A DNA stretch of 32,341 nucleotides from contig JADGBM010000029.1 in the NCBI GenBank assembly GCA_015231515.1, positions 1-32,341 of the forward strand, written 5' to 3'. The notes beneath the pieces are model-generated. The model did no database searches, was not told where the DNA came from, and worked only from the letters and a program-made list of their open reading frames with translations. The number at the start of each line of letters is the position of its first letter. Within the stretch, counting starts at the first letter, position 1. This document shows, one piece after another, positions 1-32,341 of the stretch. The position numbers were made by a program, and so were the translations under genes. Source of the stretch: Desulfobulbaceae bacterium. Its GTDB lineage: Bacteria > Desulfobacterota > Desulfobulbia > Desulfobulbales > VMSU01.

Positions 1-603
1 TGTCGGGTAGTCAGAGTTGGCTACAGCATAACAGGTTTCAGTTTTTGTTTTAATTGAATCGGTGCTGACCACATTTTCTATAATGACATGGCCGGCATTC
101 TCCAATTTTTTCAGGAGCCGACGCTCTTTGCTGCGCCAGATCTGCTTTGTTGTAGTCAGTGACAGTCTCTGATCTGCCAGGAGTTTGTTGAACCAGGGTT
201 GTGCGGGGTGCTCGGCCGGGGACTGGCCGGAGAAATAGGATTGCCCGGTGCTGGTCAGTGTAACTCGCCGTTCGCTTTGTGGGGTGAGGCCGCCGGGCAG
301 GGCAGACTTGATAACCTCGCCGATGGGGTAGTGATAATATCCTGCCAGCCACTCAAAAAAAGCAACCATGTTTTCCGGGAAAATTGGTTCCGGGTCAAGG
401 AGGTCATTGATGGCCCGAATTGCATACTGAGGGTCAGCATCAAGATGGTGGGCGCAGCGTAAAATATAGCCGGTGACCAGGCGGGGCCCAAGTGGCACAA
501 GTACTCGCAACCCGGGCCTATAGACAGATGCGGGAAAGTCAGGGCTTGATTTATAGGTAAGTGTATTGCTGATCGGTGACGCTACCGCTACTTCGAGATA
601 CAT
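1..603 (-). CDS. priA: Primosomal protein N' (PriA), N-terminal part, cut by the window edge
   Basis: PriA is the 3'-5' helicase that reloads the replisome at stalled forks. The open frame starts with ATG at 603-601 and runs off the left edge without a stop, so only about 200 N-terminal residues are seen. They match the PriA 3'-DNA-binding domain: an opening strand (VAVASPISNTLTY), the RPGLRVLVPLGPR segment typical of the family near residues 29-41, and the FFEWLAGYYHYPIGEVIKSALP block around residues 80-101. The helicase motifs and zinc-binding cysteines would lie outside the window. The start is 9 nt after the galU stop on the same strand, which suggests co-transcription, although no clear Shine-Dalgarno precedes it. 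Identification is by family resemblance and is fairly sure. Confidence 0.88.
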   Translation of the reverse strand, partial: MYLEVAVASPISNTLTYKSSPDFPASVYRPGLRVLVPLGPRLVTGYILRCAHHLDADPQYAIRAINDLLDPEPIFPENMVAFFEWLAGYYHYPIGEVIKSALPGGLTPQSERRVTLTSTGQSYFSGQSPAEHPAQPWFNKLLADQRLSLTTTKQIWRSKERRLLKKLENAGHVIIENVVSTDSIKTKTETCYAVANSDYPT

Positions 604-612
604 TGAAGCTGT

Positions 613-1500
613 TTAAAATGATGAGCAAACTTCTTTAAGATGGGCTTTGAAATCATCCTTTAAGACAGGGTGTCTTAGCGCAAAGGCCATAATCGCCTTG
701 AGATAGCCGAGCTTGTCACCAGCGTCAAAGCGGGTACCATCGAATTCGTAGGCGAACATGGATCGTTTTTTGGCCAAGGCAAGCAGGGCATCGGTCAGCT
801 GGATTTCACCACCGTGACCGGGGGTGGTTCTTTCCAGCATATCGAAAATTTCAGGATGAAGAATATAGCGGCCAATAATGGCCAGGTTCGAGTCGGTGGT
901 GCCCGGCGCCGGTTTTTCTACCATGCGATTAACCTGGTAGATACGTTTTTTAAGTGGTTCGCCCTCCACGATTCCGTATTGATGTGTCTGGTTCATTGGA
1001 ACCTTCTGGATAGCAACAATTGATTCACCTACTTCATTGTAGAGATCAATCATCTGCTTGCAGCAGGGCACATCAGAGACAACCAGGTCATCACCAAGCA
1101 GGACAAGGAATGGTTCATTGCCGATAACATTTTTAGCTGACAAGATAGCATGACCCAGTCCTAAAGGTTTTTTCTGGCGGACAGAGACAATCTCGATAAG
1201 ATTTGAGATGTGGCGGACCTCTTCTAGAAGTTCTGTTTTACCTTTGCTCTCCAAGAGGACATCAAGTTCAAAGTCATAGTCGAAATGGTTTTCAATGGCT
1301 GATTTGCCTTCGCTGGTGATAAGAATAACTTCCTCGATACCGGAAGCGACAACTTCTTCAACGATATATTGAATTGTCGGTCTGTCAACAATTGTGAGCA
1401 TCTCTTTGGGTATTGCCTTGCTGGCCGGCAAGAAACGTGTGCCCATACCGGCAACAGGGATAACTGCTTTACGTATTGGTTTTGGAGGTGTCTTTTTCAT
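613..1500 (-). CDS. galU: UTP--glucose-1-phosphate uridylyltransferase
   Basis: This enzyme makes UDP-glucose from UTP and glucose-1-phosphate in the cytosol, supplying sugar nucleotides for envelope polysaccharides. The 295-residue length is normal for bacterial GalU. The N-terminus carries the nucleotidyltransferase signature (AVIPVAGMGTRFLPASKAIPKEM, about residues 13-35), followed by the IQYIVEEVVASGIEEVI helix region, the LGDDLV metal and nucleotide site near residue 135, MVEKP near residue 192 and the FDAGDKLGYL C-terminal block. The ATG at 1500 is preceded by CAGGAAAA at a workable distance. It is followed after 9 nt by priA on the same strand. The start is divergent from tilS, with a 170-bp shared upstream region. 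A close nucleotidyltransferase paralogue (RfbA/GlmU type) is less likely given the GalU-specific motifs. Confidence 0.95.
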   Translation of the reverse strand: MKKTPPKPIRKAVIPVAGMGTRFLPASKAIPKEMLTIVDRPTIQYIVEEVVASGIEEVILITSEGKSAIENHFDYDFELDVLLESKGKTELLEEVRHISNLIEIVSVRQKKPLGLGHAILSAKNVIGNEPFLVLLGDDLVVSDVPCCKQMIDLYNEVGESIVAIQKVPMNQTHQYGIVEGEPLKKRIYQVNRMVEKPAPGTTDSNLAIIGRYILHPEIFDMLERTTPGHGGEIQLTDALLALAKKRSMFAYEFDGTRFDAGDKLGYLKAIMAFALRHPVLKDDFKAHLKEVCSSF

Positions 1501-1670
1501 TAAAGTGTTTTCCTGATTTGATATTTAGTGCCTTAGAGGTTATTTAGGTGTTATTTCTGGTACTAATTAATACAATTATTTACTCCCATGCCTTTTATAA
1601 CTATAGAATAAATTGCATATGAATTGCCAGTCTTTTAAAGGAATCTTGAAAGATTTATATCAGCGCCTGT

Positions 1671-3095
1671 ATGTATCCATTTGAGAAAAAAATTCTGACT
1701 AACTGTTTGCAGAAAGAACTGTTTTCGGCCGGGGAAACGGTTGTCGTGGCTGTTTCCGGCGGTGCGGATTCGGTCGCTCTGTTGCACGTACTTTTTCGAT
1801 TGTCAAAAAAGTTGAAGGTGAGGCTGGCAGTGGCCCATGTCAACCACGGTCTGCGTCCTGTTGAGGCAAGTGAGGAAGAGAACCTCGTGCGCCACTATGC
1901 CCGAGATCTAGGTCTGGCTTGTCATGTTACGACCATTGACGTGAAAGGCTTTGCCAAGGATAACGGACTTTCCCTCGAAGAGTCAGCTCGCAATCTGCGT
2001 TATGCATATTTTGATGAGGTTTTGAAAATAGAGTCTGCTGCAAAAATTTGTGTTGGCCATCAGGCGGACGATCAGGCAGAGGAGATACTCCTTCGTCTCA
2101 TTCGCGGGGCGGGTCGCAAGGGGCTTTCCGGCATGGAAGTGATTCGTGACGGGAAAATTGTCAGGCCGCTGCTGGCGGTGAGCCGAGCGGAGATTGTTGC
2201 TTATCTGCAGGCTAACTCAATTGGCTGGCTTAATGATTCGTCGAATGCATCTGTTGATTTTTTGCGTAACCGAATCCGGCTTGAGCTGTTGCCCTATCTG
2301 CATGAGTATAACCCCAATATTGGCGAAAATCTGCGCAGGACAGCTCAGGTTTTAAAAGAAGAAGAGAGCGTTCTTGCAGAGATATCCGCTCGAGCTTATG
2401 GTAGAACTGTACTCGTTGCCTCTTCAAGTGAAGACGGCTTGAACGTCCTTTCTGTAGACTGGAAGATATTGGCAGGGGAGCCAATTGCTATTCAGCGCCG
2501 GGTGGTAGAAAAGGTATTAATCACCATGCGCATGCAGCCAAGCTTTACTCATATCGATGATATTTTACGGCTTGCTGATAGCAATGAGGGGAGGCTCCTT
2601 CATCTGCCCAAGGGCTTACGGGTTGTCCGGTACTCGACGGGCTTGGAGTTCAGTTACCCCCAGGGCATAACGACAAAGAGAGGGAACCTGCTGGAAGAAG
2701 CGCCTCAGTTTTTGCTGAGAATTGAAAAACCTGGTGTGTATGCCATTCCCGGCATTGCCAAGAAGATTACTGTCGAACTGCAAGAGACTCTTCCCAGCCT
2801 TGATCAAATGAAAGATGATGAGGCGGATTATTTTGATCACCAGCAGTTGCCCTTTCCGTTTTTCATTAGAAACAGAGAGCCGATGGACGCCATGCGTCCT
2901 CTTGGCGCCAGTGGAACCAAAAAAATAGGAAGAGTTTTAAGTGATATGAAAATCGACGCTGCGTTGCGAGATTCGCTGCCCCTGATTGCCAGTGAAAATG
3001 AGGTGGCAGGGATTCTGGGTGTGCGTACCGCCCATCAGTTTCGAGTGCGCCAGTCAACCGCAAAGGTACTGAGGATACTGCTCGCTTCTTCTTAG
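1671..3095 (+). CDS. tilS: tRNA(Ile)-lysidine synthetase
   Basis: TilS ligates lysine onto C34 of the CAU-anticodon tRNA-Ile, changing both its decoding and its charging; it is normally essential. The 474-residue protein has the N-type ATP-pyrophosphatase P-loop SGGADS at residues 29-34, the HVNHGLRP segment near residue 60, and the GHQADDQAEEILLRL and RGAGRKGLSGM blocks around residues 128-152. The IVRPLL and LNDSSN motifs follow. The C-terminal TilS domain is present (RPLGASGTKKIGRVLSDMKI, then a GVRTAHQFRV end). The ATG is about 28 residues before the P-loop, as usual. No strong Shine-Dalgarno is visible close to it; AAAGGAATC lies somewhat far upstream. The gene ends 12 bp before the stop of a convergent small gene. 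Confidence 0.95.
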   Translation: MYPFEKKILTNCLQKELFSAGETVVVAVSGGADSVALLHVLFRLSKKLKVRLAVAHVNHGLRPVEASEEENLVRHYARDLGLACHVTTIDVKGFAKDNGLSLEESARNLRYAYFDEVLKIESAAKICVGHQADDQAEEILLRLIRGAGRKGLSGMEVIRDGKIVRPLLAVSRAEIVAYLQANSIGWLNDSSNASVDFLRNRIRLELLPYLHEYNPNIGENLRRTAQVLKEEESVLAEISARAYGRTVLVASSSEDGLNVLSVDWKILAGEPIAIQRRVVEKVLITMRMQPSFTHIDDILRLADSNEGRLLHLPKGLRVVRYSTGLEFSYPQGITTKRGNLLEEAPQFLLRIEKPGVYAIPGIAKKITVELQETLPSLDQMKDDEADYFDHQQLPFPFFIRNREPMDAMRPLGASGTKKIGRVLSDMKIDAALRDSLPLIASENEVAGILGVRTAHQFRVRQSTAKVLRILLASS

Positions 3096-3107
3096 AACTA
3101 ATGCCAG

Positions 3108-3296
3108 CTACAGTTTAGTAGGCTTACAGACATTAATGTCACTATGTGACGCTCGGCCGCAGTTTTTACAAACGAATTTGGGATCTAATACCAACGTCTT
3201 AATTTTACCCAAATCGCCTTGAACGATGATCCTGCAGATATGGTTTTCTTCGTGAAACTTCTCACCCTTTGTGCACTTTGTTTGACAGTGTGACAT
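3108..3296 (-). CDS. Small Cys-rich, putative zinc-binding protein (unknown function)
   Basis: This 62-residue protein has Cys at positions 4, 8, 21, 43, 46 and 57. The C-terminal half holds a CxxC (FVCKNCGRASHS) followed by a third Cys in VCKP, which looks like a small zinc ribbon or knuckle. I recall similar small proteins with a 'VCKxCGR...CKP' end from sulfate reducers but can assign no function. It is likely a real gene: the ATG at 3296 has a near-perfect Shine-Dalgarno (AAGGAGG, 4 nt spacing), and the stop is packed 12 bp from the tilS stop. It lies 95 bp downstream of the hybrid histidine kinase on the same strand, so it may be the third gene of that signalling unit. Co-transcription is inference. 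Confidence 0.7.
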   Translation of the reverse strand: MSHCQTKCTKGEKFHEENHICRIIVQGDLGKIKTLVLDPKFVCKNCGRASHSDINVCKPTKL

Positions 3297-3391
3297 ATAT
3301 CCTCCTTAATAGTAATTTTTATTGTTTATATCATGTTTCTTTGCACGATTCAAGCTCTGCAGGATTGAAGATATATCTATCTTGAAAAGAG

Positions 3392-5683
3392 TCAGGATTT
3401 GTTGTCTAACGCCTTCCGTACTTGAGTGGCAACGGTCTCAAGAACCAGAGGCTTGGTGATGTAGGCGTTTATACCAAGCGCTAAGGCGCTTTTCTGGTCA
3501 ATAATTTCACTGTAGCCGGTGCAAAGAATAATGGGCATGTCGGGGCGCAGGGCGCGTATCTTCTTCATCAGCCCGATACCGGTTATTTGGGGCATGGTCA
3601 TGTCGGTAAAGACAAGATCGAACGAATCTGTACTCTGCTGAAAGGCGGCTAAGGCTTCTTCGCTGGATGAGAAGGCGGTGACCTGATATCCCAAGGAACG
3701 GAGTATTCTCGATTCAATGTCAACAATGGTTATGTCATCATCAACCAGTAGTATACGCTCGGAACCACCCGCCGGTTTGACGGAACTCGAAGTTCCAAGG
3801 GCTGGGCGATTACTCTTTTCTTGCGGAAGGTAGATTTTAAAAGAGGCGCCTTGTCCTTCAACACTGGTAACGCTGATGTGGCCCTTGCAATTTTTAACAA
3901 TGCCGTGCACGACGGACAGGCCCATTCCGGTCCCTTCCCCCAGAGGTTTTGTGGTGAAGTAGGGGTCAAAAATTCTGTCGATAATTGTTTTAGGTACACC
4001 TGAACCGGTATCGCTTATTTGCAGCAGTATATATTCGCCCGGGCGTATGGTAGTGTCAGTATGATCATCATTTGGAATCTTGACAGGTTGCAAAGAGATG
4101 GAAAGTTCCCCGCCTTTTATTCGCATCGCGTGGTAGGCGTTGGTACAGAGGTTCATGACAATTTGGTGAACCTGGGTGGGTGAGGCGAGAACATAGCCGC
4201 AATTCGGATTGATATCCTGTTTTATCTGGATGGTGGTCGGGATGGTGGAACGTATAAGTTTAACGGCTTCTTTGACAACAATTTGAATCTGCAATGGTAG
4301 GAGTTCGTGATCTGCGCTGCGCGAGAAGGTAAGGATCTGCTGGACAAGCTCTTTGGCGCGGTTAGCTGCGACAATAACCTCTCGCTGGTATTTCAGGAGA
4401 TCACTCTCTGGTGGCAGTTGATATTCTACCAACTGGGCGTAACCCAGGATTGGGGTGAGGATATTATTGAAGTCATGGGCGATTCCCCCAGCAAGAGTGC
4501 CAATGGCCTCCATCTTCAGGGCTTGTTGTAACTGGTTTTCCAGGCTTATTTTTTCCTTGTCAGATGCTAACTGTTCAGTCAAGTCCTTGCATATCAGCAC
4601 GGCACCAGTTTTTTCACCAGTACCCGCAACAATAGGCGCCACTGAAATAGCAACTGTTGTGTCGGGCAAGTTGCCTTTTTGGGGAAACGAATGCACGACA
4701 CCCTGGCGGATGGTCTTTTGTTGGTCAATTATCTCCCTGATAAGCTCGGCGGGATTGGCACTCTCACTTTCAAAATCCGAAAATACCGCTTCGAGGCTGC
4801 TGCCGAGAGCCTTGTGTGCTTGCCAGCCGGTAATGAGTTCTGCCGCTTTGTTGAAAAGTACAATCTTGCCGGTTCGGTCGGTGGCAATTACCCCATCACT
4901 AATGCTTTGCAGGGTTATTGACAGGCGGTCTTTTTCTGCTGATAATTCTTGCTCTGATTGTAGAAGTTCATTGGAGACGGCATTGAGGGCTTGTCCAAAC
5001 TGTTCAAGTTCCAGGCAGGATCTATCAACGGGCAACTGTGCTCCTCTATGGGTGCTGAGTTGGCGCGTAAAGTCGGTAAGCTTTTTGATTGATTCAATGG
5101 GCCGTTTTAAAATCTGTAAGAGTAAAACAATACTTAACAGAATCCAGATTGTTCCAAGGAGCAGGGTGCGTTTCCATATGGCATGTTTTGTTTTCCGTAT
5201 CTCTTTGAGGCTGAAAGATACCCTAATGTAACCGAGCACGTTGCCGGCGATTATAGGTAACTGGAGTAGATAGCTGGAGTTATTGTAGGTGGCCTGTGGG
5301 GGATTTGATGCTGGTTGAGCTTGCAGAGAAGTTGCTGTGTAATTTATATAGGGTGTGAAACCCTGTGGGTGAATGATTGAGGTGATCGTCGTTCCGTCAG
5401 AGTCAACGACCTGAATACTTTCAAGGTCGGAATGTTTTGCTGCCTGTAAAAGAAAGGTGTCCAGTCCAGAGTAGTCCTCCACGATAAGCATATGGGCGCA
5501 GGCCTTTACGAAACTGTCTACCAAAACTTCCGCATTATGTTCCATAGCCTTTTGGGCGTATTGGGCTTGTTGGTTACTGATCACCAGGGCATAGGTAAGG
5601 CTTGTTGCAATTAAGATTGCGGTGATGGCAAGTGCAATTTGACTGTAGATGCGTTTGGGTAAAATACTATGGAGTAGGTGCAT
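3392..5683 (-). CDS. Hybrid sensor histidine kinase (TM-sensor-TM-HAMP-PAS-HisKA-HATPase-REC)
   Basis: A 763-residue membrane sensor kinase. The visible layout is TM1 about residues 14-36, a periplasmic region of about 135 residues, TM2 about 173-191, a HAMP-like linker to about 245, and PAS about 254-365. The HisKA domain has phospho-acceptor His403 (GGIAHDFNNILTP). The HATPase has its N-box around 511-520, DTGSGVP at 558 and GTGMGLS at 584. A C-terminal receiver (about 644-760) has Asp694 (FTDMTMP) and Lys744. All catalytic residues appear intact, so it should autophosphorylate and pass phosphate to its own receiver. It starts 5 bp after the stop of a PhnD-like periplasmic binding protein, so the two are almost surely co-transcribed and the binding protein probably presents a ligand to the sensor. 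No DNA-binding output partner is adjacent. Confidence 0.92.
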   Translation of the reverse strand: MHLLHSILPKRIYSQIALAITAILIATSLTYALVISNQQAQYAQKAMEHNAEVLVDSFVKACAHMLIVEDYSGLDTFLLQAAKHSDLESIQVVDSDGTTITSIIHPQGFTPYINYTATSLQAQPASNPPQATYNNSSYLLQLPIIAGNVLGYIRVSFSLKEIRKTKHAIWKRTLLLGTIWILLSIVLLLQILKRPIESIKKLTDFTRQLSTHRGAQLPVDRSCLELEQFGQALNAVSNELLQSEQELSAEKDRLSITLQSISDGVIATDRTGKIVLFNKAAELITGWQAHKALGSSLEAVFSDFESESANPAELIREIIDQQKTIRQGVVHSFPQKGNLPDTTVAISVAPIVAGTGEKTGAVLICKDLTEQLASDKEKISLENQLQQALKMEAIGTLAGGIAHDFNNILTPILGYAQLVEYQLPPESDLLKYQREVIVAANRAKELVQQILTFSRSADHELLPLQIQIVVKEAVKLIRSTIPTTIQIKQDINPNCGYVLASPTQVHQIVMNLCTNAYHAMRIKGGELSISLQPVKIPNDDHTDTTIRPGEYILLQISDTGSGVPKTIIDRIFDPYFTTKPLGEGTGMGLSVVHGIVKNCKGHISVTSVEGQGASFKIYLPQEKSNRPALGTSSSVKPAGGSERILLVDDDITIVDIESRILRSLGYQVTAFSSSEEALAAFQQSTDSFDLVFTDMTMPQITGIGLMKKIRALRPDMPIILCTGYSEIIDQKSALALGINAYITKPLVLETVATQVRKALDNKS

Positions 5684-5688
5684 GCAAT

Positions 5689-6549
5689 TTACTCAAGATA
5701 GGCCTCAAGCCATTTATAGTCTCGCTCGAAGTCTGCAGAGACAAGAGGCGGCGGGAGTCGGACAGTTCGCAAAAGTTCCTGTCCTGAGGGGCTGTTGGCA
5801 ATGGTATTTACGCCATCTGTCAAGGTCTTTTGGACTGGTATCGGTATGCGGGGATGGGCGCTGATCGGGTGTGATGCCATTTCCGGCGTCAGGTAAATGG
5901 CACGAAGCTGTTTAGCCACCGAAGGCTCGGCACTGTTGATCGAAATGTCTAATGTTCCTCCTGCGCTGGTTTTTTTGAGGAGTACGTTTTTATAGACATT
6001 GCTTGCACTGTTAACATAGACGGGAATATAATTTAGATTGTTGTAGTCAGTTTTTAAGGCATGACCAAGAGCAATGTCGCAGAGTGATTTTTCTGATACA
6101 AAGGCGATTCTCATGCCTTTTAAATCGTTTAACGATTGAAATGGCGAGTCGTTACGGACAAAGATTGCCCCCCTAAGAAAACGTTTCGAGCGAATAAGCG
6201 GAATGTATCCCTGGGATTTCCAAGCTGTGACCTGTTGTGTTGAATTAAGATATACGAAGTCAAGAGCGCCGGCTAGGAAGCTATCTTCAAATTTGGCAAC
6301 GGTCTCAAATATTTTAATTTTAAATTCGAGACCTGTCTCTTTTTGCAACTGGTCTACGAAGGGATACCAGCGTTTGTGCATTTGTACTGCTGACTCTTGA
6401 GGGATAAGTCCGAAGGTGTACTGCTCGGCAAAAATTGTAGCTGGCAGAGTTAGGGGAGCGACGGGCAGAAGCACAAAGAAAAGCAGTGTGATTAATCGGC
6501 AACTCATGAATCTATATTTTAGTCTCAAAAAGGGTACAATGAAATGCAT
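5689..6549 (-). CDS. PhnD-like periplasmic substrate-binding protein (orphan, sensor-linked)
   Basis: A 286-residue exported protein of the phosphate/phosphite/phosphonate-binding (PhnD, periplasmic binding class 2) type. Residues 1-41 look like a signal peptide with a long basic n-region and a cut near IFA-EQ. The mature start YTFGLIPQES matches the first strand of this fold. Family-like blocks follow: KFEDSFLAGALDFVYLNSTQ, an FVRNDSPFQSLNDLKGMRIAF segment near residues 137-157, and a C-terminal helix. No permease or ATPase gene is nearby; instead a hybrid histidine kinase begins 5 bp later, so a ligand-sensing role rather than transport is inferred. Start choice: the ATG at 6549 has GAGGT about 7 nt upstream, while the internal ATG at 6507 (which would give a shorter signal peptide) has no good ribosome site. 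The ligand cannot be told from sequence. Confidence 0.82.
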   Translation of the reverse strand: MHFIVPFLRLKYRFMSCRLITLLFFVLLPVAPLTLPATIFAEQYTFGLIPQESAVQMHKRWYPFVDQLQKETGLEFKIKIFETVAKFEDSFLAGALDFVYLNSTQQVTAWKSQGYIPLIRSKRFLRGAIFVRNDSPFQSLNDLKGMRIAFVSEKSLCDIALGHALKTDYNNLNYIPVYVNSASNVYKNVLLKKTSAGGTLDISINSAEPSVAKQLRAIYLTPEMASHPISAHPRIPIPVQKTLTDGVNTIANSPSGQELLRTVRLPPPLVSADFERDYKWLEAYLE

Positions 6550-6900
6550 TGCGTTACCTCGTTATCTGAGCCGGAAGCGGTGAATGTATTATGTGCCCAA
6601 GAGGGGGGAAATGTCAAGAAGTTCGAGAAAGTAGACTCCATATGTGCAAGAGCGATAATCTTAGTACTGTTGGAGAAGTTACGCTAGTACTGATTGTTTG
6701 GCGGAATTGTTTGATTTTTAAAACAGGTTTTGATAGAACACCAAATTACGACTGGCATAAAGCCAACAATTTTTTTTGAAGATTATCTACTGATTTCATC
6801 GTTAGAAATGGAAGTCGCCAGCCTTACAAAAAAACGGCTCAGCGGAGCTCTGTTACAGGTATTCTGTGGGATCGACAGCTTTTCCAACTTGGGTGGATAT
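6550..6900. other. Divergent intergenic region between binding-protein/kinase unit and Cache kinase
   Basis: About 350 bp separate the two outward-facing signalling genes. A reading frame open back to 6730 precedes the kinase at 6901, but its encoded residues do not resemble a signal or membrane segment, and the better start is at 6901. I see no convincing palindrome or promoter pair; both promoters should lie here. Confidence 0.5.
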
Positions 6901-8967
6901 ATGATTGGCCGAAAAAGTATACGTCAACGCCTGACCTCAGTATTTGTCTTTCTGGCACTTGCCCCTCTTGTGCTTGTGGGTCTTCTTCTGACTTGGCAGG
7001 TTTATGAAATTCAGAAAAATGAGGCGATCAAACTACAGGATGAAATTGTCAGGCGAGTAATTAACGAAATATCGCATCTTTCTGCGGAGGTCGGGGATGA
7101 TTTTGAGGCTTTAGCGCAAATTACCGGACTTGTGGAGAAAAATAGAGAGGAGCAAGGTGCGATTCTGGCTCATATTCAGGCCTTAACTTTCTGGCAAAAT
7201 AAAAATGTCTTCAGCGAAATAAGTTTACTTGATGCTAACGGCCAGGAACGGGCAAAAGAGTCATTGAGCAAAGTTTATATGGGCTCAGAACTGCTTAATC
7301 GGAGCACTGAAGAGGTTTTTTTAATCCCCTTACAGCAAAAGAAACGATTTTTTGGGCCTGTTATGAAAGACAAAACTTCAGGCGCAAACTTAATTGAAGC
7401 CGGGGTTCCTCTTGTTGATAAATGGACCGGAGACGTCAGTGTTGTCCTTGCTATGACTATCCAGTTGGACAAGCTTTTCAGCCCGGTGCATAATGACGGA
7501 ATATCAGGCCAGATTGATATATTTATAACTGACAAGCGTGGGGTGGTTGTTTCTCATAAAGACCCATCAATTTCTCTTGCCGAAAAGCTGATCACTGTCC
7601 CTGTACAGGGAGAAATTGTTACAGGTTTTGATGGCTTCAGATCCGTACGTTCAGCAAGATTTTTTGAACTTGGTTCTCAGGGGTTCTATCTGGTCTGTGA
7701 CTATCATTTGTACGATGCCTTTCATGGTGTGCTTAAAAGCTTGCTTATCGTTGGAGTTTTCATTGTGACCTTTCTTGGTCTCAGTATTGCTACTGCCTAT
7801 AAAACGGTAAGTCCTATCGTGAAGAAAATCGAGGAACTTAGCGGGGTGGCAAAGGCTATTGCTGCTGGAGACCTGGAAAGAAAAGCCGTTGAGTCTGGTG
7901 ATGACGAGATGTCAATTTTAGGGCACGCTATGAATGCAATGACGAGTCAGCTTGTGGCTGATATCAAAAGGAGGCGCCAGGCAGAAAACGCCCTTCGTGA
8001 AGCCCGGAACCAATTGGAGTTGAAAGTAGCCTCTCGAACGGAAGAGTTATCAAAGCTAAATATGCAACTCTATGAGAAAATTGAGGAGAAGGAGATGGCT
8101 GAAAGCGCCCTTATTCGAGCCCACGAAGAGCTTGAGTTTCGGGTGGAAACTCGGACCAAGGAACTCGCTTTTGTCAATCGTACTTTGATCTCGGAAATTG
8201 CCGAAAAGAAACGGTTGGCAGAAGAACACGATGTTTTACAGATGAAGGCCTTAACTCAAAATAAATTAGCGACTCTGGGTGAGGTTGCAACTGGTGTCGC
8301 CCATGAAATGAATCAGCCGCTTTCCTACATTAAGATAATTTTTGAAGCTGCCGAAAGAGACCTGAAACTGGGTACCATCGACCATAATGTCTTGTTGGGG
8401 GAGTGCCAGGAGTCATTGAAGCAGTTGCGGAGAATCAGTACGATTATTGATCATCTTCGGACCTTTGGGCGGGCTGAGGCTCTGTCAATGTCGGAGGTGA
8501 ATTTAGCGGATGTCTGGAGGGACACCCTCATTATATTTGGTGAACGTATCCGCCGTAGAAATATCAATCTGGTTGAGGATTTTGAGGAAGATACCTTGGT
8601 TTCAGGCAATGCTGTAAAGCTTGAGCAACTTTTTATTAATCTCCTGCATAACTCATTAGACGCCATGAAAGCGGATAAAAGCGGTGAGATACAGATACAT
8701 GTGAAAAGAGAAAATGAGATGGTTGCGGTTGCTTTTTTCGATACCGGGGTTGGGATGAGTGAAGAGGTTCTGGCTAAGATATTCGAGCCATTTTATACAA
8801 CGAAGGCGGTGGGGCAGGGCACAGGTCTGGGCTTGTCAATTTCCTATGGTATTGTTCAGGAACATAATGGCACCATCGAGTGCCAGTCACAAGAAGGGCA
8901 AGGGGCGGTCTTTACCATGCGCTTTCCCTGTTATGTTGAAGAACATGGAGGAGAGGGAGAGGTCTAA
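6901..8967 (+). CDS. Sensor histidine kinase with extracytoplasmic Cache-type domain
   Basis: A 688-residue membrane kinase. TM1 is about residues 10-31, followed by a long periplasmic domain of about 240 residues that resembles a double Cache sensor. TM2 is about 277-299, HAMP about 300-355, and a charged coiled coil about 355-445 contains two similar ELxxRVxxRTxEL repeats. HisKA has His468 (GEVATGVAHEMNQPLSYI). HATPase shows N580/N584, DTGVGMS at 614 and GQGTGLGLS near 638. There is no receiver domain. The reading frame is open further upstream, to 6730. I chose ATG 6901 because GGGTGG precedes it by about 4 nt and the protein then begins with a normal signal-anchor (MIGRKSIRQRL then a hydrophobic helix). 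HisKA with this 'HEMNQPL' box is common in DctB-like and NtrB-like kinases. No cognate regulator gene is adjacent. Confidence 0.9.
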   Translation: MIGRKSIRQRLTSVFVFLALAPLVLVGLLLTWQVYEIQKNEAIKLQDEIVRRVINEISHLSAEVGDDFEALAQITGLVEKNREEQGAILAHIQALTFWQNKNVFSEISLLDANGQERAKESLSKVYMGSELLNRSTEEVFLIPLQQKKRFFGPVMKDKTSGANLIEAGVPLVDKWTGDVSVVLAMTIQLDKLFSPVHNDGISGQIDIFITDKRGVVVSHKDPSISLAEKLITVPVQGEIVTGFDGFRSVRSARFFELGSQGFYLVCDYHLYDAFHGVLKSLLIVGVFIVTFLGLSIATAYKTVSPIVKKIEELSGVAKAIAAGDLERKAVESGDDEMSILGHAMNAMTSQLVADIKRRRQAENALREARNQLELKVASRTEELSKLNMQLYEKIEEKEMAESALIRAHEELEFRVETRTKELAFVNRTLISEIAEKKRLAEEHDVLQMKALTQNKLATLGEVATGVAHEMNQPLSYIKIIFEAAERDLKLGTIDHNVLLGECQESLKQLRRISTIIDHLRTFGRAEALSMSEVNLADVWRDTLIIFGERIRRRNINLVEDFEEDTLVSGNAVKLEQLFINLLHNSLDAMKADKSGEIQIHVKRENEMVAVAFFDTGVGMSEEVLAKIFEPFYTTKAVGQGTGLGLSISYGIVQEHNGTIECQSQEGQGAVFTMRFPCYVEEHGGEGEV

Positions 8968-8996
8968 GGTAATCGAATAGGAATTTCCCTGCGCCC

Positions 8997-9986
8997 TTAA
9001 TCAGCATACTGCTCAAGGCTCTTCTCAAGTTCCTCTCGGATCTCCTTTCGAAGTATTTCGGGCTTCAGTACTTTTGCCCCGCTGCCCCAGGATAAAATCC
9101 ACTGCTGTACATCAAAAAGATGGCTGGTTGTCATTGACAGTACAATACTCCCATCATCGTTAGGCTGTATTTCCTGGGATGGATGCCACTGTCGCTCCCG
9201 GATGTAGGGGGCATGTTTTTTGTCAAAATATATCTCGATCTGAAAACTGCCTGTGCCCGAAAAAATACCAAAACGAGATGCCGAATAGTTGCTATAATCA
9301 AAGTCTGAAGGTGGGGCGAAGGTTTTGGTGGTTGTGGCGGCATGTTCAATTCGTGATACTGCGAAGGTGAGGATTTTTTTGCGGCTGTGGCAGTGGCCAA
9401 TCAGGTACCATTCACCCTGGTAGTTGACCAGGTGGTACGGGTCAACTTGACGGTTCTGTGGTGCTGCTGCCTGGGGTTTCTGGTAGCGCATGGATATGGT
9501 CCTGTTCTGCTGAAGGGCCTCAGCGATCGTGGACCAGATCTGGGTGTGGATGGTAGTTTTCTGATGCTGAATGATCGAGATCCGGTTGTCTATCCAGCCT
9601 GGATGAATAGAAACCTTGTCCGGCAGAGAATCCTCAATGCGTTTGAAGACATTGGTGAGTTTTGTGTAAATTGGAGTGTTCTCGTGTTGTTGCAATACTT
9701 TTTGGGCGATGGCGATGGCAAAGAGATCACTGGTGCTGATATTTATGGCAGGCATCTGGTAGGTCTCTTCAGTATAGAAGTACCCTTTTTTCCGGGGGTC
9801 GTATGCAATCGGGGCGTCACATTGATTTTTCAGGTAATCAATGTCGCGCATAATGCTTTTGCTGCTGACTTCATACTCGAAGGCCATTGAACTACAGTTT
9901 GCGTAGTTGCCAAAACGCATGCCTTCTCGGATTTTTTTATCGATGAATATCAGTCGCAACAGTTGAGTTTTGTCTTTTTGGATCAT
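8997..9986 (-). CDS. WYL-domain transcriptional regulator (YafY/PafC-like)
   Basis: A 329-residue cytoplasmic regulator. The N-terminal about 75 residues form a helix-turn-helix of the DeoR/HTH_11 type (SSMAFEYEVSSKSIMRDIDYLKN), and the GYFYTEE strand forms the wing. The middle region holds the WYL domain with the defining GEWYLIGHC motif (Trp193-Tyr194-Leu195) and the VDPYHLVNYQGEW approach. The C-terminal WCX-like extension runs to the end. WYL proteins bind ligands or nucleic acid and often control stress, DNA-damage or defence genes. The ATG at 9986 has AAGG 7 nt upstream. The gene follows a histidine kinase by 79 bp on the same strand, so the two may be one transcript. Its stop faces the stop of the Cache kinase 29 bp away. 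No defence genes are seen in the window. Confidence 0.88.
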   Translation of the reverse strand: MIQKDKTQLLRLIFIDKKIREGMRFGNYANCSSMAFEYEVSSKSIMRDIDYLKNQCDAPIAYDPRKKGYFYTEETYQMPAINISTSDLFAIAIAQKVLQQHENTPIYTKLTNVFKRIEDSLPDKVSIHPGWIDNRISIIQHQKTTIHTQIWSTIAEALQQNRTISMRYQKPQAAAPQNRQVDPYHLVNYQGEWYLIGHCHSRKKILTFAVSRIEHAATTTKTFAPPSDFDYSNYSASRFGIFSGTGSFQIEIYFDKKHAPYIRERQWHPSQEIQPNDDGSIVLSMTTSHLFDVQQWILSWGSGAKVLKPEILRKEIREELEKSLEQYAD

Positions 9987-10065
9987 TAAAGACCTTTTTG
10001 ATTGTTGATTGTGGGGGCCGGATCTTTGACTTCTAAAATCTACAGGCGCACATCAGAAATTGCAG

Positions 10066-12360
10066 TTACGTTGGCAGACGAACTTCTGCTGTAGTACCTG
10101 TTTCTGGTGAGGAAGTAAAGACAAGTGTGCCGCCATGCTCTTTAATAATTCCTGCTGAAACTGACAGACCTAAACCGGTGCCACCAGAGTTTCGCTTCGT
10201 AGTGAAGAAAGGGTCTGTCAGCTGTGTGATGGTCTCTTTCGGCATCCCGACACCTTCATCGTCAACGGAGATAATAATCGTTGCAGAATTTTTTTCAAAT
10301 GAAGAGGTGACCCGTATTGCCTGCTGCGAATCGGTAAGGGCCTCGCAGGAGTTTTGGATCAGGTTGATGATGACCTGTTCAAGGCGTTGTTTGTTGCCAT
10401 AAAATTGGGGACATTGAGGGCATAACTCGACATGAAAGGCGGATGTCGACTTTTTTACCAGATTATGGGTAAGGCGAATCGCCGTTTCGATGATTTTGTT
10501 AATATCAAGCAGTTCAGCGGCTGTTGGTTTGTCCTTTCGTGCGTAGTCTTTAAGGTCTTTAACAATGTTTTTAATTCTTTTGCCGCTGTCAATCAGTTCG
10601 CTGAAAAGTTGTGGGATCTGTAGTCGCATTTCGCTGTAGTCTAAACCAGCAACAATAAACTCACCATTTTCTCGATAGTACTGCTCCAGGATCGGGCTGA
10701 CATCCTGCCAGGCCTTTGTAAGCATGGGGGCATTGAGCATGGCGATACTGTTTGGGTTGTTTATCTCATGGGCCACCCCTGAAACCAGAAGCCCAAGGGA
10801 GCGCATCTTGTCGGCCTGCACAAGCTGCTGCCTGCGGAGTTCAGCCTCTTTTTCGCTCTGTTTTCGTTCTGAAATATCGCGAACAATCCAGATGGCGTGC
10901 CACTGTTTCTTGATCTGGGTGGCAGAAAGAGACAGTTCAATCGGGATGTCGCTGCCGTCGATTCTTTTTGCGAAAAGTTCTAAAATGTCAGATGGCGCAG
11001 CGGCATTTGTGTGTGAAAAATCTTTTGAATCAGAGAGGGTTTGTTGCTCGATGCGGGTTAATGAGAGGAGTTCGTGTACCGGTTGCCCCATCGCCTGATC
11101 TTCATTATAGCCAAACATGCGCTCTGCCGACTTGTTCCAGTAGGCAATATTGCCGCTGTTATCCATCATGATAATGGCATCTTGTGCTGATGATGTCAGT
11201 TTCCGGAACTTATTTTCGCTTTCCCGGAGCTGTTGTTCGGCCAACCGACTTGCCGAACGCGTTTGGAAGTAGTGTTGAGCCAGGATATTTAACTCGTCGG
11301 CCAGGACGGTGATTTCCTGGGGCCCGGGCCACTGAAAACGGACATTCTCATCATTCTTGAGTATTTTGTCGAGACCCTGCAGGATGTTTTTTTTGATATG
11401 GTCAATCCTGAAAGCGATAAAATTGGCAATGCAGAAAATAACAAACATGGTTGCCATAAGGACAATGGAGATATTGATAATCAACGATCGCCGCCATTTT
11501 TGTGCGGTTCCTTTGTCGATGATGATGCCGGCCCAGATGAGTGGTGCCGGTGAGTTGTCTGACATGATTGGCAACCATGAAATCGTGTGCTCCTCCGGTG
11601 TTTTCCAGATAAAGGGTCTGTTGTCGGAAAACTTGTGCTTAAGGGCGTCTGCATATTCGTAGGCGCTGATGTCTGTGAGGGAACTCTGGTTAGCTGGTGC
11701 TGTGGTTTGAAACGAAAGAGGAGTTGTGGTGTTACCGGCGGGGTTCAGCCAGAGCACATGGTCTTCAGCGGCCAGTAACGATATCTTTGCTTGCAAAAAG
11801 ATCGTGCCAATTGCATCGCCATTTTCAAGCACCGAATAATAAAAAATTATTTTTGTCTCATTTGATTCATGAGAGCTTTCTTGGTGCATGAAAATGCCGC
11901 TTGCTGAAAGTTTCTGTGAGGGTACTGGCAGATACTCAGGTGTTTTTGTAGTGCTGATAAACTGTCTGCTTTCCTCTGGGTTGCGCTCTAGAGTAGTTTT
12001 TCCGGTACCATTGACGGTGCAAAAGAAGAGGCCTTCTATCTCGATATTTTCACCGTACCACTGGTTGATTACCATTTCCATATTTAGAAGGGCTATAGGG
12101 GCGACCGGGGTTTCACTGTTTAGCTGACTGAAAAGTTCCTGGCTTTCGCGAAGGGCGGCTATGCGGTCGAGGTCTGTTGCAACTTTAGAAATTTTTTCAG
12201 AAAATGCCTGGCTGCTCAGCTTGGAACGTTTGCCGATGTTTTCCTGAAGGGACTCTTCGTGTCTATTAATGTGGTTTTGTAAGTTTATAGAAACCAGAAC
12301 CAGTAAGGGCAGGGTACCTATGGCAAGGATGGTGAAGAATATGATGCTTTTTAGTTTCAT
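10066..12360 (-). CDS. PAS-containing sensor histidine kinase
   Basis: A 764-residue membrane kinase. TM1 is about residues 6-27, followed by a large periplasmic region of about 265 residues, TM2 about 294-316 and a HAMP-like linker. A PAS domain spans about 385-500 (SAQDAIIMMDNSGNIAYWNKSAERMFGY is its start; WIVRDISERK is its end). HisKA has His531 (LLVSGVAHEINNPNS). HATPase has N666/N670, DEGVGMP at 701 and a GGTGLGLS lid. The active-site residues look complete and there is no receiver. The periplasmic region contains a Cys114 and an abundance of Ser/Thr, but I recognise no named sensor fold. The gene precedes the WYL regulator on the same strand. The start is plausible because TM1 begins within six residues, although no clear Shine-Dalgarno is present. 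Confidence 0.9.
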   Translation of the reverse strand: MKLKSIIFFTILAIGTLPLLVLVSINLQNHINRHEESLQENIGKRSKLSSQAFSEKISKVATDLDRIAALRESQELFSQLNSETPVAPIALLNMEMVINQWYGENIEIEGLFFCTVNGTGKTTLERNPEESRQFISTTKTPEYLPVPSQKLSASGIFMHQESSHESNETKIIFYYSVLENGDAIGTIFLQAKISLLAAEDHVLWLNPAGNTTTPLSFQTTAPANQSSLTDISAYEYADALKHKFSDNRPFIWKTPEEHTISWLPIMSDNSPAPLIWAGIIIDKGTAQKWRRSLIINISIVLMATMFVIFCIANFIAFRIDHIKKNILQGLDKILKNDENVRFQWPGPQEITVLADELNILAQHYFQTRSASRLAEQQLRESENKFRKLTSSAQDAIIMMDNSGNIAYWNKSAERMFGYNEDQAMGQPVHELLSLTRIEQQTLSDSKDFSHTNAAAPSDILELFAKRIDGSDIPIELSLSATQIKKQWHAIWIVRDISERKQSEKEAELRRQQLVQADKMRSLGLLVSGVAHEINNPNSIAMLNAPMLTKAWQDVSPILEQYYRENGEFIVAGLDYSEMRLQIPQLFSELIDSGKRIKNIVKDLKDYARKDKPTAAELLDINKIIETAIRLTHNLVKKSTSAFHVELCPQCPQFYGNKQRLEQVIINLIQNSCEALTDSQQAIRVTSSFEKNSATIIISVDDEGVGMPKETITQLTDPFFTTKRNSGGTGLGLSVSAGIIKEHGGTLVFTSSPETGTTAEVRLPT

Positions 12361-12561
12361 GGCGTCTTGGCTGGATGGGGTGCAAAAAAACTTGCGTCAA
12401 GAGAAGATTGGCATGAGCTCAAATCCCATACCGGCATGAGATGTAAACCATGTTTAGGTGATAATTGTCAAATAGATTTGCATGGGAACGGAAGCTGGCT
12501 GGCCGGTGCATTTATTTTTAAAAGTCCAATATATCAATATGTTATGAATTATTTATAGGGC

Positions 12562-12577
12562 TGGCATATCAATTGCT
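12562..12577 (+). promoter_or_regulatory. Possible sigma-54 promoter (weak)
   Basis: TGGCAT and ATTGCT are spaced with GG at 12563-12564 and GC at 12575-12576, exactly 10 nt apart as sigma-54 requires. It points toward the receiver and rhodanese genes, but it lies about 250 bp before the first start with an inverted repeat in between. It may be a chance match. Confidence 0.22.
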
Positions 12578-12633
12578 TTTAAGTGAAGTACATATTTAAT
12601 CGGTACAAAGATTTTCATTTTTGCATAAAGGGA

Positions 12634-12702
12634 AAAATCCCCCTTAATTCCCCTTCGAAGTCTCCTTCGTCGCTTATCTGCAGGGGTACTGAGGGGGATT
12701 TT
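12634..12702. repeat. Inverted repeat with 11-bp perfect arms (MITE/REP-like)
   Basis: AAAATCCCCCT at 12634-12644 is the exact reverse complement of AGGGGGATTTT at 12692-12702. A second nested pair, CCCCT (12650-12654) and AGGGG (12682-12686), lies inside, so the 69-bp unit can fold as a long hairpin. No coding capacity and no T-tract follow. It could be a small dispersed element or a transcript-stabilising hairpin. Confidence 0.55.
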
Positions 12703-12825
12703 ATGAAGGTTAGTAAAATACTAAGATGTGTCGTTTTTTTAATAAAGAGTTAAATCCAGAACATAATTTGCTCAGTACGGGAAATATGTGATTTTGAGGT
12801 CGGTCGGCCTCAAACGATATGGAAA

Positions 12826-13236
12826 ATGGTTCAACGAAAATTGAAAAAAGATCGGCAGGAAATACAACATATTTTGTTTGCTGAAAGTGAACATGGACTG
12901 GAAAGATCCATATCGCTTATGCTGAAAATGGCAAACTACAAGGTGACAGTTGTTACTGATTGTCTTGAGGCCTATGAAAAATTAGTTGAACTCGAGGGGG
13001 TTGGGGAGTTGCCGGAATTGCTTATTGTTGATTTTGGGAGAAACAAGGCTAACAGTGAGCGTTTTGTTGAAAGTCTTACCCAATCGAGGCTGTCGGTGCC
13101 GGTAATCATAATAGCTGAATATGGCGACGAGTGGATGGTGGCAGAGGGAGTTCTAGGCAAGTCCGGTGTGTTCTTGGCAAAGCCATTTGAGCCACAGGAA
13201 CTTATGTCAGCAGTTGAGAAATTATTAAGTCACTAA
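12826..13236 (+). CDS. Stand-alone receiver-like protein, degenerate
   Basis: A 136-residue single-domain CheY-like fold. Asp69 (LLIVDFG) sits at the phospho-acceptor position and Lys119 (LAKPFEP) at the conserved Lys position. Two features are unusual: the acidic pair is Glu20/Glu22 (FAESE) rather than Asp-Asp, and the switch Thr/Ser position appears to be Ala97 (IIIAEYG). This suggests a receiver with altered or lost phosphorylation switching. The N-terminus is extended by about 13 basic residues (MVQRKLKKDRQEI). The ribosome site is weak. It lies 97 bp upstream of the Sec-rhodanese gene on the same strand. Co-expression is possible, but a hairpin separates them. No output domain is present. 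Confidence 0.75.
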   Translation: MVQRKLKKDRQEIQHILFAESEHGLERSISLMLKMANYKVTVVTDCLEAYEKLVELEGVGELPELLIVDFGRNKANSERFVESLTQSRLSVPVIIIAEYGDEWMVAEGVLGKSGVFLAKPFEPQELMSAVEKLLSH

Positions 13237-13256
13237 AACATTCTTGATAGGATAAC

Positions 13257-13289
13257 CCAACTGAAAACGAAATCTGTTTTTATAGTTGG
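13257..13289 (+). other. Hairpin between receiver gene and Sec-rhodanese gene
   Basis: CCAACT (13257-13262) pairs with AGTTGG (13284-13289), and AAAAC (13264-13268) pairs with GTTTT (13276-13280), giving an 11-bp interrupted stem. No T-run follows, so it is not a classic terminator. It may be a leader structure or a weak terminator of the receiver gene. Confidence 0.4.
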
Positions 13290-13333
13290 AGAAAAAATAG
13301 AAAAAGACAAACCAGAACCTAAAGGAGGTTGCG

Positions 13334-14647
13334 ATGTTACAAATTCACTCAAGGAAGATTGTTGCGGCATTGGTTGCAATGGCACTATTTGCCGGTGGTC
13401 CGGTGCTTGGCAGTGCGGTTGCGTCAGAAGGTACAATGGCTGTGGAGGCCAAGAAAGAGCAAAACGTCTTTAAAGGTAAGATACAAGGGGTTTCCAAGAA
13501 GGCAAAAAGTATTGCTATTGAAGTTGGCAAAGGTGAAAGCGCCAAGGTAATGATGGTTCGGTTTACTGATGCTACAGTGGGGATGGAGTTTGCCGTAGAT
13601 GGTGATGCTGCAATTATCGCCTATGAAGTTGTTGGTAAGGATAAAGTCGCTACAGTGATCAAACCGAAATTGGCAGAACTGCCGGAAGGTGTTACTGAGA
13701 TGCACCCGGAAGAGTTGATGGAGCTGGTTGCGATGGGCCCGGAAAAAGGTAAGTATTTGCTGGTCGATTCACGGCCTGCGCCTCGATTTGCGGATGGACA
13801 TATAGCGAGTTCAGTCTCTATTCCAGTTGAGAAGATGAAGAAAGAAGGCGCGGCACTTATGCCTGCCGATAAGGATATTCAACTGATCTTCTATTGCGGA
13901 GGGCCTACCTGAGGTATGAGTACAACTTCCGCCGGTCTGGCGAAGAAACTCGGTTATACCAATATCAAAGTAATGCTCAAAGGCGTTCCTGGCTGGAAAA
14001 AAGCTAAGAACAAGGTTGTGGCCAGTGATGCTCACATTGAAAAAGGCAATATTATCCTTGTTGATGTCCGTCCTGCTGCTGAGGCTGCAAAAGGATTTAT
14101 CGATAGGGCTGTCAACATTCCTTTTGATGAGCTGGAAGATGCAAAAGATGATTTCCCTCTAAAGGCGCCGGTTGTGGTCTATGGTGATGATGCTGAGAAG
14201 GCCTATTCGATGATAGCAAAATGGGGCCTGAAAACTGTTGCACTGGTTGATGGTGGCCTTGAAGGGTACGTAAGCCGAGGGCATGCACTTAAATCAGGTG
14301 AACCAGATATTGATGTAAGCTGGGAGCGTAAACTTGGTGAGGGCGAGGTTACCTTAGATGAGTTTATTAAGGCATCGGAGGGTAAGGTTGCCGAGGCAAT
14401 GATCCTGGACGTCCGAACCACTGACGAGACAGCCAAGGGCCAGTATTCCAACTCTGTCGCGATTCCTTTAGATGAGTTGGAGGGGCGAATCGCAGAACTT
14501 TCCAAGGATAAAGAGTACTTGATTCACTGTTCAACTGGGGCAAGGGCTGAAATGGCTTATGCTATCATGAAAAAAGCTGGGATGAAGTCACGATGTCTCA
14601 TTGCCGATGTTGAATGCACTGCCCCGGGAGAGTGCTCGGCAGACTAA
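13334..14647 (+). CDS. Exported triple-rhodanese selenoprotein (in-frame TGA read as Sec193)
   Basis: Read through the TGA at 13910-13912, this is one 437-residue protein. Residues 1-31 are a signal peptide (cut near AVAS-EG), so it should act in the periplasm. Residues about 43-110 form a small beta-rich domain of unknown type. Rhodanese domain 1 (about 118-230) has a YLLVDSRPAPRFADGHI entry and the active loop FYCGGPT-U-GMS, where the TGA stands at the catalytic position of YCxGxxC-type rhodaneses. Domain 2 (about 231-320) lacks a catalytic Cys (VVYGDDAEKA). Domain 3 (about 335-425) has Cys399 (IHCSTGAR). The start is firm: AAAGGAGG lies 5 nt before ATG. Translation restart at ATG 13916 is unlikely, as its GAGG is only 1 nt away. 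Rhodaneses move sulfane sulfur, so the Sec probably handles persulfide-type chemistry (inference). A strong terminator follows at 14693. Confidence 0.88.
13910..13945 (+). promoter_or_regulatory. Bacterial SECIS element (UGA plus downstream hairpin)
   Basis: The recoded TGA is at 13910-13912. Thirteen nucleotides later CTTCCGCC (13926-13933) pairs with GGCGAAG (13939-13945), leaving one bulged C and a five-base loop GGTCT (13934-13938). The loop starts 21 nt after the TGA. A G-containing apical loop within roughly 16-37 nt of the UGA is what bacterial SelB recognises, and GGUCU is the loop core of the E. coli fdhF element. The hairpin lies within the coding frame, as bacterial SECIS elements do. 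Confidence 0.85.
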
Positions 14648-14692
14648 CCCTACTAAAAAAAACGTACAACACCATACCATAGTTTTACCCAC

Positions 14693-14727
14693 AAAGGCGG
14701 TCTCCGGAAGAGATCGCCTTTTTTTAT
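14693..14727 (+). terminator. Rho-independent terminator after the Sec-rhodanese gene
   Basis: AAAGGCGGTCTC (14693-14704) pairs with GAGATCGCCTTT (14710-14721) with one G-T pair and a five-base loop, and a run of seven T follows. It lies 45 bp after the rhodanese stop at 14647, and its placement supports the downstream half being the true end of the transcript. Confidence 0.9.
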
Positions 14728-14780
14728 TTGGAATTAGGCAATGAAAAAAAAATATATATGCGTTAATAAATAGTGGAAAT

Positions 14781-14804
14781 GTCTGACCGCTTCGGCGGTC
14801 AGAC
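14781..14804. other. Perfect 10-bp hairpin with TTCG tetraloop
   Basis: GTCTGACCGC and GCGGTCAGAC flank TTCG. It lies 60 bp before mltB. UUCG-capped stems are very stable. No T-run follows on either strand, so termination is not obvious; it could protect RNA ends or mark a dispersed element. Confidence 0.6.
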
Positions 14805-14864
14805 CTGAAGGCAATCTATCTGGAAAACAGGTCAAGCCCATGAGTAGAATTCTCTCGGTTATTT

Positions 14865-15827
14865 ATGAATAAAATTATATGGTTGTCTATTATCTTGCTG
14901 CTTTCCTTCTGTGGGCTGCTACATGCGCAGGAGAACGATTTTGCTCAATGGTTGACAGCTCTTAAGTACGAGGCTCTTCAGGATGGTGTCTCGGCAGAGA
15001 CCTTAGATAAAGCCTTTGAGAAAGTTAAACCCAATGAACTTGTTCTTAAACTTGACCGGAATCAACCGGAGTTCAAACTAACTCTTGAAACTTACTTAAA
15101 CAGAGCGGTTTCTACTTCCAGGGTCTTGAAAGGGCGCGCCAAGCTTAAAGAAAATAAGGAAATTCTTGATGAAGTTGCCAAAAGCTACGGGGTTCAGCCC
15201 CGGTTTTTAATTGCACTTTGGGGTGTTGAAACCGATTTTAGCAGGGTGTTAGGCAGCTTTCCGGTAATTGAGTCTTTGGTAACTCTGGCCTATGATCCTA
15301 GGCGCAGTTCATTTTTCCGTAAAGAACTTCTGCACGCACTGCACGTGGTTGATGGAGGTCTTGCTACGGTTAAAACCCTTGAGGGTTCATGGGCAGGGGC
15401 ATTTGGCGGGTTGCAGTTTTTGCCCTCAGTGTATCGAATTTACGCGCAGGATTTTAATAACAATGGCCAGGTTGATATATGGCATGAACCAGGAGATCTA
15501 TTTGCCACAGGCGCCAATTATCTTGCCAAATCCGGTTGGCGTTCTGACCAGACTTGGGGAAGGCAGGTGCTTTTACCAGAAGCATTCAATTCAAAGCTCT
15601 TGGGTTTTGACACAAGTAAGACAATATCCGAGTGGCAAGCTTTGGGAGTTCGGCGTCTCAATGGCACAGATCTTCCTGACAGAGATTTCCCCTCTTCCAT
15701 AATCCAGCCGGATAAAGAAGACCCACGCCTTTTTCTGGTCTACAATAATTTTCACACGCTCTTAAAGTGGAATCGGTCAAACTATTACGCCGTTGCAGTT
15801 GGTTTGTTGTCGGATATGTTGAGGTGA
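14865..15827 (+). CDS. mltB: Lytic murein transglycosylase B
   Basis: A periplasmic or membrane-associated enzyme that cleaves the MurNAc-GlcNAc bond of peptidoglycan to form 1,6-anhydro ends. The 320-residue protein opens with a signal peptide (about 1-21). A Cys at 16 follows a poor lipobox (LSFC), so lipoprotein status is doubtful. The SLT_2 domain includes the catalytic Glu122 (ALWGVETDFSR), the AYDPRRSSFF block, the SWAGAFGGLQFLPS motif near residues 177-190, and a DFNNNGQVDIW calcium-loop-like segment as in Slt35. It ends with the NNFHTLLKWNRSNYYAVAV block typical of the family. It appears to be a single gene between two non-coding hairpin regions. The ribosome site at the ATG is weak. 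Confidence 0.93.
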   Translation: MNKIIWLSIILLLSFCGLLHAQENDFAQWLTALKYEALQDGVSAETLDKAFEKVKPNELVLKLDRNQPEFKLTLETYLNRAVSTSRVLKGRAKLKENKEILDEVAKSYGVQPRFLIALWGVETDFSRVLGSFPVIESLVTLAYDPRRSSFFRKELLHALHVVDGGLATVKTLEGSWAGAFGGLQFLPSVYRIYAQDFNNNGQVDIWHEPGDLFATGANYLAKSGWRSDQTWGRQVLLPEAFNSKLLGFDTSKTISEWQALGVRRLNGTDLPDRDFPSSIIQPDKEDPRLFLVYNNFHTLLKWNRSNYYAVAVGLLSDMLR

Positions 15828-15892
15828 GACGACTGTAAGCGGAAGGCTGCTGTGTGTATCCAAGTTACAAAATTTCTATCTAAAGGTTGACG

Positions 15893-16669
15893 ATGAGTTC
15901 TGATAATAAAAAATTTCCTGAAGGGATGGTTCCTCTGGGGAAGTCTAAATTTGCTTTTCGCTGTTATCCCGAGGTTCCGTGCTATACTGATTGCTGTCGG
16001 AAGCTTGAACTTTTCCTGTATCCCTATGATGTTATCAGGCTGAAGAACTCTTTAGGTATCAACTCTGAAGAGTTTTTGAACAGGTATGCCGGAGTAGTCA
16101 GCGGCGGCAACCCACTCTTTCCGTCTGTGATTTTACGAATGCTTGACAACGACGAGCATACCTGCCCATTTTTGAACGATTCAGGATGTGCTGTCTACGA
16201 GGACCGTCCTTCGGCCTGTCGAACCTATCCTCTGGAAAGGGCTGTTGACCGGCAAAGCGGTGGTGGCCGACCTGAAGAGTTCTATTTTATGACCAATCAC
16301 CCGTACTGCAAGGGGCATAATGAGCCGACAGAGTGGTCTGTCCCGGAGTGGTTGAGGGACCAGCATCTACTGTATTATAACATGATGGATGATCTGTGGG
16401 CTGACCTTGATACACTTTTTCGATCGAACCCCTGGCAGAATGAAGGTGCCGCCGGACCTCTGCAACAGATGGCCTTCATGGCCTGCTACAATGTCGATGG
16501 GTTCAGAAAATACGCCGTTGAGGCTAAGCTGTTTGACCAGTTTAAGTTAAGTAAAGCCGAGCTCAAAAGTTTTGCTGAGGATGATGAAGCCCTTTTGCGG
16601 TTTGGTTTTAAATGGCTGCTCTACTTTCTTGGCAATAAGCCTGTCTTGAAGGCCCGGCCAAGACGCTAG
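15893..16669 (+). CDS. YkgJ-family cysteine cluster protein
   Basis: A 258-residue cytoplasmic protein with the zinc- or iron-chelating Cys pattern of the YkgJ family: Cys24, Cys30, Cys34 and Cys35 (FRCYPEVPCYTDCC) early, then Cys91 (TCPFLNDSGCAVYEDRP), Cys99, Cys109 (SACRTYPLE) and Cys139 (YCKGH). The biochemical role of the family is not established. The reading frame could start six bases earlier at TTG 15887, but ATG 15893 is preferred because AAAGG lies 7 nt upstream. The next gene begins 12 bp after its stop and is probably co-expressed. Confidence 0.85.
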   Translation: MSSDNKKFPEGMVPLGKSKFAFRCYPEVPCYTDCCRKLELFLYPYDVIRLKNSLGINSEEFLNRYAGVVSGGNPLFPSVILRMLDNDEHTCPFLNDSGCAVYEDRPSACRTYPLERAVDRQSGGGRPEEFYFMTNHPYCKGHNEPTEWSVPEWLRDQHLLYYNMMDDLWADLDTLFRSNPWQNEGAAGPLQQMAFMACYNVDGFRKYAVEAKLFDQFKLSKAELKSFAEDDEALLRFGFKWLLYFLGNKPVLKARPRR

Positions 16670-16681
16670 GGTGATGGGCAG

Positions 16682-17086
16682 ATGTTTGGCGATGTAATTA
16701 ATGGCCTTAAAAATGGTCTGTTCCCGCCAGATTTAACAGCGTTGAAGAAACGTTTCAATATTGCCATAATTAAAAAACTGGCTGTTTTAAAGCTGCCCAG
16801 CCAGTTCTGGTCAAATGATCCCAAGATAAATCCTTCAATAGAACAACTTGCCTGTGTGGCTTTTATCCTAGAGGATGGTGAAAGTTTAAGCCTGGTGGAA
16901 CTTGCTGTTGCACACGAGATATCCGGGAAGTTACGTGGTAAAGAGTCCGCCCATGAACTGGATAGTTTAGTTCGTGCCCGATTAAAAATAATTACTGATA
17001 CCTTTCTTGGTTTTGCTACAGATAAAGCCTTTCTGTTCGAACTCTCCGGTAAGGTTAAACGTTGCGGTTCCTCCCTGAATATGTAG
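16682..17086 (+). CDS. Unrecognised small protein downstream of ykgJ-like gene
   Basis: A 134-residue protein I do not recognise. It looks soluble, mixed helical, with basic patches (LKKRFNIAIIKKLAVLK) and one Cys near the end; no signal peptide, membrane segment or metal motif is seen. The start ATG is 12 bp after the YkgJ-family stop, with GGTGATGGG just upstream as a possible ribosome site, suggesting translational coupling. It is likely real because of this tight spacing and its full-length open frame without an opposing gene. Confidence 0.6.
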   Translation: MFGDVINGLKNGLFPPDLTALKKRFNIAIIKKLAVLKLPSQFWSNDPKINPSIEQLACVAFILEDGESLSLVELAVAHEISGKLRGKESAHELDSLVRARLKIITDTFLGFATDKAFLFELSGKVKRCGSSLNM

Positions 17087-17169
17087 GCTTGGCTGGTGAC
17101 AGTTGAACCTCTCTCCTTCTCTATTTCTCCCCTGCTTTTCTTTTATGTCGCGTTTTGATAGAATGAATA

Positions 17170-17196
17170 CAGATGTGTAACTTAATTACACATCTG
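17170..17196. promoter_or_regulatory. Perfect palindrome upstream of rpoH (possible activator site or terminator stem)
   Basis: CAGATGTGTAA (17170-17180) and TTACACATCTG (17186-17196) are exact reverse complements around CTTAA. The site lies about 125-150 bp before the sigma-54-like promoter of rpoH, the usual distance for an enhancer-binding activator. No T-run follows, so it is a poor terminator. The remaining bases from 17087 to 17388 hold no gene. Confidence 0.5.
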
Positions 17197-17320
17197 GTGC
17201 TTCTGATTGAAGAATATTGTGAATTTAAAATTTAAAAATTGTCGAGGTGAGGTCGGGGTTATATGCTGTTTGGCTGAATTGGTATGTGATTACAATAGGT
17301 TGCAATACTGTTCTTGGTGT

Positions 17321-17336
17321 TGGCTTGCAAGTTGCA
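17321..17336 (+). promoter_or_regulatory. Candidate sigma-54 promoter of rpoH
   Basis: TGGCTT at 17321-17326 and TTGCA at 17332-17336 place GG (17322-17323) and GC (17334-17335) exactly 10 nt apart, matching the -24/-12 consensus TGGCAC-N5-TTGCW with two mismatches. Start of transcription would be near 17347, about 42 nt before the rpoH ATG. E. coli rpoH also has a sigma-54 promoter among several. Confidence 0.5.
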
Positions 17337-17388
17337 AGTTTTTATAAGACATCATTTAACTTTGTCAAACATATTGTAGGTGAGAACG

Positions 17389-18279
17389 ATGCAAAACATG
17401 GAAGTTACTGCCACTGAGGCATACAATTCAAAGCCGTCATTTCCCGCAAATTATAATGGGGTCAATCACTACCTCAAGGAGATCAGCTGCCATCGTCTCT
17501 TGAGCACTGAGGAGACCGAAGCGCTGGCCTTACGTGTTTATAATTACGATGATGATTATGCTGGCTCGCAGCTGGTTATTGCCAATTTACGGCTGGTCGT
17601 GAAAGTTGTTATGGACTTTCAAAAATACTGGATGAACAATTTTTTAGACCTTATTCAGGAAGGTAACGTTGGCTTGACTAAGGCTGTGAAAAAGTTTGAT
17701 CCACACCGGGGGGTAAAATTCTCTTCGTATGCCGCTTACTGGATTCGTGCCTACATTCTGAAATCTATAATGGACAATTGGCGTTTAGTGAGAATTGGCA
17801 CAACTCAAGCGCAGCGGAAACTGTTTTACCGGCTGAACAAAGAAAAGAAACTTCTGGAGTCCCAGGGTATCAGCCCGGATTCGGCGCTATTAGCTGAAAG
17901 GCTTGATGTTAAAGAAAAAGAGATTGTCGAAATGGAGAGGCGTCTTGATAATTACGACCTTTCACTGGAGTCTCCTGTTGGCCCCAATTCGGAGCTGGAT
18001 CAGAAAAGCTTTCTGCCGAGCGAAAGTCCCGGGGTTGAAGAGATTGTTGCGGATAGTGAGTTTATTGAGTGGCTTCATAAGGAAATTGGAATTTTGGAGA
18101 AGACCCTCAGTCTAAGGGAACAAGTAATTCTCGCTGAACGTTTGCTGAGCCATGAGCCCCGTACCTTAAATGACATTGCTGAGCAGTTTGGCATTTCGCG
18201 GGAGAGGGTGCGACAGGTAGAAATTGGCCTCTTGGAGAAAATTAAAGATATTGTAAAGGAAGAGGTTGTTCTTCACTGA
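17389..18279 (+). CDS. rpoH: RNA polymerase heat-shock sigma factor (sigma-32 type)
   Basis: A 296-residue sigma-70-family protein of the RpoH group. Region 1.2/2.1 starts at about residue 22 (VNHYLKEISCHRLLSTEETEAL). Region 2.3-2.4 reads FLDLIQEGNVGLTKAVKKFD, then FSSYAAYWIRAYILKSIMDNWRLVR. The RpoH box is present (QRKLFYRLNKEK), and region 4 ends with LNDIAEQFGISRERVRQVE. There is no sigma-70 region 1.1. It directs transcription of chaperone and protease genes. Start: the frame is open from GTG 17380, but ATG 17389 has AGGTGAG about 4 nt upstream and is preferred. A sigma-54-like promoter and a palindrome lie upstream. It is convergent with dnaE, sharing a hairpin region. Confidence 0.92.
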   Translation: MQNMEVTATEAYNSKPSFPANYNGVNHYLKEISCHRLLSTEETEALALRVYNYDDDYAGSQLVIANLRLVVKVVMDFQKYWMNNFLDLIQEGNVGLTKAVKKFDPHRGVKFSSYAAYWIRAYILKSIMDNWRLVRIGTTQAQRKLFYRLNKEKKLLESQGISPDSALLAERLDVKEKEIVEMERRLDNYDLSLESPVGPNSELDQKSFLPSESPGVEEIVADSEFIEWLHKEIGILEKTLSLREQVILAERLLSHEPRTLNDIAEQFGISRERVRQVEIGLLEKIKDIVKEEVVLH

Positions 18280-18327
18280 AGTTAGCCATTCAGGCTGTAG
18301 CTAAGAGGTTTGAGGTAAAAGGTGGCA

Positions 18328-18393
18328 GGGTGAAAAGGTGACAGATGCCTCGCACCTTTCACCTCGTACCTCGAACCTTTCACCTTTTCACCC
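18328..18393. terminator. Long inverted repeat between convergent rpoH and dnaE
   Basis: GGGTGAAAAGGTGA (18328-18341) and TCACCTTTTCACCC (18380-18393) are perfect 14-bp complements around a 38-nt spacer that itself holds GAGGT/ACCTC-like short repeats. The right arm encodes the last codons and stop of dnaE. It probably ends transcription from both sides, but lacks long T-runs. GGTGAAAGGT-like units recur from 18304 to 18393, as in intergenic repeats. Confidence 0.55.
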
Positions 18394-21300
18394 ACCGTTT
18401 ATTCCTTCCATCTTGTAGTTCCACCTGTTTCTGCTGAAAAATTATATGACTGTCACTGATTAATTCAGCAATGTTTTCACGAAGTTCGCTACAGGGCCTG
18501 ATTGTCATGTCAGGGGGAACTTCAATGTCAACTTCGCCACGTTTGTCAAAATGGATGGTCAAGCCTACGGGACAGTCGCCATAGAACTGCTGGAAGAGTT
18601 TTTTCAGGCCCTCGATGGTCGGCCTGGTAATGTTCTCAGCTTGGAGAATGACGTGGGCTTTCTCAGTGAATTTTTTACGGGCATCACTGATGCTGTCTAC
18701 AGTTTCGGCGATGATTTTTGCACCGCGTTCATCGGCAGTCTTTAAGTTGCCCTGAATTATAATTGGTTCGTTTGTGCCCAGTAGTGCGGAGCATTCCGCA
18801 AATGTTCTTGGGAAAATGATGATTTCCATGCTGCCGGTGAGATCTTCTAAGGTAATAAAGGCCATGCGGTCGCCATTTTTACTCTTATGCTCCTTTAGGG
18901 TCCTGACAAGTCCGCCCACTCTCACCGGACGCTCATCTTCACTGGTTGACAGGGTAGCCAGATCGGCATCAACAATCTCTTTCAAATCATGTCTGTAGGA
19001 ATCCAGAGGGTGGCCAGTGATATAAAACCCAACCGTCTCTTTTTCAGCAGCCAGCAACTCCTGTTGATCCCATTCGGGAATATTCGGCAGGGGAATTGAA
19101 GAGGCCTTTATTGAATCGCTTTCCGGGAGCAGGCCGAACAGGGAGATCTGGCCACTCTGCTTGTCCCGCTGGGCAGACTGAGCTTGCTCCAGAGCCTGGT
19201 CCAAAATAGTGAAAAGCTGGGAGCGTTTTACGCCAAAAGAGTCGTAGGCCCCAGCTTTTATCAAACTTTCAATAACCCGCCGATTCACCCTGCGCGAGTC
19301 GATTCTGTTGCAAAAATTTTCTAAACTCTTATAGGGCCCTTCTTTGTCTCGTTCTTCAATAATTGAATCAAGCGCCGCTCCACCGACATTTTTGACCGCA
19401 GCGAGACCAAACCTGATCCGGTCATCGATTACGTTGAAATCCTGATCGCTTTCATTGATGTCGGGCGGCAGAACTTCAATTTCATGGTCTTTACACTCAT
19501 TTATATAGAGAACGACTTTATCGGTGTTATTTACATCGCAGGAGAGTAATGCTGCCATGAACTGGGCAGGGTAGTGGGCCTTGAGATAGGCAGTTTGGTA
19601 GGCGATGAGGGCGTAGGCGGCACTATGGGACTTGTTGAAACCATAGCCGGCGAATTTTGCCATCAAATCAAAGACGAACTCGGCCTTATCCTCCGGTACA
19701 TTATTAGCCTTACTGCCGGCCATGAACTTTTCTTTTTCATTATCCATGACCTCCTTGATTTTTTTACCCATGGCCCGTCTGAGCATGTCGGCATCACCAA
19801 GGGAGTAGCTTGCCAGGACATTGGCAATTTTCATTACCTGTTCCTGATAGACGATGACGCCGTAAGTCTCCTTTAAAATGGGCTCAAGCTGTGGCAATGG
19901 GTATTTGGCCACCATTTTGCCGTGTTTGGTGTTGACGAAATCATCAACCATGCCGCTTTCCAGGGGGCCCGGTCGATAAAGGGCTACCAGCGCGATAAGA
20001 TCTGTGAAAACCTCCGGCTTCATGCTGGTCAACAGGGCACGCATCCCGGAACTTTCAAGCTGGAAAACGCCAAGCGCGTCACCCTTGCGAAGAAGTTTGT
20101 AGGTCTTCTCGTCATCCATCGGGATGGTTGAGATATTAAGGCGTTTACCAAGAACCTTTTCGATAAGTCGATTGGCACGTTCAATTACAGTCAGAGTTTT
20201 AAGGCCCAAAAAGTCAAATTTGATCAGACCCGTCATCTCGGTATACTTCATGGCAAACTGGGTCAGGACCTCACCCTTTGGACCTCTGCAAACGGGAAGA
20301 TATTCAACCATGGGTTTCGGGGAAACGACGACACCGGCAGCATGGGTTGATGTGTGACGGGGGAGACCTTCAAGGCGAATGGCGATTTTTAACAATTCAT
20401 TAATCTGCGGGTCACGTTTCTGGAGGTCCTGAAGCCTGGGTTCTTCGTTGATGGCTTGTGGGAGTGTAATACCGAGTTTTTCTGGAATGAGCTTAGCGAC
20501 TTTGTCAACGTCGGAATATGGTATTGCCAGCGCCCGGCCAACATCGCGGATAACACCTTTGGCTTTCATGGACCCATAGGTCACAATCTGGGCAACATGG
20601 GTATCTCCACCATATTTCTTCTGTACATACTCAATAACTTCGCCACGTCGTTCCTGGCAAAAATCAACGTCAAAGTCCGGCATGCCTTTTCTTTCAATGT
20701 TGAGAAATCGTTCAAATATCAGTCCGTAAGTTATCGGGTCAATATCGGTGATTTTCATGCAATAGGCAGCCAGGCTGCCGGCACCTGAGCCACGACCGGG
20801 CCCAACAGGAATATGCTGACCTTTTGACCAGTTGATGAAATCAGCTACGATAAGGAAATAGCCCGGAAAACCCATTTGTGTAATTATCTTGATCTCCATA
20901 TCAAGACGGTCGCGGTAGGTCTTTTCAAGCTCTGGGGTCAGTTCGGTGTGGATTTTGACCTGTTCGAGCCGGTCTTCAAGGCCTGCTCTGGCCTGTTGTT
21001 CAAAAACGCTATCGAGGCTCTGGCCTTCAGGGAGTTCAAAGATGGGAAAATAATGTTCATCAAAGCTCAAGTCAAGATTGCACTGATCGGCAATCTTGCG
21101 GCTGTTTTCAATGGCTTCAGGGCAGTCAGCAAAGGCTGTGCGCATTTCAGCGGGAGATTTGAAATAAAGCTCGTCAGTAGAGAAACGGAAGCGGTCTTCA
21201 TCTGTGATGGTTTTGCCGGTTTGGATGCAGAGAAGCACCTCATGGGCGTAAGCATCTGAACGCTCCAGATAGTGACAGTCGTTGGTGGCCACAAGGGGGA

Positions 21301-21910
21301 TGTTAAGTTGCGCTGAAAGTTTTTTGAGTCCCTGGTTTACGGCAATCTGTTCTTGTAGGCCATTTTCCTGTATTTCGAAATACAGACGGTCTGGAAAAAG
21401 TTTGTGCAGCTCTTTAGCCGCTTTTGCTGCACCGTCGAAATCCCCGTTGTGACCAACCAGGTAAGGGACTTCCCCATGAAGGCAGGCGGTGAGGGCAATG
21501 AGCCCTTCGCTATGTTGGGCAAGTACTTCCTTGTCGATTCGAGGTTTGTAGTAAAAACCCTCCATGTAGGCAATACTGGCAAGTTTGAGCAGATTCTGGT
21601 AGCCGGTTTTGTTCATGGCCAGCAGGACGAGGTGGTAATACTGAAGCGTGTCTCCAGCTTTAGCCTTTTTTATATGACGACTGACGGGCGCCACGTAGAA
21701 TTCACAGCCAATAATTGGCTTAAGTTTTGCCTTTTTTGCAGCAACATAAAATTCCAGAGCGCCATACATTGAGCCATGGTCAGTGATGGTGACGGTATCC
21801 ATTCCATACTCTTTGCATTTATCAAAGAGGTCATTGAATCGAATGGCGCCGTCAAGCATACTGTATTGCGTGTGAACGTGAAGATGGGTGAAATCTGCTG
21901 GTTGTGTCAT
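18380..21910 (-). CDS. dnaE: DNA polymerase III subunit alpha
   Basis: The replicative polymerase subunit. The 1176-residue length is normal for DnaE1. The N-terminal PHP domain begins FTHLHVHTQYSMLDG (residues 7-21) with DHGSMYG at 45. The palm has VGPGRGSGAGSL near 369 and the catalytic aspartates in PDFDVDF (Asp412, Asp414); a third in KFDFLGLKTL corresponds to the E. coli Asp555 region. The helix-hairpin-helix and OB region follow (RVGGLVRTLKEHKSKNGDRMAFITLEDLTGS). The ATG at 21910 has AGGA 7 nt upstream. It follows the TIM-barrel gene by 19 bp on the same strand. The final codons are formed by one arm of a 14-bp inverted repeat, giving a basic end (KRWVKR), so the C-terminus may have been remodelled by a repeat. 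Confidence 0.97.
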   Translation of the reverse strand: MTQPADFTHLHVHTQYSMLDGAIRFNDLFDKCKEYGMDTVTITDHGSMYGALEFYVAAKKAKLKPIIGCEFYVAPVSRHIKKAKAGDTLQYYHLVLLAMNKTGYQNLLKLASIAYMEGFYYKPRIDKEVLAQHSEGLIALTACLHGEVPYLVGHNGDFDGAAKAAKELHKLFPDRLYFEIQENGLQEQIAVNQGLKKLSAQLNIPLVATNDCHYLERSDAYAHEVLLCIQTGKTITDEDRFRFSTDELYFKSPAEMRTAFADCPEAIENSRKIADQCNLDLSFDEHYFPIFELPEGQSLDSVFEQQARAGLEDRLEQVKIHTELTPELEKTYRDRLDMEIKIITQMGFPGYFLIVADFINWSKGQHIPVGPGRGSGAGSLAAYCMKITDIDPITYGLIFERFLNIERKGMPDFDVDFCQERRGEVIEYVQKKYGGDTHVAQIVTYGSMKAKGVIRDVGRALAIPYSDVDKVAKLIPEKLGITLPQAINEEPRLQDLQKRDPQINELLKIAIRLEGLPRHTSTHAAGVVVSPKPMVEYLPVCRGPKGEVLTQFAMKYTEMTGLIKFDFLGLKTLTVIERANRLIEKVLGKRLNISTIPMDDEKTYKLLRKGDALGVFQLESSGMRALLTSMKPEVFTDLIALVALYRPGPLESGMVDDFVNTKHGKMVAKYPLPQLEPILKETYGVIVYQEQVMKIANVLASYSLGDADMLRRAMGKKIKEVMDNEKEKFMAGSKANNVPEDKAEFVFDLMAKFAGYGFNKSHSAAYALIAYQTAYLKAHYPAQFMAALLSCDVNNTDKVVLYINECKDHEIEVLPPDINESDQDFNVIDDRIRFGLAAVKNVGGAALDSIIEERDKEGPYKSLENFCNRIDSRRVNRRVIESLIKAGAYDSFGVKRSQLFTILDQALEQAQSAQRDKQSGQISLFGLLPESDSIKASSIPLPNIPEWDQQELLAAEKETVGFYITGHPLDSYRHDLKEIVDADLATLSTSEDERPVRVGGLVRTLKEHKSKNGDRMAFITLEDLTGSMEIIIFPRTFAECSALLGTNEPIIIQGNLKTADERGAKIIAETVDSISDARKKFTEKAHVILQAENITRPTIEGLKKLFQQFYGDCPVGLTIHFDKRGEVDIEVPPDMTIRPCSELRENIAELISDSHIIFQQKQVELQDGRNKRWVKR

Positions 21911-21929
21911 TGAATAATCCTGATAATGG

Positions 21930-22742
21930 TTATACTGTCTTTTTGCCTAGGTTTGCCACACCCATCTGTCGGAGGGTTTCCAGACTGGCCCAGAGATCAT
22001 CTTCGGAGTGAGGTTCGAGCGTAATAAGCGGGTTGAGCCTGTTTGCCGCCAGGTAGTTGAAAAGGGCGGCAAAATCAAAAGAACCATGTCCAATTGCCAG
22101 ATGCGAGTCATGGGTGCCGGTATTGTCATGTAGATGTAAATGACCTAACCAGGGATTCATCTCGGGTAACCACTCCTGCCAGGTTGATTTGGCGAAGGCC
22201 AGCAGATGCCCTGTGTCAAGGCAGAATCGAGCCAACGGAGAGTTTAAGGACTCAAGCATTTTTTTGTGTTGGGTAGGATTGAACTCGTAGGTGTTTTCCA
22301 GGGCGACAGTTGTGCCACTTGCTGCAGCAATTTCAATAAGTTCATGCCAGGTCTGGCGTGCAGCAGCAAACCACTCGTTTTGTTTGTAGCCATGTTTGTT
22401 GGCCTCAAAGTTCAAATGACAAATAATGGCTTTGGGGTGAAAGATTTCAATAAGAGCAAATGCACTGCGCAATTTGGCTCTGGTCGCTGAGAGGATTTCC
22501 TTGTCGAGCGCTCCAGGTGCAAGATCAAAAAAAGGGGCATGCAGTGTGCAGCTTAGGTTGTTTTCTTCTAAGCGACGGGCAATAACCCCAAAATCAGAGT
22601 CAGACTGGTCATAGAGTACATCGCCTTCAAGGCCGATCTCTGGCTGAAGTTGGTGTTCGATGAATACATCGATGAGACCATCTTTCAACTTCATGAATGG
22701 GGCATTGATGAAGCAGCGGTCTGCTGGGATAGTAAATTTCAT
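21930..22742 (-). CDS. TIM-barrel sugar isomerase/AP endonuclease-like protein
   Basis: A 270-residue cytoplasmic protein of the xylose isomerase-like TIM-barrel superfamily. Metal-ligand-type motifs at strand ends are visible: CTLHAPFFDLAPG (about residue 60), KAIICHLNF (about 104), VALENTYEF (Glu about 148), FCLDTGHLLAF (about 173), GHLHLHDNTGTHDSHLAIG (about 195) and ITLEPHS (Glu about 243). These suit a divalent-metal enzyme acting on a sugar phosphate or a DNA end; substrate cannot be told. It starts 14 bp after the Trm112-like gene and is followed after 19 bp by dnaE, so the three form an operon. It lacks a clear Shine-Dalgarno, which suggests coupling to the upstream gene. Confidence 0.82.
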   Translation of the reverse strand: MKFTIPADRCFINAPFMKLKDGLIDVFIEHQLQPEIGLEGDVLYDQSDSDFGVIARRLEENNLSCTLHAPFFDLAPGALDKEILSATRAKLRSAFALIEIFHPKAIICHLNFEANKHGYKQNEWFAAARQTWHELIEIAAASGTTVALENTYEFNPTQHKKMLESLNSPLARFCLDTGHLLAFAKSTWQEWLPEMNPWLGHLHLHDNTGTHDSHLAIGHGSFDFAALFNYLAANRLNPLITLEPHSEDDLWASLETLRQMGVANLGKKTV

Positions 22743-22756
22743 TTTGGCAGTGATGA

Positions 22757-22924
22757 CTAATCGAGCTTTTTTGCCTCGTCAATGAGCATGACAGGAATAT
22801 CGTCGCGAATTTCATAGAGTAATTTGCAGGCCTCACAAATTAACCCGTCGTTTGATTCATTAAGTTTGATTTCGCCCTTGCATTTGGGGCAGGCGAGGAT
22901 GTCCAAAAGTTCTTTGCTGATCAT
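22757..22924 (-). CDS. Trm112/YcaR-like small zinc protein
   Basis: A 55-residue gene below common length cut-offs. The deduced protein starts MISKELLDILACPKCKGEI, then LICEACKLLYEIRDDIPVML and ends AKKLD. The CPxCxG pair (Cys12, Cys15) and CxxC (Cys30, Cys33) followed by Y-x-I-x-x-x-I-P-V-M-L are the hallmark of the Trm112/UPF0434 family. In this family the proteins act as small zinc partners of methyltransferases or stand alone in bacteria. AGGAG lies 8 nt before the ATG at 22924. It is the first gene of the unit leading to dnaE. Confidence 0.88.
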   Translation of the reverse strand: MISKELLDILACPKCKGEIKLNESNDGLICEACKLLYEIRDDIPVMLIDEAKKLD

Positions 22925-23026
22925 AGCTGGCTCCTGAATGTATGCTGATTAGCGATACAATTAGTGATTGTGTCGCCGACGGTCTAATTTAAAAAAAACA
23001 GGATACTAACCCCGATGAACGGGATA

Positions 23027-23084
23027 AGTGCCTTTCGCAGATTATTTTCTTGTAAAAAAACAAGAAAATAATCTGTAAGGCACT
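23027..23084. repeat. Long near-perfect hairpin (24 paired bases)
   Basis: AGTGCCTT (23027-23034) pairs with AAGGCACT (23077-23084), and CAGATTATTTTCTTGT (23038-23053) pairs exactly with the 16 bases 23060-23075. Only TCG versus T is unpaired between the two stem parts. The loop is six A's. It lies downstream of the receiver gene and before the Trm112 unit, so it may end transcription or be a small mobile repeat. The surrounding 22925-23135 stretch holds no gene. Confidence 0.6.
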
Positions 23085-23135
23085 AAAATAGTGAGTGAGG
23101 GGTAATGCGTCAAGAAATAACAGAACGTATAAAGA

Positions 23136-23507
23136 TTAAGGCATTTCTAAAACATCGTTAACTGCTCTGAGGAGATCTTCTTTTTTAATGGGTTTGGTTA
23201 ACGTTTTTTTTGTACCGATACTTTCGGCCAATGACAGGTAGCGATCTGGTTCGATTATGCCGCCACCGGAGATGGCAATAACTTTAACGTTTTGGAACTC
23301 TTTTTCAAGTTCAATAATGGTTCTGAGTCCATCTTTTACCGGCATGACCATATCTGTTATGATCAGATCGGCCTGATGATTTCGAAAAATCTCTATTCCT
23401 TCCTGGCCGTCACCGGCGGTGTCTACAGTGTGCCCCTCAGTTTCGAGGATTTGCCGGAAAATCTTAACTATCCAAGGATCGTCGTCTATAACCAGTATAT
23501 GAGCCAA
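23136..23507 (-). CDS. Stand-alone response regulator receiver (CheY-like)
   Basis: A 123-residue single receiver domain with all key residues: the acidic group Asp8-Asp9-Asp10 (VIDDDPWIV), phospho-acceptor Asp52 (IITDMVMPVKDG), switch Ser80 (IAISGGG) and Lys105 (TKPIKKED). There is no output domain, so it acts by protein contact or as a phosphorelay step. The start codon is TTG at 23507, supported by GAGGT about 6 nt upstream and by the exact N-terminal alignment (xAHILVIDDD). It lies 125 bp after cysK on the same strand. The hybrid and orphan kinases further left are possible partners, but no pairing is shown. Confidence 0.9.
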   Translation of the reverse strand: MAHILVIDDDPWIVKIFRQILETEGHTVDTAGDGQEGIEIFRNHQADLIITDMVMPVKDGLRTIIELEKEFQNVKVIAISGGGIIEPDRYLSLAESIGTKKTLTKPIKKEDLLRAVNDVLEMP

Positions 23508-23568
23508 AATAAACCTCGTGTTGTGACGATCTGTAGCATGGGTTGCCGATGATGTCGATGGGTGAAAA

Positions 23569-23625
23569 TACTAAAATAACTCTTCTTTTATCCGATAAAC
23601 CGAATAATTCAAGGCTATTTTAGTA
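23569..23625. other. 10-bp inverted repeat downstream of cysK
   Basis: TACTAAAATA (23569-23578) and TATTTTAGTA (23616-23625) are perfect complements 37 nt apart, just past the cysK stop. It is a weak stem of A-T pairs that may be an end-of-transcript structure or chance. Confidence 0.3.
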
Positions 23626-23632
23626 AACGTGA

Positions 23633-24568
23633 TCAGTTTGTTGGTTCCTTTAAAAGGTCGGTGCTGAGGTAGCGTTCTCCAGTGTCAGGGAGTATGACCA
23701 CGATGGTTTTTCCCCGGTTATCCTCTTTTTTGGCAGTTTCAAGAGCTGCAAATGCGGCTGCCCCTGATGAGATTCCGCACAAGATGCCTTCCTGCAAGGC
23801 CAACTGTTTTGCACAGTCGATTGCTTGTTCATTACTGACACAGAAAATTTCATCGATTATGGAGGTGTTTAAGACGTCTGGAATAAACCCTGCCCCGATT
23901 CCCTGGATTTTATGCGGGCCGGGTGTGCCGCCTGAAAGAACAGGGGAGTCTTTAGGCTCAACGGCGATGCTGCGAACTGTAGCTTTACGTCCTTTGATGA
24001 CTTCAGAAACACCAGTTATAGTGCCGCCAGTTCCGACACCGGCTATAAAGATATCGATGGTGCCGTCGGTGTCGCGCCAGATCTCCTCTGCAGTGGTCTG
24101 GCGGTGAATTTGGGGGTTGGCAGGATTGGAAAACTGATCCGGCATAAAGCTGTCTGGTATTTCATCGCAAAGTTCTTTGGCCTTGGCAATGGCCCCTTTC
24201 ATGCCTAAAGGGCCAGGAGTAAGCACTAGTTCGGCCCCAAAATGTTTGAGCAGCATACGTCTTTCAAGACTCATTGTCTCAGGCATTGTCAGAAGGAGTT
24301 TCAAACCCCGCACAGCACAGGTGAAGGCTAAGGCGATACCTGTGTTGCCGCTGGTTGGCTCAATAATAGTTGTTGAAGGCCTGATTTTTCCGGCACTAAC
24401 ACCAGCATCAATCATCGCCACACCAATTCTGTCTTTTACGCAAAACAATGGGTTGGCCGATTCAACCTTTGCCAGCACGGTGGCAACGCCATCCTTATTG
24501 ATGGCGTTGAGTTGAACAAGTGGAGAGTTGCCGATGGTTTTGGTGAGGTCTTGATAGATATTTTTCAT
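23633..24568 (-). CDS. cysK: Cysteine synthase (O-acetylserine sulfhydrylase)
   Basis: A PLP enzyme that joins sulfide and O-acetylserine to give cysteine. The 311-residue length is normal. The PLP Lys is Lys45 in [11 protein letters not shown]; Cys43 replaces the more usual Ser of NPxxSVKDR, a small oddity. The substrate loop PTSGNTG is at 71-77, with [11 protein letters not shown], the [11 protein letters not shown] active-site loop and a CGISSGAAA segment. The start ATG 24568 is 2 nt after the cysE stop, with AGGGGGA 7 nt upstream, so the two are coupled and may form the cysteine synthase complex. It is followed by the receiver gene after 125 bp. Confidence 0.95.
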
Positions 24569-24570
24569 GA

Positions 24571-25554
24571 TTAATCCCCCTTGTCACTTGATTTTGAAAT
24601 GTTGTTGCCCACAAAGTTTAAATCCGGGCGCTTCAGTAAAACTTTGGTGTCCACAGGAACACTCTCTGTGAGCCAGATATTGCCGCCAATAACTGAGCGG
24701 GCGCCAATTGTGGTCTGACCACCGAGTATTGTCGTGTTGGCATAGATGATAACTTCATCTTCAATGGTAGGGTGACGTTTCTGGTTGCGAAACCGGTCGC
24801 CGGCATCTCGTGGTAAAGAGAGGGCGCCGAGAGTTACACCTTGATACAGTCTGACCCGACTGCCAATTTCAGTTGTCTCGCCAATAACGATACCGGTACC
24901 GTGGTCAATAAAAAAGCTATCGCCAATGGTGGCACCAGGGTGTATGTCGATACCAGTCAGGCTATGGGCGTGTTCCGTCATAATTCGTGGTAGTACGGGG
25001 ACTGAAAGTGTGTGGAGGGCATGCGCTATTCGGTAAATTGTTATTGCCAAGAGCCCTGGGTAGCTGAAAATAATCTCATCGGGACTTTGGGCGGCAGGGT
25101 CGCCCTCCAGGGCAGCTTTGATGTCTGTGGACAGAAGTTTTTCGATCTGGGGCAGTTCGGTGATAAACTGCATAGAGATTTCATGACCGCGAACTCGGCA
25201 ATGAGTACACGATTTTTTTGATCGGAAGCACTCATGCTGCATGGCAAGCACAATTTGTTTGCTCAGATTTGTATAGAGCTCTGTGAGCTCCTGACCAATA
25301 ACATACTCTATGCTGTTGGCATTGATTGTTGCATCAGTAAAATAGCCGGGAAAAAGGATGCGACGGGTCTGGTGAATAATTTGAACTACTGAGTCATGTG
25401 AGGGTAGCGGTACAGGGCCTGCGTGTTCAGAACTCTCTTTGCTCTCCCAGGACTTGACAAGACGCGCAACAGTTTTGGGTATTTTATCGGAAAACAGCCG
25501 GATCTGTTCCTCTTCGTCGATACATTGAAAGTTAGCCTGGAGTAGTTCATCCAT
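24571..25554 (-). CDS. cysE: Serine O-acetyltransferase (left-handed beta-helix type)
   Basis: It makes O-acetylserine from serine and acetyl-CoA for CysK. The 327-residue protein has a long helical N-terminus (about 1-200) of the type seen in the larger SAT variants of deltaproteobacteria. The hexapeptide-repeat domain is about 200-310: [20 protein letters not shown], then [14 protein letters not shown] and [11 protein letters not shown]. The catalytic His and the Gly-rich turns are present. It starts 84 bp after metW and ends 2 nt before cysK, giving a cysE-cysK pair. Naming as cysE is by family; this larger SAT could be called by another symbol. Confidence 0.9.
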
Positions 25555-25638
25555 TGTTCTGCCTCGATATCTGGTAACATTGTTAAATGTAGGTTGATCT
25601 TCTCTGGGATGCCATGGGGCATAAAGCGCCAGGCCTCT

Positions 25639-26253
25639 CTATCCTGTGTAAGAACTATCTCTGCCGATCAGGAAAATCCCGTATGTAGCTCGCAGTTCCG
25701 GGAGAAATCGAACAATAGTCCCCTCCCTGTCGTCATTTTGGGTGTTAATTGCGACCTGCTGAAGAATTGAAAACCCGAAACTTTTTGAAAATTCGATGAA
25801 ATCATTAATCGTGATAACACGAATGTTTGGAGAGTTATACCAACTATAGGGGAGCTGGCTGGTCTGTGGTGCCCGGGCCTGGAAGAGCAGCTGCATGCGA
25901 CATCCCCAATGGCTGAAGTTTGGAAAACTCACCACCACCTTCTTGCCAATGCGCAGCAAGTCTTTAAGTAACGCCTCCGGTTGGTAGACCTGTTGAAGTG
26001 TCTGGCTTAAAACCACGTAATCAAAGGCCTGGTCAGCATAATCCTTGACCTCTTCATTAATGTCACCCTGCAAGGCAGTCAGGCCCTTCGCTATACATTT
26101 CTCGATGTTTGTCTCTTTAAAGTCAATACCGGTGCAAAGGACCTTTTTCTCTTTTTTAAGAAAATAAAGAAGATCACCCTCGCCACAGCCGAGATCTAGA
26201 ACCCTGGCTCCCGGCTCAATCCAGGAAGCAATTACCTCAAGGTCAAAGCGCAT
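25639..26253 (-). CDS. metW: Methionine biosynthesis protein MetW
   Basis: A 204-residue SAM-methyltransferase-fold protein. The SAM-binding loop is VLDLGCGEGDLLYFL (about residues 19-33), followed by GIDF and a LQGDINEEV segment. The MetW-specific central block includes DYVVLSQTLQQVYQPEALL and SFPNFSHWGCRMQLLF. It is found beside metX in many proteobacteria, where it supports homoserine acylation. The ATG at 26253 is 2 nt after the metX stop, so translation is coupled; GGAG sits about 11 nt upstream. Confidence 0.93.
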   Translation of the reverse strand: MRFDLEVIASWIEPGARVLDLGCGEGDLLYFLKKEKKVLCTGIDFKETNIEKCIAKGLTALQGDINEEVKDYADQAFDYVVLSQTLQQVYQPEALLKDLLRIGKKVVVSFPNFSHWGCRMQLLFQARAPQTSQLPYSWYNSPNIRVITINDFIEFSKSFGFSILQQVAINTQNDDREGTIVRFLPELRATYGIFLIGRDSSYTG

Positions 26254-26255
26254 AA

Positions 26256-27383
26256 TTAACAGAACTCCAGGGTCATTCGCTCGAGAAAACCCTTCAGCAG
26301 GGAGCTTAAACGCTGATTAGGTAAAAGGAATGCATCGTGCCCCCATTGTGCCTCAATTTCGCAGAAGCTGACATCGATACTGTGCTTTTTCATGCGTTTG
26401 ACCATAGCCTTGGATTTTCTGGTGGGATAGAGCCAGTCAGAGGTAAATGATACAACCAGGTATCTAGCCTTTGATTTTGCAAAGCAGGGGACACCATCCT
26501 TGGGTGGTAAGGTCATGTCAAAATAGTCGGCGGCCTTGGTTATGTAAAGAAATGAGTTTGCATCGAAACGTTCGACAAACTTGATGCCCTGGTAACGGAG
26601 ATAGCTTTCAACCTGGAAATCCGCATCAAAATTAAAGGATAAGTCTTTTTTGTTTTGCAGGCGGCGACCAAACTTATTTCGCATTGACTCGTCAGAGAGA
26701 TAGGTGATATGGCCTATCATTCTGGCAACGGCAAGGCCGAGATCCGGTTTTTTGCATCCGTAATAATCGCCATGGTTCCAGTTTGGGTCTGCCATTATCG
26801 ACTGTCTGGAGACTTCGTTAAAGGCGATGGCAAGTGCTGAGTGGCGCTGGGCGGTGGCTAAAGGCACAGCACTAAAAACCATCTCCGGATAACGAACACT
26901 CCACTCAAGAGTTTGCATGCCGCCGATTGACCCACCGATGACAGAGAGCAGCTTTGTGATGCCAAAAAAATCAATCAGCGCCTTCTGGGCTTTGACCATG
27001 TCGCCGATAGTAACAACCGGAAAAGTAAGGCCATAGGGCTTTTGGCTGGCATGGTTAACTGAGGATGGGCCTGTCGAGCCCATGCAACTGCCAATAATGT
27101 TTGTACAGATTACAAAGAATCTGTCGGTGTTGATAGCCTTGCCTGGACCGACCATGATCTCCCACCAGCCGGGTTTTTCGGAGTTCTCATGATAGCCGGC
27201 GGCATGGGCATCACCGGAAAGGGCATGGCATAACAGTATGGCATTGTTTTTCTCTGGATTTAGGGTGCCATATGTTTCATAGGCCAGAGTTACGTGTCCC
27301 AGAGTTTCACCGCTCTCAAGGGTGAGAGCGGTGGGCAGGGTGAAGAACTGTGTGTTGACCAGGCCAATCGATTCGGAAGTCAT
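26256..27383 (-). CDS. metX: Homoserine O-acetyltransferase
   Basis: An alpha/beta-hydrolase-fold enzyme that acetylates (or, in some members, succinylates) homoserine. The 375-residue protein has the nucleophile elbow GGSIGGMQ with Ser152, Asp316 (SFTSDWLYP) and His349 (QWGHDAFL) as a complete triad. The family blocks LCHALSGDAHAAG, GSCMGSTGPSS and PLATAQRHSALAIAFNE are present. The acyl preference cannot be read safely. It follows metY by 67 bp and is coupled to metW, in the usual metYXW order. Confidence 0.95.
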   Translation of the reverse strand: MTSESIGLVNTQFFTLPTALTLESGETLGHVTLAYETYGTLNPEKNNAILLCHALSGDAHAAGYHENSEKPGWWEIMVGPGKAINTDRFFVICTNIIGSCMGSTGPSSVNHASQKPYGLTFPVVTIGDMVKAQKALIDFFGITKLLSVIGGSIGGMQTLEWSVRYPEMVFSAVPLATAQRHSALAIAFNEVSRQSIMADPNWNHGDYYGCKKPDLGLAVARMIGHITYLSDESMRNKFGRRLQNKKDLSFNFDADFQVESYLRYQGIKFVERFDANSFLYITKAADYFDMTLPPKDGVPCFAKSKARYLVVSFTSDWLYPTRKSKAMVKRMKKHSIDVSFCEIEAQWGHDAFLLPNQRLSSLLKGFLERMTLEFC

Positions 27384-27450
27384 TTTTAGTGGGGTTCGAT
27401 TAAGTCAGAATATGAGCGTAATAGCAACAGGTGAACCGATACTCAGTTTA

Positions 27451-28737
27451 TTATGCCTTGCCAAGGGCCTGATCCAAGTCGGCAAGGATATCCTCAATGT
27501 TTTCGATTCCAACGGAAAGCCGAATAAAATCGTCAGTGACACCCGCTTCGGCCTGTTGTTCATGGCTGAGTTGCGAGTGCGTGGTACTGGCGGGGTGAAT
27601 GGCAAGAGATTTTGCATCGCCGACATTGGCCACGTGTGAAAATAGTCCAAGGGAATCGATAAATTTCTGGCCTGCACTAACCCCGCCGTTGATACCAAAG
27701 CCAACCATGCCGCCAAAGCCATTTTGCAGATATTTTTGAGCGAACTGGTAGGTGGGGTGGTCTGGCAGTCCCGGGTAGATAACCTTATTGACCTTTGGGT
27801 GGTTCTCAAGAAATCTGGCCACGGCTAAGGCATTTTCACTGTGCCGTTCCATACGCAGGGCAAGGGTTTCAAGCCCCTGCAAAAACAAAAAGGCATTAAA
27901 TGGACTCATGGTGGGCCCGAGATCACGTGTGAACCGAGATTTAAGTTTTACAATATAAGCCAACTGACCAAACTCTTTGAGGTAGTTTAGCCCTCCCCGG
28001 TATGAGGGGTCGTCTTCACTTAACTCGGGGAACTTACCGGTGCCCCAGTTAGTTTTGCCGGAGTCGACAACGAGGCCGCCGACGGATGTCCCGTGCCCGC
28101 ATATCCATTTAGTAGCAGAATGCATGATAATGTCGGCGCCATGGGAAAAGGGCTGGCACAGGTATGGAGTGGCAAAGGTGTTGTCGATAATCAATGGAAT
28201 GCCGGCTTCGTGGGCCGCACCTGAAACGCCTTCGATATCAAGAACATTTAATTTAGGGTTGCCAATGGTTTCTGCAAAGATAGCCTTGGTCTTGCCATCG
28301 ATCGCCTTGCTGAAATTTTCTGGTGTGGGATCGACAAACCGCACATTAATACCGAATTTTTTAGGAAATGTAAGATCAAATAAGGTGAACGTGCCGCCGT
28401 AAATGGTCTTGGAGGCAACTATGTTATCTCCACTGTTGGCAATCGTCAGGATCGACATAAAGGTGGCGGCTTGACCGGATGAGAGCGAAGCTGCTGCCAG
28501 TCCGCCTTCGAGATCGGTGATGCGTGTCTCAAGGGTCTCATAGGTTGGATTGGTAAAGCGGTTGTAGATCTCACCAGGGAAATCAGGCCCCTTTAGGGCA
28601 AAGAGATTGGCCGCCTGCTCAGTTGACGAAAAGGTGTAGGCGGTTGTTTGGTGAATCGGGACTGCGCGAGCTCTTGTAATAGGATCGGGTGTGTAGCCAC
28701 TGTGGAGTGCTTTTGTGTTAAAACCGTAGTTACCCAT
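27451..28737 (-). CDS. metY: O-acetylhomoserine sulfhydrylase (aminocarboxypropyltransferase)
   Basis: A PLP enzyme of the Cys/Met-metabolism family that makes homocysteine directly from O-acetylhomoserine and sulfide. The 428-residue length is typical of MetY rather than the shorter MetB/MetC. Lys210 ([11 protein letters not shown]) is the PLP lysine. The N-terminus ([27 protein letters not shown]) and the [16 protein letters not shown] block fit the family, as does the [29 protein letters not shown] end region. AGGAG lies 8 nt before the ATG at 28737, and a promoter is visible 45-75 bp upstream. It leads the metYXW-cysEK block. Confidence 0.95.
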
Positions 28738-28781
28738 TGTTAGTCTCCTGCATGGTATTGGAAAAATTCAAATTAACAAAA

Positions 28782-28811
28782 ATTATAGCCTGTAATCGGT
28801 GCTCAGAGCAA
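28782..28811 (-). promoter_or_regulatory. Sigma-70-type promoter for metY
   Basis: On the minus strand TTGCTC (28811-28806) and a perfect TATAAT (28787-28782) are 18 nt apart. The -35 box overlaps a short palindrome GCTCAGAGC (28801-28809). Transcription would start about 40 nt before the metY ATG. The leader is too short for a SAM riboswitch. Confidence 0.5.
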
Positions 28812-28825
28812 TTTTTTTAGGGAAG

Positions 28826-29215
28826 TTAATCAACTTTCGGGTCAATCAACGAGGATAATACTTCGCACTCTCTGCAAATTGTCATTTTTTCTTTCCAGCT
28901 CTTTTTGACCTGACACTCACAGATTGTGCCATTGATAAACCAACAAAGTTTACCGGCCTGATACTCCCAGGCTGGACAGTTTTTCTTACGATGGGGTGGA
29001 CATTTTTTTATTACCCAGCATGGTTTAAGATTTTTCTCGTCAGTACGCAAGCGGGAAAGTAAAAAGAATATCTGACGCTCAATATGTGCCGGTATTTTGC
29101 GCCATCCCTGTTCATAGCTGTGGATTGCCTTAATGGAAACGCCAAGAAGTTCGGCCATCTGCTTTTGGGTCTTGAGTAACGTTTTCCTTATTTTCAGAAA
29201 CTCCGTAAAATCCAT
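28826..29215 (-). CDS. HTH (XRE-type) protein with C-terminal two-CW/Cys-rich domain
   Basis: A 129-residue protein. Residues about 5-45 form an XRE-like helix-turn-helix (LLKTQKQMAELLGVSIKAIHSYEQGWRK). Residues 60-120 carry eight Cys (66, 72, 80, 91, 99, 101, 114, 117), including two Cys-Trp pairs (CWVIKKC and CWFINGTIC), the 'two-CW' pattern seen next to HTH domains in deltaproteobacteria. It probably senses metal or redox state through these cysteines and acts on DNA (inference). A GGGGGAGAC ribosome site precedes the ATG. It is upstream of metY on the same strand (88 bp) and divergent from the DUF255 gene. A perfect palindrome lies between the two. Confidence 0.8.
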   Translation of the reverse strand: MDFTEFLKIRKTLLKTQKQMAELLGVSIKAIHSYEQGWRKIPAHIERQIFFLLSRLRTDEKNLKPCWVIKKCPPHRKKNCPAWEYQAGKLCWFINGTICECQVKKSWKEKMTICRECEVLSSLIDPKVD

Positions 29216-29329
29216 GTCTCCCCCGGTATATTAAAATACGTAAGGTTTTTGTGGCGATGCACAATTGGCGCAGAATTTTGCCTGACTTTTTATCTGTAAA
29301 CGCATACTGAAATTACTAACTCGCGATAA

Positions 29330-29344
29330 TACCACAGTGTGGTA
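29330..29344. promoter_or_regulatory. Perfect 15-bp palindrome in divergent region (operator candidate)
   Basis: TACCACA-G-TGTGGTA has 7-bp perfect arms around one base. It lies about 115 bp before the HTH gene and 120 bp before the DUF255 gene, in their shared upstream region. This size and symmetry fit the binding site of a dimeric HTH protein, so autoregulation is a reasonable guess. Confidence 0.5.
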
Positions 29345-29464
29345 CGCCTATCAAGTTTTTTGTATGAATTTAAGAAAACTTTAAGGAAATACAGGCTGAT
29401 GCGTTTTTTTACGTTTACTATCTCTCCGAAATGATTAATCTTTTGTTAAGCAAAGGGGAATGTG

Positions 29465-31741
29465 ATGCGTTATAAAAATACAATTGGTGCTGTGTTTTGG
29501 TCGTCGATGCTTGGTATTATTCTAGAATTTTTGTTGTTTAACAGCCTTGGGAGGGCCTCAGGTATGGAGCGGCTAATTGTTGATAGGGCGAATACAATTG
29601 AACATTTTGTCGCCAGCGAAATAGAGAAAGGGCATCTGCCAAACAAGTTAATCAGTGAAAAAAGTCCGTATCTTCTCCAACATGCCTTTAATCCTGTGCA
29701 CTGGCATCCCTGGGGGGAAGAGGCCTTTAGCATTGCAGTAAAGGATGATAAGCCGATCTTTCTCTCAATTGGTTATTCGACCTGTCACTGGTGCCATGTC
29801 ATGGAAAAAGAGTCCTTTGAAAATCCTGAAATTGCCGCCATTTTAAATAAATATTTTATCTCCATAAAGGTTGATAGAGAGGAACGTCCAGACCTGGATC
29901 AGGTCTATATGGCTGTTACACAGGCTATGGCAGGCAGCGGCGGTTGGCCAATGTCTGTTTTTTTAACCCCTGAACTCTTACCTTTTTACGCCGGCACATA
30001 TTTCCCGCCGGAACCCAAATATGGCAGGCCCGGTTTGCCGGAACTGCTTAACTCTATACATAATGCCTGGCAGTTAGATAAAAAGACAATTGTTGATAAG
30101 GCTGGTTCTATTGTCAAACAGCTTTCGGAGCTGGAAAATAGAGCTCCGGTCGAAGGGTATGTTCTAAATGATTTTGCGATTGAGGCCGCCCGGCAATTCA
30201 AAGGGAGTTATGACAGCGAGTATGGTGGATTCGGCAGTTCTCCGAAGTTCCCGCGACCAGTTGTCTTTAGCTTTTTGTTTCGGCATGGGCAAAAAAACAA
30301 CGACCAACGGTTGATTGATATGGGGCTGGAGACCATAAGAAATATGGCTCATGGTGGCATGTATGATCATCTGGGCGGCGGCTTTCATCGTTATTCGGTG
30401 GATCGTTACTGGCGGGTTCCTCATTTTGAAAAGATGTTGTATGACCAGGCCTTGCTGGCTGTATCCGCCTTGGAAGCCTATCAAATTTCAAAAGACTCCT
30501 TTTTTGCTGATCTTGCCACAGATACCATTGATTTTGTATTAAGAGAGATGACGAGTGCTGATGGAGCGTTTTATTCAGCGCTCGATGCGGACAGCCCTGT
30601 GCCTGAGAACCCTGAGGTGAAAAGTGAAGGTGCCTTTTATCTTTGGTCGCACGATGAGATTAGCGCAACATTGTCGCCAGTGTCAGCACGGGTCTTTTCG
30701 TATCGTTATGGGGTTTTGCCTGAAGGAAACACTCTTGATGACCCGCATGGCGATTTTGGCGTCAAAAATGTATTGTTTGCAGCGCACACTCAATCCCAGA
30801 CGGCCACGAAATTTGCTTTATCCGAAATTGAAACTGCTACACTTTTAAACGATGCCAAGGTGCTGCTCGATCAGAAGAGGAACCAGCGACCGCATCCGCA
30901 CCTTGACGATAAAATCCTAGCCAGTTGGAACGGGTTGATGGTCAGCGCCCTGGCCAAAGGTGCTGTTATTTTGGATAACCAGCACTACCTTGAGGCTGCC
31001 AATAAGGCTGCCAAATTTCTTCAGAACACCATGATTAACATTGCCACTAAGCAGATATTTCACAGATATCGTGATGGCGAGGCAGGTATTGCCGGACAGC
31101 TTGACGATTATGCCTTTGTCTGCCAGGGCTTTATTGATCTGTATGAAGCGACTTTTAACCCGCAATGGCTGGTTCTTGCCAAGATGTTGACTGAGACGCA
31201 GCTGGAACAGTTTGCAGACAATGCTGCCGGGGGATTTTTTGAGAGCTCTGGGGTTGACTCCAGCGTTATTTTAAAGATGAAGACTGATTATGATGGTGCT
31301 GAACCTGCCGGGAATTCAGTTTCAGCTCTTAACCTTTTGAGGTTGGGGCAGATTTTTGACAGCAAATACACTGAGATCGCTGAAAAGGCTGTCCGTTCAT
31401 TTTCGGGGGTGTTGAAGGCTGGCGCATCAGCCATGCCGCAGATGCTGGCGGCGGTTGATTTCATGGAGAGTAAGCCGCTGCAGATTATTATTGCAGGCAA
31501 TCTGGAGGCGTTGGATACCAAGGTCATGCAAAAGACGGTTGCGACTTATTTTCTGCCCAATAAAGTGTTGCTTTCTGCTGGCGGCAAGGAGTTCCCGGCA
31601 GCACTACAGAAGTTGCCTGACTATTGGGAAGCCATGACGATGGTTGATGGTAAAGCCACCGCCTACATCTGTAAAGAGTTGGCCTGCCAGCCTCCGACAA
31701 ATGATCCGGTCCAGCTTGAGGCAATTTTAAGCGTGAAGTAA
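29465..31741 (+). CDS. DUF255 thioredoxin-fold/six-hairpin protein (YyaL-like), probably exported
   Basis: A 758-residue protein of the YyaL/SSP411 family. The N-terminal thioredoxin-like DUF255 domain (about 60-210) contains the family signature [18 protein letters not shown] and the CxxC pair Cys107-x-x-Cys110 (STCHWC), then [12 protein letters not shown]. An alpha/alpha six-hairpin barrel follows ([55 protein letters not shown]). Residues 5-32 form a hydrophobic segment ([15 protein letters not shown]), unlike the usual cytosolic start of the family, which suggests export or membrane anchoring. Start: the frame opens at GTG 29462, but ATG 29465 has AGGGGA about 5 nt upstream. The substrate of this family is not established. 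Confidence 0.9.
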
Positions 31742-31835
31742 GGCTTAATGTAAAGGTCGACATGTGGCGCCACCAGAACTTGTCCGTCAGGCCGCATATG
31801 TTCACGACGTCCGCTGAAGTGCCCGATTGGCAATT

Positions 31836-31964
31836 TTATTTTTTCAATGATTCTAAGCTGTTAATCAGGTCTACAGGGCTAAAGGTAGGAAGTTTTGATT
31901 TTTCGAAATCAGCAATATTCCTTGTAACTAATACACCCTCTGTTTTGATTTTCCCGTAAAATTT
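31836..31964 (-). pseudogene. PIN-domain (VapC-like toxin) C-terminal remnant
   Basis: The minus-strand frame reads KFYGKIKTEG directly joined to VLVTRNIADFEKSKLPTF and ends at a TAA (31838-31836). LVTRN-x-x-DF is the last conserved strand and acidic site of VapC/FitB PIN toxins, while YGKIK-x-E-G resembles the helix that normally lies about 25 residues earlier, so an internal deletion is suspected. No start or antitoxin is present. Confidence 0.4.
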
Positions 31965-32062
31965 CCCCAACAGGAACAAAATCAAGATGCTATTGATAAT
32001 TATTCCTATAAATATGCATACTCTTTAAGGTTTTGGCGACTTTCAAACCTTTTAGTGCCATT

Positions 32063-32254
32063 TTATCCCATATTGGTGGCCAGTTTCCTGTATGCAAGGC
32101 GTACTACTGCCTTTGCTAACGATTTCATAATCTTTTTGATGTTATGGACAGTACATACAAGGGAGAATTCTCCACTTGTTTTTTCATGTCCTCTGACGCT
32201 GAAGCCTCGAAACCCGGCATTCTTTATCTGGCCGAACATTGGTTCAACAATAAG
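32063..32254 (-). pseudogene. Transposase C-terminal fragment (IS1182/IS4-like DDE)
   Basis: The minus-strand frame encodes LIVEPMFGQIKNAGFRGFSV, followed by RGHEKTSGEFSLVCTVHNIKK and a basic tail ending at a TAA (32065-32063). VEPxFGxIK followed by RG-x-EK and C-x-x-HN is the closing part of DDE transposases of the IS1182/IS4-like group, carrying the catalytic Glu. The frame meets a stop immediately upstream of the Leu codon at 32254, where the direct repeats begin, so the rest of the gene was lost. Confidence 0.75.
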
Positions 32255-32295
32255 TTAATTAGGGTAAGTTAATTAGGGTCAAAGTTAATTAGGGT
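32252..32295. repeat. Three direct repeats of AAGTTAATTAGGGT
   Basis: Identical 14-base copies lie at 32252-32265, 32266-32279 and 32282-32295. The third runs into CAGAGTAAAATTAA. I recall GGGTCAGAGTAAAATTA-type sequence as common beside REP-associated (RAYT) transposase genes, but this was not checked. The first copy overlaps the truncated transposase end. Confidence 0.7.
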
Positions 32296-32305
32296 CAGAG
32301 TAAAA

Positions 32306-32341
32306 TTAAACTCTCTCTTTCCGCCATCCTAACGGCCGTCC
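32306..32341 (-). CDS. Possible 3' end of a RAYT/REP-associated transposase, cut by the window edge
   Basis: The minus frame entering from the edge reads GRPLGWRKERV then TAA (32308-32306). A Gly-Arg-Pro-rich basic tail is common at the end of RAYT proteins, and REP-like repeats follow directly. Only 11 codons are seen, so this is a tentative call. Confidence 0.25.
   Translation of the reverse strand, partial: GRPLGWRKERV

Follow-up and report, generated by a model that had tools for sequence, protein, structure and literature searches.

A predicted exported selenoprotein of the Desulfobulbia with three rhodanese domains and a Cys-x4-Sec active-site loop

Plain ORF calling divides the region 13334-14647 on the plus strand of a 32,341-nt stretch of Desulfobulbaceae DNA (hereafter the window) into two ORFs of 192 and 243 codons, which raises the question of whether these are two genes, a broken one, or a single gene whose internal TGA is translated. 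The region forms one frame of 437 codons that runs from an ATG at 13334 to a TAA, and its sole internal stop is the TGA at 13910-13912 (codon 193), after which 244 codons remain open up to the TAA. Judging from the frame, Pfam matches, homologues and an AlphaFold model, the region almost certainly encodes one exported selenoprotein of 437 residues, composed of an N-terminal beta domain and three rhodanese domains, in which the TGA is read as selenocysteine (Sec) at position 193.

The first ATG is preceded at a distance of 5 nt by a ribosome binding site, AAAGGAGG (13321-13328, plus strand), whereas the second ATG at 13916 is directly abutted by just GAGG and has no spaced ribosome site. Downstream of the second half lies an intrinsic terminator-like hairpin with a T run (14693-14721), the only plus strand candidate in a hairpin search of 12800-15000; the number of hits in this search is close to the shuffle mean, and the weight of the hairpin lies on its position. 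The joined 437-residue protein matches the Pfam Rhodanese family (PF00581) three times (E 1.4e-39, 135.1 bits against a cut-off of 22.2), with the first rhodanese stretch running across the TGA, and the upstream ORF alone yields a truncated rhodanese domain that covers positions 10-70 of the 102 in the profile. An earlier note, made from the letters alone, had claimed that the frame is continuous across a single TGA, that the sequences flanking this TGA form one rhodanese unit, that a good ribosome site is present only at the first ATG and that a terminator follows only the second half, and all of this is borne out.

When stops are read through, matches to the joined protein (E <= 1e-30) are found in 168 of the 258 genomes of the class, and since most of these are full length with one TGA and no other stop inside, a chance origin of the frame can be dismissed. 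In a contig search, relatives were recovered with an alignment as the query and none with the single protein. The named relatives are Desulfobulbia (Desulfurivibrionaceae, Desulfobulbaceae, Desulfocapsa, Desulfofustis, Desulfogranum and Desulfosediminicola), and full-length members of this three-rhodanese selenoprotein family are also found more widely in the phylum. Among cultured relatives, Desulfogranum japonicum (L124), Desulfofustis glycolicus (L125) and Desulfosediminicola flagellatus (L078) carry the TGA form. Both halves of the protein are conserved along their length. The earlier note had suggested looking at residue 193 in homologues for Cys or TGA, and in 110 distinct full-length homologues codon 193 is TGA in 92, TGC in 15 and TGT in three, and never anything else. 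Masking residue 193 and building a tree from the remaining positions gives at least nine exchanges between Sec and Cys, the exact placements of which are soft as the tree was made with a quick method. A side observation concerns the codon for Thr192 (13907-13909) just before the Sec codon, which is ACC in 18 of 18 Cys members and varied in the Sec members; this sameness is unexplained and perhaps a matter of the small sample.

The coding sequence downstream of the TGA contains the core of a bacterial SECIS-type hairpin, CGCC-GGTCT-GGCG (13930-13942, plus strand), which is recognised by codon sameness and base pairing in the homologues. It is located 18 to 30 nt downstream of the UGA and consists of 4 bp enclosing a loop, GGUCU, that starts 21 nt past the UGA. 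The underlying codons 200-203 (Ala-Gly-Leu-Ala, GCC GGT CTG GCG) rank first to fourth in synonymous constraint among 190 conserved columns of the 92 TGA genes, where their excess homozygosity is 0.52-0.68 against a gene mean of 0.06, whereas in the Cys genes (n=18) the two testable Ala columns of the hairpin are at baseline (-0.01 and -0.02). All 86 distinct TGA sequences form each of the four CGCC/GGCG pairs, including by A-U, G-C and U-G replacements; in the Cys members the outermost pair forms in seven and the innermost in nine of the 18. More distant relatives keep the stem and have the loop changed to AGGUU or AGGAA. One Cys member (L118) differs from its near sister with Sec (L129) by a GCG to GCA change within the hairpin, which would fit a recent loss, as expected. 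A GGUCU-type loop with a G at such a distance from the UGA is demanded by the established bacterial SECIS model, and the conserved hairpin is, as judged from its pattern of conservation, the signature of a bacterial SECIS element. Folded by itself and compared with shuffles, the window hairpin shows no unusual stability (z -0.55), and the SECIS case therefore rests on comparison; an Rfam scan of the 32,341-nt window at the gathering threshold gave no match.

The earlier note had also tied its reading to the presence of selA, selB, selC and selD, of which selA, selB and a Sec-type selD are present in the genome; the assembly, a draft of 225 contigs that is 95.04% complete, lacks selC. The selB gene scores above its profile cut-off and occupies two frames of 396 and 251 codons with an apparent single frameshift (G000:C22, about 1378-1411); in relatives it is mostly in one frame. 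The selA gene is found in two pieces at the ends of contigs G000:C145 and G000:C80 and therefore spans an assembly gap. The selD gene (G000:C88:5408-6337) is itself a selenoprotein gene with an in-frame TGA in SRTCGUAAKIGP. In the assembly, selC turned up neither in an Rfam search nor in a DNA search that used a family member's tRNA-Sec as the query, and the sub-cut-off Rfam hits were rejected as they were tRNAs for Trp, Tyr, Ser, Leu, Thr and Arg. Because selC is present in nine of nine other genomes of the family and the draft is incomplete, its absence is likely to be an assembly gap, and the frame break in selB and the missing selC are both probably draft errors. Across the class, selC is found in 212 and selB in 215 of the 258 genomes.

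The same genome contains a gene for TsoB with two TGA codons that scores above the NF045694 cut-off. This gene is part of a tso-type cluster (G000:C95:500-7000, minus strand) in which the TsoB loop reads FYUAGLSUVRS, alongside a TGA-containing gene for a small protein, RFFLNEPNGAPUKHFN, in which NEPxGxxU is the TsoC motif (PMC13188914). The cluster also encodes a TauE/SafE-like permease and a DsrE-like protein, both named by eye, and it adds at least two more predicted selenoproteins to the genome.

If the TGA were simply a stop, the locus would hold either two genes or a pseudogene created by a nonsense mutation or a sequencing error, with a downstream half that is dead or translated from the ATG at 13916. 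The two called ORFs agree with this, as do the 225 contigs of the draft and the apparent frame break in selB, but a TGA that recurs at the same codon across many genera, with Cys in all other homologues, and conservation that extends along both halves do not. A second gene would moreover lack a spaced ribosome site and would start inside the active-site loop, and a pseudogene would not keep an RNA hairpin that is linked to the TGA. The TGA/Cys-only variation together with the TGA-specific synonymous constraint refutes the pseudogene, sequencing-error and two-gene readings in the main, and the chance that any of them is correct is very slight. It is just as improbable that the UGA is recoded by a route other than Sec, such as near-cognate suppression by Trp or Cys or a variant code. 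The gap left by selC in the assembly would suit such a route; against it, position 193 interchanges with Cys only, selA, selB, a Sec-containing SelD and a TsoB with two TGA codons are encoded in the genome, each of the other nine genomes in the family has selC, and the hairpin is both SECIS-like and TGA-specific. The claim of the earlier note that the locus is one selenoprotein and not two genes is thus upheld by codon 193, by the Sec machinery and by the hairpin.

The selenoprotein is predicted to carry an export signal at residues 1-31 (13334-13426, delimited by eye), and in several relatives the signal helix is followed by a lipobox-like Cys. The AlphaFold model (pLDDT 87.7, pTM 0.75) places this helix at residues 5-17, followed by a disordered, low-confidence linker, a beta domain at residues 45-111 (13466-13666) that has no Pfam match, and three rhodanese domains, all encoded on the plus strand. 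Rhodanese domain 1 (about residues 120-230; 13691-14023) is defined by Pfam, alignment, model and fold and contains the loop C188-GGPT-U193-GMS. Domain 2 (about residues 232-322; 14027-14299) and domain 3 (about residues 337-426; 14342-14611) are defined by Pfam, alignment and model; the active loop of the former is YGDD, without a Cys, and that of the latter is the canonical HCSTGAR. Domain 3 fits the canonical six-residue CxxGxR loop, in which the nucleophile C399 (14528-14530) and R404 are invariant, whereas this loop is missing from domain 2 and is extended by two residues in domain 1 according to the alignment. When aligned with solved rhodaneses, Cys188 (13895-13897), which is invariant among the homologues, corresponds to the canonical nucleophile and Sec193 to the second Cys of BH2092 (YCWGPACN). 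The earlier note had stated that the TGA replaces exactly the catalytic Cys, which is right in so far as a conserved Cys of the active loop is replaced, but the canonical nucleophile is Cys188, five residues earlier. As this residue is kept as Cys, Sec193 is better described as the second member of a Cys-x4-Sec pair. Near the C-terminus the protein has a strongly conserved Cys pair, VEC...C, at codons 428 and 434 (14615-14617 and 14633-14635), with C434 invariant, and this pair may be an additional site for redox chemistry or for passing on sulfur.

Reviews list five forms of rhodanese selenoprotein (PMC13188914, PMC9312934), in agreement with the remark of the earlier note that Sec rhodanese-like proteins had been predicted before. 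TsoB (NF045694; form 5 in PMC13188914) has the loop FY-U-AGLx-U-VRS with the same spacing as FY-C-GGPT-U-GMS here, and its rhodanese shares 37% identity with domain 1 over 92 residues. TsoB differs in having Sec at both loop positions (U-x4-U) and in being fused to a DsbD-like membrane part, whereas the protein from 13334-14647 has Cys at the first loop position, three rhodanese domains and no membrane part. It was rejected as a TsoB as it reaches 53.6 bits against a cut-off of 805, matches in the domain only and contains one TGA. Form 3 (LYCAU, NF041203) and forms 2 and 4 likewise have Sec in or near the rhodanese active loop, but form 3 has a CxU motif and a 126-position model, and forms 2 and 4 have UxxG, unlike the CxxxxU found here. 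An assignment to form 3 was rejected on this motif and on a score of 40.6 bits against a cut-off of 115, and no NCBIfam model covers the protein above its cut-off. Form 1 (WP_010941598.1; PMC13188914, PMC9312934) resembles the protein in its PF00581 domain, its single Sec and its UxxS motif. This motif is present here as UGMS and in more distant relatives, for example L150-L155, as UVLS. Compared by motif description, form 1, the reference sequence of which we take to be from Geobacter sulfurreducens, may be the same family.

Among solved structures, BH2092 of Bacillus halodurans (PDB 3nhv/3o3w) is the closest single-domain sequence match, with a C-x4-C loop, and is among the closest folds (Foldseek TM by target 0.71-0.80; Z 17). 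Unlike the selenoprotein it is a single domain with two Cys and no Sec, and it was deposited without a named function. YnjE (2wlr), EanB (6ktw) and the PA2603-type thiosulfate sulfurtransferase (1yt8) also have several rhodanese domains per chain, and in YnjE and EanB not all of these are catalytic. None of the three contains Sec, and because the whole-chain Foldseek rmsd is near 17, their domain arrangement is different or uncertain and is not counted as shared. By description, another parallel in architecture is RS06465, a lipoprotein of Desulfurivibrio dismutans and thus of the Desulfobulbia, which is exported and has three PF00581 domains but is encoded within a polysulfide reductase (Psr) operon (PMC12142623).

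The fold and the relatives suggest that the selenoprotein probably acts as a periplasmic sulfane-sulfur carrier or reductase in extracytoplasmic polysulfide or sulfur metabolism, a role in which we have rather less confidence than in the selenoprotein itself. SelB and Sec-tRNA would read the UGA at 13910 as selenocysteine under the direction of the downstream hairpin, as the comparative evidence indicates. In the periplasm, Cys188 and Sec193 would then lie within one active-site loop of domain 1, where Cys188 (or Sec193) could accept sulfane sulfur from polysulfide, thiosulfate or a persulfide, and the partner residue could resolve this via a selenenylsulfide, leading to faster release or reduction. 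Domain 3 with its canonical Cys399 loop may carry or hand on the persulfide, and domain 2 is presumably structural. The secreted three-rhodanese protein of the Psr operon in D. dismutans is strongly upregulated in sulfur disproportionation (PMC12142623), D. alkaliphilus shows very high expression of periplasmic rhodaneses (PMC13047784), and one rhodanese of Desulfolithobacter was detected under thiosulfate disproportionation only (PMC9751629); these proteins are set beside the present family as context, by description and not by a sequence match.

A less likely view, which nevertheless deserves attention, accepts the selenoprotein but assigns it to protein or selenium redox chemistry, for example disulfide/selenenylsulfide exchange, the reduction of peroxide or selenite, or arsenate/phosphate chemistry in the longer loop, instead of sulfane-sulfur transfer. 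The C-x4-U loop of domain 1 does resemble a redox pair and, by alignment, exceeds the canonical CxxGxR by two residues, in the related TsoB this rhodanese is fused with a membrane reductase of the DsbD type, and the neighbouring genes encode two-component regulators. Sulfane-sulfur transfer is favoured by domain 3, which retains the canonical rhodanese loop with its invariant Cys, and by the published links of exported three-rhodanese proteins of relatives with polysulfide reductase and sulfur disproportionation. Sulfane-sulfur transfer also underlies a wider proposal that is put forward tentatively and is more doubtful still. It holds that the proteins form an unrecognised widespread family in which the Cys-x4-Sec pair serves as a periplasmic selenenylsulfide relay, that selenium supply limits the extracytoplasmic turnover of polysulfide or elemental sulfur in Desulfobulbia, and that among the periplasmic rhodaneses considered in recent models of sulfur oxidation and disproportionation there are overlooked selenoproteins with split annotations.

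Sec rhodaneses as such are already catalogued, and the protein from 13334-14647, for which the reading as a selenoprotein has very good support, is a widespread member of this kind with a notable mixed Cys/Sec pair and an exported three-domain form. Since ORF calling yields two truncated rhodaneses and there is no NCBIfam model over its cut-off, many of the ~170 genomes of the class that carry the gene probably have it annotated wrongly. In a deep-Sep survey of 20 genomes, the annotation was correct for only 195 of 298 selenoprotein genes (PMC12013277), and one of these genomes, that of Desulfosediminicola flagellatus, carries the three-rhodanese selenoprotein family. Through this family, the use of selenium would be linked to sulfur chemistry outside the cytoplasm, in a group to which sulfur disproportionators and relatives of the cable bacteria belong. 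The repeated natural swaps between Sec and Cys, including the near-sister pair, furthermore offer a ready comparison of the benefit of Sec in a rhodanese loop.

A sulfur-enzyme operon context was sought around the gene and in its relatives and none was found, nor is any neighbour conserved family-wide. Comparison of the neighbourhoods identifies a receiver-domain response regulator directly upstream (12826-13236, plus strand) and a PAS histidine kinase (10066-12360, minus strand) as conserved neighbours in close relatives, and in the nearest relatives the genes conserved beside it encode a histidine kinase, an NtrC-like protein and a receiver protein. As the receiver protein and the histidine kinase adjoin the gene and are conserved in close relatives, regulation is suggested rather than a sulfur-enzyme operon. 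Downstream, at 14865-15827, lies a lytic transglycosylase gene (MltB-like, by eye), and the nearest Sec relative has the same transglycosylase downstream and a receiver-domain gene upstream. Further along the window, ORF translations at 23633-28737 reveal a row of cysteine and methionine biosynthesis genes encoding cysteine synthase, serine acetyltransferase, a MetW-like protein, homoserine acetyltransferase and O-acetylhomoserine sulfhydrylase.

Follow-up and report, generated by a model that had tools for sequence, protein, structure and literature searches.

In a contig from a Desulfobulbaceae bacterium, a short hairpin that begins 13 nt downstream of an in-frame TGA codon is almost certainly a bacterial SECIS element, to judge from the way in which it is conserved among relatives of the gene. 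The UGA at 13910-13912 would be read as selenocysteine, giving a 437-residue, probably exported protein with three rhodanese domains, and the gene that ordinary calling splits in two would be a single selenoprotein gene. The features concerned are as follows. Positions are those of the window, meaning the whole stretch of 32,341 nucleotides that was analysed (contig JADGBM010000029.1 of assembly GCA_015231515.1).

13334..14647, plus strand: putative selenoprotein gene of 437 codons (residues) when the TGA is read through
13334..13912, plus strand: N-terminal piece, separate under ordinary gene calling, 192 amino acids
13916..14647, plus strand: C-terminal piece, from the ATG at 13916, separate under ordinary gene calling, 243 amino acids
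13910..13912, plus strand: in-frame TGA, presumed selenocysteine residue 193; in homologues TGA in 110/130, Cys in 20/130
13926..13945, plus strand: full hairpin as first drawn, including one bulged C and, below the core, three pairs that are not conserved
13930..13942, plus strand: conserved core of the predicted SECIS element, CGCC-GGTCT-GGCG, with a 4-bp stem and a 5-nt loop
13934..13938, plus strand: apical loop GGTCT; its second base is G in every one of the 110 TGA loci and in all 34 sequences of alignment A3

The first-pass annotation of this DNA described a stem starting 13 nt after the TGA and a GGTCT loop at 21 nt, and the sequence matches that description. The 5' arm CTTCCGCC occupies 13926-13933 and the 3' arm GGCGAAG occupies 13939-13945. 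Because the arms are 8 and 7 bases long, one base is bulged, either C13929 or C13930 depending on which of two drawings is chosen. The minimum free energy is -7.6 kcal/mol for 13920-13950 (31 nt) and -10.8 kcal/mol for 13910-13955, and measured against dinucleotide shuffles the folding energy is ordinary, with z between -0.38 and -1.30. A lax rule, consisting of a 4-bp stem, a G early in the loop and a loop 16-37 nt from the TGA, is passed after 768 of the 1298 TGAs on the two strands of the window. A GGTCT loop carried on at least four Watson-Crick pairs at SECIS distance is rare, following 2 of the 1298 window TGAs, as against 1 of 21443 in mononucleotide shuffles; the other window case, at 22694 on the plus strand, lies opposite the minus-strand gene 21930-22742 and is taken as chance. 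An Rfam scan of the window returned nothing over threshold. The hairpin alone is weak evidence, and it therefore fell to the homologues to decide. The SECIS reading of the first-pass annotation is supported, but the hairpin without its homologues would have been unconvincing.

Homologues were sought in 257 genomes of the order, and a match was found in 237, the weak matches including other rhodaneses. Among the at least 150 matches listed, 130 loci were read. The 20 listed matches left out were lower-scoring, partial or second copies; eight of them were without a stop, and two of these eight were later read as Cys (L241 and L246). A contig scan using the single protein as query found no relative, and a scan using the alignment did find relatives. 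Among the named relatives, the best are assemblies of Desulfurivibrionaceae and Desulfobulbaceae, and one homologue (L184) is carried by D. flagellatus (Desulfosediminicola). The codon at the TGA position is TGA in 110 of the 130 loci, TGC in 17 and TGT in 3, so that where it is not TGA it is always a cysteine codon.

The first-pass annotation had proposed looking at whether stem and loop are conserved in homologues that keep the TGA. This was done, and both the apical stem and an NGU loop start are present in 110 of 110. The apical pairs CGCC/GGCG form in all 110 TGA loci of the order, as against 3 of the 20 Cys loci. The longer stem originally drawn does not survive the comparison beyond its apical four pairs: the lower pairs 13928-13943, 13927-13944 and 13926-13945 form in 64, 48 and 22 of the 110 TGA loci, and the bulge had gone unmentioned. 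In alignment A2, which comprises 50 of the 100 distinct 45-nt TGA stretches, three pairs of the seven do not form in 22, 30 and 41 of the 50 rows. The lower stem and bulge are ruled out as part of the conserved element by this loss of pairing in TGA homologues. Since the lower pairs are poorly kept, the conserved core is CGCC-GGUCU-GGCG at 13930-13942, and these 13 nt are nearly invariant across the order.

The conservation extends to synonymous positions. Third codon positions 13930, 13933, 13936, 13939 and 13942 carry 2.00, 1.87, 2.00, 1.87 and 2.00 bits in the 110 TGA loci, as against 0.07, 0.20, 0.19, 0.35 and 0.10 bits in the 20 Cys loci. Across the gene these five synonymous stem and loop sites rank 1 to 5 of 177 fourfold columns (1.84-2.00 bits), while the 169 fourfold columns outside residues 193-206 have a mean of 0.27 bits and a maximum of 1.17.

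A wider sample covered 395 genomes of the phylum, of which 39 match at E 1e-40 or better, and 30 loci were taken. Of these, 29 could be read (23 TGA and 6 Cys), and L260, a C-terminal fragment, gave no residue. The 19 readable loci from outside the order comprise 18 with TGA and one with Cys. Beyond the order, 17 distinct TGA stretches were compared, and all 17 keep the four stem pairs. Compensatory changes in the stem, a further check that the first-pass annotation had proposed, were found here as G-C and A-U exchanges for C-G: in the 17 stretches G-C replaces C-G at the base of the stem (pair 13930-13942) in four, and the top pair is A-U in one and U-G in two. The 17 stretches were combined with 17 from the order, hand-chosen for variety, to give alignment A3 of 34 sequences. 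All 136 of its 136 cells are paired, 7 of them with both sides changed, and its covariation score of 0.218 compares with a shuffle mean of 0.046 and was reached by none of 500 shuffles. In a control with a sliding partner, covariation is at most 0.064. The loops vary (GGUCU, AGGUU, AGUGU, AGGAA, CGGCG, GGACU and others), and their second base is always G.

The relation between hairpin and selenocysteine can also be followed on a tree. On a quick tree of the 130 proteins, for which residue 193 was masked in the TGA rows and in no others, 13 changes between Sec and Cys are required; well-supported branches force 11 of them. In the 11 independent Sec/Cys contrasts, the intact stem tracks Sec in 8-10 of 11 and never in the reverse direction, and the stem together with the NGU loop tracks Sec in all 11, the NGU rule having been set after seeing the data. 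Two Cys loci illustrate the change: on the tree, L102 is next to the Sec locus L115 and L121 next to the Sec locus L128. They retain CGCCGGTCAGGC and CGCCGGTCTGGC respectively, followed by A instead of G, and this synonymous GCG-to-GCA difference breaks the basal pair. By its sequence, what these two loci hold is a SECIS remnant, and they would provide a clean comparative case of SECIS decay once Cys replaces Sec.

There are other ways of reading these observations. The TGA might be an ordinary stop, with the two frames forming separate, translationally coupled genes and translation restarting at the ATG at 13916. This ATG lies 3 nt after the TGA and is kept in 109 of the 110 TGA loci of the order, which speaks for a restart; however, the methionine is gone in more distant TGA homologues (L251, L253, L263 and others). 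A stop followed by a restart also leaves unexplained why the residue is otherwise always Cys, and why members with TGA, and no others, keep their synonymous sites 20-32 nt downstream fixed. We consider it very improbable. We attach hardly any probability to the view that the hairpin is a by-product of the conserved peptide SAGLAKK and codon habit, and has no function as RNA. It is true that the hairpin sits within a conserved stretch of protein and that its folding energy is close to the mean of the shuffles, but Cys homologues retain Ala200 and Ala203 while using all four third bases there. L102 and L121, which are Cys loci close to Sec relatives, lose the basal pair by a synonymous change, and the C-G to G-C exchange at pair 13930-13942 in the four phylum sequences likewise argues against it. 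Finally, a gene with one in-frame stop, in a draft genome, might suggest a pseudogene or a sequencing error, a prospect made negligible by the homologues: 110 of 130 loci in the order, and 18 of 19 from outside it, have TGA at this very codon.

Read as a SECIS element, the hairpin would act through its loop, which SelB with Sec-tRNA would bind while the UGA occupies the ribosomal A site. Insertion of Sec driven by SelB in this way is established biology, and we infer it here because the element is conserved and Sec genes are present. In the genome to which the window belongs, selB and selD both score above their cut-offs, selD having one in-frame TGA, and selA is split into two pieces that lie at contig ends. 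The selD gene carries a hairpin of its own, GTCCGAC-GGATCT-GTCGGAC, 13 nt after its TGA (L267, 1528-1563, contig C88), with -18.1 kcal/mol and z -1.87. It has the same 13-nt spacing as the window hairpin and a similar loop (GGATCT), in an independent gene. A covariance model (R1), searched against the same genome, gave E 1.2e-15 for the window site and 0.18 for the next hit. The match to the window site shows nothing new because the window row was in the model, and R1 does not pick up the selD hairpin.

No tRNA-Sec turned up in the draft assembly, which is 95% complete and comprises 225 contigs. The best hit of the Rfam tRNA-Sec model in it scores 45.9 bits, below the cut-off of 47, and this candidate is tRNA-Trp according to ARAGORN. 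ARAGORN found no tRNA-Sec at the selB and selA loci of the genome, and DNA queries with the tRNA-Sec of G252 and the region around that of G256 found none in the genome. All 12 relatives tested have a tRNA-Sec that scores above the cut-off. Given the 225 contigs and the split selA, the most likely cause of its absence here is a gap in the assembly.

The product is predicted to have an N-terminal signal-like stretch and a β domain, followed by three rhodanese domains. PF00581 is found in three stretches of the 437 residues, with 135.1 bits against the Pfam cut-off of 22.2. The predicted structure is confident (pLDDT 89.0): its first domain resembles 3tp9_B, the best PDB row (Z 17.6, rmsd 1.3, 103 aligned), and its third domain resembles 3nt6_A (Z 15.1, rmsd 1.9, 93 aligned). 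With a score above the Pfam cut-off and a predicted rhodanese fold, the protein is placed in the rhodanese family. Many homologues have a leader peptide that, judged by eye, is signal- or lipoprotein-like, and export of the window protein is probable on this reading.

No generally conserved neighbour gene was found in 80 named loci and the window, using a crude ORF clustering with many antisense ORFs; in the same clustering, a response regulator directly upstream clusters in 10 loci. In the window, the region just upstream of the gene (10066-13236) holds a PAS histidine kinase on the minus strand and a small response regulator on the plus strand. Further away, at 23633-28737 on the minus strand, is a run of genes for a PALP (cysteine-synthase-like) protein, a hexapeptide transferase, MetW, an alpha/beta hydrolase and a Cys/Met metabolism enzyme, which by domain content is a sulfur amino acid cluster.

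The motif at the TGA is C188-GGPT-U193-GMS (CGGPT-U-GMS). Counted from Cys188, Sec193 would be the fifth residue on, within the active-site loop of the first rhodanese domain, at the place of the Arg of CxxxxR in ordinary rhodaneses. The third rhodanese domain has a canonical-looking C399-STGAR. The CxxxxU beside Cys188 in the catalytic position, together with the signal- or lipoprotein-like leader, suggests a role in periplasmic sulfur transfer or thiol-selenol redox chemistry. In the periplasm of these bacteria, which metabolise sulfur, the Cys/Sec pair might accept, pass on or reduce sulfane sulfur; handling of periplasmic sulfane sulfur by Cys188/Sec193 is to our mind the most likely chemistry, with about an even chance of being right. 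It is a good deal more doubtful, though conceivable, that this is an order-wide selenoprotein in which Sec replaces the loop Arg and pairs with the catalytic Cys, so that the protein serves sulfur disproportionation as a sulfane-sulfur carrier or reductase dependent on selenium.

Two reports may bear on this idea. In the excerpt of PMC9751629 consulted, a rhodanese-like protein of Desulfolithobacter dissulfuricans GF1, GF1_13980, was detected only during thiosulfate disproportionation. The genome that we take as GF1 (G070) has a homologue of the window gene at 1,559,704-1,560,933, and the nearest other rhodanese genes lie at 1.646 and 1.308 Mb. The tag 13980 interpolates to near 1.55 Mb, assuming that the hydrogenase large subunit at 2,010,422-2,011,960 is GF1_18090 or GF1_18100. 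Judged solely by this interpolated map position, GF1_13980 may be the homologue of the window protein. In addition, an excerpt of PMC12142623 concerns a sulfurtransferase with three rhodanese domains that is secreted and belongs to a polysulfide reductase operon upregulated in disproportionation. It is worth adding that two other genes of G070, a second rhodanese-domain gene (C1, 813409-813660) and a NiFe hydrogenase gene (2017966-2018433), have one in-frame TGA each and are candidates for further Sec proteins. Overall, the results suggest that a rhodanese containing selenium is widespread in bacteria of the sulfur cycle, and its chemistry is directly testable.

It remains to compare hairpin and protein with known systems. 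In the open-licence literature no paper was found on this gene or hairpin in Desulfobulbales, and in the literature examined we found neither the near invariance of the 13-nt core described nor its decay in relatives with Cys. The likeness of the loop to that of E. coli fdhF, suggested in the first-pass annotation, is borne out: the 42-nt fdhF segment used for the comparison, with AGGTCT in its loop, is a 100% match to annotated fdhF, and both hairpins have a GGUCU loop core on a G+C stem. The fdhF SECIS has a bulged U below the apical stem. This is no conserved feature here, where the bulged base in the window is C, and base 13929 is C in 67, A in 33 and T in 10 of the 110 TGA loci. An fdhF-type SECIS with bulged U was accordingly rejected, base 13929 being variable and the lower pairs not kept.

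The agreement with the bacterial SECIS model claimed earlier was also found. According to the excerpt of PMC13188914 consulted, bSECIS elements have a loop of 3-9 nt, an upper stem of 4-16 bp, G at one or both of the first two positions of the loop, a loop 16-37 nt from the UGA and a minimum free energy at or below -7.5 kcal/mol. The window hairpin falls within these limits, with a 5-nt loop, four contiguous base pairs, GGTCT, 21 nt and -7.6 kcal/mol. Compared with the consensus it is at the short end, with only 4 bp conserved in a core that hardly varies across the order.

As regards the protein, the rhodanese region of TsoB (NF045694, a rhodanese/DsbD fusion-like double selenoprotein) matches window residues 126-234 with 53.6 bits, and the UxxxxU spacing of TsoB equals that of C188xxxxU193. 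The window protein is nevertheless not TsoB: the cut-off is 805 bits, no DsbD part is seen and there is only one Sec. ExtH, judged from its description, is of similar size, and the excerpt of its source does not call it a selenoprotein; homologues of the window protein in the phylum carry TGA. Excerpts of two further papers place the protein in a broader setting, PMC8318568 listing a rhodanese-like domain among marine Deltaproteobacteria selenoproteins, and PMC12013277 giving 43 and 40 known selenoprotein genes for two Desulfosediminicola species. The closest counterpart is in the excerpt of PMC13188914, which distinguishes five forms of rhodanese-like selenoprotein, form 1 having PF00581, the motif UxxS and the example WP_010941598.1, an example also given, without the motif, in the excerpt of PMC9312934. 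The window protein shares with form 1 both the PF00581 domains and U-G-M-S, which is UxxS, and its family is likely to be form 1, judged by domain and motif. Since rhodanese-like selenoproteins of this form have already been predicted in print, the kind of protein encoded here is already known.
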